From Pelagomonas calceolata (Eukaryota; Sar; Pelagophyceae; Pelagomonadales; Pelagomonadaceae), in the NCBI GenBank assembly GCA_918797485.1, contig CAKKNE010000006.1:2852001-2916000 (forward strand): DNA of 64,000 nt, read 5' to 3'. The translations under genes were made by a program, and so were the position numbers. Numbering within the stretch: the first letter of the stretch is position 1; the number at the start of each line of letters is the position of its first letter. Shown piece after piece: positions 1 through 64,000 of this stretch. The notes beneath the pieces are model-generated. The model was not told the DNA's origin and did no database searches. It was given only the letters and a program-made list of their open reading frames with translations.

Positions 1-4
1 GCAG

Positions 5-205
5 ATGGCGCGGTGGCGGCGGAAGCCCGAGCCGCTGCCGCCGCCCGGTGTGGACGACGACCGTTTGGCGACGATCCCGGGGTCGACGCCGGCGACGCCC
101 AACACGTCAAGAGGTGAGATCGAGCTCGTGGTTCCCGACGACCAGTCGCCTTTGTCGTCGCTCGTCGAGCGGCGGTCGCTGGAGGACTTCCCCGGCAACC
201 CATGA
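5..205 (+). CDS. 3' end of a gene that begins before the window
   Basis: An open frame runs from the left edge to a TGA at 203-205 and would be the last about 66 residues of a plus-strand gene. The peptide is rich in Pro, Asp and Ser, with no domain I recognise. The first ATG (position 5) is at the window edge, so the true start is probably outside. The stop lies 34 bp from the convergent stop of the next gene, as elsewhere in this compact genome. It could also be a chance frame. Confidence 0.35.
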   Translation: MARWRRKPEPLPPPGVDDDRLATIPGSTPATPNTSRGEIELVVPDDQSPLSSLVERRSLEDFPGNP

Positions 206-238
206 AAGTACCCTTACCCCTGTGACTGCTAAGAACAT

Positions 239-2038
239 TCACGTAGTCTTAGGCTCCTGCAGCGGCGGGTCCCAGACGACGTCCCAGGCCCCCCGGAAGT
301 AGTTCAAAGCGATTTCGTTCGCCGCGGCCCGGTTCGACACGCCCGTCCCGAGGTTCGAGTCGAGCGTGACGACGTTCTCGAGGCGCGGGTCGGCCGTGTA
401 CTGGTCCCCGTCGAAGGGCACGACGAACCTTTTCACGCGTCGCCGCGCGAGGTGCCCGGAAATCCAGACGTCGTCCATGACTGTGGCGCCGGGCGGCGCG
501 CGCGCCATCTCCTCCCACAGCTTTCCGTCGAAGAACTTGGCCTTGACGGCGAAGCCGCAGTTGCCCCGCACGACGCTGACGGGGTGCGGCGCGTGGAGTT
601 CGTTGCCGTACACGAGATAGTTCTCCGTCCAGTGCGGGTAGCGCAGGGAGCGAGTCACGGGCCAGCCCGTCGCGCTCACCACCGCATCCGGGAAGCGCCG
701 GCTCCAGCTCGCGAAGGTCTCGAGCAAGCGCGGGGGGTACAACGTGTCGTCGTCGACGACGACCAACAACGCGTCATCGCCATTGGCTAAACCATCTCTA
801 ACAGCGGGAATCACCTTCGTCGCCGGCCCGTAGTCCTTCTCGATCCTTACTAGACGTACGCGCGGCGCCATGGCCGCGAGCCAGGGCGGCGTTGCGTAGG
901 CGCGCTGCTCCCGCGCCGAGTGCGTCGGCGTGTAGACGCGAATCTCGTCGGCCGCGAGCGTCTGTTGCAGGAGCGACTCGAGCACCTTGCGGATCTGGTG
1001 GATGCGCCCCGGGAGCGTCGTCAGCGTCACGACGACGCGAGGCTTCTCTCCGAGGACCGTGGGCCGCCGGTCGCCCAGTAAAGGCGCGCCGTCGACGACC
1101 TCGTCGTTCATTGGGGAGACGGCGCCGTCCGACGCGACGCAGACGCGCTTCTTTTGAGGAGCATTGCCTACCTTGCGGTAGATCCTCCTCACGGTCTTCG
1201 CTTTATTTCGCTGCTGGTTTCGTCGCATCACGGTCTGCGGCGCTTGGGGCGGGGCGATCTGCGAACCGGCATAGAGCACGGCGGCGCCGTCGCGCACGCG
1301 ATAGACGAAGGACCGACATCTTTTATGCCGGGCGCACGCTTCTTTCGCGGCACAGAGCCCGCCGTCGACCGTTGACAACTTTTGGTTTGGGATATCGAGC
1401 CAGAACTCGCTCCGCGCCTGGGCCACGTCATATACCGTAGTGTCGTGGATCGTCGTGTTCCGGAAGACCGGCGCGCCGCCGTCGGCGGCGTAGGCCGCGG
1501 CTCTCATTTGCAGTCTACCGGACGCGTCGTAGCGTCGCAGGGCGTTGCGCAGCGCGTCTCCAGCTTTCCCGTACAAGGCTACGAACAACGTGGCGGAGGT
1601 GCCGCTCCGCTGCACAGCATTAAAAAGCTCGTCCCGGGTCAAAAATGTCGTCTTGTCATTGACGCGTACTATGCCAGCACACCGCTTGCCCATGCGCCGA
1701 CACCGTGTTTTCGCCTCGCAGACGGACATGGCCGCGCCGTCTCCTTTAAAAGAGATGGAGAGGCGCCCGAAGCCGTCGTCCGGCGACACCTTGACACACA
1801 CGTTCGACTGAGGCGGCGGGGTCGCTTTCAGAAGACGGTCCGCCTCCAGGCGCTTCGCGAACTCTTCCCGCCAGCCCTCCTCGAGATCTTCGCCCGTCGC
1901 GTCGAAGCCGTCGCCCGTCTCTCCATATGTCCGGCCGCGCGGCGCCGCGCCGCTGTCCAAGTGAGGGTGCAGGTACAGAAACTTCCATGCGACCAGTGCG
2001 AGGAGTAGGGCCGCGAGGAGGGCGAGGCGCGGGCGCAT
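239..2038 (-). CDS. type II membrane glycosyltransferase-like protein
   Basis: The ATG at 2038 opens a 599-residue protein. The frame is open further upstream, but only from a TTG inside the upstream palindromic motif. The N-terminus has a short cytosolic head and one hydrophobic anchor (residues 6-25), typical of Golgi type II enzymes. Two Cys-containing PAN/apple-like segments (about 80-140 and 200-260) precede a C-terminal region from about 333. That region starts VVVTLTTLPGRIHQ and contains VVVDDDTLYP at about 424, a DxD-like nucleotide-sugar/metal motif, and later MDDVWISGHLARR. This pattern fits a glycosyltransferase of a GT2-like fold acting in the Golgi lumen. Family and substrate are not established. 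Motif copy 2110-2137 lies 72 bp upstream in sense orientation. Confidence 0.7.
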   Translation of the reverse strand: MRPRLALLAALLLALVAWKFLYLHPHLDSGAAPRGRTYGETGDGFDATGEDLEEGWREEFAKRLEADRLLKATPPPQSNVCVKVSPDDGFGRLSISFKGDGAAMSVCEAKTRCRRMGKRCAGIVRVNDKTTFLTRDELFNAVQRSGTSATLFVALYGKAGDALRNALRRYDASGRLQMRAAAYAADGGAPVFRNTTIHDTTVYDVAQARSEFWLDIPNQKLSTVDGGLCAAKEACARHKRCRSFVYRVRDGAAVLYAGSQIAPPQAPQTVMRRNQQRNKAKTVRRIYRKVGNAPQKKRVCVASDGAVSPMNDEVVDGAPLLGDRRPTVLGEKPRVVVTLTTLPGRIHQIRKVLESLLQQTLAADEIRVYTPTHSAREQRAYATPPWLAAMAPRVRLVRIEKDYGPATKVIPAVRDGLANGDDALLVVVDDDTLYPPRLLETFASWSRRFPDAVVSATGWPVTRSLRYPHWTENYLVYGNELHAPHPVSVVRGNCGFAVKAKFFDGKLWEEMARAPPGATVMDDVWISGHLARRRVKRFVVPFDGDQYTADPRLENVVTLDSNLGTGVSNRAAANEIALNYFRGAWDVVWDPPLQEPKTT

Positions 2039-2109
2039 CGCTGCTGCAAACGCTGCCCCGCAGCACTGCGGGCTGCCCCGACGCTGCCGACCCGTGACGG
2101 CTGGCCAAT

Positions 2110-2137
2110 TTGCTAGTGTCTTACAGGACGCTAGCAA
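2110..2137 (-). promoter_or_regulatory. upstream palindromic motif, copy 1
   Basis: A perfect 7-bp inverted repeat, TTGCTAG and CTAGCAA, flanks a 14-nt spacer. In sense orientation it faces the gene starting at 2038 (minus), 72 bp away. It is one of 12 copies in the window and the role is unknown. The spacer contains CTGTAAGACA, the best conserved part of the family. Confidence 0.7.
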
Positions 2138-2143
2138 ACGGGC

Positions 2144-2572
2144 TCAACATCGGACGTTTATTGTCCTACCCCATCCACCGTCCATCTGTATGGAACAAGA
2201 GACGAGCTTGCCGCCGTCGGCGCGCGCCTTGATCTGGGACACGTTCGATCCGCGATTCGCGACTTTCGTTGTCCCCGCTTCCTTGCCGAACGCCAATTTG
2301 AAGGGGTTGCCTTGACGCCTAAACGACGCCGAGAACGACACGGCCACCGCTCCGGGCGCCGGCGACCCGGAGCCGAGGATGTTTTCCACGCGTTGCAAGG
2401 CGCCGAGCGCGTCTTTGACGCCGGCGTCGCGGCCGATCGCCTGCTTGGCGAGGTTTACGACTTTGTTCGCCTCGGCGGGCGTACATGTCGCTCGTCGCAC
2501 GAGTGCTGAGGGCTGTCGAGGCGCGGGCGCCTGGAACGCCGCCGCGCACGCGACGAGGAGGAGTCCGCGCAT
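2144..2572 (-). CDS. small predicted plastid-targeted protein
   Basis: The ATG at 2572 gives 142 residues. The N-terminus is a hydrophobic signal peptide ending AAAFQAP, the A-F-x-A-P junction typical of bipartite plastid presequences in algae with red-derived secondary plastids, followed by a basic stretch. The mature part of about 120 residues has no domain I know and no membrane segment. It ends only a few bases from motif copy 1, so two minus-strand genes follow each other closely. Plastid import is inferred from the presequence alone. Confidence 0.6.
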   Translation of the reverse strand: MRGLLLVACAAAFQAPAPRQPSALVRRATCTPAEANKVVNLAKQAIGRDAGVKDALGALQRVENILGSGSPAPGAVAVSFSASFRRQGNPFKLAFGKEAGTTKVANRGSNVSQIKARADGGKLVSCSIQMDGGWGRTINVRC

Positions 2573-3182
2573 GCCGGCTGCACTCGTGCGAGGCCCGAGT
2601 CGTTCGGGGCGCACGGAGCGGTTCCTCCGTACCTGCGCGAAGCTAGCCTCGCGGCGGCGCTCGCGAATGGTGCGCGTGCGAACGCTCGACCGGCGCGGAC
2701 CCGTCGGACAAATGCCTCGATTTGGCTACATGGTTTATGTGAATGGATGTTCTTCAGATCGTCATCTAATATATGTTGATCGTCATGCGGGCGCGCGAGC
2801 GGTGGTTGCAGGACGCCGCTTGCGGTGCAGTGGGTTGATGCAGCGACGCGCGCGCTCGCAGCTGCCAGCCGTTGCAGCTGCCAGGATTTCAGCAAAGCTT
2901 TCGCAAGCTCACTGGCGATCAAGAATTACTGCAGCGGGCGAGCTGTGCGACTCGCTGCGACCTCGACCTAGCGTGCTGTAAGATACTAGCAAGGCCCAGG
3001 CCTTGCAAGCAGGGCAGAGTTTAGGCGCAGACCTTGCTCAGCGTGGCGCCTGGCGTGAAAAATTAACGGAAGCGAGTAGTTGACGCGGAATCCTGGAGCG
3101 TTAAGGACGAAAACAGAATACTCTGGAGTCTGGACTCCGCCACTCTAGGGACGGATGCTCAATTGACGCGGCGCCGACGCAT
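2573..3182. other. intergenic region between divergent genes
   Basis: This 610-bp stretch separates the minus gene ending its 5' side at 2572 from the plus gene at 3183. The only structure I see is motif copy 2 at 2966-2992, with a small local palindrome just after it (near 2995-3010). No convincing coding frame is present. Confidence 0.4.
2966..2992 (+). promoter_or_regulatory. upstream palindromic motif, copy 2
   Basis: CTAGCGTGCTGTAAG followed by ATACTAGCAA, sense to the gene at 3183 and about 190 bp upstream of its ATG. The right arm CTAGCAA is intact and the left arm is degenerate. Confidence 0.55.
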
Positions 3183-3773
3183 ATGGCCTGGCTCCGAGAC
3201 ATCCCTTGCAAAGATATCTCTCCAAAAGGCGACGACTACAGTGACATTTCCCTTAACGGTACTAGGTGGACTGGATTTCAGAGCTTCCTGGATAAGTGGG
3301 AAGACGCCAACGAAGCTGCACCACTCGAGACGCAGAAGGAGACGGCTACGGACATCAAGTACCTGCGGAAGTACGGCTGCGACTATCTCAAGAATTCGTC
3401 GCTCTGGGACTCGTTGGATTCGTACGAGGCGTGGCTGGCCGACGCTCAGAATAACAAGACGGTGAAGTCGCCTTACTGGTATGGACGAAATCTCTGTGTT
3501 CGGGGACGCGGTCACAAGCCTCTGAGTTTTTTCTGTCCCGAGGCGTGCGGGTGCCACCGCGGCGACGAGGACTGCCCGTTGACGTGTCCCGAGCGCGAAG
3601 CGACGACACCTCTCTGCCCCACGCATCAGCACAAGACTTTTGTGAATGCGTGCCACGGCCGAGTAGAAACTGGATATTGCTGTCCGCGACATCCTCGTGC
3701 GTATAGCTTCGATGTGGGCTTTTCGAGTGTTGGCACGAATGGGACCGCGCGGGCGGCGGCCGCCGGTGAATAA
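3183..3773 (+). CDS. Cys-rich protein with stramenopile-type CPxxCGC module
   Basis: The ATG at 3183 opens 196 residues. The N-terminal 70 residues are hydrophilic with many aromatic residues. From about 75 there is a Trp/Tyr-rich segment (SLWDSLDSYEAWLAD) followed by a Cys cluster (FCPEACGCHRGDEDCPLTCP), a ShK-like extracellular pattern common in stramenopile proteins. No signal peptide is visible, so either an upstream exon is missing from this model or the protein is not secreted. I do not assign a function. Confidence 0.55.
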   Translation: MAWLRDIPCKDISPKGDDYSDISLNGTRWTGFQSFLDKWEDANEAAPLETQKETATDIKYLRKYGCDYLKNSSLWDSLDSYEAWLADAQNNKTVKSPYWYGRNLCVRGRGHKPLSFFCPEACGCHRGDEDCPLTCPEREATTPLCPTHQHKTFVNACHGRVETGYCCPRHPRAYSFDVGFSSVGTNGTARAAAAGE

Positions 3774-3876
3774 TAAACCTTCGTTCATTCTTAGCACAGT
3801 TGTCTTCGAAGTAGATTGAGTGCGATAGAAGGGCGAAATTCCCCCTCGCCCTATCCTTGCATCATGACGGAGTCGA

Positions 3877-3904
3877 TTGCTAGCGTCCTGTAAGACACTA
3901 GCAA
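3877..3904 (+). promoter_or_regulatory. upstream palindromic motif, copy 3
   Basis: A perfect TTGCTAG / CTAGCAA inverted repeat with a 14-nt spacer (CGTCCTGTAAGACA), identical across the arms and spacer to copy 1. It is sense to Qri7 (ATG 4060), 155 bp upstream. The same 28 bp sit in front of two unrelated genes, which rules out simple gene duplication as the source. Confidence 0.75.
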
Positions 3905-3984
3905 GCAGCGTGTTGCAGTCACTGCGGCGCCGCAAGAGAGCGCTGTCGGCGCGAAGAGATCGTGCTTGCATCATCAAATCGGCA

Positions 3985-4055
3985 GTCAATAGCTTCGACG
4001 CGTCACCGCTCTCCCAACGGTGTAGCGCCTGCCCCAGCCAGAGCTGCATCTCCGG
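3985..4055 (-). pseudogene. antisense fragment resembling the TPR-like gene at 62.1 kb
   Basis: Read on the minus strand, this stretch in the 5' leader of Qri7 encodes MQLWLGQALHRWESGDASKL. The intact plastid gene at 62100-62903 encodes MQLWLGQALYAAGRRGDALK. About two thirds of 20-22 positions match. The match is too short to be a gene and is probably a shuffled remnant of a TPR-type helix pair. It could also be convergence on a TPR consensus. Confidence 0.35.
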
Positions 4056-4059
4056 CCCT

Positions 4060-5412
4060 ATGCGCAGCGCCATCATGCTCTTCGCGGCGGCCGCACGCGC
4101 GCTCTGCCCTCGCGTTACGCAGCCCGCGCGCCGCAGCATCATCCGAGCAGCAAAATCCAAGGTAAACAAGCCGCGCTACGCGACCGGCATGGCCAAGGCC
4201 GTGTATCGAGGCGAGGGCCTCGGCGCGCCGTCCTACGACAGCGCACCCATAGCGTTAAGTGGCCTGCCCGACACGACGAAGCCCTACGCCGTCCTGGGCA
4301 TCGAGACGTCGTGCGACGACACGGCCGCGGCCGTCGTGCGGTCCGACGGCACGATTTTAGGGGAGAGTGTCGCGAGCCAGCACGAGGTCCACGCGAAGTA
4401 CGGCGGCATCGTGCCCGGTTTAGCGAAGGAGGCCCATGAACTTGCAATTGACGCCGTCGTCGACGAGGCGCTTCAGCAGGCACACTTGACGATGAGCGAC
4501 GTGGGCGCGGTGGCGGCGACCGTCGGGCCGGGGCTGGAAATTTGTTTGCGAGTTGGTGCTAGAAAAGCAGCTCATCTAGCATCAAAATACCAAAAACCGT
4601 TCCTGCACTGCCATCACTTGGAGGCGCACTGCCTGGTCGCACGACTTCAGACAGAATTGGAGTTCCCCTACCTCGCCCTGCTCGTGTCGGGGGGCCACTG
4701 CCAGCTGCTCTGGGTGCAAGGCGTCGGCGACTGCTCGGTCCTCGGCGGAACTTTGGACGACGCGCTGGGCGAGGCGTACGACAAAGCAGCAAGGATGCTC
4801 CAGCTCTCGTCGGCGACGGGCGGCGGGCCGGCCCTGGAAAGAGCGGCTCTCCGAGGCAACGCGACGGCGGTCGACCTCCCGGTGCCGATGAAAAAACGCA
4901 AGGACTGCGACTTTTCGTATGCCGGTCTCAAAAATGCCTTACGGGGCAGGGTCGCCGAAAAACGTATTGAAAGAGGTCTGAGCGATGAGGACACTTTGCC
5001 AGATCAGGACGTCTACGATCTCGCGGCGTCGTTCCAGAGCGTCGCGATCGAGCACGTCGAGGACCGCCTCAGAGTTGCGTTTAAACGCGTTGTTGGAGAA
5101 GCCGGTGCGTCGCCGACGCTAGCCTTGGTCGGCGGCGTCGCGGCGAATGCGGAGTTGCGGCGGCGTGTGGCGTCTGTCGCGTCGCAGGCGGGCTGGCGGC
5201 TGGTCGTGCCGCCTCCGAGGTTGTGCACGGACAACGGGGTCATGGTGGCGTGGGCGGCGGTCGAGAAGGCGTCGCTGGGGTTTTCCGATGAAATCGATGA
5301 GGAGGTCGAGGTGATCCCGCGCTGGCCTTTTAGGGAGCACTCAGCGCCGGAGCCGGTGAAGATCGCGGTGAAGCTTGCGTCGAAGGCCGAGCGGGCGACG
5401 GCGGCGGCGTAA
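4060..5412 (+). CDS. OSGEPL1: mitochondrial tRNA N6-adenosine threonylcarbamoyltransferase (Qri7/OSGEPL1/TsaD family)
   Basis: From the ATG at 4060 the protein has 450 residues. The first about 45 are basic and Ala/Arg-rich with no acids, as in a mitochondrial presequence. The family core begins at about residue 79 (VLGIETSCDDTAAAVV). It has the metal-binding HHLEAH motif near 185, the nucleotide loop VSGGHCQLLW, and a C-terminal GGVAANAELRR. These are hallmarks of TsaD/Kae1, which transfers the threonylcarbamoyl group from TC-AMP to A37 of ANN-decoding tRNAs. The single-chain form with a presequence is the Qri7/OSGEPL1 type rather than cytosolic Kae1. An alternative ATG at 4075 is possible. 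No intron is visible. Confidence 0.93.
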   Translation: MRSAIMLFAAAARALCPRVTQPARRSIIRAAKSKVNKPRYATGMAKAVYRGEGLGAPSYDSAPIALSGLPDTTKPYAVLGIETSCDDTAAAVVRSDGTILGESVASQHEVHAKYGGIVPGLAKEAHELAIDAVVDEALQQAHLTMSDVGAVAATVGPGLEICLRVGARKAAHLASKYQKPFLHCHHLEAHCLVARLQTELEFPYLALLVSGGHCQLLWVQGVGDCSVLGGTLDDALGEAYDKAARMLQLSSATGGGPALERAALRGNATAVDLPVPMKKRKDCDFSYAGLKNALRGRVAEKRIERGLSDEDTLPDQDVYDLAASFQSVAIEHVEDRLRVAFKRVVGEAGASPTLALVGGVAANAELRRRVASVASQAGWRLVVPPPRLCTDNGVMVAWAAVEKASLGFSDEIDEEVEVIPRWPFREHSAPEPVKIAVKLASKAERATAAA

Positions 5413-5436
5413 GGTATCCAAAAAGAGTTCAATAAG

Positions 5437-6669
5437 TTAACCGACTATTTCCCCGGGGAGCAGCTCGGTGAGTCGCGGGCCGGGGATCCGGGCATCCCAC
5501 TCGCTCAACCCGCGCATCACATATTGCGAAGGGATGGTGCCACCGCGACGCATATCATCCGGCGTGCGTGCTCGCGCTGGATATAGGTGTCCCGCGCCGA
5601 CGATGGCGTGGTACTCGCGCGTGCTGTCGTCTTCGCGCATGGCCGCTGTAATCGTCCGGGCCCAAGCTGCCTCGCGTCGCGTATTCAAAATAGTAGTGCA
5701 GGGCTCACGGGTGACGTCGTCGTGTCCCAGGACGCTCACGGCAAGCCTCCTCGTGAAATCGAGGGGAACGTCCCAAGGGCACCCGCCCAGGCAAAGGACG
5801 GCGGCGGAGACGGCGCCTTCTGCCTCCCACGGGTCAGACGTGTAGCCGTTCACAAATTCCAAAATCGCGAGCATGTCGAGAAACCATCTTGGCGCCGGCT
5901 CCTCCATTGGTGGGAGCCCGGCCGGGCCGGCCCCTAGCGCCATGAGAGCTGCGGTGCATGTCACGAGGTTGCTTCCGCGGGGATGGTCGGCAACCGTCGC
6001 TACGGTGGCATCCAAACTTCCAGACAGTAAAGGGTCCTTAAATAATGTGGCCGCAGCCCAGTCCTCCGCCCCCCATGGGTCCTCGAGGCCGCGGATGTTT
6101 GGCCCCTCGTATGAAATCTCCACGCCGTTCATTATCGTGAAGATCTCAGTCCTCTGGTTGCATTGGCCTTCCAGGAAAAGTACGATCTCGCCGCGGCGCG
6201 CGCGTTCTACCAAACGAGCCGTGCGGTCACCAAAGCCAGGGCCGGTGCATCTGTGGATGTCGGCGTGGTAGATCATGGGGTGGTTCTCGACGTCTAGCTG
6301 GTCGCCGTTCGCCATGCCAATCTCGGAAGCCGTCTGGTCGCCGCGGACGTGCGAGCCTTTGAACAGAAAGCGGAGTGAATCTACGGCGACGCCCTTGCGA
6401 GCGGCGTACGCGTTAAATACCTTTCGCATCCTTGTGTACTCCTTTATCTTGAAGTGCACGTCCGCGGCGACGATCAACAGCGAGCGTCGCGCCGGCGGCG
6501 GCGCCGCGTGACCCGCGTCTGGCGCGTCGTCGTCACGGCCGCGATTTCCCAGGAGGTTTAGCAAAGAATGAAGCATGCTAGCGCCGGAGCCGAACAACCC
6601 GAAAAAAGCCTGGCAAGACGTACCCTCGCGCGATCGGCGCGAGCACGCAGGACTACTTGAGAGGGTCAT
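5437..6669 (-). CDS. SUMO-like (Rad60-type) ubiquitin-fold domain protein
   Basis: Two in-frame ATGs are plausible, at 6669 (410 residues) and 6576 (379 residues). A ubiquitin-like domain covers about residues 65-130 of the longer form. It contains DVHFKIKEYTRMRKVFNAYA and LRFLFKGSHVRGDQTASEIG, the SUMO/Rad60 pattern of a V-x-F-K-I-K strand, a basic helix and R-F-L-F-x-G. No C-terminal diglycine follows, so it is a fixed domain and not a modifier. The remaining about 300 residues include GEIVLFLEGQCN and a later IVGAGHLYP, faintly like TraB/ChaN-type proteins. I would not name a function from this. Its stop is 24 bp from the convergent Qri7 stop. Confidence 0.6.
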   Translation of the reverse strand: MTLSSSPACSRRSREGTSCQAFFGLFGSGASMLHSLLNLLGNRGRDDDAPDAGHAAPPPARRSLLIVAADVHFKIKEYTRMRKVFNAYAARKGVAVDSLRFLFKGSHVRGDQTASEIGMANGDQLDVENHPMIYHADIHRCTGPGFGDRTARLVERARRGEIVLFLEGQCNQRTEIFTIMNGVEISYEGPNIRGLEDPWGAEDWAAATLFKDPLLSGSLDATVATVADHPRGSNLVTCTAALMALGAGPAGLPPMEEPAPRWFLDMLAILEFVNGYTSDPWEAEGAVSAAVLCLGGCPWDVPLDFTRRLAVSVLGHDDVTREPCTTILNTRREAAWARTITAAMREDDSTREYHAIVGAGHLYPARARTPDDMRRGGTIPSQYVMRGLSEWDARIPGPRLTELLPGEIVG

Positions 6670-6835
6670 TGGAGCAAAGCTTGATTTAATTTTGCGTTCT
6701 CCCGGTGCAATCGGCCGGTGTGTACTCGTAACACTCGACGACAATCTGTCGACGCGTGTGTTTGCCGCGCCCCAGGTCAAGTGTTACCCGGCAAAATAGG
6801 CAATGGCTTGTGAAAAAACGTGATTAAAATTTCCC

Positions 6836-6863
6836 GCGCTAGCGGCCTGTAAGACACTAGCAA
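6836..6863 (+). promoter_or_regulatory. upstream palindromic motif, copy 4
   Basis: GCTAGCGGCCTGTAAGACAC followed by TAGCAA, sense to the C2-repeat gene, 162 bp upstream of ATG 7026. The core GTAAGACACTAGCAA is intact and the left arm lacks the outer TT. Confidence 0.7.
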
Positions 6864-7025
6864 TCTCATCTCAGCGCCGAGGCAGCCCAGCATCGCAGCA
6901 GCACATACTCCGAGAGCAGGGCAGCCCACCCAACTGCCTCGGCACTCGACTGCGCCCGACGACGCGTAGGAGCGCCAGGACGACGATGCGGCGGTAGCAA
7001 GCCAAAGCGCAGAGAGACAGCAGCC

Positions 7026-10000
7026 ATGCCCAAGCGCCCGAACCTCCACGCTTTACAAGTGACAGTAATCTGCGGCGAGGACCTGCTCGCCGTCGATAGT
7101 AATGGCAAGTCCGACCCGTTTTGTGAATTGCAGCTCTTGGATGAATTTGATCAGCCGGTGTTTGGCAAGAAACGGACGCGGACGAAATCCAAGACGTTAA
7201 ATCCGACGTGGGACCAAACGATCACGCTGAAGCTGCCGAAGGACCCGAAGGCGCCTCGCACGCCGTTGGTCGTCGGTCACAAGGTACGCGTGCAGGTCAA
7301 GGACAGGGATAAAGGAGGTGTGTTTTCCTCGGGCGTCGTCACTAACTTGGGCCAATGCACCCTCTCACTAGCTTTGTTAAAACCTGGAGTAGCCCAAGAA
7401 CAATGGTATAAACTAGAAAGGGTCGGCGAGATGCAGCGCGTCTCCGGAAGGATTAGGGTCAAATGGTTTCGTGAGCAAGATCCCGAGTCTCCCACCAAGT
7501 CTCAATCGACGACGACTATTGTGGAAGCCTTACCTGAAGTGGAAGTAGCTGGTCCTGTCGAAGCGACGGAGACGGAGGAGCAGCGAGCGGAGCGAGAAGC
7601 GGAGTTAAGTGAACTGGGTGTCCCGCCAGGTACAGAACTACGAGTGCGGGACCCGGCGCCCTTCCTGCCGCCCAACGAGTTGACCGTGGTCTTGATGAAG
7701 GCTTCTTCTCTCAAGATCATGGATAGGAAGCTCTTCGGCGCCGGGAGCTCCGACCCTTATGTGAGGTTGGCTTGCGAGGGGGATCTGGCCAAATCAACGA
7801 CCAAACAAAAAGACCTGGAACCGACCTGGGAGGAGGTCTTTACGTTCGCGGCGTTCGACGAGCGGGCGTCGTTGTCGCTGCAAATGTACGACCACGACGA
7901 CATCGGTCTGATTGCGGCGTCCTTGGATTCGAGGCGCGTCGATGGCGTCTTCATGAGGCCACGCCGCGTCGACGCCGTCGCCGCGCCCGTCGCGTCTACT
8001 TGTGGGGGCTACGCGTCGCGTCGAGAGGCGTCGCGGCGTCACACGCGCGCGCGCGCAGGTTCCGACGACTTCATGGGTTCTGTGGATGTGCCCCTCGCGT
8101 CCTTACGAGACAAGAAGCTGGTAAGGCGCTCGCTACAACTGAGCAACGATGCTGGTGAAATAGATGTTTTCCTGTGCTGGCGCACCTCCCCGCACAACGT
8201 GGCCAAGCTGCCCAACGAGGTCCACGAGCTCGTCCAGGGCCAGGAGAAGTACAAGAGCCAAGCTCTGAACGAATTGATTGTTTGTCCGATACGCGCGACG
8301 CGATTAATTGGCGTCGACTCGCATCTAGGAGGTGGTCCCAAGACCTCGGACCCCTACGTTGTTTGTGATGTCGATGGTCTGCGCATGAAGACCAGCCACA
8401 AACAAAAGACGTGTCGACCGGAGTGGCTCGAGGTTTTGAAATTACCGGTCGACGGCTATTCAAGAGCATCTTTATCAGTAGAGGTCTGGGACCACAACCT
8501 CGGGAAAGATGTGTTCCTCGGGAAGTGTACGGTAGATCTGGCCAAATATGAGGATAGGAAAGGTCGGCGACGGTGGCGCACTTTAACAGATGAACGAGGC
8601 ATGCTCGACAAGGACCGAGGTCGCATCGAGCTCCATGTCGTGTGGCGGCACAACACAACTTTAAAGATCGAGATTCCAAGAGAGTTGGAGGACGACACTT
8701 TAGCTGCTGTTGATGAAAGCTTAGTGCCTCCGACCGAACTACAAGTGTTTGTCGCAAGAGGGCGTTTACAGAAGGAGTGCGACCCTTACCTTCGTGTCGA
8801 ATGCGAGGCCCATCGACAGGAAACGCTATCGCGGTCGAAGACGACCAAGCCCGTCTGGAAAGATACCCTTGTGTTAGGCCCTGTGGAGGGTGATGATGAT
8901 AACGTAGTGTTGTCTTTATATGACAAGAAGCCGTCAAGGGACAAGTTGATCGGGACGATCGAAGTGCCTCTCTGCTTATTGAGGAACAAGTGTCCCGTGC
9001 GGCGGTGGCTGCCGGTCAACGGTACGCTGTCTCCACAGGAGATTGCCCGTTGTCTGTCGATCGACACCCGGACGCGAGGAAATGAGGACCGGGAAGCCCT
9101 AGCCCTAAGTAAGAGGGGAGACTGCTACTACTCGTCCGACGAGAGTTCCGACGACGACGTCAGTGAAGATCCGGCGGAGCGCCTCGACCGCGCCAAGAGG
9201 AAGGTAAGAGAAAGTCTGAAAGCACTGGACAAGGCGGAATTGTTACCAGAACATACAGCAGAGGACGAAGTGAGGAAGATCGAGGCCATCACCGAGGCCG
9301 AGGCTTTGCACGATGACAGTCTGGCAGAGGAGCGCGCCGCACAAGCTCTGTACGACGACGACGAGACTTTGACACAGCAGTGTAGTGCAGAAGAGCAAGA
9401 GCAGGTCCGAGCACATAGTAGGGAGCACCGCATCACTATAGCGGAGGCCGGAGAAGCATTAGGCGTCTTCACTTCGAAAATCTTCGCGAGGTGGGTTCAG
9501 GAATTAATCGAGGCAAGACCGCCCCCACCAGATCCAAATGCACCGATTGCGCATGAAGCGTCCCCATTTGAGTATAGTGACTGGACTGCACCACAAAATC
9601 ATCTCGGGTCTGTGGATATTTGGTTCGCCTGGCGCCACAACCCGCAGCACTTCTACAAAGTGCCACGAAGCCTCGAGGAGGACTTTTACCCCGATCGTAT
9701 TGCCAATGAAGCGACCGTATGTGTGATACGGGCGAAGAAGCTGCTGTCAGTCCAGAAAGATAAGGACGCTGCTGATGCGATGGTGTCTCTCTCTCTACGA
9801 GGTAAGGAGAAGCACACGCGAGTGGTTCAGAAGACTCTCTTCCCGTTGTGGGGCCAGGCCTTCTACCTCCCTGCATTAGATAGCAGTAGTGTTATAGAAT
9901 GTACGGTTCACGATGTCGACGACCCGGGGCCGTACCAAACTTTAGAATTCATGGGTCGAACGTCGGTAGAGTTGAAACCCTTTCTTAACATACAAGGGAG

Positions 10001-13000
10001 AGGCAAGCGCCTGTGGTATTCACTGAAAGATAAGAAGAACAAACAAGATAGAGGTATCCTCGAGTTGTACGTGGCCTACCGGCATAATGTGGATTTGGCT
10101 ATCATACCGGTACCGGAAGAGGCGGCGGTCGATAGCTATAAACAGCGGGACGCGAACGAGTTGGTTATAGTCCTCGTAAGGGCGAGGCACCTCGGGAAAC
10201 GCGGGACCCCGCCAGACCAGGGTCCTCTATCACGCGTGCGCATCACATCTGGATCCTGGGCCTCTTCCGTATCCACAGAAAAAAGGGGCATCTCGCCGCT
10301 ATGGCTAGAAACTTTTAGAATCGAATGCGAGGACTTCGAAGAGGTCATCAGGTTCGAAGTACTTGAGAACGACGACGTACTAGGACACACGACGCTAGAG
10401 GTCAAAACTTTGGCAGGAAGAAAACCGATCAGGAAATGGTTCAAGCTCGATGGACTCGGGGATTTGGATTTGTGTCTACACTGGCACCATTCTACAGCTG
10501 TAAAAATACCACCATTAGCCCTCGAAACGCAACCTTCCGCTGACAGAAGGTTGCCTCTGAATTCCCTAGTTGTTACTGTTTTACGATGCCGAGGCTTGCG
10601 GCGACAAGACCTCGAGAAACGCGGTCCGGTCGGGCGGGGTCGGGTGCGCAAGTCACGAATCGAAGATGAGGCACCAGTGGAAGTACGGCCGGCCAACCCT
10701 CGAGTCAGGATGGAAATTGGTAACTTACCCCATCAATCGACCGATACGTACACCGAAGCAGGTAGGTCAGTGACGAACACTTTTAACCCCAACTACATGG
10801 AGACGTTTCGGTTTGACGACGTGTACGATGGCGGACTCGTTTGTAGGATATATGTGGAACATACCAGTAACAAGAAGCCCGAAATGATGGGTAAATGTCT
10901 GTGTGGAAATCAACCAGTGCGTCGGCAGCACCGATGCGGCCGTGCTGATACGGTCGAGCGGAACCGGCACCGCCACGCCGTCGAGCAGGCGTCGCGTCGA
11001 TGGCGTGGGGGTCGACGCGAAGATTTCCACACAGGTAAGTGTGCCGTGCCGGTGAAAGCATTATCGCACCGACGAGCTCTACGAAGGTGGTTGACATTAG
11101 AGGACAAGAAGGGCCGAGCCGACCCTTCATTGGGTAGAATTGAGTTGTGTCTGAGGTGGTGCCACAACCCGGAGCTCGAGGTCGAGTTAACTGAAGAGGG
11201 TGCTAGGGATCCGCACATGTCCAAAGCTCCGAACGAGTTGTTCGTCGTACTTATTAGGGCGAGAAACCTCAAACCCCAATCGAGGAAACACGACCAGTCG
11301 AAGCAGGCCGACCCTTTCGTTGTGTTGAGTTGCGCGGGCAAGGAGACGCGAAGTACGACAAAAAAAGCTACTTTAAATCCACGATGGGTCGAGCGCTACA
11401 CCTGGGACGCCGACGACGCTTCCGATGTCTTAGATATCGAGGTGCGGGACGCCTGCGCGTATACCGGGGCTGATTTTTTAGGTAGAGTGGGCGTGGAAAT
11501 GGACCAGCTCCGGAAGAGACATGCGTTGAGGAAGTTCTTGGTGTTGAAGAACGAGGAGGATTATAGGGATGACGAGCGGGGCGAAATTGAACTCTTGTTG
11601 CACTGGCGGCACAACCCGCACTTCACTCCTAAAAAATTTCCCGAGGAAAGTCCGTTTTCTCGGCGTTTCCGAACTTCAAGTTGCGTCGACGGGCGTCGAC
11701 GGGCGTCGATGCGGCCGTCCGAGAGTCTACGCGTCGCGCGAGAGCGTTCCCCGCGCAGGCGACAGCTACGACAGACCAGGTAAACCGAACTGCTTAGTCG
11801 TCGTTTTAGTAAGGGCGAAGAAGCTTAAAAGATTAGAAAAATACGCGGAGACGCCGGGGACCACCGACCCGACCTGCCTACTCACATTAGACGGCGAGAA
11901 AAAACGGTCACGAACCGTGGAAAATCAGTTGAACCCCCACTGGAACCAGAGCTTCAAATTCAACGATATTGAGGACCTGAAGCTCGATCGGGACACGCAG
12001 CATCACTTACATGTTGATATCTTCGACACGGATGCTGATGGTGAGACGACGAGTATCGCCTCCTGCAAGGTACCGTGTTTCAAGTTCCGAGACCGGAAGC
12101 CGCACCGAGCGTGGCACTGGTTGCATCGTGGGAACGACGGGGCCCAATCATCAGGCAAAGTGGAACTCGTGTGTAGATGGGTCCACGACGCCTCGTTAAT
12201 TTTACCTGTGGATTTGAATAACGTCTACGAGGACGAGGGGTCGGAGGTCCAGCAGCCCAACGAAATCACGGTGCACGTCGTTCGTTGCCGCCAGTTGATC
12301 AGAACGAGTCGCACGCTGGCGTCGAAGGACACCAGCAACCCCTTTGTGCGCGTGAGTACGACGTTCGAAAGTAAGAGGACGAAGACCGCTCGGCGGACGG
12401 TCGCGCCCGTCTATCAGAAACGGTTTTCGTTTGAAGGGCGACAAGGTGACCACGACCTGCTGGTGGAAGTGTTTGATAGCTCTACCGAGGAGCCCTTATT
12501 TATGGGTAGAGCTAGATTAGCTTTGAAAGAACTGAGAGAGCGCAAACCAATCAGAAAATGGCTGACGTTGACGGACGAGTACGGGCGGAAGGACAAGCGA
12601 CGAGGTCAAGTAGATATTGTATGCTGGCACTTCTATAGGGGTAGGTATGTTGTTAGTATACCGAATTCTGTAGAGGACGACCCCGCGGTGGAAGGCCCCT
12701 GCAACCAGATCTGCGTCTGTTTAGTTAGATGTTGGAATTTACCGGTCAGACAACATAAAAGTAAAGATGCCGTGCGCGCGGCGGATCCCTTTGTTGTTTT
12801 GCGGTGTGGGGAACAAGAAAGAGCGACGCAAGTCGAGGAGGGCACGGTCCATCCCTTGTACCAAGAAGTGTATAAGTTCCTGGCGCCGGAGGAGACCGAA
12901 GTTCGTGTAGACGTCTGGGATTACGACGGGTGCGTATCTCCGCGTTTTGAAGTGTTGCGGCGCCTTCACGCCATCGACGCGCGTCGTCTCCGGGAGAGGA

Positions 13001-14975
13001 TGTCGTGGCTGGTTTCTTTTTCGATTTTGATGCTCCGCGCAGGTTGCGGGCGAACGCCTGGGTCGGGTCGTGCACGCTGAAGACCTGTGATATTGCTCGC
13101 GACAAGGACGAGGCGTACCGGGTCTGGCTTCCCCTCAGAGATGAATTTGGGCAGATCAAAACGGGTTTAGTTGAATTGTACGCTCGGTGGCACACGTCTT
13201 TGAAGCTCTGGTCTCCTGCCACTGATGTGATAGAAGTAGCAGAAGGCGTGACCGAGGAACGAGTCTATAGACCAGGAAAACCGACCGGTATTTGTCCGGA
13301 ACAGCTTGTGTGCATCGTGAGATGCGTCAACGGTCTCCAGAACTTACGGCCAGGCACGGCTGTTTGGTGTAGAGTGAAAGTTCGCCAGCAAAAGTTCCAA
13401 ACGACGCCGAGACGCGTGACGGACCACGATTCCGTATATATCCAAGAGAGGTGCCATTTCTACGTCGATGGCGTCGAGGGTCCGGGCCACTGGGACGGGC
13501 CTGCTATAAAAGTAGAGTTGTACGCCGCTTCAAATGCGTCGTCTTCACCAGATTGGTGTACGGTCTTAGCGGCGTATGACGTGCCCATTCATCAAACGTA
13601 CATGAAAAATGAGGCTACTGTCGTACGAGTCTCGGAGGACTTCTCAGTCGAGTTGTTTCTGCGATGGAGGCACTTACGAGACGCGCGGACCTACGAGGGC
13701 GCGCAACGCATGAAACGAGAGGAGAAGAAGCCCAAGACAGGCTTGGGCCTCGCCAAATTCCTGGAGAACGCCCAGCAGTACGGCGAATCCGACGAAGAGA
13801 GTACGGTGGCTTCGAGTAGTGAGTCGTCGCATCTTCGCGGTTATGTGTCCGAGGGTCACGTGTCGTCGTCGGACGAGGCATCGTATGATGACAGTGACGC
13901 CGTCTCTGTTCTTGTAAAAGTCGAGGCTTGTCGAGGCGTGCCGGCGCCTCGATTTGTGGAGCTGGAGGCGTCGGTGAGTGTCAGTGCTGTCGACGCGAAC
14001 AACCAGGACGACCTGTTCGAGGGGTCGTACGCCACAGAAAAGGCTCATGCTTCGTTTGAAAGTTCGCACGCCGTCGGAGCTAAATTTGCTGATATCGCAT
14101 TTGCGTCGGAAGAGCGCATGGTCGTGTCATCCTCATCCATACTACGCTTCTCATTATCGGCGCAGGGCTCCATACAAGAACGTAGATATGTCTCGAAGAA
14201 GCCGTTACGGTGTCTCGGGTTCTGTCGCCTGTGGCTCAAAGGCTCGAAACCGCGTTCAATAACAAAGTGGCTCCAGATCAACGGCGGCTCGTTGTCCTCA
14301 GACGAGTGGACGCACGATAGAGGAGAGTTGAAAGTTACTGTTACTGTCGAAGGGCCGGCTGATAGCGATGAACTACTAGTAGATGAGCCCTGGCGCCAGG
14401 ACATAGAAGAGTCTCCACCGTTTGGACTAGAGTCGTTAAGAGACCTCCCACCGCTCCAGCACAAGCATCTGACGCCGTTAGTTCTACCAGAGACGTATCT
14501 CCATACGGGCGGGTTGCCAGGAATTAGAAAGAAGAACGCGCGGGCTTACCGTGAAGCATTATCCAAACTACCGCTGCTGGACGCGACGGATGAAAAATCT
14601 AAAAGAAGACTAGTCGAGCAGCACTTCATGCGGGTAGCAGGTTACGCCGTGGCGTCTCGAATCTTGTCGAAGTCGCTGAAGGCCAACGATCTACCGCCAC
14701 CCGGCAAAAGACGCTTCGACGGGTCGGGCTACTTCTACCCCGCCGGGGCGCCGGACCCTCGACGGCCCCGAGGCGCGTACCCGGACACAAAAGCCAGTAC
14801 GTTAAGGTACGATTCAAGTGTAGCGTGGCGCGACAGACTGGCCGACGCCAAGGAGAAGATCGACCATAGCAAGCCCGTCGCCGATCCCGGTGCGAAGCTT
14901 TGGAGGTGTGGTCGCACATTCTCATTGCTGCCGGGGAAAAGGAAGCCAGGGGAGGCGCTTCCGACTGTGAGTTAG
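7026..14975 (+). CDS. multi-C2-domain protein, about 13 C2 domains
   Basis: Five exons (7026-7905, 8059-10890, 11035-11649, 11759-12929, 13043-14975) join to 2,476 codons plus stop with all phases matching. C2 domains start near residues 7, 217, 363, 519, 842, 992, 1127, 1303, 1453, 1609, 1757, 1919 and 2120. Each opens with a strand like NELxVxLVRAxxL and most continue to SDPYV or ADPFV, where C2 domains place Ca2+-binding Asp residues. The later copies have lost some of these. Most repeats end with a WRHNP-type linker. No transmembrane segment is seen, so it is not a ferlin or synaptotagmin-like anchor. Tandem C2 arrays bind phospholipid membranes, often with Ca2+. A scaffold or tethering role is inference. 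Four introns are introner-like, each falling inside or next to a C2 unit. Confidence 0.88.
7906..8058 (+). other. introner-like intron 1 of the C2 gene (153 nt, stop-free)
   Basis: GT at 7906 and AG at 8058. Removing it joins YDHDDIG to SDDFMGS, the normal C2 sequence. Length is a multiple of three with no stop, so retention would add 51 residues. It carries hairpin-core pieces (GCGTCGATGGCGT and CGCGTCGACGCCGTCG). Confidence 0.8.
10891..11034 (+). mobile_element. introner with terminal inverted repeats and 8-bp target duplication (C2 gene intron 2)
   Basis: The element spans 10899-11034. Its ends are CTGTGTGGAAATC and GATTTCCACACAG, a perfect 13-bp inverted repeat. The flanks are GTAAATGT (10891-10898) and GTAAGTGT (11035-11042), an 8-bp duplication with one mismatch. 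The left copy supplies the GT splice donor and the element's own CAG is the acceptor. Splicing restores MMGKCAVPV in the C2 domain exactly. The 144-nt intron is in frame and stop-free. The interior has the hairpin core CCACGCCGTCGA facing TCGATGGCGTGG. Confidence 0.9.
11650..11758 (+). other. introner-like intron 3 of the C2 gene (109 nt)
   Basis: GT at 11650, AG at 11758. The exon join reads PEE-S-DSYDRPGKPN, bridging the two reading frames of the gene. It contains repeated GCGTCGACGGGCGTCGA-type core pieces. Confidence 0.75.
12930..13042 (+). other. introner-like intron 4 of the C2 gene (113 nt)
   Basis: GT at 12930, AG at 13042. Removal joins VWDYDG to LRANAWVGS and restores the frame. 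It contains CACGCCATCGACGCGCGTCG, the family core. Confidence 0.8.
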
Positions 14976-14987
14976 TACTGTTTACTC

Positions 14988-16172
14988 TTAGCTAGATGGG
15001 TCGTCGTGCGCATCGCTCGGCGTCATCGCGGCCATGGCCTCGCGGATGGCACTCACTTCGCGGGCTACGAGCGCGGCTCCAGCACATCGCAGCTTGCTCT
15101 CAAGCATCGTTACCAGCGGGTGTGCGCCGCCAAACACACGCCGCGCGGTCCGTTCCGCATCCTCGAGTGTCGTCACAGCCTCACGGAGATCGTCGAGCGT
15201 GGCGCCGTCGTCTTTGTAGAGCGCTACCGCATAAGCTTTCCTCATCCTGAGCGTGACTTCATTCCTCTCGCCGAAAATGCGTCGCGCCACGGGCATCGTT
15301 CGGCGCAGCAGTGATTTGGCTTCTTTCAAGCGCCGTAAATTGACGAGGGATCCTGCGTAGTTGTAGGCTGCTTGGAGGGTAAGTGGATACTCCTCGCCGT
15401 TTAACTTTAGACGTCCGGAGTATACGTCTCGCTCTATGCTTAGGGCCTTTTCCATATTTCCAAGCTCTCCATACGTGACCGCAAGATTGCTCTGCGCAAC
15501 GAGCACGTTTTCTTCCGATGCGCCAAGGCGCTGCTTCATGGACAAAATAGCCTCTTCCACGGACAACGCGTCCTCGTGGTGGTCTGCACTGGATAGGCCG
15601 CTACCAAGCAGCGCCATCGCAGCTCCCGGAATCCAGTCCGCCTCCGGCCGCCCCAGGTACGTCTTCCAGCACGCCCACCCGAGCGCGCACAATACGACGC
15701 CGTGGTATTGTTGCTCGCACAGGCTACACGTGTGCCACCGCTGGAACCTCTCATCAAACGCCTTGTCGCCCAAATTGTTCTCCTCGGCTTCCGCGACCAA
15801 AATCTTCGCCTGCTCCGCCAAGCACGACACGTGCACAAAACCAGACGTCCCGCGGCACGCGCACCCGCGCACGAGGCCCTCCTTCGTCTTCCAATGGAAG
15901 GCCTGCGTGCAGATGAAGCACGTCTGGCCCTTCGTGTCGTCAGCGCACGCCTCCGCCGCGACCGCGACGGCCTCTGTGTACTTGTTATTTGCGTTGTATT
16001 GCTCGGCGCCGCCTGCCTTTTTTATTGGTTTGCAGAGCGTGTCGTGGCCGCCCTCTTTCCAATGCTGCACCTGGCATTCAGGCCCACAATAGCGCGTGCT
16101 GCAGCGGCCGCATTTCTTGCCCAGTGATAAGCCAAGCTCGGTGGCGCAGACGGCGCATTTTGTGAGGATCAT
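14988..16172 (-). CDS. MYND and RING-variant zinc finger protein with C-terminal TPRs
   Basis: The ATG at 16172 gives 394 residues. Residues 6-46 form a MYND zinc finger (CAVC, then CGRC, YCGPECQ and HWKEGGH ending in LC). Residues about 83-155 carry a RING-variant-like Cys/His set (CFICTQ, GCACRGTSGFVHVSC, CSLC). From about 185 to 370 there are kinesin-light-chain type TPRs (AQSNLAVTYGELGNMEKALS, AVTTLEDAERTARRVFGGAH). MYND and TPR both bind proteins. A RING-variant module would suggest ubiquitin ligase activity, which is inferred only. Its stop is 12 bp from the convergent C2-gene stop. Related TPR remnants lie at 59.8-60.4 kb. Confidence 0.82.
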   Translation of the reverse strand: MILTKCAVCATELGLSLGKKCGRCSTRYCGPECQVQHWKEGGHDTLCKPIKKAGGAEQYNANNKYTEAVAVAAEACADDTKGQTCFICTQAFHWKTKEGLVRGCACRGTSGFVHVSCLAEQAKILVAEAEENNLGDKAFDERFQRWHTCSLCEQQYHGVVLCALGWACWKTYLGRPEADWIPGAAMALLGSGLSSADHHEDALSVEEAILSMKQRLGASEENVLVAQSNLAVTYGELGNMEKALSIERDVYSGRLKLNGEEYPLTLQAAYNYAGSLVNLRRLKEAKSLLRRTMPVARRIFGERNEVTLRMRKAYAVALYKDDGATLDDLREAVTTLEDAERTARRVFGGAHPLVTMLESKLRCAGAALVAREVSAIREAMAAMTPSDAHDDPSS

Positions 16173-16233
16173 CCAGCAAGTTGGGCAGCCCGACAGCGTC
16201 GTAGCCTCCCGTTTTTACGCTGGCCGAAACAAC

Positions 16234-16260
16234 AAGCTAGAGGCGTAAAGACACTAGCAA
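16234..16260 (+). promoter_or_regulatory. upstream palindromic motif, copy 5
   Basis: AAGCTAG and CTAGCAA arms with a GGCGTAAAGACA-type spacer, sense to the ubiquitin-like gene (ATG 16369), 108 bp upstream. It sits in the 196-bp gap between divergent genes. Confidence 0.65.
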
Positions 16261-16368
16261 GCCAGGCAGGCAGCCAACATCGGGCGCTAGACGCAACGAG
16301 GGAAAGTGCGGGACGCCGCGAGTGTTGTACAGCATCAGCACATCCAGTTCGTGTCGAAATTTGGACCA

Positions 16369-17657
16369 ATGCAGGCCGACTCAGCCCCAGCAACGCGCTG
16401 CTCCATATCGGTGCGCCAGGGCGGCAAACGCGTCGCATTGATGGAGTTGGACCCTTCGACGACGCTGCGCGAATGTTTGCAGCAACTACCAGCGACCGTC
16501 GACGCGCCGGCGCTCGTCGACGACGCGTGGCGCGGACCCCTCCCCAGAGACGGCTCGACGTGCGGCGCCGCGGTGCCCCTCCGGCCGGACCAAATCAATG
16601 AGACGCTCCAGGCGCTCGGCTGGTTCCCGTCGGGCGTCCTCGAGCTCGGGGACACCGCCCCAGCGGCGAGGCCGACATCATCCGCTGCGACGGCGCCGCC
16701 GTCGGCCCTCTTCGCCGCCGTGGCCTCGAGACACGACGCCGCCGACGCCTTGACCGGCAACGGTATCAGCGGTAAAATACGAACGAGCCAGGCCGACGCC
16801 GCCGAGGACGCCAGGCGCGACGCCGCCGCGGCGCGCATCGACGCGCAGCGCGCCACGGCGGCGACGAAGCGCGACGCGAAGACGGCTTCATTAGTATGGC
16901 AGATGATGGCCAAGCGCCACGCCTGTGGTAGGTCGACGCTGCGCGAGGAGGACCGCGTCTACCTCGTGCTCGAGCGGCCAAGCCGCGCGGCGCGCTACTG
17001 CTTCTTCTCGGCGCAGGACACGTGGGGGCGCGCGCGCGACGCCCTCGGCGGCGCCGGGGCCCTCGCGCGGAGCGACGGCGCGACGGCGTCGGCGAACGAC
17101 ACGCTCGGCGCGCTGCGCGCGCGCGGCTGGCTGGGGAACTTCGCGGTCGTGCGCTTCGTCGACGCGCCCGGGCCTGCGTCCTCGACCACCGCGCCGGCCG
17201 CGCCGCCAGCGGCCGCGCCCCCGTCGCCAGGCGCCGCCGGTACGCCCGCCGACGCGACCCCGGCGCCGCCCGCGCCGCCCGCCGACGCCTACGTCGTGAG
17301 CTTCGTGAGGCTCCGGCGTCCCGGCGCCTTCTCTACTGCCGCGCATCGTCCACGGCGCTGGGCTCACCTCGGAGCTTACGAGGTCGACGCTGCAGTCTGC
17401 TCGATGGCGTGGCCGTCCGCCTCCACGCCATCGACGCGACGCCTCACCGGTCGCTTCGCGCGCAGGAGGGCAAGGAGCACCGCATCGCCGGCGTGACGAC
17501 GGTCGGCGAATTGAGAGATGAGGCAGCGAAAGCCTGCGGCCTCGCGACGTGCCGCCTCGTGTACAAGGGCGACCTCACGAGGGACCCCTCCCAGAAACTG
17601 GAAGCGACGAAGCTGCGGCCGGGCGCGAAATGCCTGGTCATGCGCGCTAGGAGATAA
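16369..17657 (+). CDS. protein with ubiquitin-like folds, ZFAND1/ubiquitin-like type
   Basis: Two exons, 16369-17304 and 17466-17657, give 375 residues. The first about 90 residues look like a ubiquitin-fold segment (RCSISVRQGGKRVALMELD). The middle, RVYLVLERPSRAARYCFFSA onward, resembles the C-terminal UBL-like part of AN1 zinc-finger proteins, but no AN1 finger is present. A Pro/Ala-rich linker leads to a C-terminal ubiquitin-like domain (VVSF-EGKEHRIAGVTTVGEL, then LVYKGDLTRD and KCLVMRARR). The intron lies exactly in the first beta-hairpin of that domain. The role is probably an adaptor in ubiquitin or stress pathways, by family resemblance only. Upstream GTG-started extension is unlikely. 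Confidence 0.72.
17305..17465 (+). other. introner-like intron of the ubiquitin-like gene (161 nt)
   Basis: Starts GTGAGG and ends CGCGCAG, phase 0. It contains both halves of the hairpin, TCGATGGCGTGG then CCACGCCATCGACGCGACG, and the 3' box CTCACCGGTCG shared with other introns here. Confidence 0.8.
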
Positions 17658-17664
17658 CATACAC

Positions 17665-18081
17665 TTACATGGCCTTCACCTTCGTGGCCTCGCTGTCCAG
17701 TTCTAACGAGAAGGGGATCTTCTGCCCCCCGTTCGACGCACCGGGCAGCTGCACGGCGACGTTGAGCGTGACGGCGTTCTTCGTCGCATCAAAAGGTGCG
17801 GAGGTCACCTCGGCGTTGTCCTTTTTGAGCTTTTTTATGAGGCAGTCGTCCGGAGAGGTGGCGGTGAGCTTAATTTCGTCATCCGCAAAGGTGTAGGGCT
17901 CGTCCTGGCACGAAATGCCGAGAGCTCCAAAAAGCTGGATGTCGAGGTGCGTCGAGTTCTTCACGGTCAGCTCGGCGCCGATCTTCTGCCCTAAGAACTT
18001 GTCTTGGCCTTTGTAGGCGCCTTTCGGGTACGGTGTTTGAGCGGCGGCCAGCGCCGCGGTGACGGTTATCGCGCGCAGCAT
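17665..18081 (-). CDS. small secreted or organelle-targeted protein
   Basis: The ATG at 18081 gives 138 residues: a short hydrophobic signal peptide (MLRAITVTAALAAAQT) followed by a compact beta-rich looking domain with two Cys (GALGISCQDEPYTF and SPDDCLIKKL) that could pair. I do not recognise the family. Only 7 bp separate its stop from the convergent stop of the ubiquitin-like gene, so the 3' UTRs must overlap. Confidence 0.65.
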   Translation of the reverse strand: MLRAITVTAALAAAQTPYPKGAYKGQDKFLGQKIGAELTVKNSTHLDIQLFGALGISCQDEPYTFADDEIKLTATSPDDCLIKKLKKDNAEVTSAPFDATKNAVTLNVAVQLPGASNGGQKIPFSLELDSEATKVKAM

Positions 18082-18649
18082 TTTTTGGCTTCTCCCTCTG
18101 AGATGCTCTCTTTTGGGTATTGCTGGCTGCGCGTTTCTGGCGCTTTTCTGGGAGGCGCTCTGGTGACGTGTGATGGGCACGTATGCGCTGTCGATATCTG
18201 GGCCTCGCGCACGGTAGCGAAGCGTGGACGGCCAAAAAAAAGGCTGAGACCGGGCAGAGGTGCGCGAAACCCGCGCGCATCTGCCGAGCTCAGCCGTCCG
18301 TTCAGCTGTCATATTATGAGTCTCTGGAGGACGGATTGCTCGGCGATGGCTGCGTTCCACGCAATGTGTCTAGACCGCCAGCTCCTTGTGGCTAGACCAC
18401 TGGGTCTCATAGAGCTGCTGCCGTAGCGCGTCGCGGAGGCGCCCCGCAACGTATAACAACGCTCGACAGCGCCGCGCTGCGGTTTCACAACACAACTACG
18501 CAATCGCCCGCGCCCCCGCCCGGGCAAAAACAATTGTTGTCCGACAGTGTCAGTGAGGAAGCTTTTTTGACACAGCGCGCGGCTGAATCATCAAGCGCCC
18601 TTCATCAAAAAAGCACCGCACGCCATCGCTGAGCAAGACAAGGAAAAAA
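18082..18649. other. divergent intergenic region
   Basis: 568 bp between the divergent secreted-protein gene and the homeobox gene, presumably holding both promoters. I find no palindromic-motif copy here and no coding frame with convincing composition. The last 30 bp before the homeobox ATG are A-rich. Confidence 0.4.
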
Positions 18650-19714
18650 ATGGAACAACCAGATCAGCAGCCGCCAGCACCGCCGCCGCCGCCGGGCGCC
18701 CGCCAAAAACGGGGCCCCAGCCGGGCGACGTCGGCACCATCACAACCGCAAGCGCCCCACCCCGAGACGACGGTGCTGTGGACCGACGCCGGCGCGGCAA
18801 GAGCCTCACCCCAACCGACGACGATAACGAGCCAACAACTACCTCCAACTCTACAAGCAAAAGTAGAGCGCTCCGACACGTTGGCCTCGCAAAAGACGCG
18901 GCCCGTCTCGCACATCGCGGCGGCGGCCGCCTCCCTACCGAAAAGACCTAGAATAGCCTCCCAATACGGGTCTGGTTCGGGCGGCGGGCCTCGAAGAGGC
19001 AGAACCTTCCCCGTGAGAACGTTAGCCGAGTGCCTCGCCTCCGACAACTTTAGTATCCTCGAAAAGTGGACTTTGGAACATGCCTCAAAACCCTACCCAA
19101 CCTCACAAGAAAAGCAAAAGCTCGCTGAGCGCTGCGGATTAGAACTTAATAGTGTACACACGTGGTTCCGGAACATGCGGAAACGAAAGTTTTTTCATTT
19201 GGAACGAGGCTCGCGGCCCCCCGCCGACGCCTTCGAGACGCAACTCCTCGCGTTCATGAAAGCGGAAGGACTCAAACCGCCCGAGGTGAAGGTCGTCACG
19301 CCGACGGCTCCAGAACCGAAGGAGCCGGCGCCGGTGGTACGCCCTCCATCGTTGAAGGGGACGCGCTACTCGCCGGCGGACATCCATCCGCCCCGACCGC
19401 TCGCGCCGGGCGAGCGCCGGGTGGTCGTCGAGCCGGGCGTCGGCGGGTCGTTTGGGGTCTTGCTGGATCGGGGCGAAGGGTGTGCGATCGTGGCGGGCTT
19501 CGCGTCCGACGAGGTTGCAGAAAAAACATCCCTGAAGGTGGGCGAGGTCGTCGTCGCGGCCGATCGTCGTAGGTTGGCGGGCGCGGCGTGGGACGACATC
19601 GTCGCCCGTATTAGATGTTGCGGGCGGGCGGGCGAGCCGCTGGAATTGGTGGTTCGTAAACCGAACCGCGGGCTCGACGCGGTCTTGGACGCGATCGAGG
19701 CCGTGGGGCATTAA
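18650..19714 (+). CDS. TALE-class homeodomain protein fused to a PDZ domain
   Basis: The ATG at 18650 (A-rich context) gives 354 residues. After a Pro/Gln-rich tail, residues about 124-180 form a homeodomain: helix 1 ends before the loop PYPTSQEKQKLAERCGL, the extra P-Y-P residues mark the TALE class, and helix 3 reads VHTWFRNMRKRKFF with the invariant W-F-x-N. Residues about 254-335 form a PDZ-like domain (GGSFGVLLDRGEGCAIVAGF, then LKVGEVVVAADRR and LELVVRK). TALE proteins are DNA-binding transcription factors, and in algae some control life-cycle stage. The PDZ would bind peptide C-termini. This pairing is unusual. No intron seen. Confidence 0.85.
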   Translation: MEQPDQQPPAPPPPPGARQKRGPSRATSAPSQPQAPHPETTVLWTDAGAARASPQPTTITSQQLPPTLQAKVERSDTLASQKTRPVSHIAAAAASLPKRPRIASQYGSGSGGGPRRGRTFPVRTLAECLASDNFSILEKWTLEHASKPYPTSQEKQKLAERCGLELNSVHTWFRNMRKRKFFHLERGSRPPADAFETQLLAFMKAEGLKPPEVKVVTPTAPEPKEPAPVVRPPSLKGTRYSPADIHPPRPLAPGERRVVVEPGVGGSFGVLLDRGEGCAIVAGFASDEVAEKTSLKVGEVVVAADRRRLAGAAWDDIVARIRCCGRAGEPLELVVRKPNRGLDAVLDAIEAVGH

Positions 19715-20099
19715 GTGTGTGTTTCCTGAGTCCCGTTCGTAGGCGCGGATTTCCAGGGGCTTCCGTGTTGTGTGTGGCCTCGTCGGCGGCGTCCCCTCGC
19801 CGAGAGTCGCTCCGCCCACGCTGGCCCCGCGCGTCGCGTCGTCGGCGCGGGCCGCGGTTTTTGGCTCTGGAGCTCTCCTGGTCGCATCGAGGGCGTCTGC
19901 CGGCGGCGAGGGAGTGCTTGCCCGGCGCGTCGACCGGCACGGCGGGCTCGACCGAGTTTGGATCGAGTCGCGGCTGCCATCTCCCGTGCCGTACGCGAGC
20001 CCAGCTGTTAGGTGCAAATTCCTTGCTTGCATCGCGTTGCTGGTTACAAATTGACAAGCGTTTGCTGCTAATCCGCCCGCGCGGCCGCTCCTTGCAGCC
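19715..20099 (+). other. intergenic region upstream of the first plastid coiled-coil gene
   Basis: 385 bp of GC-rich sequence without a convincing coding frame. It ends in the leader GCAGCCATGAAGCTTGCA-like context shared with the tandem copy at 22131. Confidence 0.4.
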
Positions 20100-21671
20100 A
20101 TGAAGCTTGCAGCTCTCCTACTCGCTGCCTCTGCGGCCGCATTCATGCCGTCGTTGCACCCGCGGCGCATCAGCGTCGAGCTGGGCGCCAAGCGCCGGCT
20201 GAAGAAGGCCCTCAGCGACGCCAAGAAGCCGAAGCGCGCGTCCAAAAAGGCGTCGGCGGCGCCGGTGCGCTCGCTCGACGAGGAGATCGCCAAGCGCGAG
20301 CGGCCGAAGGGCGTCGCCGTCGGCGACTATCTGGAATCGCTGCGGGCGGCGGACCCCGCGCCAAAGGCCGCGGACGCTGCCGCGCTGTTCAACGAGGCCG
20401 AAGCCGCTGCGTCCGAAGCCAGCGACCTCAGCAAGCAGGCCGCGGCACTCGCCGACGATTCGGCCGCCAAAGCCGCGGCGGAGGTGGCCGAGGCGGCCGA
20501 GCGCGAGGCGGCGGCGGCGGCAGCCGAGACCGCGGCCAAGAAGGCTGCCGCCGAGGCCGCGGCGCGGGAAAAGGAAGCTCTGGAGCGCGAGAAGGCCGCC
20601 GCGGCGCAGCGCGCGAAGGAGGAGCAGGAGGCGCGCGACGCCGAGGCCGCGCGCCTCGCCGCGAAGGCCGAAGCCGAGGCCCAAGCGAAGGCCGAAGAGG
20701 AAGCACGCGTCGCCGCCGAGAAGAAGGCGGAGGAGGAACGGCTCGCCGAGGAAGCTCGCATGGCTGAGGAGGCGCGCCTGGCCGAAGAGGCCCGCAAGGC
20801 TGAGGAAGCTAGGATCGCGGAAGAAAAACGCATCGAGGAAGAGCGGATCGCTGCTGAGAAAGCCGCCGAAGAGGCGCGCCTGAAGGCTGAGGCCGAGGCG
20901 AAGGCCAAGGCCGAGGAGGAGGCCCGCATCGCCGAGGAGAAGCGGAAGGCCGAGGAAGCTAGGATCGCGGAAGAAAAGCGCCTGGCCGAAGAGAAGCGCC
21001 TCGCCGAGGAGGCGGCGGCGCGCGGCGACTTGGTGTTGGCCGCGGCGGACGCGGCGGCGAGCTGGCCGCCGGCCGCGGCCATCGGGCCTTTGCAAGATGC
21101 GCTCGCCAAGGCGGCATCATTAGGCATCACGGACGGTAATGATGTGGACGCCGCGAAGGACGCGATCGCGGCGGCCGAGCGCATCGCGGCCCTCGCCGCT
21201 GAAGGTGCTGAGGTCCAGCCGAAACGCAAAGCGGCGGCCAAGGCCGCGCAGGACTGGCAGGTCGCGCGCAAGGTCGAGGGCCTCCGCGCGGAGGGCGAGA
21301 AAGTTATATCGAGGCGGGCCGAAGGTGCTCAAAAACTGCAAGCATACGTGAAGGAGACGCGGGCGGCGGCCATCGTCGGCGACTGGGCCGACGCCGACGG
21401 CATGCTTTGTAGATTGAAAGCAGACGGCACGGTCCTCGTGCCGCCGTCGCGTGGTTCTGGAGGCACCTGGAAGGTCGTCGACGAGGACGGCTTCTCGACG
21501 TCGATCGAGCTCACGCTCGCGCTGGCCCAGACGACGCGCAACGGCGTGCCCGCCGGCAACCGCGAGCACACGCTCCGGGGGAGCGTCGCGTCCGGCACGA
21601 TGACTGGCACGGTCGAGACGACGATGTTCGGCTCCGTGGCACGGGGGGACCTCGAGCTGACGAAGATGTGA
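20100..21671 (+). CDS. plastid-targeted Ala-rich coiled-coil protein, copy A of a tandem pair
   Basis: 523 residues. The N-terminus MKLAALLLAASAAAFMPSLH is a signal peptide with an A-F-x-P junction, then a basic transit-like region. Residues about 95-320 are a long Ala/Glu/Lys/Arg coiled coil built on degenerate AEEARLAEEARKAEEARIAE heptads. From about 320 a distinct C-terminal region (DAAASWPPAAAIGPLQDALA, YVKETRAAAIVGDWADADG, LCRLKADGTVLVPPSRGSGG) ends in a small beta-rich domain. The C-terminal region is nearly identical to copy B at 22131, whereas the coiled coil differs in length. Function unknown; a structural role in the plastid is only a guess. Confidence 0.8.
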   Translation: MKLAALLLAASAAAFMPSLHPRRISVELGAKRRLKKALSDAKKPKRASKKASAAPVRSLDEEIAKRERPKGVAVGDYLESLRAADPAPKAADAAALFNEAEAAASEASDLSKQAAALADDSAAKAAAEVAEAAEREAAAAAAETAAKKAAAEAAAREKEALEREKAAAAQRAKEEQEARDAEAARLAAKAEAEAQAKAEEEARVAAEKKAEEERLAEEARMAEEARLAEEARKAEEARIAEEKRIEEERIAAEKAAEEARLKAEAEAKAKAEEEARIAEEKRKAEEARIAEEKRLAEEKRLAEEAAARGDLVLAAADAAASWPPAAAIGPLQDALAKAASLGITDGNDVDAAKDAIAAAERIAALAAEGAEVQPKRKAAAKAAQDWQVARKVEGLRAEGEKVISRRAEGAQKLQAYVKETRAAAIVGDWADADGMLCRLKADGTVLVPPSRGSGGTWKVVDEDGFSTSIELTLALAQTTRNGVPAGNREHTLRGSVASGTMTGTVETTMFGSVARGDLELTKM

Positions 21672-22130
21672 ACTTCACGGGCCTGGGGCTAATCTTCTGT
21701 GTTGCTAGTGACGCATGGGGCGCGCGCGACGAACGCAACGTCGCACCTCCGTTCCCTGTTGCACGGAGCCGGTCGTAGACCGAGCTCAGGTGCCCGCCGT
21801 GAGTACAATCGGTCCCCTACGTGCGCCCGGGTCTACTGCGGCGACGACCGTCCCGCGCCCGCGGCTCCTCCACTCGCCCAAGCCGGACATACCCAATCCT
21901 AAACGTCCCCACCGCTCGCGAACAGGTCGCACGGCCCAACCCGCGCGCACGGGATGTCTTACCTCACACAGCAAAGCTTTGGATCCCCGCTTTTTGATCC
22001 TCCATTACGCAGAGGGCTCACTGTGATTTGTGCAATTTGCACCGCGAACGGCTTCATCGGTCGCCGAAGCTCACGCACGCCCGCGGGGATCGCTGCACGA
22101 CTCAGGCACAGCGATTAGGAAGCAGCAGCC
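21672..22130 (+). other. intergenic region between the tandem coiled-coil genes
   Basis: 459 bp with no convincing gene. A weak partial resemblance to the palindromic motif (TTGCTAGTGACGC near 21701) lacks the core and is not counted. Confidence 0.35.
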
Positions 22131-23330
22131 ATGAAGCTTGCAATTATCCTTGCGCTTGCGGCAAGCACGAATGCGTTCCTCGCACCCTTGCACCCGCAAC
22201 GAGTGAACGTCGAGCTCGCCGCCAAGAAGAAGAAGAAGAAGCAGGTCATGAGCCCGAGCGGCGACGGCGTCCAGGCGACGGTTCTAATTGAGAAGGCTGA
22301 CGCCGCCGCCGCCGACGCGATTGACCTCAGCAAGCAGGCCGCGGCGCTCGCCGACGACAGCGCGGCCAAGGCCGCTGCAAAGGCCGCAGAGGAGGCCGAG
22401 GCGGAAGCCGCCAAGGCCGCCGCCGAGACCGCGGCCAAGAAGGCTGCGGCCGACGCCGCGGCGGCCGCCGAGCGCGAGAAGGAGGCCCAAGCGGCCGCCG
22501 CCGCCCAGAAAGCGAAGGAGGAGGAGGCGGCGCGCGAGGCCGAGTCCGCGCGGCTCGCCGCGAAGGCCAAGGCCGAGGCCGAGGCCAAAGCTAAAGCAGA
22601 GGAAGAGGCCCGCATCGCTGCCGAGAAGGAGGCTGCACGCATCGCTGCCGAGAAGAAGGCCGCCGAGGAGGCCGCGGCGCGCGGCGACTTGGTCTTGGCG
22701 GCCGCAGAGGCCGCGGCGAGCTGGCCGCCGGACGCGGCCATCGGGCCTTTGCAAGATGCGCTCGCCAAGGCGGCGGCGCTCGGCATCACGGACGGCAACG
22801 ATGTTGATGCGGCCAAGGACGCGATCGCGGCGGCCGAGCGCATCGCGGCCCTCGCGGCCGAGGGCGAGGGCGTCCAGCCCCGGAGAAAAGCCGCGGCGAA
22901 GGCCGCGGAGGAGTGGCAGGTCGCGCGCAAGGTCGAATCTTTAAGGGAAGAGGGCGAGAAGGTCATTTCCCAGAGAGCTGAGGGAGCGCAGAAGCTCCAG
23001 GCCTACGTGAAGGAGACGCGGGCGTCGTCGATTGTGGGCGACTGGGCCGACGCCGATGGCATGCTCTGCCGACTCAAGGCCGACGGCACGGTGCTCGTGC
23101 CGCCCAGTCGCGGGTCGGGCGGCGCCTGGAAATTGACAAACGAGGACGGCTTCGGCGCCTCCGTCGAAATTACATTAGCGCTCGCCCAGACGACGCGCAA
23201 CGGCGTGCCCGCGGGCAACCGCGAGCACACCCTGAAGGGGAGCATCTCGGGGAGCAAGATGACCGGCGCCGTCGAGACGCTCATGTTCGGGTCCGTCGCG
23301 TCGGGGGATTTGGATTTGACGAAGATGTGA
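22131..23330 (+). CDS. plastid-targeted Ala-rich coiled-coil protein, copy B of a tandem pair
   Basis: 399 residues, a shorter paralogue of the gene at 20100. The presequence is MKLAIILALAASTNAFLAP, a signal peptide with the A-F-L-A-P motif, followed by six lysines. The coiled coil (about residues 50-185) is roughly 120 residues shorter than in copy A, so heptad units were gained or lost. The C-terminal about 210 residues align closely with copy A, including GNDVDAAKDAIAAAERIAAL and YVKETRASSIVGDWADADG. Both share the leader around the ATG. Tandem duplication followed by repeat-length divergence is the simplest history. Confidence 0.8.
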   Translation: MKLAIILALAASTNAFLAPLHPQRVNVELAAKKKKKKQVMSPSGDGVQATVLIEKADAAAADAIDLSKQAAALADDSAAKAAAKAAEEAEAEAAKAAAETAAKKAAADAAAAAEREKEAQAAAAAQKAKEEEAAREAESARLAAKAKAEAEAKAKAEEEARIAAEKEAARIAAEKKAAEEAAARGDLVLAAAEAAASWPPDAAIGPLQDALAKAAALGITDGNDVDAAKDAIAAAERIAALAAEGEGVQPRRKAAAKAAEEWQVARKVESLREEGEKVISQRAEGAQKLQAYVKETRASSIVGDWADADGMLCRLKADGTVLVPPSRGSGGAWKLTNEDGFGASVEITLALAQTTRNGVPAGNREHTLKGSISGSKMTGAVETLMFGSVASGDLDLTKM

Positions 23331-23505
23331 CCATCTTCCTTGACTTTAACATTTATGAACCTTGCCTAGTCCCTCATACGCCGCCGCCCCGACGCCATCG
23401 CCGCGGCAGCGTCGTCCTCTTCGGAGGAGCCCCTCTGGACGAGCCAAGTTAGAAAGGAGTCTTACACGAGGATGAAACGAAACGGGGGGAGGGGGCTTGA
23501 CAAAA

Positions 23506-24909
23506 TCACGGCGACTTGAGCTGCTGGCGCGGGCCCGGCTCCTTCAAAAACTTCGCGAGCGCGCCCTCGGAGACATCAGAAGTGTTCGCGAGGTAGTAGG
23601 CGCCGTCGTCGTCCAAATCGAGCAACACTAATGTCGCCTCGCCCTTCGGCGGCTTGATGTCACACAATCGGACCACCTGCTCGGCGATGCCCTCGTCGGC
23701 CGTCGCGTAGAAAAATAATGTATCAGACTTCTCCTGCTTCGTCGCGAGCGCCTTCAGGCCTTCCACGTTCTTGTCCTCCATATTGTGCACGAAGACGCAC
23801 AGCGCCTTCTCGTCGTTAATTGACGACCCTTTGCACTCGGCCGTTTTTGTTAGATCAGCGTAGGGCTTGGGCGCCCACGACCGCGGGAAGTCCTCTACGC
23901 AATTCTCCATGACGAAAGATCTACCGGACGTCGTGATTGTGTTTCTCCCATTGGCTTCGGAATCCAATAACACCAAAGAGGGAATGCCGTTGACGCCGAA
24001 GGCCTTCGAGAGCTTCTCCTTCTGGTCCCGGGCATCATACGGTAGAGCTAACCAGTGCTCGCCCATGGACTGGTAGTACGACGCCCAGGCCTTGCTATCT
24101 TTGTCGCTCGAGACGAAGGCGATGGAGGCCTGTGTGATGATGCGTGAGTTTACGTCGCGGCGGCGGCGGCGCGCGGCGCGCGGGTGTACAGGCTGCAACA
24201 TAAAAATTTTCGGCGTCTCCGCGTGAAAATCTTCGAGTTTGCTGTGAGCAGCCTTGGCGTCGTGTTTCGGACACTGCTACGATACGTCTGGATACTTCTT
24301 CTCGAGCTCCGAAAAGAACTCCACTAATTTAGGAGTGAAGCCGCGGCAGGGCGGGCACCAGTGCGCCGAGAAGTATAATAGTAAAGGCCCCGGCCGCTCC
24401 GACAACGACACTTCTTCGCCCTCCTTGTCGACGAAGGGCGGCAGCGCAGAGAGAATCTCTGCGACGGAGGGCGGCTTCCAGGGGAACGCCTCCGGTTCGG
24501 ACGAGACGCCGTCGCGGCCATCTAACGTGATGGTCTCGCCCGTCTTCCCGTCGAGAATCACCAGTGTAGGAATGCCCCTGACCTTAAACTTCTTCGAGAG
24601 CGCATTTTTGGTCGCTCTGTCTTTAAAGGGCAGCGCCGCCCAGGCGGCCTGCTCGTCGTAGTACTCCTTGAACTGCGACGCGTCGCGGTCGCTCGACACG
24701 AAAATAATTTCAAAGTTCTTGGAGTCCTTGATCTGGTCGTAGAACTTGCCGAGCGCCGGTGTGAAGCCGCGGCAGGGCGGGCACCAGTGGGCGCTGAAAT
24801 ATAAACCGATCACCTCCTTGCCGGCTAATACTTCATTGGTGGGCTTCTGGCCCGTCTTCGTCTCGAGCGTGTTGCCGAGTAAGGTGCAGAAGTCGTGGAA
24901 CCCGGACAT
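23506..24909 (-). CDS. nucleoredoxin-like protein with two thioredoxin domains
   Basis: Two exons, 24909-24286 and 24129-23506, both 624 nt, give 415 residues. Domain 1 has GLYFSAHWCPPCRGFTP near residue 36 and domain 2 repeats LLYFSAHWCPPCRGFTP near 178. Both keep the active-site WCPPC and the later cis-Pro segment (RGIPTLVILD and NGIPSLVLLD). This is the nucleoredoxin/tryparedoxin architecture of a cytosolic or nuclear disulfide reductase. No targeting peptide is present. The intron splits domain 2 between KKYPD and ASIAFVSSDKD. The C-terminal about 110 residues resemble a degenerate third thioredoxin fold without the active site. Confidence 0.9.
24130..24285 (-). other. ordinary intron of the nucleoredoxin gene (156 nt)
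   Basis: On the minus strand it starts GTATCG and ends CATCACACAG. It lacks the introner hairpin core and is more A/T-rich than most introns here, so it is probably an older intron. Confidence 0.8.
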
Positions 24910-25536
24910 GGTAATGTGTTTTTTGTTGGTGCTGTGTTTTTTGTTGCTGTGTGCGCTTGATCTGTGGTTTTTGCTGGCGCGTTGTTTTAAGCACTACTGT
25001 GTGGTGCTCTGCGCGTGTTGGTGGTGCTTGGCGTGCGTTTGCGTTTGCGTAATGTGCCTGAGATGTCTGGTCGAGCTCGGAGAGTTGCCACGGGTTTTTT
25101 CAGTAACAATCTTTGTTTCACCGGGCGGTTTCCGTAACTTGGGCTCGTCTGGGGCCCACCACCACTCTCGGGGCGACCCCAGGGCTCCGTCCGAGTGCGC
25201 CTGCCGCGCGTGTCGGGTGTTGCGTCGACGACGCGGGCGCCGCGCGAGAACCGAGGTCGCCGGGCGAGTAGCTTCCGGGCGCAGAGCCCTGGGCCGCGAG
25301 TCGGATTGTGTTCTGAGCCAGCGGCCGTAAGACGATTCGAGAGCCAGTCCCACCTAGGTAGCCCCTCTAGCCCCCTTCACAAAAGCAGCGTTGCTCTCAG
25401 AGCAACTGGGCCACGCGACGCTGCCCCCAGCGACGGTGGGCCGCGGCGCTCTATCCCCAAAGACTGCGCCGAAGGGCAGCAAAACGGTGGGCGCAGCCTT
25501 CGCCGAGCAACCACAGCTCGGCACAAGTGAAAAGCC
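24910..25536. other. divergent promoter region
   Basis: 627 bp between nucleoredoxin (minus) and the CW-finger gene (plus). The nucleoredoxin side has a strongly strand-biased tract (about 24910-25070, T/G-rich on the plus strand, hence CA-rich in its leader). At 25319-25341 GCGGCCGTAAGACGATTC resembles the core of the palindromic motif but lacks CTAGCAA. No gene seen. Confidence 0.4.
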
Positions 25537-26526
25537 ATGTCCGCGGCGCGCCAGTCGCGCCCGCGCAAGGCGAGCGCGCGCGCACGCGAGGCGGCGGCGG
25601 ACGCCGTCGACGAGTCGGACTCTGACTCGGGGTCGGACTCCGAGCCGGACGATGTTGATGGAGACGACGCCTGGGCCCAGTGCGACGCCTGCCAGAAGTG
25701 GCGCCTGCTCCCGAAGGACCACGTCGTCGACGAGGGCGCGGACTGGACCTGTTCCCTCGTGGGACGGAGCTGCGACGAGCGCGCCGACGACGCCGTCGAG
25801 GAGCCCGCGGGCACGGTGACGCCCCCGCTGTCCGTCGAGCCGGTATCACTGAAGGACCTCGATACGACACCGCAGCGAAAAAAAGCCCGGGCCCTCGCGG
25901 CCGACCCGGCGGCGATCCGCGAGGCCTATGCTCGGGAGAGGCAGGACGCCGGCTCCGAGCGAAAAAAATCTGAGCAGAAGGGCTGCGGTGGCACCCTTCC
26001 CGAGGACCTCAACACGCTCCTCGAGCCGCTCGAAGACGGCAGCAAGCGCTTCGGGCTCGCGTGTTGTGTGGCACGAGGCGTAATTAAGTACGGCTCGTTG
26101 AGATGTATGACTGAAGAAAGACTCGGCGACTACGTCAGCCGCGGGAAGGAAGTCTATGAAGATTTGGGGCCCAAATCAAAGCAACACGTAGACTTTATTG
26201 AACGGCTGGCGGCAGAAATGAAAGTCAAGAATCTTAGTCGATATTTCTACAGCTCACAGTGCCACAGTCATCTCGGCAATGTGGGGTCGTTACTCCAGAA
26301 GGTAGAGAAAAAACTGAGCAGCGCCGCGCCCGGGGCGGCGCAGACGCCGGGGCGCGCCCGTGGCGCCAAGAAGCGCGGGGCGGGGCCGGCTCGGGTCTCG
26401 TCGGACGACGACGACCCGCCCGCGGATTTGAGCGACGAAGCGCCGGCGCCGCCCGACGAAGACGACTCGCCGCCGCCGCCGCCGGCCGCCACGCCCAAGA
26501 AGCGGCAGCGCCGGGACGCGGGGTAG
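25537..26526 (+). CDS. CW-type zinc finger protein
   Basis: 329 residues from ATG 25537. Residues about 44-85 form a CW domain: WAQCDACQKWRLLP, then DWTCSLVGRSCDE, with the four Cys and conserved Trp residues. CW domains read histone H3 lysine 4 methylation in chromatin proteins. A helical region of about 100 residues follows (DLNTLLEPLEDGSKRFGLAC and later VDFIERLAAEMKVKNLSRYF). The C-terminal tail is acidic/Pro-rich with a basic end (PKKRQRR), a likely nuclear localisation signal. Its convergent neighbour, the light-harvesting gene, ends 55 bp away. Confidence 0.8.
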   Translation: MSAARQSRPRKASARAREAAADAVDESDSDSGSDSEPDDVDGDDAWAQCDACQKWRLLPKDHVVDEGADWTCSLVGRSCDERADDAVEEPAGTVTPPLSVEPVSLKDLDTTPQRKKARALAADPAAIREAYARERQDAGSERKKSEQKGCGGTLPEDLNTLLEPLEDGSKRFGLACCVARGVIKYGSLRCMTEERLGDYVSRGKEVYEDLGPKSKQHVDFIERLAAEMKVKNLSRYFYSSQCHSHLGNVGSLLQKVEKKLSSAAPGAAQTPGRARGAKKRGAGPARVSSDDDDPPADLSDEAPAPPDEDDSPPPPPAATPKKRQRRDAG

Positions 26527-26581
26527 TAACGCGAGAAGAATCTATTTTTTTACCACTACTACGACCGGCCCCACGTAGCAT

Positions 26582-27537
26582 CTAGGAGAAGATCTTGCCC
26601 AGGTTGCCGAAGGCGGGTTCGTGCGTCATGAGCCCCGCGCCGATCTGGCCCATGACGGCCCACATCGCGAGGCGGCCGTGCTTGATCTCCTTGAGCGCGA
26701 GCTCCTCCGTGATCTCGAACTGCAGGGGGTTCAGGCCGAAGTCGCCCGGCGCCCTCTCTCCCGTAGAGCGCCCCATCGTCGTCGCCACGCCCGAAATGAG
26801 CTCGATGGCGGTGATGAAGACGATGCCCGCGCAGATCGCGTTCGGGTGCTCCTCCCACGCGTCCCAGAAGACGTCCATCTGGCTTCGCCCGTCGGCCTCG
26901 GGCCAGCCCGGGAGGGGGCCGAAGGCCTCGACCCAGATGACGCCCGTCGCCGCGAGCATCGCGACGCGGCCGTGCTTGAGCTCGGCCTCTCTGAGCCAGT
27001 AGAGGTCGACGCCGAGGTCGTCGATCTCGGACAGGCCGAGGGGGTCGAAGCCCACGTCGCCGGCCATGGACCCGTCCAGGTTCTTCGGCTGCTCGAGGAA
27101 CGGCATGGACAGCGAGTTCGCGTTGGCCGCGACGGTCTGTGTGACGCGGGGGGTGAGGGCCGCGCGCGTCTCTCTTCTCTCTCTCGTGCCTCTCGTGTGT
27201 GGGTGCGTGCGTGTCCGCCGTCGCGGCTGCGCGGCGGCGCGCGCAGCCCTTCCGGCGCCCGACGTCGGAGAACAGCTGCCGCCCCCACAGGGCTGCGAGC
27301 CGCGCTCCGCGCCAGCGCGAGCGCTCCGGACTGATGGCTGGCATCCGTGTGACGGCCGCAGCGCCTCGCGTCCGCCGCATGGGTCCGCGCGCGCCCGCCC
27401 GCAGGCCAAGATCGAGCAGAGGGAGTTCTCAGCGTCTACGCCATGAAATTCGACACAGTTGCAGCTACCGCCCGTTTTTGCCCTATCGGCGCCACGTAGG
27501 CCCCGACAACCGGCAACAAAGCCAGAGCAGCCCGCAT
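26582..27537 (-). CDS. chlorophyll a/c-binding light-harvesting protein (FCP/LHC family)
   Basis: Two exons, 27537-27469 and 27136-26582, give 207 residues, normal for this family. Exon 1 encodes MRAALALLPVVGAYVAPIGQ, a signal peptide with an A-Y-V-A-P plastid junction. Exon 2 starts TVAANANSLSMPFLEQ and continues PKNLDGSMAGDVGFDPLGLS. Helix 1 (LREAELKHGRVAMLA) and helix 3 (LKEIKHGRLAMWAVMG) carry the paired Glu/His/Arg ligands for chlorophyll. The product binds chlorophyll a/c and carotenoid in the thylakoid. A longer upstream frame exists only from a non-ATG codon and would read through the intron, so I reject it. Confidence 0.9.
27137..27468 (-). other. intron of the light-harvesting gene (332 nt)
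   Basis: Minus-strand donor GTAGCT after the plastid signal exon, acceptor CGTCACACAG before ACC GTC GCG. Phase 0. It has a purine-rich GAGAG tract and no introner core. It is the longest intron in the window. Confidence 0.75.
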
Positions 27538-27548
27538 TTTGGCCTTTT

Positions 27549-27568
27549 GCCTTGGCTCCTTACAGGTA
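27549..27568 (-). promoter_or_regulatory. degenerate relative of the palindromic motif
   Basis: On the minus strand CCTGTAAGGAGCCAAGG lies just upstream of the light-harvesting ATG (27537). It matches the family core at CTGTAAG and CAAGG but lacks CTAG. Possibly a diverged copy; not counted among the 12. Confidence 0.3.
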
Positions 27569-27779
27569 TCAGACAGCCCTAGTGGGCTTAACTAGCGCAA
27601 TTTAGCCGTCCGCGCGTGATGGATGAATAGGGAGGGCGTAGCAGGCTCGGACGCCTCGACGCGGCGCCTTTTCGCATGCGCGGATCTGCTCGGTCGAAGT
27701 GAGAGTGCTCGATCTTGCTCCTCCGCGGCGGCCCGCCGTGCTCATCTGCTCGTCGTAGGCCGTCGGAGCCATCGCAGCC

Positions 27780-29730
27780 ATGCGGTCACTCGCCACCGCG
27801 CTCGTGGTGGCGCTGGCCAGCGGCCTGGCGCCGCAAACCAAGCCCAGTGCTGCCAAGGTGCAGCAAAAGGCGCGCAGCTGCGTCGATTTGACTCAAATTG
27901 CAAGCCGCGCGGCGCCATCGACGCGACGCCGTGCCCGTCACCGCATCTGCGCGCTGGCGTGGGCTTCCACGCCATAGACGCGACGTCGCCTCCGTAACGC
28001 AAAACACACAGGCCCTCAGCAAGCAGCTCGGCACGCTCGCGGCCGGCGTCGCGCTCGCCGGCGTCGCCGCCGCGCCGGCCGCCGTCTTCGCCGAGGACGC
28101 CGTCGCCGAGGCGCCCGCCGCCGCCAAAGCCGCGGGCCCGGCCGCCGGCCGCACGGAGTTCCAGCGCCAGCTCTCCGCGCTGCGCGAGACGAAGCCCGCG
28201 GCCGCGAAGCCCATCGTGCGCGAGGCGCCGGCTGCGGCGCCGGCGCCGACGAAGGCCGCGCCCAAGGCCGCTCCGAAGGCCGCGAAGCCCGCGAAGAAGG
28301 AGGCTCCGGCCGTGGCGGACGGCGCGCCGCGCGCCGCCGACGTGTCCTTCGACAAGCCCGCTCAAGCGAAGCGCGAGGGCAAGGTCATCAAGAAGGCGCC
28401 GGCCAAGCCCAAGTCGGAACGCGACGCCGACGCCGCGAAAGCCAAGGAGGCGGCCCGCGTCGCCGCGCGCGAGAAGGCCGCGGCCGCGGCCGCCGCGCAG
28501 GAGGCGAAGGCGGCGGCGAAGGCCGCCGAGGCGGCCCAGGCGCGCGCGGCGCGCGCCGCCGCGAAGGCCGCGGCGCCTGCTGCGCCTGCGCCGGCGCCCG
28601 CCAAGGGCAAGGTCGTTATCCGTGTGTCCTTTGTCCCCTTCCCCGCGCCATCGACGCGACACATGAATCACCGGTCGACTCCCTGCCCAGGCGAAGGCCG
28701 CGCCGGCGCCGGCTCCTGCGCCCGCCAAGGGCAAGGTCGTTCTCCGTGTCCGTTGTCCCCTTCAGTGCATCGATGGCGTGACACATGACTCACCGGTCGA
28801 CTCTCTGCGCAGGCGAAGGCCGCGCCGGCGCCGGCCAAGGCGCCCGCCAAGGCCGCGCCCGCGCCCGCGGCCAAGGCGTCGAAGGCGCCCGCCGATAAGG
28901 CGAAGACCGCCGCCGCCGCGACGGCGAAGGGCAAGAAGGAGCTCGGGCTGCTCCTGCCGGAAGAAGTGGCTAGAGAAAAAACCCTCGACCAGATCGCCGA
29001 GACGCGCGAAAAGAAGAAGGAGGCCCGGGCCTTGCGAGGCATGGCGGGCAACACGAAGAACGAGGTGAAGAAGTACAAGGCGCAAGAGAAGGCCCTCGAC
29101 AAGAAGCTCGCGGCACTCGCGAAGTCGAAGCGCCAGCAGGACGCGCGGGTCGCGCGCGCGAAGGGCCGCGCGGCCAAGGCGAAGCAGCGCGCGGCCAAGG
29201 TCGAGAAGGTGGTGACCCCGCGTCCCTTCGTGACGCCATCGACGCGACGTCGTCCCGCCCGACGCAGGCCAAGCGCAACCGGGAAGCCAAGGTCGCGTCC
29301 CGCAAAAAGGCGGCCCAGGCGCGGGCCGACTCGAAGCGCCGGGCGTCGGAGCCTGTGTGGAAATCAGCCTCCACGCCATCGAGCAGACGCAGCTACGGAG
29401 ACAACGTCGCGTCGATGGCGTGGGGCGCCCGAAATTTGATTTCCACGCAGGTCGGAGGCCAAGGCCGCGCAGGCCCAGCGCAAGAAGGAGAAGCGCATCG
29501 CCAACGAGGCCGCCAAGAAGCTCGCGCGCCAGAAGGCGCTCGACGCCAGGGCGGCGACGAAGAAGGTTCGCGCCGGCGTCCTTCCTTCGACGCCTTCGTG
29601 ACCGTCCCGTTCGCAGGCTCAAATCGAGAAGAAGAAACGCAACGCCGCGGCCGCCAGCGCCGCGCGAAAGAAGGCCGCCGACGCGCGCAAGGAGGCCGCG
29701 CGCAAGCGGGCCGCGCGGCGCCGCCGCTAG
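27780..29730 (+). CDS. seven-exon Lys/Ala-rich plastid-targeted protein with micro-introns
   Basis: Exons 27780-27857, 28012-28611, 28691-28735, 28813-29208, 29268-29344, 29451-29565 and 29617-29730 join to 474 residues in frame. Exon 1 encodes a signal peptide (MRSLATALVVALASGLAPQ). Exon 2 begins with a second hydrophobic stretch ending AAAPAAVFAED, like a thylakoid-lumen signal with an A-x-A site. The rest is Ala/Lys/Pro-rich with coiled-coil KKKEAR-type segments and ends in a strongly basic tail. The composition recalls histone H1 or nucleoid proteins, but the presequence points to the plastid. Six introns, five of them only 51-106 nt, divide 1.4 kb of coding sequence. Function unknown. 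Confidence 0.75.
27858..28011 (+). other. introner-like intron 1 of the Lys/Ala-rich gene (154 nt)
   Basis: It separates the signal-peptide exon from the next exon. It contains two copies of the core, GCGCCATCGACGCGACGCC and CCACGCCATAGACGCGACG, suggesting one introner landed near another or an internal duplication. Confidence 0.7.
28612..28812 (+). repeat. tandem duplication of a 45-nt exon together with its intron
   Basis: Intron A (28612-28690, 79 nt), exon 28691-28735, and intron B (28736-28812, 77 nt). The introns are copies: both begin GTCGTT(A/C)TCCGTGT and end in a shared box around CACCGGTCGACTC before CAG. The exon after each starts GCGAAGGCCGCGCCGGCGCC. The unit was therefore duplicated as exon plus intron. 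The central core differs: A has GCGCCATCGACGCG, B has GTGCATCGATGGCG. Confidence 0.8.
29209..29267 (+). other. 59-nt introner-like intron
   Basis: GTGGTG at the start, CGACGCAG at the end, phase 0, with TGACGCCATCGACGCGACG at its centre. The remaining sequence is little more than splice sites plus the core. Confidence 0.75.
29345..29450 (+). mobile_element. introner with terminal inverted repeats and 8-bp target duplication
   Basis: The element spans 29353-29450. Its ends are CTGTGTGGAAATC and GATTTCCACGCAG (12 of 13 positions complementary). The flanks GTCGGAGC (29345-29352) and GTCGGAGG (29451-29458) are an 8-bp duplication with one mismatch. As in the C2-gene copy, the left duplication provides the GT donor and the element the CAG acceptor. 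Splicing joins RRA-SEAKAAQ. The interior has CCACGCCATCGAGCAG facing CGTCGCGTCGATGGCGTGG. The left end is identical to that of the C2-gene element. Confidence 0.9.
29566..29616 (+). other. 51-nt micro-intron
   Basis: GTTCGC to TTCGCAG, phase 0, joining ATKK to AQIEKKKR. It contains a stop codon in frame. Only a weak trace of the core (TTCGACGCCTTCG) remains. Confidence 0.7.
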
Positions 29731-30062
29731 ACCTTTGCCCCCGGTGTCGCCGCGCCTGCGACACGTCGCCTACCTAAGAGTTTCGTTTGGAGGAGTTTAT
29801 TGTCGCGTCGATGGCGTGCGTTGTGGCTCGGATGCGCTCGCGAGAGACGACTTGTCGAAAATCCGGCTAGCGTGATGTGAGACACTAGGAATCTCAGCTG
29901 CTTGACCTTGCGCATCCTCAGTACAGGCAACTGGCGGGCACGATCATCGCTTGCAACAAGCTGTAGTAGTAGTGTGACGTCGCCGCTGCTAACAGCTCCT
30001 AGCCGGAAGCCGCATCCGCGCGGCAACAAGCAACAAGCAGATCCACGCTCTCCGGTGCGACC
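29731..30062 (+). other. intergenic region with motif copy 6 and an introner-core remnant
   Basis: GTCGCGTCGATGGCGTGCG at 29801-29819 matches the introner core outside any coding region. Motif copy 6 follows at 29865. No gene seen. Confidence 0.45.
29865..29890 (+). promoter_or_regulatory. upstream palindromic motif, copy 6
   Basis: GGCTAGCGTGATGTGAGACA followed by CTAGGA, sense to the gene at 30063, about 172 bp upstream. Diverged in both arms, with GTGAGACACTAG in place of GTAAGACACTAG. Confidence 0.5.
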
Positions 30063-30617
30063 ATGATCGTCCGACGGACGCTGCTCCTCGCGAGCCTCAC
30101 GACACTCGTGCAGAGCTACGTCGTGCCGCACTCGAGGATAACGCCCGTCAAGTACCGCGCCGCCACCGAGGAAGAGACGGCGCCGAAGCCCGACGAAATT
30201 GTGTTAGGAGCGCCCTTTGATGTGGCGGAGTACCCCATCAATACCGATGAGTTCGTCAACGCCTACAAGAAGTGGCAGGCGTCCAAGAACAACGAAATCA
30301 ATGGCGACGACGCCAGGAGAGACATCCAGGCCTTCATGACGCAGGAAGACCTCATGGAGAAGTGGCGGCCCATCCTCCAGGCCGAGGCCGAGGAGGCGAA
30401 CAAGATGACGTTGGTGGATTATGTCAACGCCTTCACGTCCGTCGCGTTGCCTTTGGCCGTCGGCTTCACGCTGCTGCCGCTCATCCGCAGATTGGGAGAG
30501 GGCAACGTTATTGGGGATGTCATCTTCCCGAAGATCGACCAGGCCGGTGACTTGCTGAAGGGCGGCGTGAAGAAGGCGATCGAATTGCCGATCTGCCTCG
30601 AGTTCGGGGACTGCTAG
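30063..30617 (+). CDS. predicted plastid or secretory membrane protein, unknown family
   Basis: 184 residues from ATG 30063. A signal peptide (MIVRRTLLLASLTTLVQSYV) is followed by VPHSRITPVKYRA, compatible with a plastid presequence although the +1 residue is Tyr. The mature part is acidic, then has one hydrophobic helix near 130-147 (AFTSVALPLAVGFTLLPLI). The C-terminus KKAIELPICLEFGDC has two Cys. No known domain. Confidence 0.65.
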   Translation: MIVRRTLLLASLTTLVQSYVVPHSRITPVKYRAATEEETAPKPDEIVLGAPFDVAEYPINTDEFVNAYKKWQASKNNEINGDDARRDIQAFMTQEDLMEKWRPILQAEAEEANKMTLVDYVNAFTSVALPLAVGFTLLPLIRRLGEGNVIGDVIFPKIDQAGDLLKGGVKKAIELPICLEFGDC

Positions 30618-31056
30618 GGGCTGGGTAAGGGTCGCTCGTCGGTCTGTCGCGTCGACGGCGTCGGGGGGCCCGCGACGCGCCAATGTCCCAATCACAGCCG
30701 ACGCGCCCGCGGTGCGCCCTCGTATACGTCGTTCGACGCGTGGACCTCTATGGCTTGGAGCTCAGGAGGCCTCTCGGGGAGGCCCGCGGCTCGTTTGAGC
30801 TTGGCAGGGAGCGCTCTGGCTGCTTGCGAGCGCGCAAGCTCGACGTGCGGCGGCTTAAAAAATAGCCCGCAGCGCCTGCGAGGCGCCGAGACCGACTACA
30901 CTTATAATCTCGCCGCGCGCCGGATTCCGTGCCTGCGCGAACAGATCACAGCAGGTTCCCAGCCAAGCGTGTCTTTGCAGCCGCGCGGCGCGGGAGACCC
31001 GCCGCGCGCCCAAGAAACAAGCCATCCACGGTAAGCGTGACGCGGCGCCAAGAAAT
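30618..31056 (+). other. intergenic region with an introner-core remnant
   Basis: 439 bp without a convincing gene. GTCGCGTCGACGGCGTCGGGG at 30647-30667 resembles the introner core and lies just after the stop codon of the 30063 gene. There is no motif copy before the next gene. Confidence 0.4.
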
Positions 31057-32709
31057 ATGGCCCTCGGTAAGGAGAACAACGCCGGCGACGCGAAGGTCTG
31101 GAGCGTCGAGGACGACCTCGTCGTCTACGACCACCTGAAGAGTTACATGCCGGGACCGAAGCTCGCCAAGAGCCCGAAGGTCGCAGCGCTTGTAGCCAAG
31201 CTCTCGGCGTCTGCCGAGGAGATCGTCGCGCGCTACGGCGAGCTCGTGGACATCAGCGGTCCCGCGCGCCTCCGCCTCGACGAGGCCGTCAAAGCGAAGG
31301 CGCGCGCTCGCGAAGGCTTGGCGGTGCCCGCGAAGAAAGCGCCCCCGAAGGCCAAAAAGAGTGGCGGCGCCGCCAAGCCCGTGCAAGCAAAGAAGACGAC
31401 GAGCGGCGCCGGCGCCAAGCCGAAGAAGAAGAAGGCGCGCGTCGCGACGCCGGCGCCGCCGCGGAGCGAGACCCCCCTGCTCGACATGATGCTCAACGGC
31501 CCGCCGGTCGGCTCGCAGGTCCTCGTGCGGTGGGAAGGCGCGCCCGGTCCCGAGCGGGACGGCTGCTGGCGGGCGGTCGTCTGCCAGGAGGACGGCAAGC
31601 TCTGGCTCGTGGGCGCCCAGTTCGACCCGACCTTCGGCGAGCCGATGCCGTTCGACCCGGTGCAGGACTCGTGGCGGATGGCGCCGAGCAACGTGGCGCC
31701 CCGCGCGACGCCGCGGCCGCGGCTGCCACCGCCGCCGCCACGGCCGACGCCCGCGCCCGCCGCGCGGCCGACGCCCGCCGTGCGGCCGACGCCGGCGCCC
31801 GCCCGCAAGCCGCGCGCGCGCTCCATTCGCGAATTGCAAAACGACATTACCGCGCCGCTATCGACAAGGGAGCGCGACGCCGTGGTCCGCGTCGTCGCGC
31901 AGCTCCGAGGCAAGAGCACATCGCTTAGGAAGATCCGCCGCGCGACCGAGGTCCTCCTGGACCGGTCGGAAGGCGCCCTCGACCACAAGAAGGCCGAGAT
32001 CAAGGCCGTGTTCCGCGAGGAGGTCGCGCGCCTGGATCGCGAGGAGGCCGAGGAGTCGCGGAAGCGCCAGCGGCCGCCCGACGACGATGTGGTCGTGACG
32101 GGCTCTGTCAACGCCATCGAAGCGGTCGATAAGCGCATCGCCGACGCGGAGAAGGACGGCCGCGTCATCGAGATCGGCGACGAATCCCCCAAGAAGGCCG
32201 CCGCGGACGACGACGACGCGTTCTGGGCCGCCGCGGCCGAGGCTACCGCGCGGGCCGAGCGCGAGGTCGGGCCGCCCGCGCCTCCGGCGCCCGCGCCCGC
32301 GCCCGCGCCGATCCCGATCGCGCCGCCGCCGCAGCTCTGGCCGCCGGTCCCGGTCGCGCCACCACCGCAGCTCTGGCCGCCGGTCCCGGTCGCGCCGCCG
32401 CCGCAGCTCTGGGCACCAGTCCCGGTCGCGCCGCCACTCGCGCCGCCGCCGGCCGGCCGATCGTGCACGTGCGGGGTGCCGGCGGTACGCCGGACGGCAC
32501 AGACGGACCGCAACTTCGGCCGCGTGTTCTACGCTTGCCGCTACGGCCGCGACGCGGGCTGTGGCTACTTCGACTGGGAGGACGGCGGCGGCGTAGGCGG
32601 CGTCGACATGCGCCGCGTGCAGTTGCTCGCGACCCTGCACGCGCGCGGGGCGTTGTCGGACGTCGACTACGCGCAGGCGATGGCGCTCGAGTTCCGGGCT
32701 CTGCGCTGA
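31057..32709 (+). CDS. GRF zinc-finger protein with Pro-rich repeats
   Basis: 550 residues, single exon. Residues about 469-510 form a GRF zinc finger (CTCGVPAVRRT, then NFGRVFYACRYGRDAGCGYF), a domain that binds single-stranded or branched DNA in topoisomerases and APE2/NEIL3-type repair proteins. Residues about 148-210 (VGSQVLVRWEGAPG, CWRAVVCQEDGKLWLV) look Tudor-like. A Lys/Ala-rich basic segment lies between about 85 and 130. Three exact-type repeats of APPPQLWPPVPV (32323-32430) precede the finger. A nuclear DNA- or chromatin-associated role is inferred from these domains. No catalytic domain is present. Confidence 0.75.
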   Translation: MALGKENNAGDAKVWSVEDDLVVYDHLKSYMPGPKLAKSPKVAALVAKLSASAEEIVARYGELVDISGPARLRLDEAVKAKARAREGLAVPAKKAPPKAKKSGGAAKPVQAKKTTSGAGAKPKKKKARVATPAPPRSETPLLDMMLNGPPVGSQVLVRWEGAPGPERDGCWRAVVCQEDGKLWLVGAQFDPTFGEPMPFDPVQDSWRMAPSNVAPRATPRPRLPPPPPRPTPAPAARPTPAVRPTPAPARKPRARSIRELQNDITAPLSTRERDAVVRVVAQLRGKSTSLRKIRRATEVLLDRSEGALDHKKAEIKAVFREEVARLDREEAEESRKRQRPPDDDVVVTGSVNAIEAVDKRIADAEKDGRVIEIGDESPKKAAADDDDAFWAAAAEATARAEREVGPPAPPAPAPAPAPIPIAPPPQLWPPVPVAPPPQLWPPVPVAPPPQLWAPVPVAPPLAPPPAGRSCTCGVPAVRRTAQTDRNFGRVFYACRYGRDAGCGYFDWEDGGGVGGVDMRRVQLLATLHARGALSDVDYAQAMALEFRALR

Positions 32710-32794
32710 GCCTCTCCCCCGGCGCGCGTCGCCCAAGAGACGCGCGCGACCCCTGTGTACTAAGAATATTCTCTACGATTCACATGTACATTAT

Positions 32795-33532
32795 TTACAC
32801 TTGCCGCCGCAGACTCGAAAACGCCCCGCTCATCTCCGCCCGGCACGCGAGCGCCTCGAGATGCTCCAGCGCCAGCTCCACCTCCAAGTTGATCAAATCG
32901 TCTTCGACCGTGCCCTCGTCGTCCAGCGACGGCGCGCACGCTACCGAATTGTCTCGCGCGAGGACCTCTTCCACGGCCTCCCATGCGACTGCTGTATTCT
33001 CAGCCTCGGCTTCGCGAATCAACGCCTCCACGGCGGACCGCGCCTCGGGGCTCTCGGTTGGCCGCGTCAGCGGCGGAGCGAGGTCCGCCAGGGGTACTTC
33101 CGCGGCGCGCCTCGCCAGGACCGTGCGCGTGCTGAGCCGCCTTAATTCAGTCCGATGAAGCTTGAGATAGGCGATGTAGCGCCGACTCTGTCCCAATTTG
33201 TCGACGAGGCGCAGGAGCTCCGCGTTCGGTTTTGGTGCTTTGCACGGCATTCTAGCGGCGCGCGAGCGCACGTCCTCGAGCTCGGCCCAGGCTATACGCG
33301 CTGCCGCCTGATCCCCGGCCTCGGTCGCGGCGCGCGCTTCCGCGCAGAGTCTGGCGTCCTCCGCGGCGATGGCGTCTGTCGCTGCGATAGCGTCTGCGCC
33401 GGCCTGCTCCGCCGCGCCGCGTCCCGCGCCGCGTGCACTGCTCACAGCCAGCCTTTGTGCAGCAGGTCCCACCTGCCAGGCGCGGACGCCAAACGCTAGC
33501 ATAAATAGACAGACCAGCCAGCGCATCATCAT
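32795..33532 (-). CDS. secreted or plastid helical protein, unknown family
   Basis: 245 residues from ATG 33532. The signal peptide (MMMRWLVCLFMLAFGVRAWQ) ends in an A-W junction that secondary plastids can also accept. The rest is Ala/Glu/Arg-rich and helical (AAEDARLCAEARAATEAGDQ, LVDKLGQSRRYIAYLKLHRT). No domain recognised. It converges on the GRF gene with an 85-bp gap. Confidence 0.6.
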   Translation of the reverse strand: MMMRWLVCLFMLAFGVRAWQVGPAAQRLAVSSARGAGRGAAEQAGADAIAATDAIAAEDARLCAEARAATEAGDQAAARIAWAELEDVRSRAARMPCKAPKPNAELLRLVDKLGQSRRYIAYLKLHRTELRRLSTRTVLARRAAEVPLADLAPPLTRPTESPEARSAVEALIREAEAENTAVAWEAVEEVLARDNSVACAPSLDDEGTVEDDLINLEVELALEHLEALACRAEMSGAFSSLRRQV

Positions 33533-33599
33533 GAACTTGTCCTGAGGACGCGCGTCGCCGGTAGCGCACGACGGCGCCCCCGCGACTCTTGACCAGTCC

Positions 33600-33624
33600 T
33601 CACTAGGTGAGACACACTAGAACG
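33600..33624 (+). promoter_or_regulatory. upstream palindromic motif, copy 7
   Basis: CACTAGGTGAGACACACTAG then AA, sense to the nucleotidyltransferase gene, 205 bp upstream of ATG 33829. The most degenerate of the counted copies; it retains GTGAGACAC and CTAG. Confidence 0.4.
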
Positions 33625-33828
33625 CATCGAAATTTTTGTAGAAGCCACCGGACTTGCATACAAACGAGCTGACCTGCAGACAGGCGCAGGAAAAGGACTA
33701 TTCGTATTGTCCTCCAGCGCAAAAGCAGCAGCGCTTGCAAAAAAACTGCGGTGTCAACAAAAAGCCGACGACAGCCGACCAGCCGCATCTCCGGCAGCCG
33801 ATCTCCAGCTCCATCACACGCATCAAAA

Positions 33829-35858
33829 ATGGGCGCCTGCTTCTCCGCCTACGACGAATATGAAGCGGACGCCAATAGAGGCAACGCCCTCGCGGCCATG
33901 CTCAAGGTCGAGGGCTTCGACGTGATCATCATCTGCTGCGGCACGTCCCATCAAGCGGCCTTCTGGCAAGCTAGACTAGAAAGGGGCCGCGGCGTCATCG
34001 TACCGAAAGACGCGACGGTACTATGCGTCCACGAAGATTGGCCGGGCGGCGCGGGTAATGGTCTAGGTACGCTCTATGCCTGGACCAAGGCCGCGAAGCT
34101 CGCCGAGGACAAGGGCGATTCACAACTAGCTTCCAAGTTAGCCTCTGGCAGTATCTCCGCAGCATTGTATCACACGGCCGGGAAAGGGACGCGACTGGCG
34201 CCCTTGCCGGGCGCGGAGAACAACAACAAGCCCGGCGTGAAATTACCTGCCACGGCGCCGCTGGGTGTCGACGGGGCCGTCGTGCCTTTGACGATTTTAG
34301 AAAGTGTGGTCAAGTCCACGGGCATCTACGCGTCGTCGCGGAAAGGCCGGTTAAGTGTCTTCTGGGGCGACCAGGTCTTCGTGCCGACGAAGTCCTACGA
34401 CTACGACTCGAAGCGGGCGCACGCGGACATCTTATGCATGCTCGCGCCGATGCCGTCGGCCGCCGAGTGGGCCGCGAAGGGGCTGGAGAAGTACGGGTTG
34501 GTCGCGGTGGCCAAGAACGGTTTGATGCGGCGTCTTTGTGATCACACGAGAGTCCACGCGTCTCGCGAGAGAGCGGTTCGGCGCTGCGCCGACGCCGTCG
34601 ACGCGAGAGAGCCACGATGACACCGTCAAACGCAGGCGCGGCGTGCCAGGTCGAGAAGGTCGACCACGCGACCGCTTTAGCGATGACGAAGACGCTCGGT
34701 TCCATCAAGCAGGTCGGCACGTCGCTAGGATCCTTCTCGCTGACCGCTTCACTACTATCGGCATTACTGAACGAGTTCGCAAATGAACTTGCGTCAAAGA
34801 AGGGCCAGCTCGACAGCGATCCCCACTGGTGGATGCCCATGACCCTGCCGTTAGATGCTTATGTCCAGTTGATGGGGCGGAAGGGCACGTCCGAGAAGGA
34901 GGCTTCGGCGCATTATGCTCGCATACAAAAACTCCTGAACAACTTTGATAAAAAAGGAGCACATTTGTTAGGCCCGGTAGATGTCGGCGGCGACGCCTAC
35001 TGGTGGGACTACGGCCAATTGAAGTTGTACCTGAGGAACGCTTGTAGGTTAGTGGAGGACGGCAAAGAGGCCGATAGCATGAGGGAGTTCCTCGGCGTGA
35101 CGCGAGGCGACAAGGGCGCTTGTGGGGAATCGTTCGGCATCGACGCGTATTCGACGGCCTCGTCGTGTCGCATTGTGGCTGGAGTGTCCAAACGAAGTGT
35201 CTTAGCGAATGTGGCGGCCAAGGAGATCGACGCCGAAGGTGCCGTGCTCGTGAATGTGACGGCCAAAAAAATAGTTGCTGGCGAGGGCGCCATCGCCTAT
35301 AATGTGGTAGACGATAGCGACGAGTTGGTCCTTAAACCGGGAGAAGTGATTACGGACGTCTTCGGCGAGAACGGCTCCAAGCTGAGACAGCGGTCTACCT
35401 TAGACAACGATGGGGGCAAAAAGTGGAAGGAGATCATCTGCGGGAACAAGAAGACCTTCGAGGGCGTCTACAAGGACAATTTATCTACAAATGTTATCAA
35501 GGCCTCGGAGAAAGGGGAAGCGGCTCATGCCGCGCTCGCGCGGGCGGTGTCGTCGGCGTAGGTGACGTGGCCGTGGGGCGTAAGTGGGTATTTCTATCAA
35601 CCTTGGGGGCGCGGACGACAGACCAGCCTACATAGCTCGCGGGTTTCACGTCGACAGCGTACGGCGCGGACGCGTACAGCGGACGGTACACACGGGTTTT
35701 TCAGGAATTTTGCACTTCCTCCCTCGGCGGCCAAGGCGCCGTCGATCAAGGAGATGAAGGCGACCATCAGGAAGGCAGGCTTCGGCGTCGCGGACCTCGT
35801 CGAGAAGTCGGACGTCGTCAAGCGCTACCAGGAGGCCCTCGCGCGACTAGGAAAGTAA
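33829..35858 (+). CDS. sugar-1-phosphate nucleotidyltransferase-like protein with SAP-like C-terminal exon
   Basis: Exons 33829-34519, 34636-35557 and 35705-35858 give 588 residues. Near residue 126 lies the nucleotidyltransferase signature TAGKGTRLAPLPG, followed by NNNKPGVKLP. FWGDQVFVPTK later supplies the G-D pair expected for metal and sugar binding. The C-terminal half has left-handed-helix-like repeats (VLANVAAKEIDAEGAVLVNV). The sugar and nucleotide are not predictable here. The last exon (SIKEMKATIRKAGFGVADLV, then EKSDVVKRYQEAL) is a SAP/ARMET-type helix pair. If the second intron is not used, the protein ends at the TAG at 35559-35561 with 538 residues. Confidence 0.72.
34520..34635 (+). 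other. introner-like intron 1 of the nucleotidyltransferase gene (116 nt)
   Basis: Donor GTTTGA, acceptor CAAACGCAG, phase 1, joining VAKNG to AACQVEKVD. It holds GCGCCGACGCCGTCGACGCG, a core variant. Confidence 0.7.
35558..35704 (+). other. probable intron 2 of the nucleotidyltransferase gene (147 nt)
   Basis: Strong donor GTAGGTGACG and pyrimidine-rich acceptor GGGTTTTTCAG. The donor overlaps an in-frame TAG, so choice of splicing decides whether the SAP-like tail is added. No introner core. Confidence 0.6.
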
Positions 35859-35874
35859 ACACAACAAAAGCAAC

Positions 35875-38800
35875 TTACATCGAAAACGCCCGCGACTTGT
35901 CCGCCTTTCTTTCCGGAGACTCGTCGCCCGCGTTCCCGAGCCGCCGCGCGCGCACGGCCGACAGCCGCCCCTCTAATAAAGCCCGCCGGTCGTGCTCGAA
36001 CTCGTCCCGCCGAAACTCCGCCGCGTAGTTCGGCAAATAGCGGCAGACGAGCTGCGACCGCCTGGAACAGACCCGCAGCAGTTCATCCAAACAAGCGTTG
36101 AATTCCGCCTCGACGACCGCCAGAGCGTGGACCGGCAGCCGGTTCTTGCGCTGCTCCGTGGCCAGGACTCGGGCGCGCACCGACGTGCGAGGAGACAGCT
36201 TCAGCAAGTAATCGCGGTGCGGCCGCGGCATCGTCCGCCGCGCGGCATCGCGCGACGGCTGCAGGTTGCCGATCTTCGGGACCGGTGCGCCGAGAAAACG
36301 CCACGCCGAGCTCAACAAAGCAGAATCAAAACCGTTGTACAACGCCGCCGCGAGGTCGCTGTCCGTGCCGCCCGCCGGCAGCAGGAAGTGCCGCAACCGC
36401 CGCATGACGACGCGCTCTCCCCGAGACGCCTCCCTATCGAAGTGGTGGGCTTCCGCCGTCGCTCGCAGCGCTTGCTTTAACGCGGTGAGGGCCTCTGATA
36501 AAGCGCGGGCGTCGTCCAGTCGCATCGCGTCGCGGCCGGCCTCGATGGCGTCGATGATCTGCGGCGTGGTTTTGTGGATGGCGTAGAGCGAAGCGTAGAG
36601 CGAGTCCTCCTCGGGGACCTGCGTGCGTTTTCGTGAGAAATTTGTGCGGGAGCTCGCGTCGCGTCGATGGCGTCAAGGTGGAGCAGCGTCACGCGCTCCG
36701 CGCCGTCGACGCGACGCGACAAAAGGACACGGGCGACAAACCGCCAAAAACCGGCACGACGGCGGCGGCGCGTCGTCAGAAAGGTCTCTATTACAAGAAA
36801 CCAAATCCGTCAAACATAACACGCGCTTCGGCCGTCCTAACCGGCGCGACGCCGCCCCGAGGGCCTGATCCAAAGCGTTCGACAGCTTCGCGTCGCCTTC
36901 GACGGTTTTCTTCAAAGGCCCCCGGTTATGCGGCGCGGACGCCGCATCCCCGCGAGCGTACGCCGCGGCGACGAAGGCCAGACGGCTCCGCAATCTCTCT
37001 AAATCAGTTAATCGTAATGTCTCCACGAACCCGTCGTCGATCTGACTCAATGAATCACATTCCGCGTCGACGTAAGAACGGAACAGGCCGCGCGTCGCGC
37101 AGGAACAGGGGATCTCCCTCGCTAATCTAGCTACCACACTCAAAACCTCATTTGTAGACGACGACTCCTCAGAAGAGGGCAGAAAACCTCTCGCCGCATC
37201 GACGCGCCATAATAAGTCGTCGTCGTTCGTCACGAGCAAGCCTTCGCCCGCGTCGGCCGCGTCGCGGCCCGCCGCGAAGAAGGGGCACAACCCACCTGGT
37301 GATCTTCTCACGGACTTCGGGGTTGTCGGACCTTCCTTCAACACGGACACTCGAGCTGCTTCGGTGTCCGAGATATGTTCATGCAAGTAAGAGAAAGCTG
37401 CCGTACCACCCGTACCGACGGCGTCGTTCGTCCCGGCCGGCTCCAAGACGTACTTCCGCACCATCTGCATGTGCCTCCACCTAAAGTCTAATACCACGTC
37501 CACGCACCTATTATATTGCGCCGCCAGGGCTAATGCGGCAGACGCTGAACCGGACCAGTCGTCCACCACAGGAGGAGCTTGGTCCCGAGCAGCCAGGACG
37601 AAATCTCGACACGGCACTGTTTGTCTAATTTTCCTCAGGAACCGTCGGTGCGCGACCGGCATGGACTCGGAAAAGTCATCGAGTAGCGCTTGTAAAGTCC
37701 GATTCGAGTTGGACACGCCCAGAAACGCATCCAGCGCCGGCAGCAAGGTAGACATAGCACCACTGGGACCGGGTAATGAGACGGGCTCGTTGTCAAACTC
37801 GCCCTCGAAGATCACGGCATCAAGACCATTGATGAAGGGCCGCAGTCGCGCATAAAAAAAGTAGTAGTCGCACAACGCGCCGTGCTGGCCGTGGCGCTCG
37901 AACATGAGCGGGAGGCAGTCCCGGACGACATGTCCAAAGCAATCTTCGATCTTGCTGAGGACCTCGTGGCAGTCCTGGATCGCCTCCTGTGTCACAGTTC
38001 TCGACGTGACGTCGGCGCCTTCATTCAAGGCGGCTACGGCCGGTGCGGCCGCCGCCTCGATGACCAAATGGGTCTTGAAGAACCACTCCTCGTCGACGAG
38101 ACCTGCGTGGACGAGGCTCTCGATCGTCGCAACCCTCCACGCCGTCGACGCGACGTCGGCTCGATGGCGTGGCGACGCGCGACACTCTCGCTGCCGCGGC
38201 GACGGCGTAGTTCTACGCCACCAGCACGCCATCGCCGCGTCGAAGGCACCGCAAAGTTTCAGTCTCGGACGCCGCGTTTCACCAGTAAAGCGCCGCAGCA
38301 TCCGCGCGTTGTCCGTCGACACGGGCCCCTTTTCATCTAACAAGGCCCAATTATACAAGACGCAGCCCGAGTAGTCGAGCATCGGTCTCCGTCCTAATCG
38401 TCGAGACACGGCGCAGAAGCCTCGGGCCAAACACCGCGGCACTATTCTCTCAGAGGACTCCTTGACCAACGCGCAGCATATATACGAATAGAGCGCGTGG
38501 GCCACCTCGAGCTCGTCCTCGTCGTGCTTTATTGATTTTATGGCGTCCGCCGCTGCTTCCAATTCAGCACTTCGTTGCTGGATCGTCCTCCCGATGGATT
38601 CTTCTAACGCCGCGGAGGGCACCTCGCGCCCCAGATCCCGCAACACACGCAGGGCCGGCGTCGAGGGCTCCTTTCGCGGCGCTCGGGCCGGCAAAAAACC
38701 TCTCGCGCCGACGTCCCACAAAGACGCGTCGTCGGCCTCCATCTCGAGGTAGGCCGACGCTCTTCGAGCCTTCGTGCGCGGCTTCGCGACCTCCGGTGGT

Positions 38801-38994
38801 GTTGTCGTGCCTGTTTTTGATCTTGCCGCTAGGACGGGGCACAAAGCTTCGGGGGGCGGCGGCGGCGGCGGCGGTTTCGGCGGTGCCGCCTTCCGGCGGC
38901 GTAGCAGGGCCACCACGAGGAGAGCTATTGACATGGCGAGGATCGATGCCGACGGCAGCAGGCCGTCAAATGACTCCAGCAGGGCGGAGGCCAT
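35875..38994 (-). CDS. membrane-anchored tandem indoleamine 2,3-dioxygenase-like protein
   Basis: Exons 38994-38283, 38102-36742 and 36618-35875 join to 938 residues. A hydrophobic N-terminal anchor (about 16-33) and Pro-rich linker precede the first IDO-like domain (about 130-530). That domain has YICCALVKESSERIVPRCLA, DYSGCVLYNW, FTG-LVDEEWFF, the proximal haem ligand in FRWRHMQMVRKY (His about 448), and GTGGTAAFSYL. A second, degenerate IDO-like domain starts near 590 and repeats the order (RVDAARGFLPSSEE, SRRLGRPKRVLCLTD, HRDYLLKLSPRTSVRARVL). Where the ligand should lie it reads LLRVCSRRSQLVCRYL, without His. IDO oxidises tryptophan to N-formylkynurenine. Domain 2 is probably catalytically dead. 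Motif copy 8 lies 137 bp upstream. Confidence 0.82.
36619..36741 (-). other. introner-like intron 2 of the IDO-like gene (123 nt)
   Basis: Minus-strand donor GTTTGTCG, acceptor ACGCACGCAG, phase 0, joining RFLA to VPEEDSLYAS. It contains GTCGCGTCGACGGCG and GACGCCATCGACGCGACG. The frame includes a stop. Confidence 0.75.
38103..38282 (-). other. introner-like intron 1 of the IDO-like gene (180 nt, stop-free)
   Basis: Donor GTGAAACG, acceptor GTCCACGCAG. Splicing gives FTG-LVDEEWFF, the canonical IDO sequence. The 60-codon intron is in frame without stops. The full hairpin is present: CCACGCCATCGAG facing CGTCGACGGCGTGG. Confidence 0.82.
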
Positions 38995-39130
38995 GTTCAC
39001 GCTAGCGGGGCGGCCGGCCGGCCGCAGCCGTCTGCTACGCGTCTGGCACAATAACAGCGAGTAGACAGCGGCTTGTACACCTTCACACGGCCCGTCTACA
39101 GCGCAACGCTATGTCGCCTCCGCTTTTTGC

Positions 39131-39155
39131 TTGCTAGTGTCTTACGGCCGCTAGC
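39131..39155 (-). promoter_or_regulatory. upstream palindromic motif, copy 8
   Basis: On the minus strand GCTAGCGGCCGTAAGACACT followed by AGCAA, sense to the IDO-like gene, 137 bp upstream of ATG 38994. The core is intact. Confidence 0.7.
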
Positions 39156-39332
39156 TCTAGCATATAATCGTGTTGTGAGCTATTGCTGGCAAGGACTCGA
39201 CATCAATAGAGTCGAGACGTGACGGCGAGTTGGCGGCCTAGAGGCGAACAAGTCCGTGCGACGAATTCGAAAGCGATCTAAAGCGATCGTGGCCCACTCG
39301 CCCTGAGGTGACTCGCTCGAGATCGCCGTCGG

Positions 39333-40829
39333 ATGCGACGCGCGCTCGTCTTCCTCCTCGGCGCCCTCGGCGCCCGCGACGCTCTCGGTCTAGTCGGACC
39401 GAAGCCGTGGGCCCGGGGCGCCGCCAGCTCTCGCGCGTCCGTCGTCGCCTCGACAGAGATGGTGCGGGCGCGACCCCCGAAGGGCCTCGGCATCCACTGG
39501 ACGCCGACCCTGAGCGTCGGTCAGCTCTTGCATAAACTCCACAGTGTCGATGGCGTCCAGCAGTATAAGCCGAGACGCTCGTGCAAGTCGGGCGGCGGCC
39601 TGCAGACCGGCCACCTCGCGCAAGCCCTCTACGACGCCAACTGCAACATGCTCTCGTACTACGACGAGGACGACGCGATCTGGCTCCACCCGGAGGCGGA
39701 GAAGCTCAAGAAGGACGCGGTGTGGCGCGCGACGCACCGGCCTGCGCGGCGCGAGACCGGCGCCTACGCGATGATCGTGCCGGGCGAGCAGATACTCGGC
39801 GAGGTGCGCCAAATCTGGCGCCAGGAGGACGGCGTGCGGACGTCGCGCGTCGTCCTCATCAACGGCTCGGCCGTCCCGACGCTCCAGGCGACGGCGCGCG
39901 AAGACGTCAAGGAGTACCTCGCGAAGGTTCTCGACGATGCGCCGGCCGTCGCCGCGGCGGCCATGGATGACTACCTGGAGGAGGAGCTCCAGGCCCAGAT
40001 TTCGCTCTGGGAGCAGAAGGCCATCGACGCGGCCGACGCGGCCGACGAGGTCGACGCCGAGGCCCTCCGCCAGGCGTTGCGGGACGTCTGCGTCGAGTGC
40101 GGGTGGCGGGCGCTCCACCCCGAAGACGAGATCCTCCCCGAGACCGAGGACAGGGAGGTGTCTTATTTGGGGTCGCCGCGGTGCGTCGCGCACGATCTCG
40201 TCATGGACTCGTTCTTCGGCCGGCTCGACACGGGCCCGCGCGACGAGCACGACGGGGACCTCACGGTGTACCGCGCGGCCATCAGCAAGGGCACCGCGGA
40301 GTACCCCGGCCCCAAGCTCTGGGAGGAGCTCGTCCTGCGGCGCGTCCCGAAGCTCCGCGAGCACATCGAGGGCACGGTGGACGAGGAGGAGCGCAAGGCC
40401 CACCTGCAGGTGCTCAAGAACCTCGTGAAGATGCTCGCCGTGGACCACATGTGGTCGTCCGCGCGCCCGCGCCGAACTATCACTCGGCCCGACTCACTGG
40501 TTGATTCGCACAGGTTTGTATGCGACCACCCGAAGAACTGCGCGAACGCGGCGTCGACTCGAGCCGGGCGCGTCGCGCGGCGCGCGCGACTCACTGGTCA
40601 ACACGCAGGCTACCTCGAGTGGAGTGCGGTCAACCGTTTTGACCGGTGCCTATCCTGCGATTTACTCGAATTCACACCTCGTCCGCACGCAGGCTACTTC
40701 TCCGACGTCAACAACCAGGACGCGAAGCTGGCCCGCGACGGGGACTTCGCCAAGGCCGAGTCCATCGCGTTCATGGACGAGGCCATCGATGGCGAGCTCA
40801 AGCTCTTCTCGGTCACCGATCGCGAGTAG
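39333..40829 (+). CDS. secretory or organelle-targeted protein, unknown family, with clustered introns near its 3' end
   Basis: The ATG at 39333 starts a signal peptide (MRRALVFLLGALGARDALGL). The unspliced frame is 498 codons and open throughout. About 370 residues of hydrophilic sequence follow with no domain I know; features include AHDLVMDSFFGRLDTGPRDE and a Glu-rich helix (HIEGTVDEEERKAHLQVLKN). Between 40451 and 40692 the sequence changes character and carries three acceptor-like ends (40513, 40608, 40692), two of them with the introner 3' box CGACTCACTGG. The last exon resumes as GYFSDVNNQDAKLARDGDFA. The exact exon structure in that stretch is not resolved. Confidence 0.6.
   Translation: MRRALVFLLGALGARDALGLVGPKPWARGAASSRASVVASTEMVRARPPKGLGIHWTPTLSVGQLLHKLHSVDGVQQYKPRRSCKSGGGLQTGHLAQALYDANCNMLSYYDEDDAIWLHPEAEKLKKDAVWRATHRPARRETGAYAMIVPGEQILGEVRQIWRQEDGVRTSRVVLINGSAVPTLQATAREDVKEYLAKVLDDAPAVAAAAMDDYLEEELQAQISLWEQKAIDAADAADEVDAEALRQALRDVCVECGWRALHPEDEILPETEDREVSYLGSPRCVAHDLVMDSFFGRLDTGPRDEHDGDLTVYRAAISKGTAEYPGPKLWEELVLRRVPKLREHIEGTVDEEERKAHLQVLKNLVKMLAVDHMWSSARPRRTITRPDSLVDSHRFVCDHPKNCANAASTRAGRVARRARLTGQHAGYLEWSAVNRFDRCLSCDLLEFTPRPHAGYFSDVNNQDAKLARDGDFAKAESIAFMDEAIDGELKLFSVTDRE
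40451..40692 (+). other. cluster of two or three packed introner-like introns, boundaries uncertain
   Basis: Acceptor-like ends at 40513 (CGACTCACTGGTTGATTCGCAC then AG), 40608 (CGACTCACTGGTCAACACGC then AG) and 40692. Donors near 40451-40457 leave phase 2, while the acceptors at 40608 and 40692 need phase 1. At least one small internal exon is therefore required, one option being 40514 onward. GCTACCT after 40608 and GCTACTT after 40692 are similar, suggesting duplication. Confidence 0.5.
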
Positions 40830-41486
40830 AGCGCGCGGGTAAGACTGTCTCCTTGAAAATTACCACTAATAGCTACACCAGGAGCGCCCGGAGCGTGCAA
40901 ACTTGGCTCATCGGAATACGATGAACGAGGTCGCAGATCGCGCGCATGCGGCCTGTCGAGGCGCGAGAGGGTCGTCGCCGTAGGGCTCGCCTCGCGTTTG
41001 TGGACCCGCGGCCGAGGTGTTGGCGCGCGACGCGCCGCGCGTCAGATGTCCTCTCCGAAGGTTCCTGGTCGCGTGGCCTCGCGAAGCAGTGCTTTGGCGT
41101 GCTTCATAGTACGCGGCGCCGCGGAGGCGCGACCGCGCCATCAGGTCCGCGGTGGCCGCTCGCCTAGCAGTAAAGGTAGCCACGTCTCCGCCAGAGAGAC
41201 TAATTGCGACACTCTGGCCAACATGTCCCCTCGAAGGAGGCCCTGAGCGCGGTCTGTCTGGAAGCACGGTGTCATAAAGGCACGGCCCACCGGAAGTCAT
41301 GAGCGGCCTTTGGCACCCGCGGCGCCTATTTCTCGGAATCTCCTCGCGATGTGACGTCATCGTGAACCGCGTCTTGTCCATTAGGCGATGCGGTCGGCGC
41401 ACGCCGCACGCGTCCCGCAACGTTGCTCACACGGCGTCGCCGCGCGCAGGCACCTACAGATGCCGGCGGCCACGAACGCGCAACAG
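40830..41486. other. intergenic region
   Basis: 657 bp between the 39333 gene and the small minus-strand gene at 41487. Open frames exist on both strands but overlap each other and show no domain, signal peptide or splice-consistent continuation. I see nothing I can support. Confidence 0.35.
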
Positions 41487-41762
41487 TCATCGCAGCCCGT
41501 CGACCGGTTCCTGGCGATCTGCGCATTGATGCTGGACGTACGCAGCGATCTGTTGCCTCACCGCGCCACGCGTCCTGTCGTCTGTGATAGCTGCATCCTC
41601 ACTCATGCTCGGCGTCGGGTGTATGCCCAGCGCGACGACGGCTTCTTCGTGCGCGCGACGCAGCGCTGCTGCTGTCTCGGTTGACATGTGACTCCTTGCA
41701 CAAAATCGTTCTTGTTTGGCGCTCGCAAAGACGCACACGCACGCGACAGTGAGCCGCGACAT
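41487..41762 (-). CDS. small partial copy of the PHD-protein N-terminal region
   Basis: From ATG 41762 there are 91 residues (an internal ATG gives 66). ALRRAHEEAVVALGIHP resembles AFTRAHRETVVALALHP in the adjacent PHD protein, and the following stretch aligns loosely (RTRGAVRQQIAAYVQHQC with KERAFKAWVIEEMARRK). It is a partial tandem copy of one segment, with no PHD finger. It has its own motif copy 9 immediately upstream, with 4 bp between motif and ATG. It could be a short expressed gene or a decayed duplicate. Confidence 0.5.
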   Translation of the reverse strand: MSRLTVACVCVFASAKQERFCARSHMSTETAAALRRAHEEAVVALGIHPTPSMSEDAAITDDRTRGAVRQQIAAYVQHQCADRQEPVDGLR

Positions 41763-41766
41763 GTGC

Positions 41767-41791
41767 TTGCTAGTGTCTTACAGCCGCTAGC
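41767..41791 (-). promoter_or_regulatory. upstream palindromic motif, copy 9
   Basis: Minus-strand GCTAGCGGCTGTAAGACACT followed by AGCAA. It lies 4 bp before ATG 41762, the shortest spacing in the window, so if it marks transcription the start must be at or in the motif, or the internal ATG (about 80 bp away) is used. Confidence 0.7.
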
Positions 41792-41853
41792 CGAGCGTCT
41801 CTCCCTCACGAGTCGCCCGGGCCCAAGTGACAGTGACAATTATTCTTACCAGC

Positions 41854-44604
41854 CTATAAGACGCCCATCCGCTCCATGTTTCGCAATCTCACGGAAGCGG
41901 CGTGGACGGTCGAGCCCACGTGCTTGAACCGCGCGTGGCCCGTATAGCGCTTGATCTCCGCTTTCTCGCGGCGGCCCTTCCAACGATAATAAAGTTCGAA
42001 GGGGCGCAGGACGACGGCCTCAATGACGAGCTCGTGCTCGGAGAGGACCGTGTCCACCCTCCAGAGGCGCCGGAGCACGCTGTATTGCCAGGCGGTCAGC
42101 GCGTCCTCGAGCCCGTAGACCTTCTGAAGGATGTCGGGCCCCGGCCCTTTCGGGTCGAAGAAATCGCGCTCGATCTGCGCGACGCGCGCTTTCCCGTCCG
42201 TGTGCTTCGCCCGGGCGCCGTAGAAGATCGCCGCGAAACGATCGTCGACGTCGCCCATGCCGAGGAGCAGGTCCGGCGGGCACGGCACAGCTAGGTGCCA
42301 CCGGCGATCCAAATCGACGCCCAGTCGGGAGCAGACCAGCCGGTGGCGCGCCTCGATAATCAGGAACTCCCGCTTCAGCCTCGCCGTGGGCTTGGTCTGC
42401 CACGCGCGGCGGCGGTGCAGCCGTTCCCAGTAATCGCGGTAACAGCGGCTGGACGGCGGCGGGTGGAGCGGCGCGGGCTCCTCCGGGTCGTCGTCGGAGC
42501 AGTCGCACTCGGTGCTGTCGCCGTCGGAGGCGTCCTCGTCCGACGGCGGCGGCGGCGGCGACGCGGCCTTTTTGCGGCGGCTGCGCTTTGAGCTCGACGG
42601 GCGGCCGCGCGACTCGCTCGATGCGCTCGGCGAGCGCGGCGGTATCGGCGATGGCGTCGGCGACCGCTGAACAGTAGCACCGCGGCCGCGGCCGCCGCGT
42701 GCGCGCGCGCCGCGCGGCGACGCGGCCGCCGGTGCCGGGGCAGCTGCCGCGGCGCCGCGCGCCTGCCGGCGGCGCCGCGCGCTGGCCGCAGCTTCCGGCG
42801 CGCCGGCGACGGCGCCATCGCCGCCGCGGCCGCGCGTCGGCGACGAGATGGGCATGGCGTCCGGGTCGTCCTCGCCGTCGCTGCCTTCACCAGACGGTTT
42901 GGGCTTCTTTGACTTCCTCCCCGCCTTCGCGGACGACGTAGGCTTTGCCGTCGGCCTCCGTCCCGGCGTCTTGTCTCGGGGCGGCGGCGGCGCTGCGCGC
43001 GCGCGCGGGCGCCGGGTCGGCTCGCGGCGGCCCCGCGCCGGCGGCGGCGCAGGAGCAGGCGCATGCGCGGCGTCGGCCGTGGCCGCGGCGCCGCGGCGCC
43101 GCGACGACGTGGCGGACGCCGGCGCGCGCGCGGGCGGCGCGCGCGGCGCGGGCGGCTCGCGGCGCCGCGGCGGCGGCCGCGGCGCGGGCGCGGGCTCGGG
43201 CACGGTGGCGGCGCCGAGACCTCGGCGTGCCGCGGCCTCGGCTTGTTGGGATCGGCAGCGGAAGCACGCGTAGTCCTCGGGGCACTCGGCGTCTTCCGCG
43301 CCGGCGGCACACACGGCGTGCTGCCACGTTTTGCACGTCGGACACTCCCACATGGCCTTGCCGTCGTCGTAGTTCGTGCCGGACACCCCGCACAAGCAAT
43401 CGAAGCGCCACGTGGCGGCGCTTTCCGCGGGCATCGGCGCGCGCGCGGCGGGCGCGGCCGTCGGCAGCGGCGCGGTGCGGCGGCCCTGCATCGACGCGAG
43501 CGCCCCTTTGCCGGGCTGGTTCGGCAGCTGGCCGTCCTTGACGCCGCGCTTGCGCGCCGCGAGGTTTTCCCGCAGCTCCGCGTCGCGCACCGCGCGGCCG
43601 CACTTCTTCAGCACGAGGTCGGCCGCCCTGGCGAGGCCGTTCTTGTCGCGCCGGAAGCGTTTGACCTTGCGCTCGCGCCGGCCGCGCGGGCCCTCGCGGT
43701 ACTCGACCACGACCCAGTTGTCGGGGTCGGTCGGGCAGGGATGACTGCCCGGGCCGAGGCCGAGGCCGCGCCGCAGCGCGCTATACGCGCCGGTTCCCGG
43801 TGCGGCCCGCGGCACGCGCCCGCCCGACGCCTTCCGCCGCGCCATCTCCTCGATGACCCACGCCTTGAAGGCGCGCTCCTTCTCGGTGCCCACGGGGAGG
43901 CGGTTCTCCGCGCCGTCGTGGTCCGGGTGCAGCGCCAGCGCGACGACCGTCTCTCGATGCGCCCGCGTGAACGCCTCTTCCTCGCAGTCCGCCCGCGTGA
44001 CCGCGGCCGCGTACCTTGCGAGGTCTTCGGCCGTCGGCTCGCGCGCGTCGCCGTGCGCTTCGTGGAAGAGCCGTCGCGCCAGGTCCTCCCGCATAGCTTC
44101 GGGGGCGAATGAGACAGGAGCGCGCTTCGTCAGGACCGGGTAGCAGACCGGCTGCCCTCGATTTGACCAGAACGCGAGCACAGCCGCGCCCGTGCCGTCG
44201 TCCGACGTGTCCTCGTCGCTGCCGTCGTTGAAGACGACGGCTACCACCAAGTTTTCGCCCGGGCCGGCGGCGTCGACGCCCTTGTGCCACTTCTCCGCGC
44301 CGCGGGCCGGCGCTCTCTCCTCCGGCTTGCAGGTCTCACTAATTCTCGTTGAAATGCTACCATGGGGCGCCTTGCGTCTGAACAATATGACCGGTGGGTC
44401 GTCGCGTCTTTTGGCCAAGGCCCAGTGATCGGTGCACGTCACGAAGGCCAACAAGTCGGTGGATTGTGTCAAGTTGTACTTGGGGCCGCGCGCGATCTTG
44501 AGCAGCCGCGCGAGTTCGGCTTTGTGCAAAGGGTTCTTGCAATTGTATGCGATGGCTTTCAATTTTTTGGAGTCGCCCGGCTTGGCCTGACCCTTAGAGG
44601 CCAT
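41854..44604 (-). CDS. PHD-finger chromatin-type protein with long basic linker
   Basis: The ATG at 44604 gives 916 residues. An earlier non-ATG extension is not used. N-terminal about 380 residues form an unrecognised domain (NCKNPLHKAELARLLKIARG, YNLTQSTDLLAFVTCTDHWA). A PHD finger follows at about 398-452 (FDCLCG, WECPTCKTWQHAVC, YACFRC), the C4HC3 pattern that reads histone H3 tails. Residues about 460-720 are low-complexity Pro/Ala/Arg/Ser, probably disordered and nuclear. The C-terminal 190 residues (DYWERLHRRRAWQTKPTARL, LRRLWRVDTVLSEHELVIEA) are a conserved-looking helical region without a name I can give. A segment near residue 210-250 is copied in the neighbour at 41487. Confidence 0.72.
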   Translation of the reverse strand: MASKGQAKPGDSKKLKAIAYNCKNPLHKAELARLLKIARGPKYNLTQSTDLLAFVTCTDHWALAKRRDDPPVILFRRKAPHGSISTRISETCKPEERAPARGAEKWHKGVDAAGPGENLVVAVVFNDGSDEDTSDDGTGAAVLAFWSNRGQPVCYPVLTKRAPVSFAPEAMREDLARRLFHEAHGDAREPTAEDLARYAAAVTRADCEEEAFTRAHRETVVALALHPDHDGAENRLPVGTEKERAFKAWVIEEMARRKASGGRVPRAAPGTGAYSALRRGLGLGPGSHPCPTDPDNWVVVEYREGPRGRRERKVKRFRRDKNGLARAADLVLKKCGRAVRDAELRENLAARKRGVKDGQLPNQPGKGALASMQGRRTAPLPTAAPAARAPMPAESAATWRFDCLCGVSGTNYDDGKAMWECPTCKTWQHAVCAAGAEDAECPEDYACFRCRSQQAEAAARRGLGAATVPEPAPAPRPPPRRREPPAPRAPPARAPASATSSRRRGAAATADAAHAPAPAPPPARGRREPTRRPRARAAPPPPRDKTPGRRPTAKPTSSAKAGRKSKKPKPSGEGSDGEDDPDAMPISSPTRGRGGDGAVAGAPEAAASARRRRQARGAAAAAPAPAAASPRGARARGGRGRGATVQRSPTPSPIPPRSPSASSESRGRPSSSKRSRRKKAASPPPPPSDEDASDGDSTECDCSDDDPEEPAPLHPPPSSRCYRDYWERLHRRRAWQTKPTARLKREFLIIEARHRLVCSRLGVDLDRRWHLAVPCPPDLLLGMGDVDDRFAAIFYGARAKHTDGKARVAQIERDFFDPKGPGPDILQKVYGLEDALTAWQYSVLRRLWRVDTVLSEHELVIEAVVLRPFELYYRWKGRREKAEIKRYTGHARFKHVGSTVHAASVRLRNMERMGVL

Positions 44605-44834
44605 GGCTGCAACCGATAGTCCGAAGAACGAAAGAATGCACAATTCTGGGCAGCTGGAGCGACCGAGAGCAGCTATACGACGGCTAGTGCTGCAATCGCA
44701 CAGCGACGACTCGCAATAAAAAAACAGGCGACTAGCGTATTGGACATACTAGGATCGTCACCTCGAGATTTAAGCAGGACCTGCGCGTTTGAGCGCTTCA
44801 GCCGACTACACGATGTACAGAATGCTCCGACTAG
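44605..44834. other. intergenic region with a possible degenerate motif copy
   Basis: At 44731-44756 GACTAGCGTATTGGACATAC followed by TAGGAT resembles the palindromic motif in spacing and both CTAG arms but lacks GTAAGAC. It is followed by an A/T-rich stretch (ATTTAAG at 44770). Not counted. Confidence 0.3.
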
Positions 44835-45068
44835 TTGCTTGTGTCACGCGACTCCTTCGGAGGTACCTGGGACCTGACGGTCGAAACGCTGCCGCTCGTC
44901 CCGTCGATAAAAATCCGCGGCGAGAACCTTACGTACGACGAGGGGGTATTGATCTACACGGTCGGCGACAAGTCCCCATCAACCTGGGACGTGTTCCACG
45001 CGGACGGTGACGTTGTCTGCGCAGTGTCGTCCACGACGGGGGTGAATGTGATAAGACGGATAGGCTAG
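44835..45068 (+). CDS. C-terminal gene fragment, lipocalin/fibrillin-like strand pattern
   Basis: The frame from about 44838 to the TAG at 45066-45068 encodes DSFGGTWDLTVETLPLVPSI, then KIRGENLTYDEGVLIYTVGD and VICA-type strands ending VNVIRRIG. It reads like the last 75 residues of a beta-barrel protein such as plastid lipid-associated fibrillin or a lipocalin (G-T-W start). There is no ATG in frame and a TAG directly precedes the frame. Either a 5' exon is missing or this is a duplicated gene end. I lean to the latter. Confidence 0.35.
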   Translation: MLVSRDSFGGTWDLTVETLPLVPSIKIRGENLTYDEGVLIYTVGDKSPSTWDVFHADGDVVCAVSSTTGVNVIRRIG

Positions 45069-45408
45069 TCCCTTGCTGTGCTGGTTCTCCACACGTCGCG
45101 CCTCGCCCCCTTTCGCACACGTCGACTGGGTACCCAGCTCAGGTCCGTTGCACCAAATGCCCCAGCGACTGCAGCCAGAGCTAAAAATCGTGGAAGACGC
45201 CCTCGCAGCGACGCGCAGAGGCATTCGTGGACGCGGCGAGTGCACGGGAGCTGCCACTGGTACCGGCCGCAGCTTCCTGGCAGCAGGAACTGCGTCGCGA
45301 GCAGCTCTAGGAGCAGAGCACGGCTGAAACAGGGAGAGGTGCTCTCGACAGCGACGGACGCGACCGACCACCCTCGAAACGCCGCGTCACAGCTATTAGC
45401 AAGCAAAA
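45069..45408. other. intergenic region upstream of pyruvate carboxylase
   Basis: 340 bp without a gene. The last 20 bp before the ATG read GCTATTAGCAAGCAAAA, echoing the CTAGCAAG end of the palindromic motif without its core. Confidence 0.35.
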
Positions 45409-48400
45409 ATGATGCGCTCCACCCTCCTACGCCGCCGCGCCGCCACGGCCCGCCGCACCCTAGCATTGGCGCCGCGCCGCCAGATCAAGAAGCTCATGGC
45501 GGCCAACCGCGGCGAGATCGCCATCCGCATCTTCCGGGCGGCCACGGAGTTGGATATCAGGACGGTCGCCATCTACTCGAAGGAGGACAAGAAGTCGATG
45601 CACCGCTACAAGGCGGACGAAGCTTACCAGGTCGGCACGAATGCCTCACCAGTCGGCGCTTACTTGGGATATGAGGAGATCGTGAAGGTAGCTCTGGAGA
45701 ATGATGTCGACGCCATCCACCCGGGCTACGGGTTTCTGAGCGAGAACGTGCACTTCGCGCGACTCTGTGAGGCGAACGGCATCGCGTTCGTGGGACCCGA
45801 ATCTTCCGTGCTCAACAAGTTTGGAGACAAAACTTTGGCCAGACAACTAGCCATCGATGCGGGAGTCCCAGTAGTGCCAGGTACGGACGGCGAGTGCAAC
45901 ACGCACGAGGAAGTGCGCAGCTTCATCGAGGACGGTCCGGACCCGGTCGGCTACCCCGTGATCGTGAAGGCGGCGCACGGCGGCGGCGGTAGAGGCATGA
46001 GGGTTGTTCGCTCAGCAGCAGAACTGGAAGAGAACCTCGCGCGGGCGCAAAGCGAAGCGCTGACGGCCTTCGGCAACGCCGCCGTGTTTGTGGAGCGGTA
46101 TGTCGAGGCTCCTAGACACGTCGAAGTCCAGATTCTATCAGATGGCGAGACGACGTTCCACCTCTATGAAAGAGACTGCTCCGTGCAGCGGCGCTTCCAG
46201 AAAGTTGTTGAAATTGCCCCTTCGGTAGGACTCCCGGAAGAGCTGCAAAAAGCTCTGCATGACGACGCCGTGCGCTTGACGTCGGCGGCGGGCTATAGAG
46301 CGGCAGGAACGGTGGAGTTCCTAGTCGATCCCCAGACCTGGAAGCACTATTTTATCGAGGTGAACCCGCGGATCCAGGTCGAGCACACGGTCACGGAAGT
46401 CGTGACGGGCGTCGATCTCGTGCAGTCGCAGATTCGCGTGGCCCAGGGCGAGACGCTGGCGGAGATCGGTTTGCATTCCCAGGACGACATTCAAGTAAGG
46501 GGCTACGCGATCCAGTCGCGCGTGACGACGGAGGACCCCGAGGAGGATTTCCGGCCGGACGTCGGCCGCATCCAGCTCTGGCGCCCGGGCGAGGGCTTCG
46601 GCATCCGCATGGACGGCGGCAACGCCTTCACGGGCGCGGTCATCTCGCCGCGCGGCCGCGGCGTCCCGTGAAGCTCGTTCCGCGCCGTCGACGCGTTCCA
46701 CGAACGTGGCGTGGCCGCGGCGATGGCGTCGACGCGCTGCCACGTCGCCTCGACGCCGTCGTTCAACACGCAGGCACTACGACTCGATGCTCACGAAGGT
46801 CACGGCGTCTGCCTTAACTTATGAAAGCGCCATCGACAAGCTCACACGTAGTCTGAGAGAAACGCGTATCAGAGGCGTCAAAACGAACATAGGCTTCACT
46901 TTGAATGTGCTGAAACACCCGGAATTCCGAGCTGGTAGGGCTACTACTGCTTTTATTGAAGATCATCCTGAATTATTTGAGTTCGCGAAGGGTGGGGATA
47001 GAGCGTCGAAGTTACTCATGTACCTGGCCGAGCTAGCTGTCAATGGTAGAAAAGCTGTGGGTGCGACGGGACCGACCACACCTAGATACGCGCAAGTCCT
47101 ACCGCCTCCCGTGGACGAAAAACCTAGAATCGGGTTCAAGCAGGTCCTCGAGACTTCCGGACCGGAAGGGTTCGCGAAAGCTGTCAGAGCGCACAAGGGG
47201 CTGTTGTTGACGGACACGACGATGCGCGACGCCCATCAAAGTCTCTTAGCTACGCGTGTGAGAACCAAGGACTTGGTGACGGCAGCGCCCTACACGTCGA
47301 AAGCACTCCACAACGCCTATTCCCTAGAAAACTGGGGCGGCGCGACGTTCGACGTCGCGCTGCGCTTCTTGCACGAGTGCCCCTGGGCTCGTTTAGAAGC
47401 GTTGCGGGAGGAGATCCCGAACGTGCCCTTCCAGATGCTGTTGCGGGGCGCGAACGGCGTGGGGTACACGTCGTACCCCGATAATGCCATTTTTAAATTT
47501 TGCGATACGGCTGTTAAATCAGGTATGGACGTCTTCCGGGTCTTTGATTCGTTGAATTATGTCGATAACCTGAGGCTGGGCATCGACGCCGTCGGTGCTG
47601 CGGGCGGCGTCGTCGAGTGCGCGATTGGCTATTCGGGCGACTGCACGGACGACAACTCGAAGTACAACTTGGAGTACTACCTGACCCTAGCGAGGCAACT
47701 CCAGGAGTCGGGCATTCACGTGCTGGCGATCAAGGACATGGCTGGCCTGTTGAAACCGGCGGCAGCTACCAAGTTAATAACTGCATTACGAGACGAGTTC
47801 CCCGACCTACCAATCCACGTGCACACGCACGACACGGCCGGGACTGGAGTAGCAACTTATCTAGCCTGCGCGAACGCCGGCGCGGACGCCGTCGACGTGG
47901 CCATCGACTCGATGAGCGGTCTCACGTCGCAGCCGGCGATGGGCGCCGTCGTCGGGTCGTTAGCCGGTGGCCATTTAGACACGGGCGTGCAATTAGACGA
48001 CATCGCGCCCTTGATCGACTACTGGGAGTCGACGCGCGTGTCGTACGCGGCGTTCGAGTCGGGGCAGAAGTCCGGCTCCGCGGAAGTTTATGCGCATGAA
48101 ATCCCGGGAGGGCAGTACACGAACATGCTCTTCCAGGCGACGCAGAACGGTTTGGCGGAGCAGTGGCCCGCGGTCAAGAGAGCCTACGCCGAGGCCAACG
48201 ATCTGCTCGGGGACATCGTCAAGGTCACGCCGTCGTCGAAGACGTGCGGCGACCTCGCGCAGTTCATGGTCACGAACGGCTTGTCCGCCGACGACGTGCG
48301 GGAGAAGGCGTCGTCGGGTTCCTTGAACTTTCCTTCGTCGGTGGTCGAGTTCTTCCAGGGCGCTTTAGGTATACCGGTCGGTGGCTTTCCGGAGCCGTTG

Positions 48401-49111
48401 CGCACGGATGTGTTGCGGGGTGCCAAGAAGCTCGACGAGACGTTCACGGGGCGGCCCGGCGCCGAGCTACCGGACGTCGACTTGGAGGCTGTGAGAACGA
48501 CTCTAGAAGCGACGCACGGCATCGAGATCGACGACAAGCAACTCATGAGCGCGGTCATGTACCCCAAGGTCTTCGAGGACTTCATGGCGGCGACGACCGA
48601 GTTCGGGGACCTCTCGGCGCTGCCCACGCGCAATTTCGTCGAGCCCATGGAGGTCGGGGAAGAGGTCGATTTGTCCTTTGGGCAGGGCGTCAACGTCAAT
48701 GTGAAATTGATCGGTCTCGGCGACCTCGATGAAGCGACCGGGACCAGGGAGTGCTTCTTTGAAGTGAACGGCTTCCCTCGCAGCGTCAAGCGCCTGGATG
48801 AGACGGCGTCCAGTAATGTGGTCGTGCGGCCGAAGGCGGACTCGTCGCAGATCGGGGCGGTGGGGGCGCCGATGCCCGGCGTGGTGGTCGACGTGAAGGT
48901 GGCCGTCGGCGATTCCGTGAGCGCGGGCGACCCTATGGTTGTTCTCTCAGCAATGAAAATGGAGACAGTTTGTGCTGCCTCTATCGATGGCGTTGTGTCC
49001 GGCGTCTCGGTGGCGATGGGCGACGCGCTCCAGCCGGGCGATTTGCTCGTGACGATCAAGGAATCGAACAACAACGAGGCCGACGCCGAGCCGGAGGCGC
49101 TTGCGGCCTGA
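45409..49111 (+). CDS. PC: pyruvate carboxylase, mitochondrial
   Basis: Exons 45409-46667 and 46774-49111 give 1,198 residues, close to the usual about 1,180. The first about 25 residues are Arg-rich without acids ([20 protein letters not shown]), a mitochondrial presequence. Biotin carboxylase follows ([30 protein letters not shown]; the HGGGGRGM loop; [14 protein letters not shown]). The carboxyltransferase domain has [30 protein letters not shown] and HTHDTAG. The C-terminal biotinyl domain has VLSAMKME with the biotin Lys near residue 1148. It makes oxaloacetate from pyruvate and bicarbonate for anaplerosis. As spliced, the exon junction adds RGRGVP between ISP and HYDSM, where the family reads ISPHYDS. 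Confidence 0.95.
46668..46773 (+). other. introner-like intron of pyruvate carboxylase (106 nt)
   Basis: Donor GTGAAG, acceptor CAACACGCAG. Core variants GCGCCGTCGACGCG and GCGATGGCGTCGACGCG are present. Using a GC donor 18 nt upstream would restore the family's exact ISP-HYDSM junction, so the donor choice is uncertain. Confidence 0.7.
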
Positions 49112-49352
49112 TCCTTTCCCCATCCTTCCCCTTTGATTGTATGGCTAGAGTAAGGGCGACTTAGTCAGTCATGGAGATGGGGGCGTCGGCGCTATGCGTC
49201 GGCGATTGAGGTAATGGAGCGCCGGGTCGATGGCCGCCCGCGCGGCGGAGGCGATTGAGGTGACGATGGCGAGGTGGTGGTGGTGGCGGTGGTGATAATG
49301 ATGACTCCCTCACAGTGACGGAGGGGATGGGGCCGATGGCTGCCCGAGGCGC
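49112..49352. other. short intergenic region
   Basis: 241 bp with a GGTGGTGG-type simple tract near 49272-49292. Nothing else seen. Confidence 0.4.
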
Positions 49353-49736
49353 TCAGGGGCAGTCGAAGGTGACGCCACACGTCGTCGGGCCGCACGGCGG
49401 GGCAGGTCCATATCTGCCGGTGGCGAACATGTCGGTCACGGTGACGCCGTTGGCCACGCACCAGCCAAGGGTCTGGTTGAACGACGAGGCGCCTTTGAAC
49501 ATCTCGTACATAGTCGTGACCTTGTCGACGCTCCAGGCGCTGAGCGGGTGGTTGAAGGACGAGGCTTCTACGAACATCTGGTACATACGTGTGACCTTGT
49601 CGACCCGCCAGTCGGCGAGCGTTTGGTTGAACGCCAAGGCCCTGTCGAACGTCTTAGTCATATCAGTGACCTTGGAGACGTTCCAGCCGCCGATCGGTTG
49701 GTTGAACACTTGGGCAGCCGTGAACATCCCAAACAT
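49353..49736 (-). CDS. BspA/DUF285-type repeat protein, apparently N-terminally truncated
   Basis: 127 residues from the first ATG (49736). It consists of about three and a half 25-residue units (NMFGMF..., VFNQPIGGWNVSKVTDM, ALAFNQTLADWRVDKVTRMY, SSFNHPLSAWSVDKVTTMYE) of the surface-protein DUF285 type, ending GWCVANGVTV and a Cys-rich tail. The reading frame begins in the middle of a repeat unit (the codons before the ATG still fit AVTN), with no signal peptide, so the usual N-terminus is missing. It sits directly behind motif copy 10. Either a truncated gene or a recent fusion of a gene end to a new promoter. Confidence 0.55.
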   Translation of the reverse strand: MFGMFTAAQVFNQPIGGWNVSKVTDMTKTFDRALAFNQTLADWRVDKVTRMYQMFVEASSFNHPLSAWSVDKVTTMYEMFKGASSFNQTLGWCVANGVTVTDMFATGRYGPAPPCGPTTCGVTFDCP

Positions 49737-49779
49737 ATTCGTGACGGCCGACGTAGGTTGGCGCCGCGGTTTTTTTCCT

Positions 49780-49806
49780 TTGCTAGTGTCTTACAGGTCG
49801 CTAGAT
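49780..49806 (-). promoter_or_regulatory. upstream palindromic motif, copy 10
   Basis: Minus-strand CTAGCGACCTGTAAGACACT followed by AGCAAA, sense to the DUF285 fragment, 43 bp before its ATG. The core is intact. Confidence 0.7.
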
Positions 49807-49991
49807 CATGCGGGATTTCCTTGCGCGGGAGCCCTGGGCGCCCCATAATATAGCCTCGGGTAAATTAATTGTAAACGTCGTCGTCGCGTGCCTAGAATTG
49901 GATAGCTTAGGAGATAGAGTCCGTTCTACTTCTTGGAAAGATGGCCCCAGGAAGGATCGATAACAAACTTACAAGGGCGCGAAGAGAAGAA

Positions 49992-51729
49992 CTACACCCG
50001 GCACGCCGTCCCCTCCGACCGCCGCGCGAAGAGGAACGTGAGGTTGATGCGGTGATTTTCCAACCCCGGCGCGAAGTGCAGGGCGTCCGTCTGGTGGAAG
50101 CGGTGGCCATTCAATAACACGGCGCGGTTGAAGCGGTAGGGGATCGTCACGTAGGACGCTTCCTCATCCTGTAGGATGGAGCCGATGGCATCTAAGTCTC
50201 GATTCGCCGTCTCGAAGGTCCAGTCGGCGGGGGGCTTCTTATTCCAGATCCTCAAACCGCCCTTCTCTGAATTTAAGTTCGCTTTGTTCGGTGTGATCCA
50301 GATGTTGACGCTCACGTCGGCGTCGTCCGAGTGAACATCGATGCCGCGCGGATGGCCGTCCCGCGGGTAGGCGTAGGCCCAGGCCTGCCGCAGCGCCGTG
50401 TCGCCGAGCAACTCCGGGAAAGTTTGTCGTAGTTCGGACGCGACCTGCTGGACGACGCCCGCCGCCCCAAACCCGTCGCCTAAGAAAGCGCCCAGATACC
50501 CCTGCGCGTAGGCCCGCGTGAACACCGTGCTGCCCAGGACGAAGTCTCGTAGCCTCGTCAACGTTTCGTCCTTCAAAATGCCGTCGACGATCGCAACACC
50601 ATCAGCCTCAAATGTCCGCGTGGTCGTTTCCACATCTATAGCGGCGAGCGCGCCGCCTTCAACAGAAGGCGCGTCGACGATGCACGCCGCCGCCCCGAGG
50701 ACTTTTGGAGAAGAAGCATTCAAGCGATCGATGGGCAGGTCGAGGCGGCCCTCCTCATTCTTAGCAACATAATCGTAGGCCGCGGCCTCGTCTTCATCGA
50801 TAGCATGGCGCCTTCTTAACTCCGTCGACAGATCCCTCAACAAATCCAGTTCCTCGATAGTCTTCCGCACGTCTAGGGAAGCGTGGCACGTTGGTCCGCG
50901 GCGGAGCTGGTCCGCGACGAACTTCGGTAGGGTAGAATGGACCCAGCCTGCGTGGAACGACACTGTCGCAAAACTGCCACGTCGACGGCGTCGCGGCGAC
51001 CGCGTCACGTCGAAGTTCGTTTTCTGCTCCGAGCCACGGACCCATCTGGACGTGCGACCGGCTCTCCTCGACGGACGGGGACCAGGCCACGCGCGGCTCG
51101 AGCGTTACTGAGAGGTCCAGCGACCCACCAAGAACTAATGAAGGCAACGACCCGTCGGGCGGCCATTTTAGTTCAGCGAAGCGTCTCGCAAAATACGCCG
51201 TCGCGTCGGCCACGCCGAACAGGTCCTGCCCGGCCAACATGCCGAAGCGCGCCGCGCGCGCGCGCCGCGGCTCCAGGCGTAGAGCCAGCCCCGCGGCGTC
51301 CATGGCCACTGAAGCCGCCGCCGTACCTCCAGTGCGGTTATTTACAAAATTGCGATCCGCCGCGCAATAACAAAACCCCGCCGCCTGCTCGAGGGCGTAG
51401 CCCTCGTCTGGCGTGCCGACCGCGTCCCTCAATTTTTCAGAGGGAAAGGCGTGGCCCGGCAGGCGGCAGTGCGTCGCCGCGTTTGAAATGACGTGCCGCG
51501 CGTCGAAGCGCGCCTCCATGGCCCTTACCAAAACGTCCTCGACGCACCGCCCGTCGCCTTCAGGACAATCACCCCCAGTCATCGCCGGGTGCTTTTGCCT
51601 CCATGCTCGCGCGATGCGCTGCAGGTCGTCATTAATAGCGAAGCGCAGCGGCGCGTACGTCCCGTCGAGCTCGAGGTCCAGGACGTACGCATTGCTGGTG
51701 ATGATGGTGAGGAGGGCTGCCCGCCTCAT
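49992..51729 (-). CDS. 2-oxoglutarate/Fe(II)-dependent dioxygenase-like protein
   Basis: Exons 51729-51042 and 50947-49992 give 547 residues. A signal peptide (MRRALLTI-type, residues 1-16) suggests the secretory pathway. The catalytic jelly roll lies in the C-terminal 250 residues: GIDVHSDDADVSVNIWITP contains the H-x-D metal pair (about 434 and 436), followed by NGHRFHQTDALHF with the distal His (about 510) and NHRINLTFLFARR with the Arg expected to bind 2-oxoglutarate. The N-terminal half includes several Cys and is not assigned. Substrate is unknown; prolyl or lysyl hydroxylation is possible. Confidence 0.78.
50948..51041 (-). other. introner-like intron of the dioxygenase gene (94 nt)
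   Basis: Minus-strand donor GTCCGTGG, acceptor CCACGCAG, phase 1, joining SHVQMG to WVHSTLPKF. It contains GCCGCGACGCCGTCGACG, a core variant. Confidence 0.75.
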
Positions 51730-51855
51730 CGTCGCATGTTTGGCTCGTGGAGGCTGCCCGAGTTCGCGTGCGGGTCCCGAGAGCTGCCGACGCCGAGTGT
51801 CTGGCGATGTTGGCTCTTGCGCGCAGCGCTTTTTGCCAAGCGCTCCCCCAAGGAG

Positions 51856-51883
51856 ACGCTAGCGGCACGTAAGGTACTAGCAA
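51856..51883 (+). promoter_or_regulatory. upstream palindromic motif, copy 11 (orientation exception)
   Basis: GCTAGCGGCACGTAAGGTAC followed by TAGCAA. The nearest start codon is the minus-strand dioxygenase (51729, 127 bp away), to which this copy is antisense. The nearest plus-strand ATG of a recognised gene is 1.2 kb downstream. Confidence 0.6.
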
Positions 51884-51938
51884 GCTCCGATTTGACGCGT
51901 TCAAGATACTAAATACAGACAACACCAAAGTTAGATTC

Positions 51939-52191
51939 CTAGCGCTTCCGCCGCCCGGCCTTCGCGGCCGCCGCGCCCTTCTCCTGGGCGCGCGGGTCAG
52001 CGTTCGGCGACACGCGGTCCCGCTGATTGAGGCGCTCCTGCCGCTCCACCGAGTCCCCGCGCCGCCCCTTCGACGAAGATGACGACGACGGCCCCGCCTT
52101 GGGCCGCTTCGCGGCCGGCTTTTTCGAGGACGTGCCCGCCGGCGCCGCCGGCCGCGGCCGCTTCCCCCCCGACGACGAGTGCGGCGTATAT
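51939..52191 (-). CDS. possible terminal exon of an unresolved minus-strand gene
   Basis: On the minus strand an acceptor-like CTAATATGGAATAG at about 52192 opens 83 codons ending in TAG at 51939-51941. The peptide reads EYTPHSSSGGKRPRPAAPAG, then SSSSSSKGRRGDSVERQERL and ends AAAKAGRRKR, a hydrophilic basic tail typical of nuclear proteins. I cannot find the upstream exon. The opposite strand is also open over part of this stretch, so the call is tentative. Confidence 0.3.
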
Positions 52192-53087
52192 TCCGGCGAC
52201 TATTCCATATTAGACTTCTCGGGGCGAGTGGCTGCTTGGCTCTGATGCGTGCCGCGCGTACGCCGCGCGCACTAAAAAACAAATCGGGCCAAGCGGCAGC
52301 ATCGTTAATTGCTGTCAACGTGCCTGCCTTGCGCAGCCGGTGCGGCGTGGACGCAATGGGAGTGCGGCAGCGCCTCGACGCCATCGCCGCAGCGCCGCGA
52401 GCGCGGGCGTGCCTAGTCCTGGCGTGCTGTCTCATCAGATGCTGCCCCATGGGCTCCCGCTGGAGCCCCAGCGGCAGAGCCGCGCGCTGGGGTCACGATA
52501 GACAGCGCAGCCACCGCGCGCGGTGGGCCACGACGTCGCGGGCTTTCGCCGGGCGCAGACGATGGATGCGGCTCGTCGACGCGCACATCGATCCCGAGCC
52601 GCCGCGGCTTGACTCTGAGAGCCAGGCCGCGGTTGCTGTGTTTTATTGTGATGTTGTTTCCGTAAATGCCGTTCTCGCCGAATTTCGCTCGTCTTGCTCG
52701 AAAACTCGAAAAACCCGACACAAAAGACCTGAACCATTCCCTGTCAACAAGAACACAGTGCGCGGCCCACACGGATCGCAGCTGCGTCTGGTGAGGCGAC
52801 CGTACATCTCTGCGCCGACGCCGCGAAGTCTTGCCGAAGCGCTACGGCCCGAGGGCGCCTGTAGCCGAAGCTTACAGCACTTTTGGCCCTTGTGTGCCAG
52901 TGCTCTAGCGCGGGCTCCCGCGGTCGCTGCGCGCCGCCCTCGCGCTGAAGGAAGGCGCCTGACGCTCCGATTCTGCGCTGCCGACGGCCCGTCGTTCTGC
53001 GCCGCACCTGCCGAGACGCTGCCGCTCGACGCCGCAGCGCTCACGAAAACACCTTCAAGGTCACGGACGCACGCGTTCGCCGGCATC

Positions 53088-56025
53088 ATGGCTCGGGGCA
53101 AGAAAAGCGGCTCGCGGTCGAGGCTGCCGCCGGGGATGTTGAGTGCGGAGAGCTTCAAAAGAATCGAAGGAAGCATCAAGGCGCAGCGCAAGGCGATTGA
53201 GGCGCAGTACGGCGGGCCGACGGAGCTGCTGCCCCGCGCGCACAAAGGCTTCTTTGCGAGCATCGACGCGTCGAACGTCGACGACGTGCCGCTCACGGGC
53301 CTCTCACAAGAAGACCTGCGCGTCATTTGTAAGGGCGACGGCGGGCGCGGCACGAACCGCGACGCCGTGCTAAAGTGCCTCCGGGACCGGCTCGCGCGCG
53401 CCGCGCAGCCGGGCGAGGCCGACGCCAGGGAAGCGAAGCGGACCAAGTTACGGGAGGACGGCAAGCTCGACCTCGAGTTCCGGAACCTCGACGACCTGGG
53501 GCGGAAGGTCAAGTGGCGCCAGCTGCTCGTGATCCCGGGGTCCTGCGAGTTGAGCATGGGCATTAGGGAGTTCACGAATCGCACCGGCGGCATTGGTGAT
53601 TATTTCTATAAGGAACTCGCGCGGGAGCGGAGAGACGCGGCGTTCGCCAAGGCCAAGGAGAGCGGCGATTTGTGGACTTCGGATCGCGACCGTACTCGCA
53701 CGGCGTCCTAGAATTGCGGTCGCTGAAGCATCGCGTCGACCTCCACGCCATCGACGCGACGTCCGCTCGACGGCGTGGCCCTCGTCCACTGGTCGACGTC
53801 CCCGCAGGCACGCCGACGGACTTCTATCATCCAGATGACGACAAGAACAAGCACGACGGCCTGGTGCCCTTCGGCAACCCCGACGGCGTGGGCGCCAAGT
53901 ACTGGGGCTGGGGCGACCCCGCCTGCAAGGCCATCTTCGAGGTCTTGCTGGAGAAGATGTCCAAGGAGGAGTGGGCCCGGTTCGGGACGGAGTTCATCGA
54001 GATCGCCTGGACGGACGACATGTCGCGGGAGATGAAGCTGCGGGGCCTCCTCGACACCCTGAGTCGGTGTCTGACGGTCGCCGCGGAGACGACGCGCCAG
54101 CACGTGATGATGGCGTGCTTCCCGAGTCCGAGACCTTCAGCCTGGAACGGCAGTGGCGCGTCGACCTCCACGCCATCGACGCGACGCGTTCACGCCGACG
54201 GTTCTCCGCGCAGGCCAAGGAGAAGCTCGAGGCCGAGCTACGGAAGGAGCGCGACGAGAAGCTCGCCGCCGAAGCGTCGGCGCGGCGCGCGCCGCTCGCC
54301 GAGTTGAACGGCGACGCCGCGCCGGCCGCTGCGTCCTGCGGCGACGCGCGCGGCGCGCTGCCCGTCGACGACGTCGCGGCGCCGGCCGCCGCTTTAGTTG
54401 AGGACGCGACGATGCGCGCCGCGCCGCCCGTGGCGTCGCGCGTCGTCGCGGCTTCGGCGTTAGGCGGTGCTGCGGGCGGCGACATGCCTCCCGAGACGCC
54501 CCGCGCCGATATCCTAGACGGGGCCCGCGCGCTCGACGCTTTAGATGATCCGGCGGCGGACGCCTCGGCCGACACGTTGCGCTCGCTGCCGTCGCCCGGA
54601 GTCCAGGCGCTCGCTGCTTCGGACGCCTCGGCGTCTTCTCAGCGCGACGCGCCCGTCGCTTCGTTAGATGGGCCTTCCCTGACGCGCGGAGCGCCTGAAT
54701 CGGCGGCCTTCGGCGGCTCGGACGCGCCCATGCCTTCGCTGCGACGGGACGGCGACGATGATGATGATGACGACGACGACTACCTCACTGCGGCGGTGCG
54801 CAAAGCCGAGGCGGAGCCCGAGACTCCAGAGGCTCGGGAGGCCCTGAACGATCTACCTCCGGGGAAGACGCCTTCGAGCTGCCTCGGGTCGCTGTTACAG
54901 CGCATCGGTTTATTTGCGGTCGACGAGGACACGTGCACGGTCGACGGGGGTTCTCTGATCGACGATTTGGAGGAGTTAGACCAGGAGAAGCGGGACGAGC
55001 GAGGGACTGGCGGCGGCACTCACAAGTTTTACATCTACAAGATCCTCTTGTTCGCGGCGCAGATGGCTCTCATCTTCGGGGAGGTCTGCTTCGCGAAGGG
55101 CGTCAGCATTTTCCGGTGCGTCTTCGGCCGCTACGCCCTAGCAAGGATCTTCTGGGTGGGCAGAAAGACGATGCTGGACGCGATGAAGATGAAATTGCCG
55201 CTGCTCTGGGTTCCTTTGGAGATACGCCCCGAGGACCTGCACCTGCTGCCGTCGTGGGTCCGCGCCGTGTTCCCGCGGGGCCTGCGCTTCGAGTCGGCCG
55301 CGGTGATCAAGGAGCTCCTCCAGCGGTCGAACGGCTTGTTCTTCGACTGCAAGAGCTGGCTCTGGAACGCCACCTGCGCCGGCCTCGTCGGCACCACCGC
55401 CGTGGTCCCGGCGTTCGCGCTCACCGTGGCCGGCGTCGACCCCGGCTCCCTCGTCGCGTCGCGCGGCGCGTCGCGCTCGCGGGCGCTCGTCCCGTCTTCG
55501 GCGGCGGGCGGCTCTACTGATGCGGTGTCGTCACTCTTTTCGGCGGGCGTCAACTACGTGGACATCAACTTCTCGTACCCGGAGTCGGTGCAGCGCGGCA
55601 CGGCGCTCGTGTCATCGCAGCTCGGGTCCCCTCCGCTCGCGGTGTCGGTGCCTTACTTCTACATCCGCTTCCACAAGCCGAACACTTCGAAGCTCACGGA
55701 GTGGTTCCTCGTCGACGACTTCGCTACGGTTATGCCGGAGCTCAATCGCACTTCCTGGAACCCCGTGCCCGACTGGGTCTTCGAGTCCAAGACGCTGCGC
55801 GCGCTCGCGGCCGGCGCGGCCCTGATCTTCCGCGGGATGGACATCCGCGACGTCGCGACGTCGCCTTTTTCGCTCCTGGAGGTCTTCGATCCGACGATCG
55901 AGTGCCGACACAACTACACCTACACGATCTGGGCCGGCGTCGACTTCGTCATCTTGCTGCCGGACGGCCGCGTGCTCGACAAGCGCCTCTTCCTCCTCGA
56001 GCTCCTCAAGGCGCACGCCGCCTGA
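53088..56025 (+). CDS. large protein with C-terminal membrane region, unknown family
   Basis: Exons 53088-53691, 53808-54103 and 54214-56025 give 903 residues. The N-terminal 300 residues are hydrophilic and conserved-looking (LTGLSQEDLRVICKGDGGRG, KVKWRQLLVIPGSCELSMGI, NPDGVGAKYWGWGDPACKAI), with no TM or signal. Residues about 310-560 are Ala/Asp-rich low complexity with a coiled coil at the start. From about 570 lies a second ordered region with hydrophobic helices (YKILLFAAQMALIFGEVCFA, WNATCAGLVGTTAVVPAFAL) and a final beta-rich domain ending DFVILLPDGRVLDKRLFLLE. The two halves might be separate genes joined by my exon model, but the phases agree. Function unknown. Confidence 0.65.
53692..53807 (+). 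other. introner-like intron (116 nt)
   Basis: Donor GTACTC, acceptor GTCCCCGCAG, phase 1, joining TSDRDR to TPTDFYHPD. The full hairpin CCACGCCATCGACGCGACG facing TCGACGGCGTGG is present, as is the 3' box CCACTGGTCGAC. Confidence 0.82.
54104..54213 (+). other. introner-like intron (110 nt)
   Basis: Donor GTGATG, acceptor CTCCGCGCAG, phase 0, joining ETTRQH to AKEKLEAEL. It shares GCGTCGACCTCCACGCCATC with the preceding intron of the same gene, which indicates recent common origin. Confidence 0.82.
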
Positions 56026-56132
56026 GCTCCTCCCCTTACACGCGTGAAGCATAAGTAGCTTTCTTTCTCTACTAACTTTTATACTACTTAGCAGATGCGC
56101 CATGAAGGGTATTTTCCTTCGGACAAGAGGAG

Positions 56133-56590
56133 GTGGGTCTCAGCAACTCCTCCCCCTACCTACGCCCGCTCGGAGGATCGGCAAAGGGTGGGCTCCGACT
56201 CCCCGCCTTCCCACTCGGGGCGGCCAACCTGGACGGGATCCAGCGAAGTGCAGTTGACGCGGCGTCCGCTCCACGGCGTCGGTCGCCCTCAACGCCATCG
56301 GCGCGGCGTTCGCACGATGCCATCGCCAATAACCCGGTAAGCTGTAGCCGAGACGCGCCGCGCTCGCGCGGTGCTCAGGCGCCCCACGCCATGGTACTTC
56401 GCGGCCGAACGGCGGACCCGTCCACTTCGCCTCCGACGCCGACGGCGACGCGCACGTGCTTGCCATCGTCGTCGCGCCGGACGACGTCCGGCTCGTCTAC
56501 CTCGACCCGATGTGGGCCGAGGTGGAGGCCAGGGTCCTTCGAAAGCACCACCTCAAAGCCCCCGCGTTCGAGTTGCTGTACCTCGGGTAA
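56133..56590 (+). CDS. 3' end of a small spliced gene
   Basis: The exon 56379-56590 encodes GGPVHFASDADGDAHVLAIV, then VAPDDVRLVYLDPMWAEVEA and ends FELLYLG-TAA. Codon use and amphipathic pattern look coding, although the frame lacks any ATG. It joins in phase to an upstream exon ending at 56247 (GAANLDGIQR) through an introner-like intron, 56248-56378. The 5' end is not resolved: in that frame there is no ATG after a TGA near 56106, so another exon is probable. Family unknown. Confidence 0.45.
56248..56378 (+). other. introner-like intron (131 nt)
   Basis: Donor GTGCAG, acceptor GGTGCTCAG. It contains CTCCACGGCGTCGG and CAACGCCATCGGCGCGGCG, diverged halves of the hairpin core. Confidence 0.6.
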
Positions 56591-56684
56591 GAACTTGAAG
56601 CACTAACTCTAGAGTAAGTTGGGGTCTACCCCCGGACTCGTATTACAACTTCTCCTAGGACATCATAAATCTGAGGAGCAACGG

Positions 56685-56712
56685 ATGCTAGCGGCATGTA
56701 AGGCACTAGCAA
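56685..56712 (+). promoter_or_regulatory. upstream palindromic motif, copy 12
   Basis: GCTAGCGGCATGTAAGGCAC followed by TAGCAA, sense to the ankyrin gene, 88 bp before ATG 56801. Confidence 0.7.
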
Positions 56713-56800
56713 GGCTAAGAGCAGCTTTGATCTGCGGGCAACAAGGGCAGCCCCCTGGCCCCATGTGCCCGAACGAATGCCGATGGATGTCTGAAGTAGC

Positions 56801-59800
56801 ATGAGGACCACCCCGGCCACCGCTCGTGCCTTACGGGCCGCCGCCCGAGCCGCAGATGTACGCGAGCTGCGACGTTTAGTTCTGGACGACGGCGTCGACG
56901 TCGCGTGCGCGAGCCGCGAGGGCTACACCGCGTTGCACGCCGCAGCGAAGCGCGACTGCGTCGCGTCGCTCCGAGTCCTCGTCTGCGAGCTGGGCGCCCA
57001 TATGGACGCGACGAGCCGCGACGGCTTTTCGGCGGCCCACGTCGCCGCGCGCTACGACGCCGCCGAGGCGCTGGCGGTTCTGATCGAAGAGCTCGGTGCG
57101 TCCTCAGACTTACGAAGCCGGTCCGGCGACGGTCCCGTGCACGTCGCGGCGCGCTACGGCAGCGAGCGGGCGCTCAAATTCCTCGCCGGCCGGCCGAGCC
57201 ACGCAAACAACAACGCGGCCAATAACAACGGGGCCTTACCCCTGCACTGCGCTGCGGCGCGCGACCAGCAGGCTTGTGTCGAGTGCCTCGTGTCACGGTT
57301 CTCTGCGTCTGTCAATGCTCGGGACGCAAGCGGAGCCACGCCATTGCATTGGGCATCATACTACGGGTCGGTGGCGTCCATACGGTGCCTGGGGTCGAAC
57401 GGCGCGGACGCGGACGCGGCACGAACTGCGGACGGCGCCCGGCCTCTCCACGTCGCGGCCGGCGCCGGCCGGCGATTTGCACTTCGAGCGCTTGTGCGAG
57501 AGCTGTCGGCCTCGGTGGAGGCGCGCGACGGACGCGGGCGAACGGCAATGCATTGGGCGTGCCGCGCTGGGGACGTCGCCGCCTTGCTCTGCTTGGCAAC
57601 GGAACTTGGAGCCAACGTCGACGCAAGAGATGAGCGGGGAGCAACGCCGCTCATGCTGGCAGCGCGGCAAGGGCACGATGCCGCGTGCAGGAGCCTCGTC
57701 GACGATCTCGGTGCGGATTGTAACTTGACGGATGAAGACGGCGCGACCGCGACGCATCACGCCGCGGCGCACGGCCGCGCGGACGCGCTGGCGGTGCTGC
57801 CGCCCGTGGCTGACGCGTTGCATGTGGCGGCGGCTAATAACTCCCGCGACGTGATCGAGCGGCTCGTGGACGGTGGCGCGTCGCCGAACGCCCGGGACGG
57901 ACGCGATGCGACAGCAGCGCACTGGGCGGCCGACTACGACGAGGTGGCGGCGCTGAAGAAACTGCAAAGCCTCGGGGCGTCGCTCGTCGCGCAAGATGGT
58001 CAGGGAAGATTCCCTGTCGACGTGGCCGACCGGGCGAATTCAAGGGGCGCCGCCGCGTGGCTGCGACAACAGCCCGAGGTCCGGGAAGTACTGAATGTCC
58101 TCGGGGCCGCCCGGTCGTCAAGACGACGACCGCCGCCCACGCCGCCACCAGCCCGGAGCCCTGAGGCGGCCTTGAAAAGTGTGTTCGACAGCCGGTCAGA
58201 TATCGACGCGACCATCACCGTCCAAGCGGCGCGCCGCGCTCTCGAAGCGTCGGCGCCGCGGTTGCTCGGCGTCGACGGCGAGGCCTTTTCCCGAGCTCTG
58301 GAGCGCCTCGACGGCGCCGACAGCGCGCAGAAATTATCGTGGCAACAGTTTCGCCGCGTCGTCGCGTCACTTGCGGTGTTGGCCCGCGCCGACCTCGCAC
58401 TGTCGCCGCTCTCCCCCGCGACTATCGAGTCGACGTTTCCCGACGACGACGACACCGTCGAGCCGCCGCCGCCGCCGCCGGACTCGCCGCCGCCGCGAGA
58501 CGTCGATGAGCCGCCGCGAGACGTCGACGCGCCGCCTCTGCCTCCGGACGCGACGCCGCCCGCGCCGCGACGCAGCGTCGAGGAGGTCGCCACGCGCCTC
58601 GACGCCATCGCGGCCGCGCTGTCGCCCTCCTCTGCGTCATCTCCGCGGCTGTCGCCCTCTTCCGCGCTGTCTCCGTCGTCCATACTGTCGCCGTCGGCAA
58701 TGCTCTCCCCGTCGTCGGCGCTGTCTCCGATGTCCGCGCTCTCGCCGTCTTCTGCGCTGTCGCCCGCGCCGCGGCCGCCGTCCTTTCATGCCGAGGAGAC
58801 GCCCGCGCGGCGCCTCCGCCCGCGCGCGGACGACGGCCCTTCCGAGGCAGCGAGCCTGGCGAGCCCGCCGGCGTGGACGGAGGCGCCCCCGGCGGAAGCC
58901 GCGAGCCCGTCGAGCCCGTCGAGACCGCCGGCGAGGACGGAGGTGCGAAGGGAGGACGGCGTATGGGCGGAGGCCCCGGCGACGGAGGCTCAGAGCCCGT
59001 CGAGCCCGTGGGATGAGGCGCCCCTGTTAGAGGTCGCGAGCCCGTCGAGCCCAACGGCCTGGGCGGAGACGCTCGAGGAACTGCGCGCGGACCCGGACTC
59101 GCCGATTGGGCAACTGGTCTTCGGTGACGCGGCGGAGGACGACGCGGCGGACGCCGACGCCGCGTCGGCCGCGCGAGAAAGACGCGAATTAGAAAATCGC
59201 GACGCGGCGACGGTTCGCGCGCTGGAGCTGGCCGTCGCGCGGGCCGAGGCGGCCACGGCGGGTCGCGCGGAAGCCGAGGCGGCCCTGGCCGAGGTCGAGG
59301 CTCGCGCGTTTGATGTGCAGCGCGCGACGCGGAGCCTTGAAAAGGACGTCGAGCGGCTCACAAGTGAGCGGGACGCGGCGACGGCCGCCCGAGCCGCCGC
59401 CGAGGAACGGTTGCAGGCGGCGACGCCGTCGAAGAAGGACCGCGCCGCGCGCGCCCTCGAGGAATTGGAGGGCGTCCGCTCGGAGCTTGACAATTCTCAG
59501 GCCGCGCGCGCCGCGGCGCTCCGGGAGCTCCAGCGCGGCATCCGGCGCGTGCGGGCGTCGCGGTTTTGGTTCCAGGATGATCCGGCCTCGCTCGTGTTCC
59601 GGGACGTCGCGGCGGCTCTGGGCGCCGTGGGCTGCCCGGCGGAGGAGCCCTGCCGCACCTTCGACGAGGGCGACAGCGGTGCGTGCATCTACTGCGGCCA
59701 CCCGCGCGACGCGCACGCGCTGCCCGCGTCGTTGGACCGCGCCGGGTCGCCGCGGTGGAACCTCGTGCCGCCGCCGAGCCCGATCAAGAGTCCTGCGTCT

Positions 59801-59812
59801 AGTGCGGGCTAA
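56801..59812 (+). CDS. ankyrin-repeat protein with low-complexity and coiled-coil regions
   Basis: 1,003 residues, single exon from ATG 56801. About 12-13 ankyrin repeats cover residues 20-430 (GYTALHAAAKRDCVASLRVL, DGFSAAHVAARYDAAEALAV, GATPLHWASYYGSVASIRCL). An EF-hand-like helical pair follows at about 465-530 (VQAARRALEASAPRLLGVDG, KLSWQQFRRVVASL). Residues 540-760 are Pro/Ser-rich with repeated ALSPSS units, and about 790-910 a coiled coil. The C-terminus has CIYCGHPRDAHA, a small Cys/His motif. Ankyrin arrays bind proteins; the role is not predictable. Motif copy 12 lies just upstream. Confidence 0.8.
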   Translation: MRTTPATARALRAAARAADVRELRRLVLDDGVDVACASREGYTALHAAAKRDCVASLRVLVCELGAHMDATSRDGFSAAHVAARYDAAEALAVLIEELGASSDLRSRSGDGPVHVAARYGSERALKFLAGRPSHANNNAANNNGALPLHCAAARDQQACVECLVSRFSASVNARDASGATPLHWASYYGSVASIRCLGSNGADADAARTADGARPLHVAAGAGRRFALRALVRELSASVEARDGRGRTAMHWACRAGDVAALLCLATELGANVDARDERGATPLMLAARQGHDAACRSLVDDLGADCNLTDEDGATATHHAAAHGRADALAVLPPVADALHVAAANNSRDVIERLVDGGASPNARDGRDATAAHWAADYDEVAALKKLQSLGASLVAQDGQGRFPVDVADRANSRGAAAWLRQQPEVREVLNVLGAARSSRRRPPPTPPPARSPEAALKSVFDSRSDIDATITVQAARRALEASAPRLLGVDGEAFSRALERLDGADSAQKLSWQQFRRVVASLAVLARADLALSPLSPATIESTFPDDDDTVEPPPPPPDSPPPRDVDEPPRDVDAPPLPPDATPPAPRRSVEEVATRLDAIAAALSPSSASSPRLSPSSALSPSSILSPSAMLSPSSALSPMSALSPSSALSPAPRPPSFHAEETPARRLRPRADDGPSEAASLASPPAWTEAPPAEAASPSSPSRPPARTEVRREDGVWAEAPATEAQSPSSPWDEAPLLEVASPSSPTAWAETLEELRADPDSPIGQLVFGDAAEDDAADADAASAARERRELENRDAATVRALELAVARAEAATAGRAEAEAALAEVEARAFDVQRATRSLEKDVERLTSERDAATAARAAAEERLQAATPSKKDRAARALEELEGVRSELDNSQAARAAALRELQRGIRRVRASRFWFQDDPASLVFRDVAAALGAVGCPAEEPCRTFDEGDSGACIYCGHPRDAHALPASLDRAGSPRWNLVPPPSPIKSPASSAG

Positions 59813-59836
59813 TAGTTTTGTTGTGAATTCTGGTTA

Positions 59837-60106
59837 TTACTTGTTCCTCGCTAGCTGCTTGCGCGAAAAATCGAGCAGCTGCACCAGTGATGTGGTCTTC
59901 GGGTGCTCGGGGCCAAGAACGCGCCGATAGAAGCGGAAGGTGTTCTCATATAGTGCCACGGCCTCCTTAAGATCGTCCTCGTTGGCTGGCTTAAGTTTCT
60001 GGAATTTCCCGAGGAGGGCGTTACCCAAGGCAAGGCGGAGATCCGCGAGCCAACAACTACGCGTGGGGTCTCTTTCGGCTAGGGTGCTTCGAAGAAGCCA
60101 AGGCAC
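59837..60106 (-). pseudogene. TPR (kinesin-light-chain type) gene fragment
   Basis: The minus-strand frame encodes WLADLRLALGNALLGKFQKL, then EDDLKEAVALYENTFRFYRR and VLGPEHPKTTSLVQLLDFSR, ending in TAG/TAA. The LGPEHPKT junction is typical of kinesin-light-chain TPRs. No ATG, no N-terminal domain. It is a C-terminal remnant of a gene related to the MYND/TPR protein at 14988. Confidence 0.55.
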
Positions 60107-60381
60107 TGTTGCGCCAAACGACGCCTGTGGCGCGACGCACTCTCGGGGATCGTGATGATCTCACGCTCGTGATGCGGCGGGCTTACGCGCAGTCGCTTTA
60201 CAAAGACACCGGCGCCACGCTTGACGACCTCCGCGAGGCCGTGACGACGCTCGAGGACGCGGAACGGACCGCGAGACGCGTCCTCGGCGGCGCGCACCCG
60301 GACACAGTGGGGATTGGACATTCCCTGCAAGTCGCGCGAGCCGCGCTCCGCGCCCGCGAAACGCCACAGGAGGGGGCATAA
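60070..60381 (+). pseudogene. second TPR gene fragment, head to head with the first
   Basis: The plus-strand frame encodes FEEAKALLRQTTPVARRTLG, then YAQSLYKDTGATLDDLREAV and TTLEDAERTARRVLGGAHPD. It is close to the C-terminus of the MYND/TPR protein (AVTTLEDAERTARRVFGGAH). It lacks the zinc fingers, an ATG and any upstream exon. It starts inside the 5' end of the minus-strand fragment, so the two remnants overlap by roughly 35 bp on opposite strands. Confidence 0.6.
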
Positions 60382-60469
60382 GCTTGAATTCTTACCCCAA
60401 GTATCTATCCACCCAACGCCGCCGCCGCGCCCACCCCAAAAACCAGAGTCCAGACCTTACACAGCCGAC

Positions 60470-61633
60470 CTAGCCCTGGTAGCGCATCAGCACGCCATCA
60501 CTTCCCAGAGCAAATCCGGTCTTGTCGTCGAAGAACTTGACCGTGTACAGGTTGCCCGGGATCCGGTCCGCCGACGCGTCGAACTTGAACGTCTTGCCGC
60601 CGTCCGTGCTTCGGTACATCGTACCTCCGCCCCCTACGGCCCAGGCCTCCTGGGGGGTCCGGTAGTCGCAGTCCAGGATCCCATACCCACCGGAGTCGAC
60701 CTTCACGCCCGAAAATTCGGGCTCGACATCGGTATTGGCGGAAGCTCCCGCGATGGCCATTTGCCCGCCGTTTAAGGTCATCCAGACGCCGTTCGCCGCG
60801 TTGTTGCCGACGTAGCCCATGGCCGTGATTCTTCTCGGGGTTCCTCGGTTGTGCGGGAGCCAGAAGTCGTCCCCGGGCTTCCACGTGAGGTAGAAGTTGC
60901 CCCGCGACGCTACCGACAGATAGCTCCCGTCGGCGGCCCTTTTAATGTTTCCGACACTGCCCGAGTAGTAGGAGGCACCAGAAACACCGGAGGACGACAC
61001 TCGGTTGAGCGTCGCGTCGATGGACTCTTTGACTTCGGCCTTCCAGTTGCGCCCGGCGTTCGTCGTCGTGTAGATGGCGCCCGTGCTGGTCGTCATCTCG
61101 GCCTTTGAACCGCCGAGCGCCGTCACTCCACTAGGTTCTCCAGGTAGTTTCGGGCTCAGAGGGATCCGTTCCCAGCTCTTGCCCGAGTCCGTGGTATGAA
61201 GTAAAACAGAGGGCTTGCCGACGACCCAGCCCTCGCCGCCCTTGAAGGAGACCTTCTCGAAGCGGTAGCCGACCTCCTCCTCCTCGTCGAGGTTCGCGAA
61301 GACCCGGGGCTTCCACGAGCGCCCGCCGTCGAGCGTTTCGAGAAAAGTGCCCTTCGCACCCACCAAGTAACCGTGGTCCGGCGTGTCGAAGGCGATGTCG
61401 AAGAGCGTCGTGGAGACGGGCAAAGGGACTTGCGACCAGCGCTTCACGTCCAAAGCGCCGGCCGGCGTTGCCCCGGCGAGGACTGCGGGCGCGAGCGCGG
61501 CGGCGCCGACACCTTGCACGAAGTCGCGCCGACCCGCGTCGAGCGCGACGGCAGCTTTCCGTGCTGTTTGCACGCGCGCGGGTGCTTGCAGCGCCGCGGC
61601 GGCGCCGAGCAGCAGTGCTCCTCTGAGTGGCAT
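60470..61633 (-). CDS. HCF136: photosystem II assembly factor HCF136/Ycf48
   Basis: 387 residues from ATG 61633. The presequence has a signal peptide with an A-L-Q-A-P plastid junction and then a twin-arginine thylakoid signal (RRDFVQGVGAAALAPAVLAG, Arg 35-36) ending in an A-x-A site. The mature part is a seven-bladed propeller with Asp/Ser-box turns (TTDSGKSWERIP, TTNAGRNWKAEV, STDGGKTFKFDA). HCF136 assists early photosystem II reaction-centre assembly with D1/cytochrome b559 in the lumen. Single exon. It confirms four-membrane plastid targeting in this organism. Confidence 0.95.
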   Translation of the reverse strand: MPLRGALLLGAAAALQAPARVQTARKAAVALDAGRRDFVQGVGAAALAPAVLAGATPAGALDVKRWSQVPLPVSTTLFDIAFDTPDHGYLVGAKGTFLETLDGGRSWKPRVFANLDEEEEVGYRFEKVSFKGGEGWVVGKPSVLLHTTDSGKSWERIPLSPKLPGEPSGVTALGGSKAEMTTSTGAIYTTTNAGRNWKAEVKESIDATLNRVSSSGVSGASYYSGSVGNIKRAADGSYLSVASRGNFYLTWKPGDDFWLPHNRGTPRRITAMGYVGNNAANGVWMTLNGGQMAIAGASANTDVEPEFSGVKVDSGGYGILDCDYRTPQEAWAVGGGGTMYRSTDGGKTFKFDASADRIPGNLYTVKFFDDKTGFALGSDGVLMRYQG

Positions 61634-62099
61634 CGTGTCTCTAGCGCGCAAACGCGAGTGAACGAAGCAAAGAGCTTGCCGGATGGCTTGCTGGGCTAAA
61701 AGTGCTCCCCGCAACGTGCTCTCGAGGCTGTCTGCCTGTGCTTACTCGCCGTACGCTGAGCACTGATGACTTGATGTCTCACAGAGGTGGCCCCCAAGTT
61801 TTGTTGCGGAGCGAGGCGCATACTGGTCAAACAGCAGCCAGGACGCGTCTCGGAACGACGCAGACGCGTACAAACGAGCATGTGGTTTCGCACGGGTATT
61901 TCTCACATAAAGCGCCAAAAACGAGCCCAAACGGCCAGCTAAAAGCTAAGAGCGGCCAAGCAAGAGACGCCGGTTCGTTCAACGCTGTCACTGTCCGAAG
62001 CAGCGAAGAAACGGCAGCCTAGACGGCGCGTGAGCTCAAAATCAGCCAAAGACCAAATTCTAAAAATACAAGCCGCAGCGGTTGCGCCGAGGCGAAACC
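61634..62099. other. divergent promoter region of two plastid-protein genes
   Basis: 466 bp between HCF136 (minus) and the TPR-like gene (plus), so the two may share regulation. No palindromic-motif copy and no gene seen. Confidence 0.4.
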
Positions 62100-62903
62100 A
62101 TGCGCCTCCTCCTCGTCCTGAGCCTAGCGCAAGCGCTCCGCGCGCCCTTAGACCGACGGCGAACATTAACGACGCGCAAGTACGGCCAGCAGCAGGACGC
62201 CGACGACAAATTGCCGGAGATGCGAGCCCCGGAGGAGGGCAAACAAGTCCGCATGTTCGGCGCGAAGTTAGATGCGGGCTTTGCCGGTACGAGAGCAAGT
62301 AACCCGAAAGTCATCCGGGCGGTGCTCAAGGCCTACGAGGACAAGCGCGACACCGAAGGGAGCTACGCGTCGAACGACGAGCAGGCCGAGATCTTCTACG
62401 CTTCCGCTGTTGAAAAAATGAACAAGGGGTTCTACGACGACGCCGTGAAGAGGCTGAACCGAGCTTCTTATTTCGCGGGCGTCGCGAGTCGTCGAGGCGG
62501 CCAGATGCAGTTGTGGCTCGGGCAGGCTCTGTACGCTGCGGGGCGGCGGGGCGACGCCCTCAAACTACTGTTGGCATTGAAAGCTCATCCGGATAGAGAT
62601 GTGGCCAAGGTCTCGAAAGAGCTAGTGTTCATTTTAAAAGCGCCCGAACTCCAATTGGACGAGTCGTCGCGCGTCGGCTTCGACATGGACAATTTTGATG
62701 CTGAAGCCAAATTCGAAAGGGCTCCGGACGGGACGATAAAAATCATGAAAAGGCCAGAGTTCGAAAAGCCTCCAGAGTACGGGTCCGTCGAGTGGGTGCT
62801 CCAGCAGCCGCGCGGCGAGCCGCTTCCTACGAATGAGGTGGATCCTGTCGCCGTGGGTGGGGTCCTGGCTTTGTGCGTCGGGGCGCTGGCTCTGTGCCGC
62901 TAG
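62100..62903 (+). CDS. plastid-targeted TPR-like membrane protein
   Basis: 267 residues from ATG 62100 (context ACCATGC). Signal peptide MRLLLVLSLAQALRAPLDRR with an A-L-R-A-P junction. Two to three TPR-like helix pairs lie at about 95-180 (YASAVEKMNKGFYDDAVKRL, MQLWLGQALYAAGRRGDALK). A C-terminal hydrophobic helix (VGGVLALCVGALALC) would anchor it in a plastid membrane. Similar short TPR proteins with a C-terminal anchor are conserved in plastids, but I do not assign a symbol. A short antisense lookalike lies at about 4 kb. Confidence 0.7.
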   Translation: MRLLLVLSLAQALRAPLDRRRTLTTRKYGQQQDADDKLPEMRAPEEGKQVRMFGAKLDAGFAGTRASNPKVIRAVLKAYEDKRDTEGSYASNDEQAEIFYASAVEKMNKGFYDDAVKRLNRASYFAGVASRRGGQMQLWLGQALYAAGRRGDALKLLLALKAHPDRDVAKVSKELVFILKAPELQLDESSRVGFDMDNFDAEAKFERAPDGTIKIMKRPEFEKPPEYGSVEWVLQQPRGEPLPTNEVDPVAVGGVLALCVGALALCR

Positions 62904-63032
62904 CCGTGCCTGCTCGACGGCGTGGAGGCGGTACGGCCGCTTCTACGTGTCTGCTCCGCAACGTGTCGGATCGAATTCAGCTGCTGGCCGCGCCGATGGC
63001 GTACCGTGTCTACTAATATAATTTCTGTAAAC

Positions 63033-63959
63033 TTACTCACGGTAGGACGCCTTGCGCCGCGCCTCCCGCTTCTCAAATTCGGCCATCTCCGCGGCCGTGA
63101 TGACGCCGTCGCCATCCAAGTCCATGGCCCCGATGTGCTCCTCGAAGGCGCCGCCCGCCCACCGAGGCTTGTAGGAGCCACCGGCTTGAAAGGGCTGCCT
63201 CGGCTTCGAGCTGAAGGGCCTCTTCTTTCTCTCCTCCATAAAAAAGTGCTCCTGGCGCATCTGCTCCTGCTTGGTCGTCTCGAACATGTGGCCCTTGGCC
63301 TTCATGGGTACGGACGGATCAAAGACGCGCGTCTTGTTGTAGCACATCTTCTCTGCTGCCGCGTCGTTCAGATCATTAGGAAAGTCGCGACTGAAGGGCG
63401 GGGCCTCGCCGCTACTCCGCGCGGACGTATTCACGAGCAGCTTCTCGCCCTTCTTGTACGTGCGCTCCGTCATCTTCGATGGACTTAATTGTTCGCGAGT
63501 GTAGCACTTCAATGCGGCTTGCGCGGCAGAGACCGGTCTACGTCTTTGCATCGGATTGTCATACCCTCTAAAATAAGGAGACCAGTCGGGCACGCCCTGC
63601 TTGTCGTCTTGGGCCTTCTTGTCCGCCGCCGCTCGGCCGGCGCCGCCGTCGAAGGGCTGGGTAAAATCGACTGGATACTGTCTCAATTTTTGCGGGATGA
63701 GTTCGCCGCACACCAGGTTCTTGCGCTTCGACTGGTCGGCGCCCTCGTACGAACTTCGGAAGTAGGGGCTCCAGTCCGGGTGCCGGTCCGCGCCCTTCGC
63801 CTTCATACGTTTCTCACGTTCGGCCTGCTGGTAGCGGCGCTGGCGCCGGCATTCTTCCACATAGTCCTCGACGGGCGCGATCTCGAGATTCTTGGGGTTC
63901 TTGTAGATGTCAAAGGCCTTGAATTTGCGCGACGTGCCGGGGCCGCCCTCTGTAGCCAT
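63033..63959 (-). CDS. EF-hand protein of possible axonemal or cytoskeletal type
   Basis: 308 residues from ATG 63959. Most of the protein is basic, with two PDWSPYFR repeats (about 60 and 125) and KRKNLVCGELIPQKLRQYPV, reminiscent of uncharacterised flagellar-associated proteins. A single EF-hand loop near 283-294 (DLDGDGVITAAEM) has all Ca2+-coordinating positions. No signal or TM. Its start lies 41 bp from the window edge. Role inferred weakly. Confidence 0.7.
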   Translation of the reverse strand: MATEGGPGTSRKFKAFDIYKNPKNLEIAPVEDYVEECRRQRRYQQAEREKRMKAKGADRHPDWSPYFRSSYEGADQSKRKNLVCGELIPQKLRQYPVDFTQPFDGGAGRAAADKKAQDDKQGVPDWSPYFRGYDNPMQRRRPVSAAQAALKCYTREQLSPSKMTERTYKKGEKLLVNTSARSSGEAPPFSRDFPNDLNDAAAEKMCYNKTRVFDPSVPMKAKGHMFETTKQEQMRQEHFFMEERKKRPFSSKPRQPFQAGGSYKPRWAGGAFEEHIGAMDLDGDGVITAAEMAEFEKREARRKASYRE

Positions 63960-64000
63960 CGGACTGTGGTTGTTGCGACCGCGACGGCGGCGCTAGGTGG

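What the first reader, a model, noticed from the sequence alone, without database searches (positions are those of the whole stretch)
10891..11042. Introner caught with intact transposon hallmarks in a C2 domain
The intron is a 136-bp element with perfect 13-bp terminal inverted repeats (CTGTGTGGAAATC / GATTTCCACACAG) between 8-bp target duplications (GTAAATGT / GTAAGTGT). The left duplication is the 5' splice site and the element supplies the 3' site. Excision restores the C2 reading MMGKCAVPV. DNA-transposon-like introners are known from Aureococcus and Micromonas; this looks like a young copy.
Basis: partly seen in the sequence, partly recalled or inferred. Interest (0 to 1): 0.85.

Follow-up and report, generated by a model that had tools for sequence, protein, structure and literature searches.

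The report
Transposon-made intron in an algal gene
A short jumping-DNA element has landed in a protein-coding gene of what looks like an alga and seems to be read as an intron, so the protein is not disrupted; a second copy lies in another gene nearby, and the mechanism is already known from related algae.

Summary
At 10899-11034 lies a 136-bp element with 13/13 terminal inverted repeats (TIRs) between 8-bp direct repeats matching 7/8. Thirty simulated windows gave one such structure in all.

The first intron is 144 nt and stop-free, so an open frame cannot prove splicing. Nine paralogous C2 repeats of the same gene supplied a test: of 106 in-frame, stop-free GT-AG introns around the site, exactly 10891-11034 restores the C2 domain best (82.2 bits; next 75.9; unspliced 70.3).

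Best reading: a non-autonomous DNA transposon acting as an introner. The TIR supplies the 3' splice site, the target duplication the 5' site. This mechanism is known from other introners, so this is a new member of a known kind.

Further: both elements share a palindromic core found in many other predicted introns, and the TIR holds a second possible donor that would leave 12 nt, the arithmetic published for an Aureococcus sp. family. "Young" is only partly supported. No RNA, whole genome or second strain was available.

The parts
10891..11034 (+). intron (144 nt): left target duplication plus element
   Evidence: First of 106 in-frame stop-free GT-AG candidates against a profile of nine paralogous C2 repeats; also called as an intron by a crude gene finder that overcalls introns in this gene
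10891..10898 (+). left target duplication GTAAATGT, inferred 5' splice site GTAAAT
10899..11034 (+). element e1, 136 bp, 13-bp perfect TIRs
10899..10911 (+). left TIR CTGTGTGGAAATC; holds an alternative donor GT at 10903
10973..11008 (+). 36-bp palindromic core CCACGCCGTCGA...TCGATGGCGTGG, similar to stretches in other predicted introns
11022..11034 (+). right TIR GATTTCCACACAG, supplies the inferred 3' splice site CAG
11035..11042 (+). right target duplication GTAAGTGT (exonic)
29345..29450 (+). second introner-type intron (106 nt) in a Lys/Ala/Arg-rich reading frame; not a multiple of three, so retention shifts the frame
29353..29450 (+). element e2, 98 bp, TIR 12/13, between GTCGGAGC (29345-29352) and GTCGGAGG (29451-29458)
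29371..29423 (+). palindromic core of e2
40454..40513 (+). candidate decayed relative: inferred intron whose 3' end resembles the inverted left end of e1; no recognisable TSD or left TIR; open in frame if unspliced
6861..13080 (+). host gene region: tandem C2 domains (ORF 6861-11783 plus continuation in ORF 11548-13080 after an inferred intron); outer gene ends not settled
   Evidence: Pfam PF00168, 8 stretches in 6861-11780 and 3 in 11548-13077

Best explanation
e1 is a non-autonomous, MITE-like DNA transposon that became an intron on insertion (an introner). Inferred steps: a transposase supplied in trans recognised the 13-bp ends and inserted the element, duplicating 8 bp. The target began with GT, so the left duplication became the 5' splice site (G|GTAAAT). 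Each end of the two elements reads ...CCACRCAG outward, so whichever way round it inserts, the downstream end can supply a 3' splice site. The spliceosome then removes the left duplication plus the element, the right duplication restores the original codons, and the C2 protein is unchanged. Shown here: ends, duplications, second copy, the frame requirement at the second copy, and best C2 restoration at the first. Not shown: transposition, transposase and splicing.
For: Exact TIR/TSD anatomy, rare by chance. Second copy with the same ends and an unrelated 8-bp target (GTCGGAGC/G) in another reading frame; its 106 nt must be removed to keep the frame QAKRNREAKVASRKKAAQARADSKRRASEAKAAQAQRKKEK. 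A profile from nine other C2 repeats of the gene scores exact excision 82.2 bits and retention 70.3, and 10891-11034 ranks first of 106 GT-AG alternatives, next 75.9 (all 106 were scored). Among all 48-residue in-frame deletions of the domain, those starting at residues 110-113, at the insert, tie for best. Pfam C2: 34.9 bits, profile 5-104, excised; 28.2 bits, 5-92, retained. Both target duplications begin with GT although the scan did not ask for it; GT frequency is 0.054, so roughly 0.003 for two, on only two cases. Both introns fold into hairpins with the TIR stem as the base (z -5.3 and -6.3).
Against: No RNA reads. The e1 intron is stop-free in frame; 23.5% of 20,000 shuffles are too. 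Only two intact copies are visible and no whole genome is held. One mismatch in each duplication. No transposase family was matched (E up to 0.001) in the 32 of 71 listed long ORFs that I gave to Pfam (3, 29; list); the other 39 were not scanned. Apart from e1, e2 and a chance-level candidate at 45076, no place in the window has both CT...AG-ended TIRs of at least 9/13 and a 7/8 duplication, so other introns do not show the scar.
Confidence: 0.86

Rival explanations
1. The element carries both splice sites: the donor is the GT inside the TIR (CTGT|GTGGAA) and the acceptor the other TIR's CAG, so 12 nt (8-bp duplication + 4 bp of element) stay in the mRNA as four extra codons, whatever the target sequence.
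For: The sequence has this GT in both copies (10903 and 29357). The intron lengths 132 and 94 keep the same frame as exact excision. The crude gene finder chose exactly 29357-29450 for e2. Gozashti et al. 2022 (PMC9860276, section 7 read) describe an Aureococcus sp. family that carries both splice sites and adds 12 bp = 4 bp from the introner + 8 bp of TSD.
Against: For e1 this version scores 73.4 bits against 82.2 for exact removal, because four residues are added inside a conserved C2 strand. Both targets begin with GT, which this model does not need. The published family's letters were not seen.
Confidence: 0.17
2. A MITE inserted in frame and is retained in the mRNA, adding 48 residues inside a C2 domain.
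For: 144 nt, no stop in frame.
Against: It splits a conserved strand and lowers the C2 score. The sister copy would shift the frame. 23.5% of shuffled inserts are stop-free anyway.
Confidence: 0.06
3. An ordinary intron whose inverted ends are a chance or RNA-structural palindrome, not a transposon scar.
For: Predicted introns here often contain palindromic stretches.
Against: Direct repeats sit exactly at the TIR boundary in two unrelated reading frames with the same 13-bp ends; 1 such structure in 30 simulated windows.
Confidence: 0.02

Closest known systems
Introner elements of Aureococcus anophagefferens (Huff, Zilberman and Roy 2016; recalled, the paper is not held)
   Same: Short non-autonomous transposons; one splice site carried and the other co-opted from the duplicated target so that splicing is exact (recalled). 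PMC7789003 (passages) says the A. anophagefferens introners always show direct repeats and TIRs of constant length and canonical splice motifs.
   Different: Consensus letters could not be compared, so whether this is the same sequence family is unknown.
Aureococcus sp. introner family 4 (TARA_AOS_82_MAG_00129), Gozashti et al. 2022 Fig. 2F (PMC9860276; passages, section 7)
   Same: 8-bp TSD. A GT at position 5 of the TIR here would give the same 4 + 8 = 12 bp footprint.
   Different: The published family is said to carry both splice sites; e1 here fits exact excision from the TSD better. The published letters were not seen.
Symbiodinium microadriaticum introners (same paper, Fig. 2B legend)
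   Same: TIRs, 3' splice site carried, 5' splice site taken from the TSD.
   Different: 4-bp TSD instead of 8 bp.
Amoebophrya introners (PMC7789003, passages)
   Same: Inverted repeats at intron ends that can fold into a hairpin joining the exon ends; direct repeats at the boundaries.
   Different: Mostly non-canonical splice motifs and 3-5 nt direct repeats there; canonical GT-AG and 8 bp here.

Membership tests
Introner (transposon-derived intron) | Similar sequence forms introns in unrelated genes of one genome | tested here: met
   e1 in a C2 gene and e2 in a Lys/Ala/Arg-rich frame share 13-bp ends and a palindromic core; only two intact copies in 64 kb
Introner (transposon-derived intron) | Element boundaries coincide with splice sites and splicing keeps the reading frame | tested here: met
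   e1: first of 106 GT-AG candidates; e2: removal needed for frame. Inferred from protein reading, no RNA; donor of e2 not settled
Introner (transposon-derived intron) | Spliced in RNA | not testable with these tools
   no transcript data
Introner (transposon-derived intron) | Many copies per genome (families of 5 to more than 2,000 in PMC9860276, section 7) | not testable with these tools
   no genome held; TIR-pair patterns gave 0 hits in viral contigs and one unrelated bacterial intergenic hit in genome contigs
Introner (transposon-derived intron) | Presence/absence between strains or orthologues | tested here: inconclusive
   no orthologue found: 5 pattern matches in viral contigs, none confirmed; collections with eukaryote genomes were not available
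TIR DNA transposon, non-autonomous (MITE) | Terminal inverted repeats | tested here: met
   13/13 and 12/13
TIR DNA transposon, non-autonomous (MITE) | Target duplication of fixed length directly at the TIR | tested here: met
   8 bp, 7/8 match in both copies
TIR DNA transposon, non-autonomous (MITE) | Autonomous partner with the same ends | not testable with these tools
   no other TIR copy in the window; rest of genome not available
Aureococcus sp. introner family 4 | Both splice sites internal, 12-bp footprint | tested here: inconclusive
   GT present at the right place; disfavoured for e1, undecidable for e2

The most novel reading that the evidence does not exclude
One TIR may serve two modes of intron birth: exact removal when the 8-bp target happens to begin with GT, and otherwise an in-frame 12-nt footprint through a second donor inside the TIR, so that an insertion in any orientation and at any target is tolerated. 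Older introns of this genome, marked by the same palindromic core and CRCAG acceptors, would be the decayed remains of earlier waves, in which the downstream TIR survives as the acceptor while the upstream TIR erodes.
Probability: 0.2. Interest if true: 0.65.

Novelty: new member of a known kind. Interest (0 to 1): 0.45.

Why it matters
It is a clean case of a coding exon split by a transposon with the scar still readable, in a gene whose own tandem repeats serve as an internal control for the empty site. If the dual-donor reading holds, it would explain how an element can become nearly splice-neutral at almost any target, and the core-bearing introns would let intron age be read inside one genome.

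Tried and rejected
Retained in-frame insert: rejected on the C2 profile and on the frame of the second copy. Third copy at 45076-45142 (TSD GTCCCTTG/GTCCGTTG, TIR 9/13): not claimed, because 20 shuffles gave 0.4 such hits per window on average. Three further TIR/TSD hits in GC-rich repetitive tracts (28585-28712, 42714-43094, 43088-43173): set aside by eye. Core 18-mer in viral contigs: 12 stretches, 0 of 12 with the inverted partner nearby; judged chance matches. TIR pair in genome contigs: 1 hit, an intergenic hairpin without TSD in a contig titled uncultured bacterium; judged convergent. Inner end of e1 in viral contigs: 2 hits without TIR. Rfam at gathering threshold: no match.

Erosion of the upstream TIR: weak support only. 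Of 30 CAG-ended introns scored (e2 left out, and the two at 40454-40608 left out because I had picked them for resemblance), 6 have a 3' end and 2 a 5' end (read as reverse complement) among the top 5% of background likeness to the four known ends; with those two added it is 8 and 2 of 32.

Rows dropped: from the C2 profile I left out the domain under test and one domain truncated by an intron, leaving 9 of 11. Of 58 predicted introns, 20 starting at 7001-14999, where the crude gene finder overcalls, and one cut by the window end were left out; 37 were counted, e2 among them. In one search one of the hand-added C2 introns was ended at 11779; an end near 11758 is also possible. My first scan missed e2 because it demanded four identical end bases; searches did not.

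Full report
Observation. A second copy with the same ends lies at 29353-29450 between GTCGGAGC and GTCGGAGG. Scanning the window for TIR of at least 12/13 plus duplication of at least 7/8, lengths 60-400, gives 5 places: these two and three in GC-rich repetitive tracts; 30 simulated windows gave 1 hit in all.

Is it an intron? The C2 ORF 6861-11783 runs through e1 without a stop, and 144 nt is a multiple of three; 23.5% of shuffled inserts would also be open. I therefore used the gene's own repeats. A profile of 9 of its 11 recognised C2 repeats (test domain and one truncated domain left out) scores the domain 70.3 bits with the insert and 82.1-82.2 without. Of all 48-residue deletions, those starting at residues 110-113, at the insert, tie for best. 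Of 106 in-frame stop-free GT-AG introns of at least 40 nt that could be cut around the site, 10891-11034 is first; the next are 10897-11034 (75.9) and 10903-11034 (73.4). Pfam agrees: C2 34.9 bits over profile 5-104 when excised, 28.2 over 5-92 when retained. At e2 the intron is 106 nt, so the Lys/Ala/Arg-rich frame continues only if it is removed. A crude gene finder trained on the window also chose 10891-11034, but it overcalls introns in that gene; for e2 it chose 29357-29450.

Which donor? In e1 the duplication donor GTAAAT restores the C2 strand exactly. A GT inside the TIR (CTGT|GTGG) would leave 12 nt, four residues, in a conserved strand and scores lower. In e2 both donors keep the frame and the protein is of low complexity, so it cannot be decided. 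Both duplications begin with GT although the scan did not ask for it (GT frequency 0.054), which favours the duplication donor, on two cases only. The 12-nt arithmetic is that published for an Aureococcus sp. family (4 bp of introner + 8 bp of TSD; PMC9860276, section 7), whose letters I could not see.

Age. TIRs are 13/13 and 12/13, but each duplication has one mismatch (in e1 a synonymous AAA/AAG Lys), and e1 and e2 align well only in TIRs and core. 'Young' is fair for the anatomy, not proved by divergence.

The core. Both elements hold a palindrome, CCACGCCRTCGA...TCGATGGCGTGG. GCGTCGATGGCGT occurs 29 times with up to 1 mismatch (0.29 expected). By the crude gene finder's labels, 17 of 26 hits of the 18-mer GTCGCGTCGATGGCGTGG (up to 3 mismatches) fall in introns (5,712 bp), 5 in exons (47,489 bp; at least one of these lies in an intron I infer at 7906-8058) and 4 between genes (10,799 bp). 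Of 37 predicted introns outside the C2 region, e2 among them, 12 carry the core (up to 2 mismatches); equal-length exon stretches gave 1.53 on average, at most 7 in 200 draws. Of the 12 with the core, 10 end in CRCAG, of the 25 without, 3 (Fisher p 4e-5). These labels are rough, and part of the association may reflect false introns among those without the core. Outside e1, e2 and the chance-level 45076 candidate, the window has no place with both CT...AG-ended TIRs (at least 9/13) and a 7/8 duplication, so a common origin of the core-bearing introns with e1 is an inference. One intron inferred at 40454-40513 ends in a stretch resembling the inverted left end of e1 (score 33); of 1,797 CAG-ended 30-mers on both strands it is the best after the four ends of e1 and e2 themselves (next 27). 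It is likewise open if unspliced.

Setting. ORFs nearby match TsaD, pyruvate carboxylase domains, indoleamine dioxygenase, thioredoxin-like domains, a KN homeobox and the photosystem II assembly factor YCF48 (32 of 71 long ORFs were given to Pfam), which suits a photosynthetic eukaryote. GC per 2 kb is mostly 0.60-0.70 and about 0.54-0.55 at 8001-14000. Pelagophyte identity is inferred from the introner type, not tested.

Known work. Huff et al. 2016 is recalled only. PMC9860276 was read by passages and section 7, PMC7789003 and PMC12768974 by passages; of other papers I saw search listings only. The mechanism, one splice site carried and the other taken from the duplication, is in PMC9860276 and in the recalled work.

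Verdict. Confirmed observation, supported interpretation, new member of a known kind, with an open and testable question about the donor and about the core-bearing introns.

Noticed in passing
window 28582-28852: Tandem duplication (122-bp unit, 2.2 copies) that contains exon sequence and a predicted core-bearing intron in each copy. In the two otherwise alike introns (28615-28690 and 28739-28812) the core lies in opposite orientations.
   Followed up: partly
window 40594-40616 and 40678-40700: Direct repeat of 23 bp (83% alike) around possible 3' splice sites, 84 bp apart; the gene model here is unclear.
   Followed up: partly
window 6001-16000: The region of the tandem C2 gene has lower GC (0.54-0.59 per 2 kb) than most of the window.
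   Followed up: no
L013 3766-3897: Bacterial MAG intergenic hairpin with the same 12 bases at both ends (CTGTGTGGAAAT), arms longer than 12 bp, no TSD; probably convergent.
   Followed up: yes
window 29802, 30646: Core motif copies about 70 and 30 bp after inferred stop codons, i.e. in likely 3' untranslated regions.
   Followed up: no
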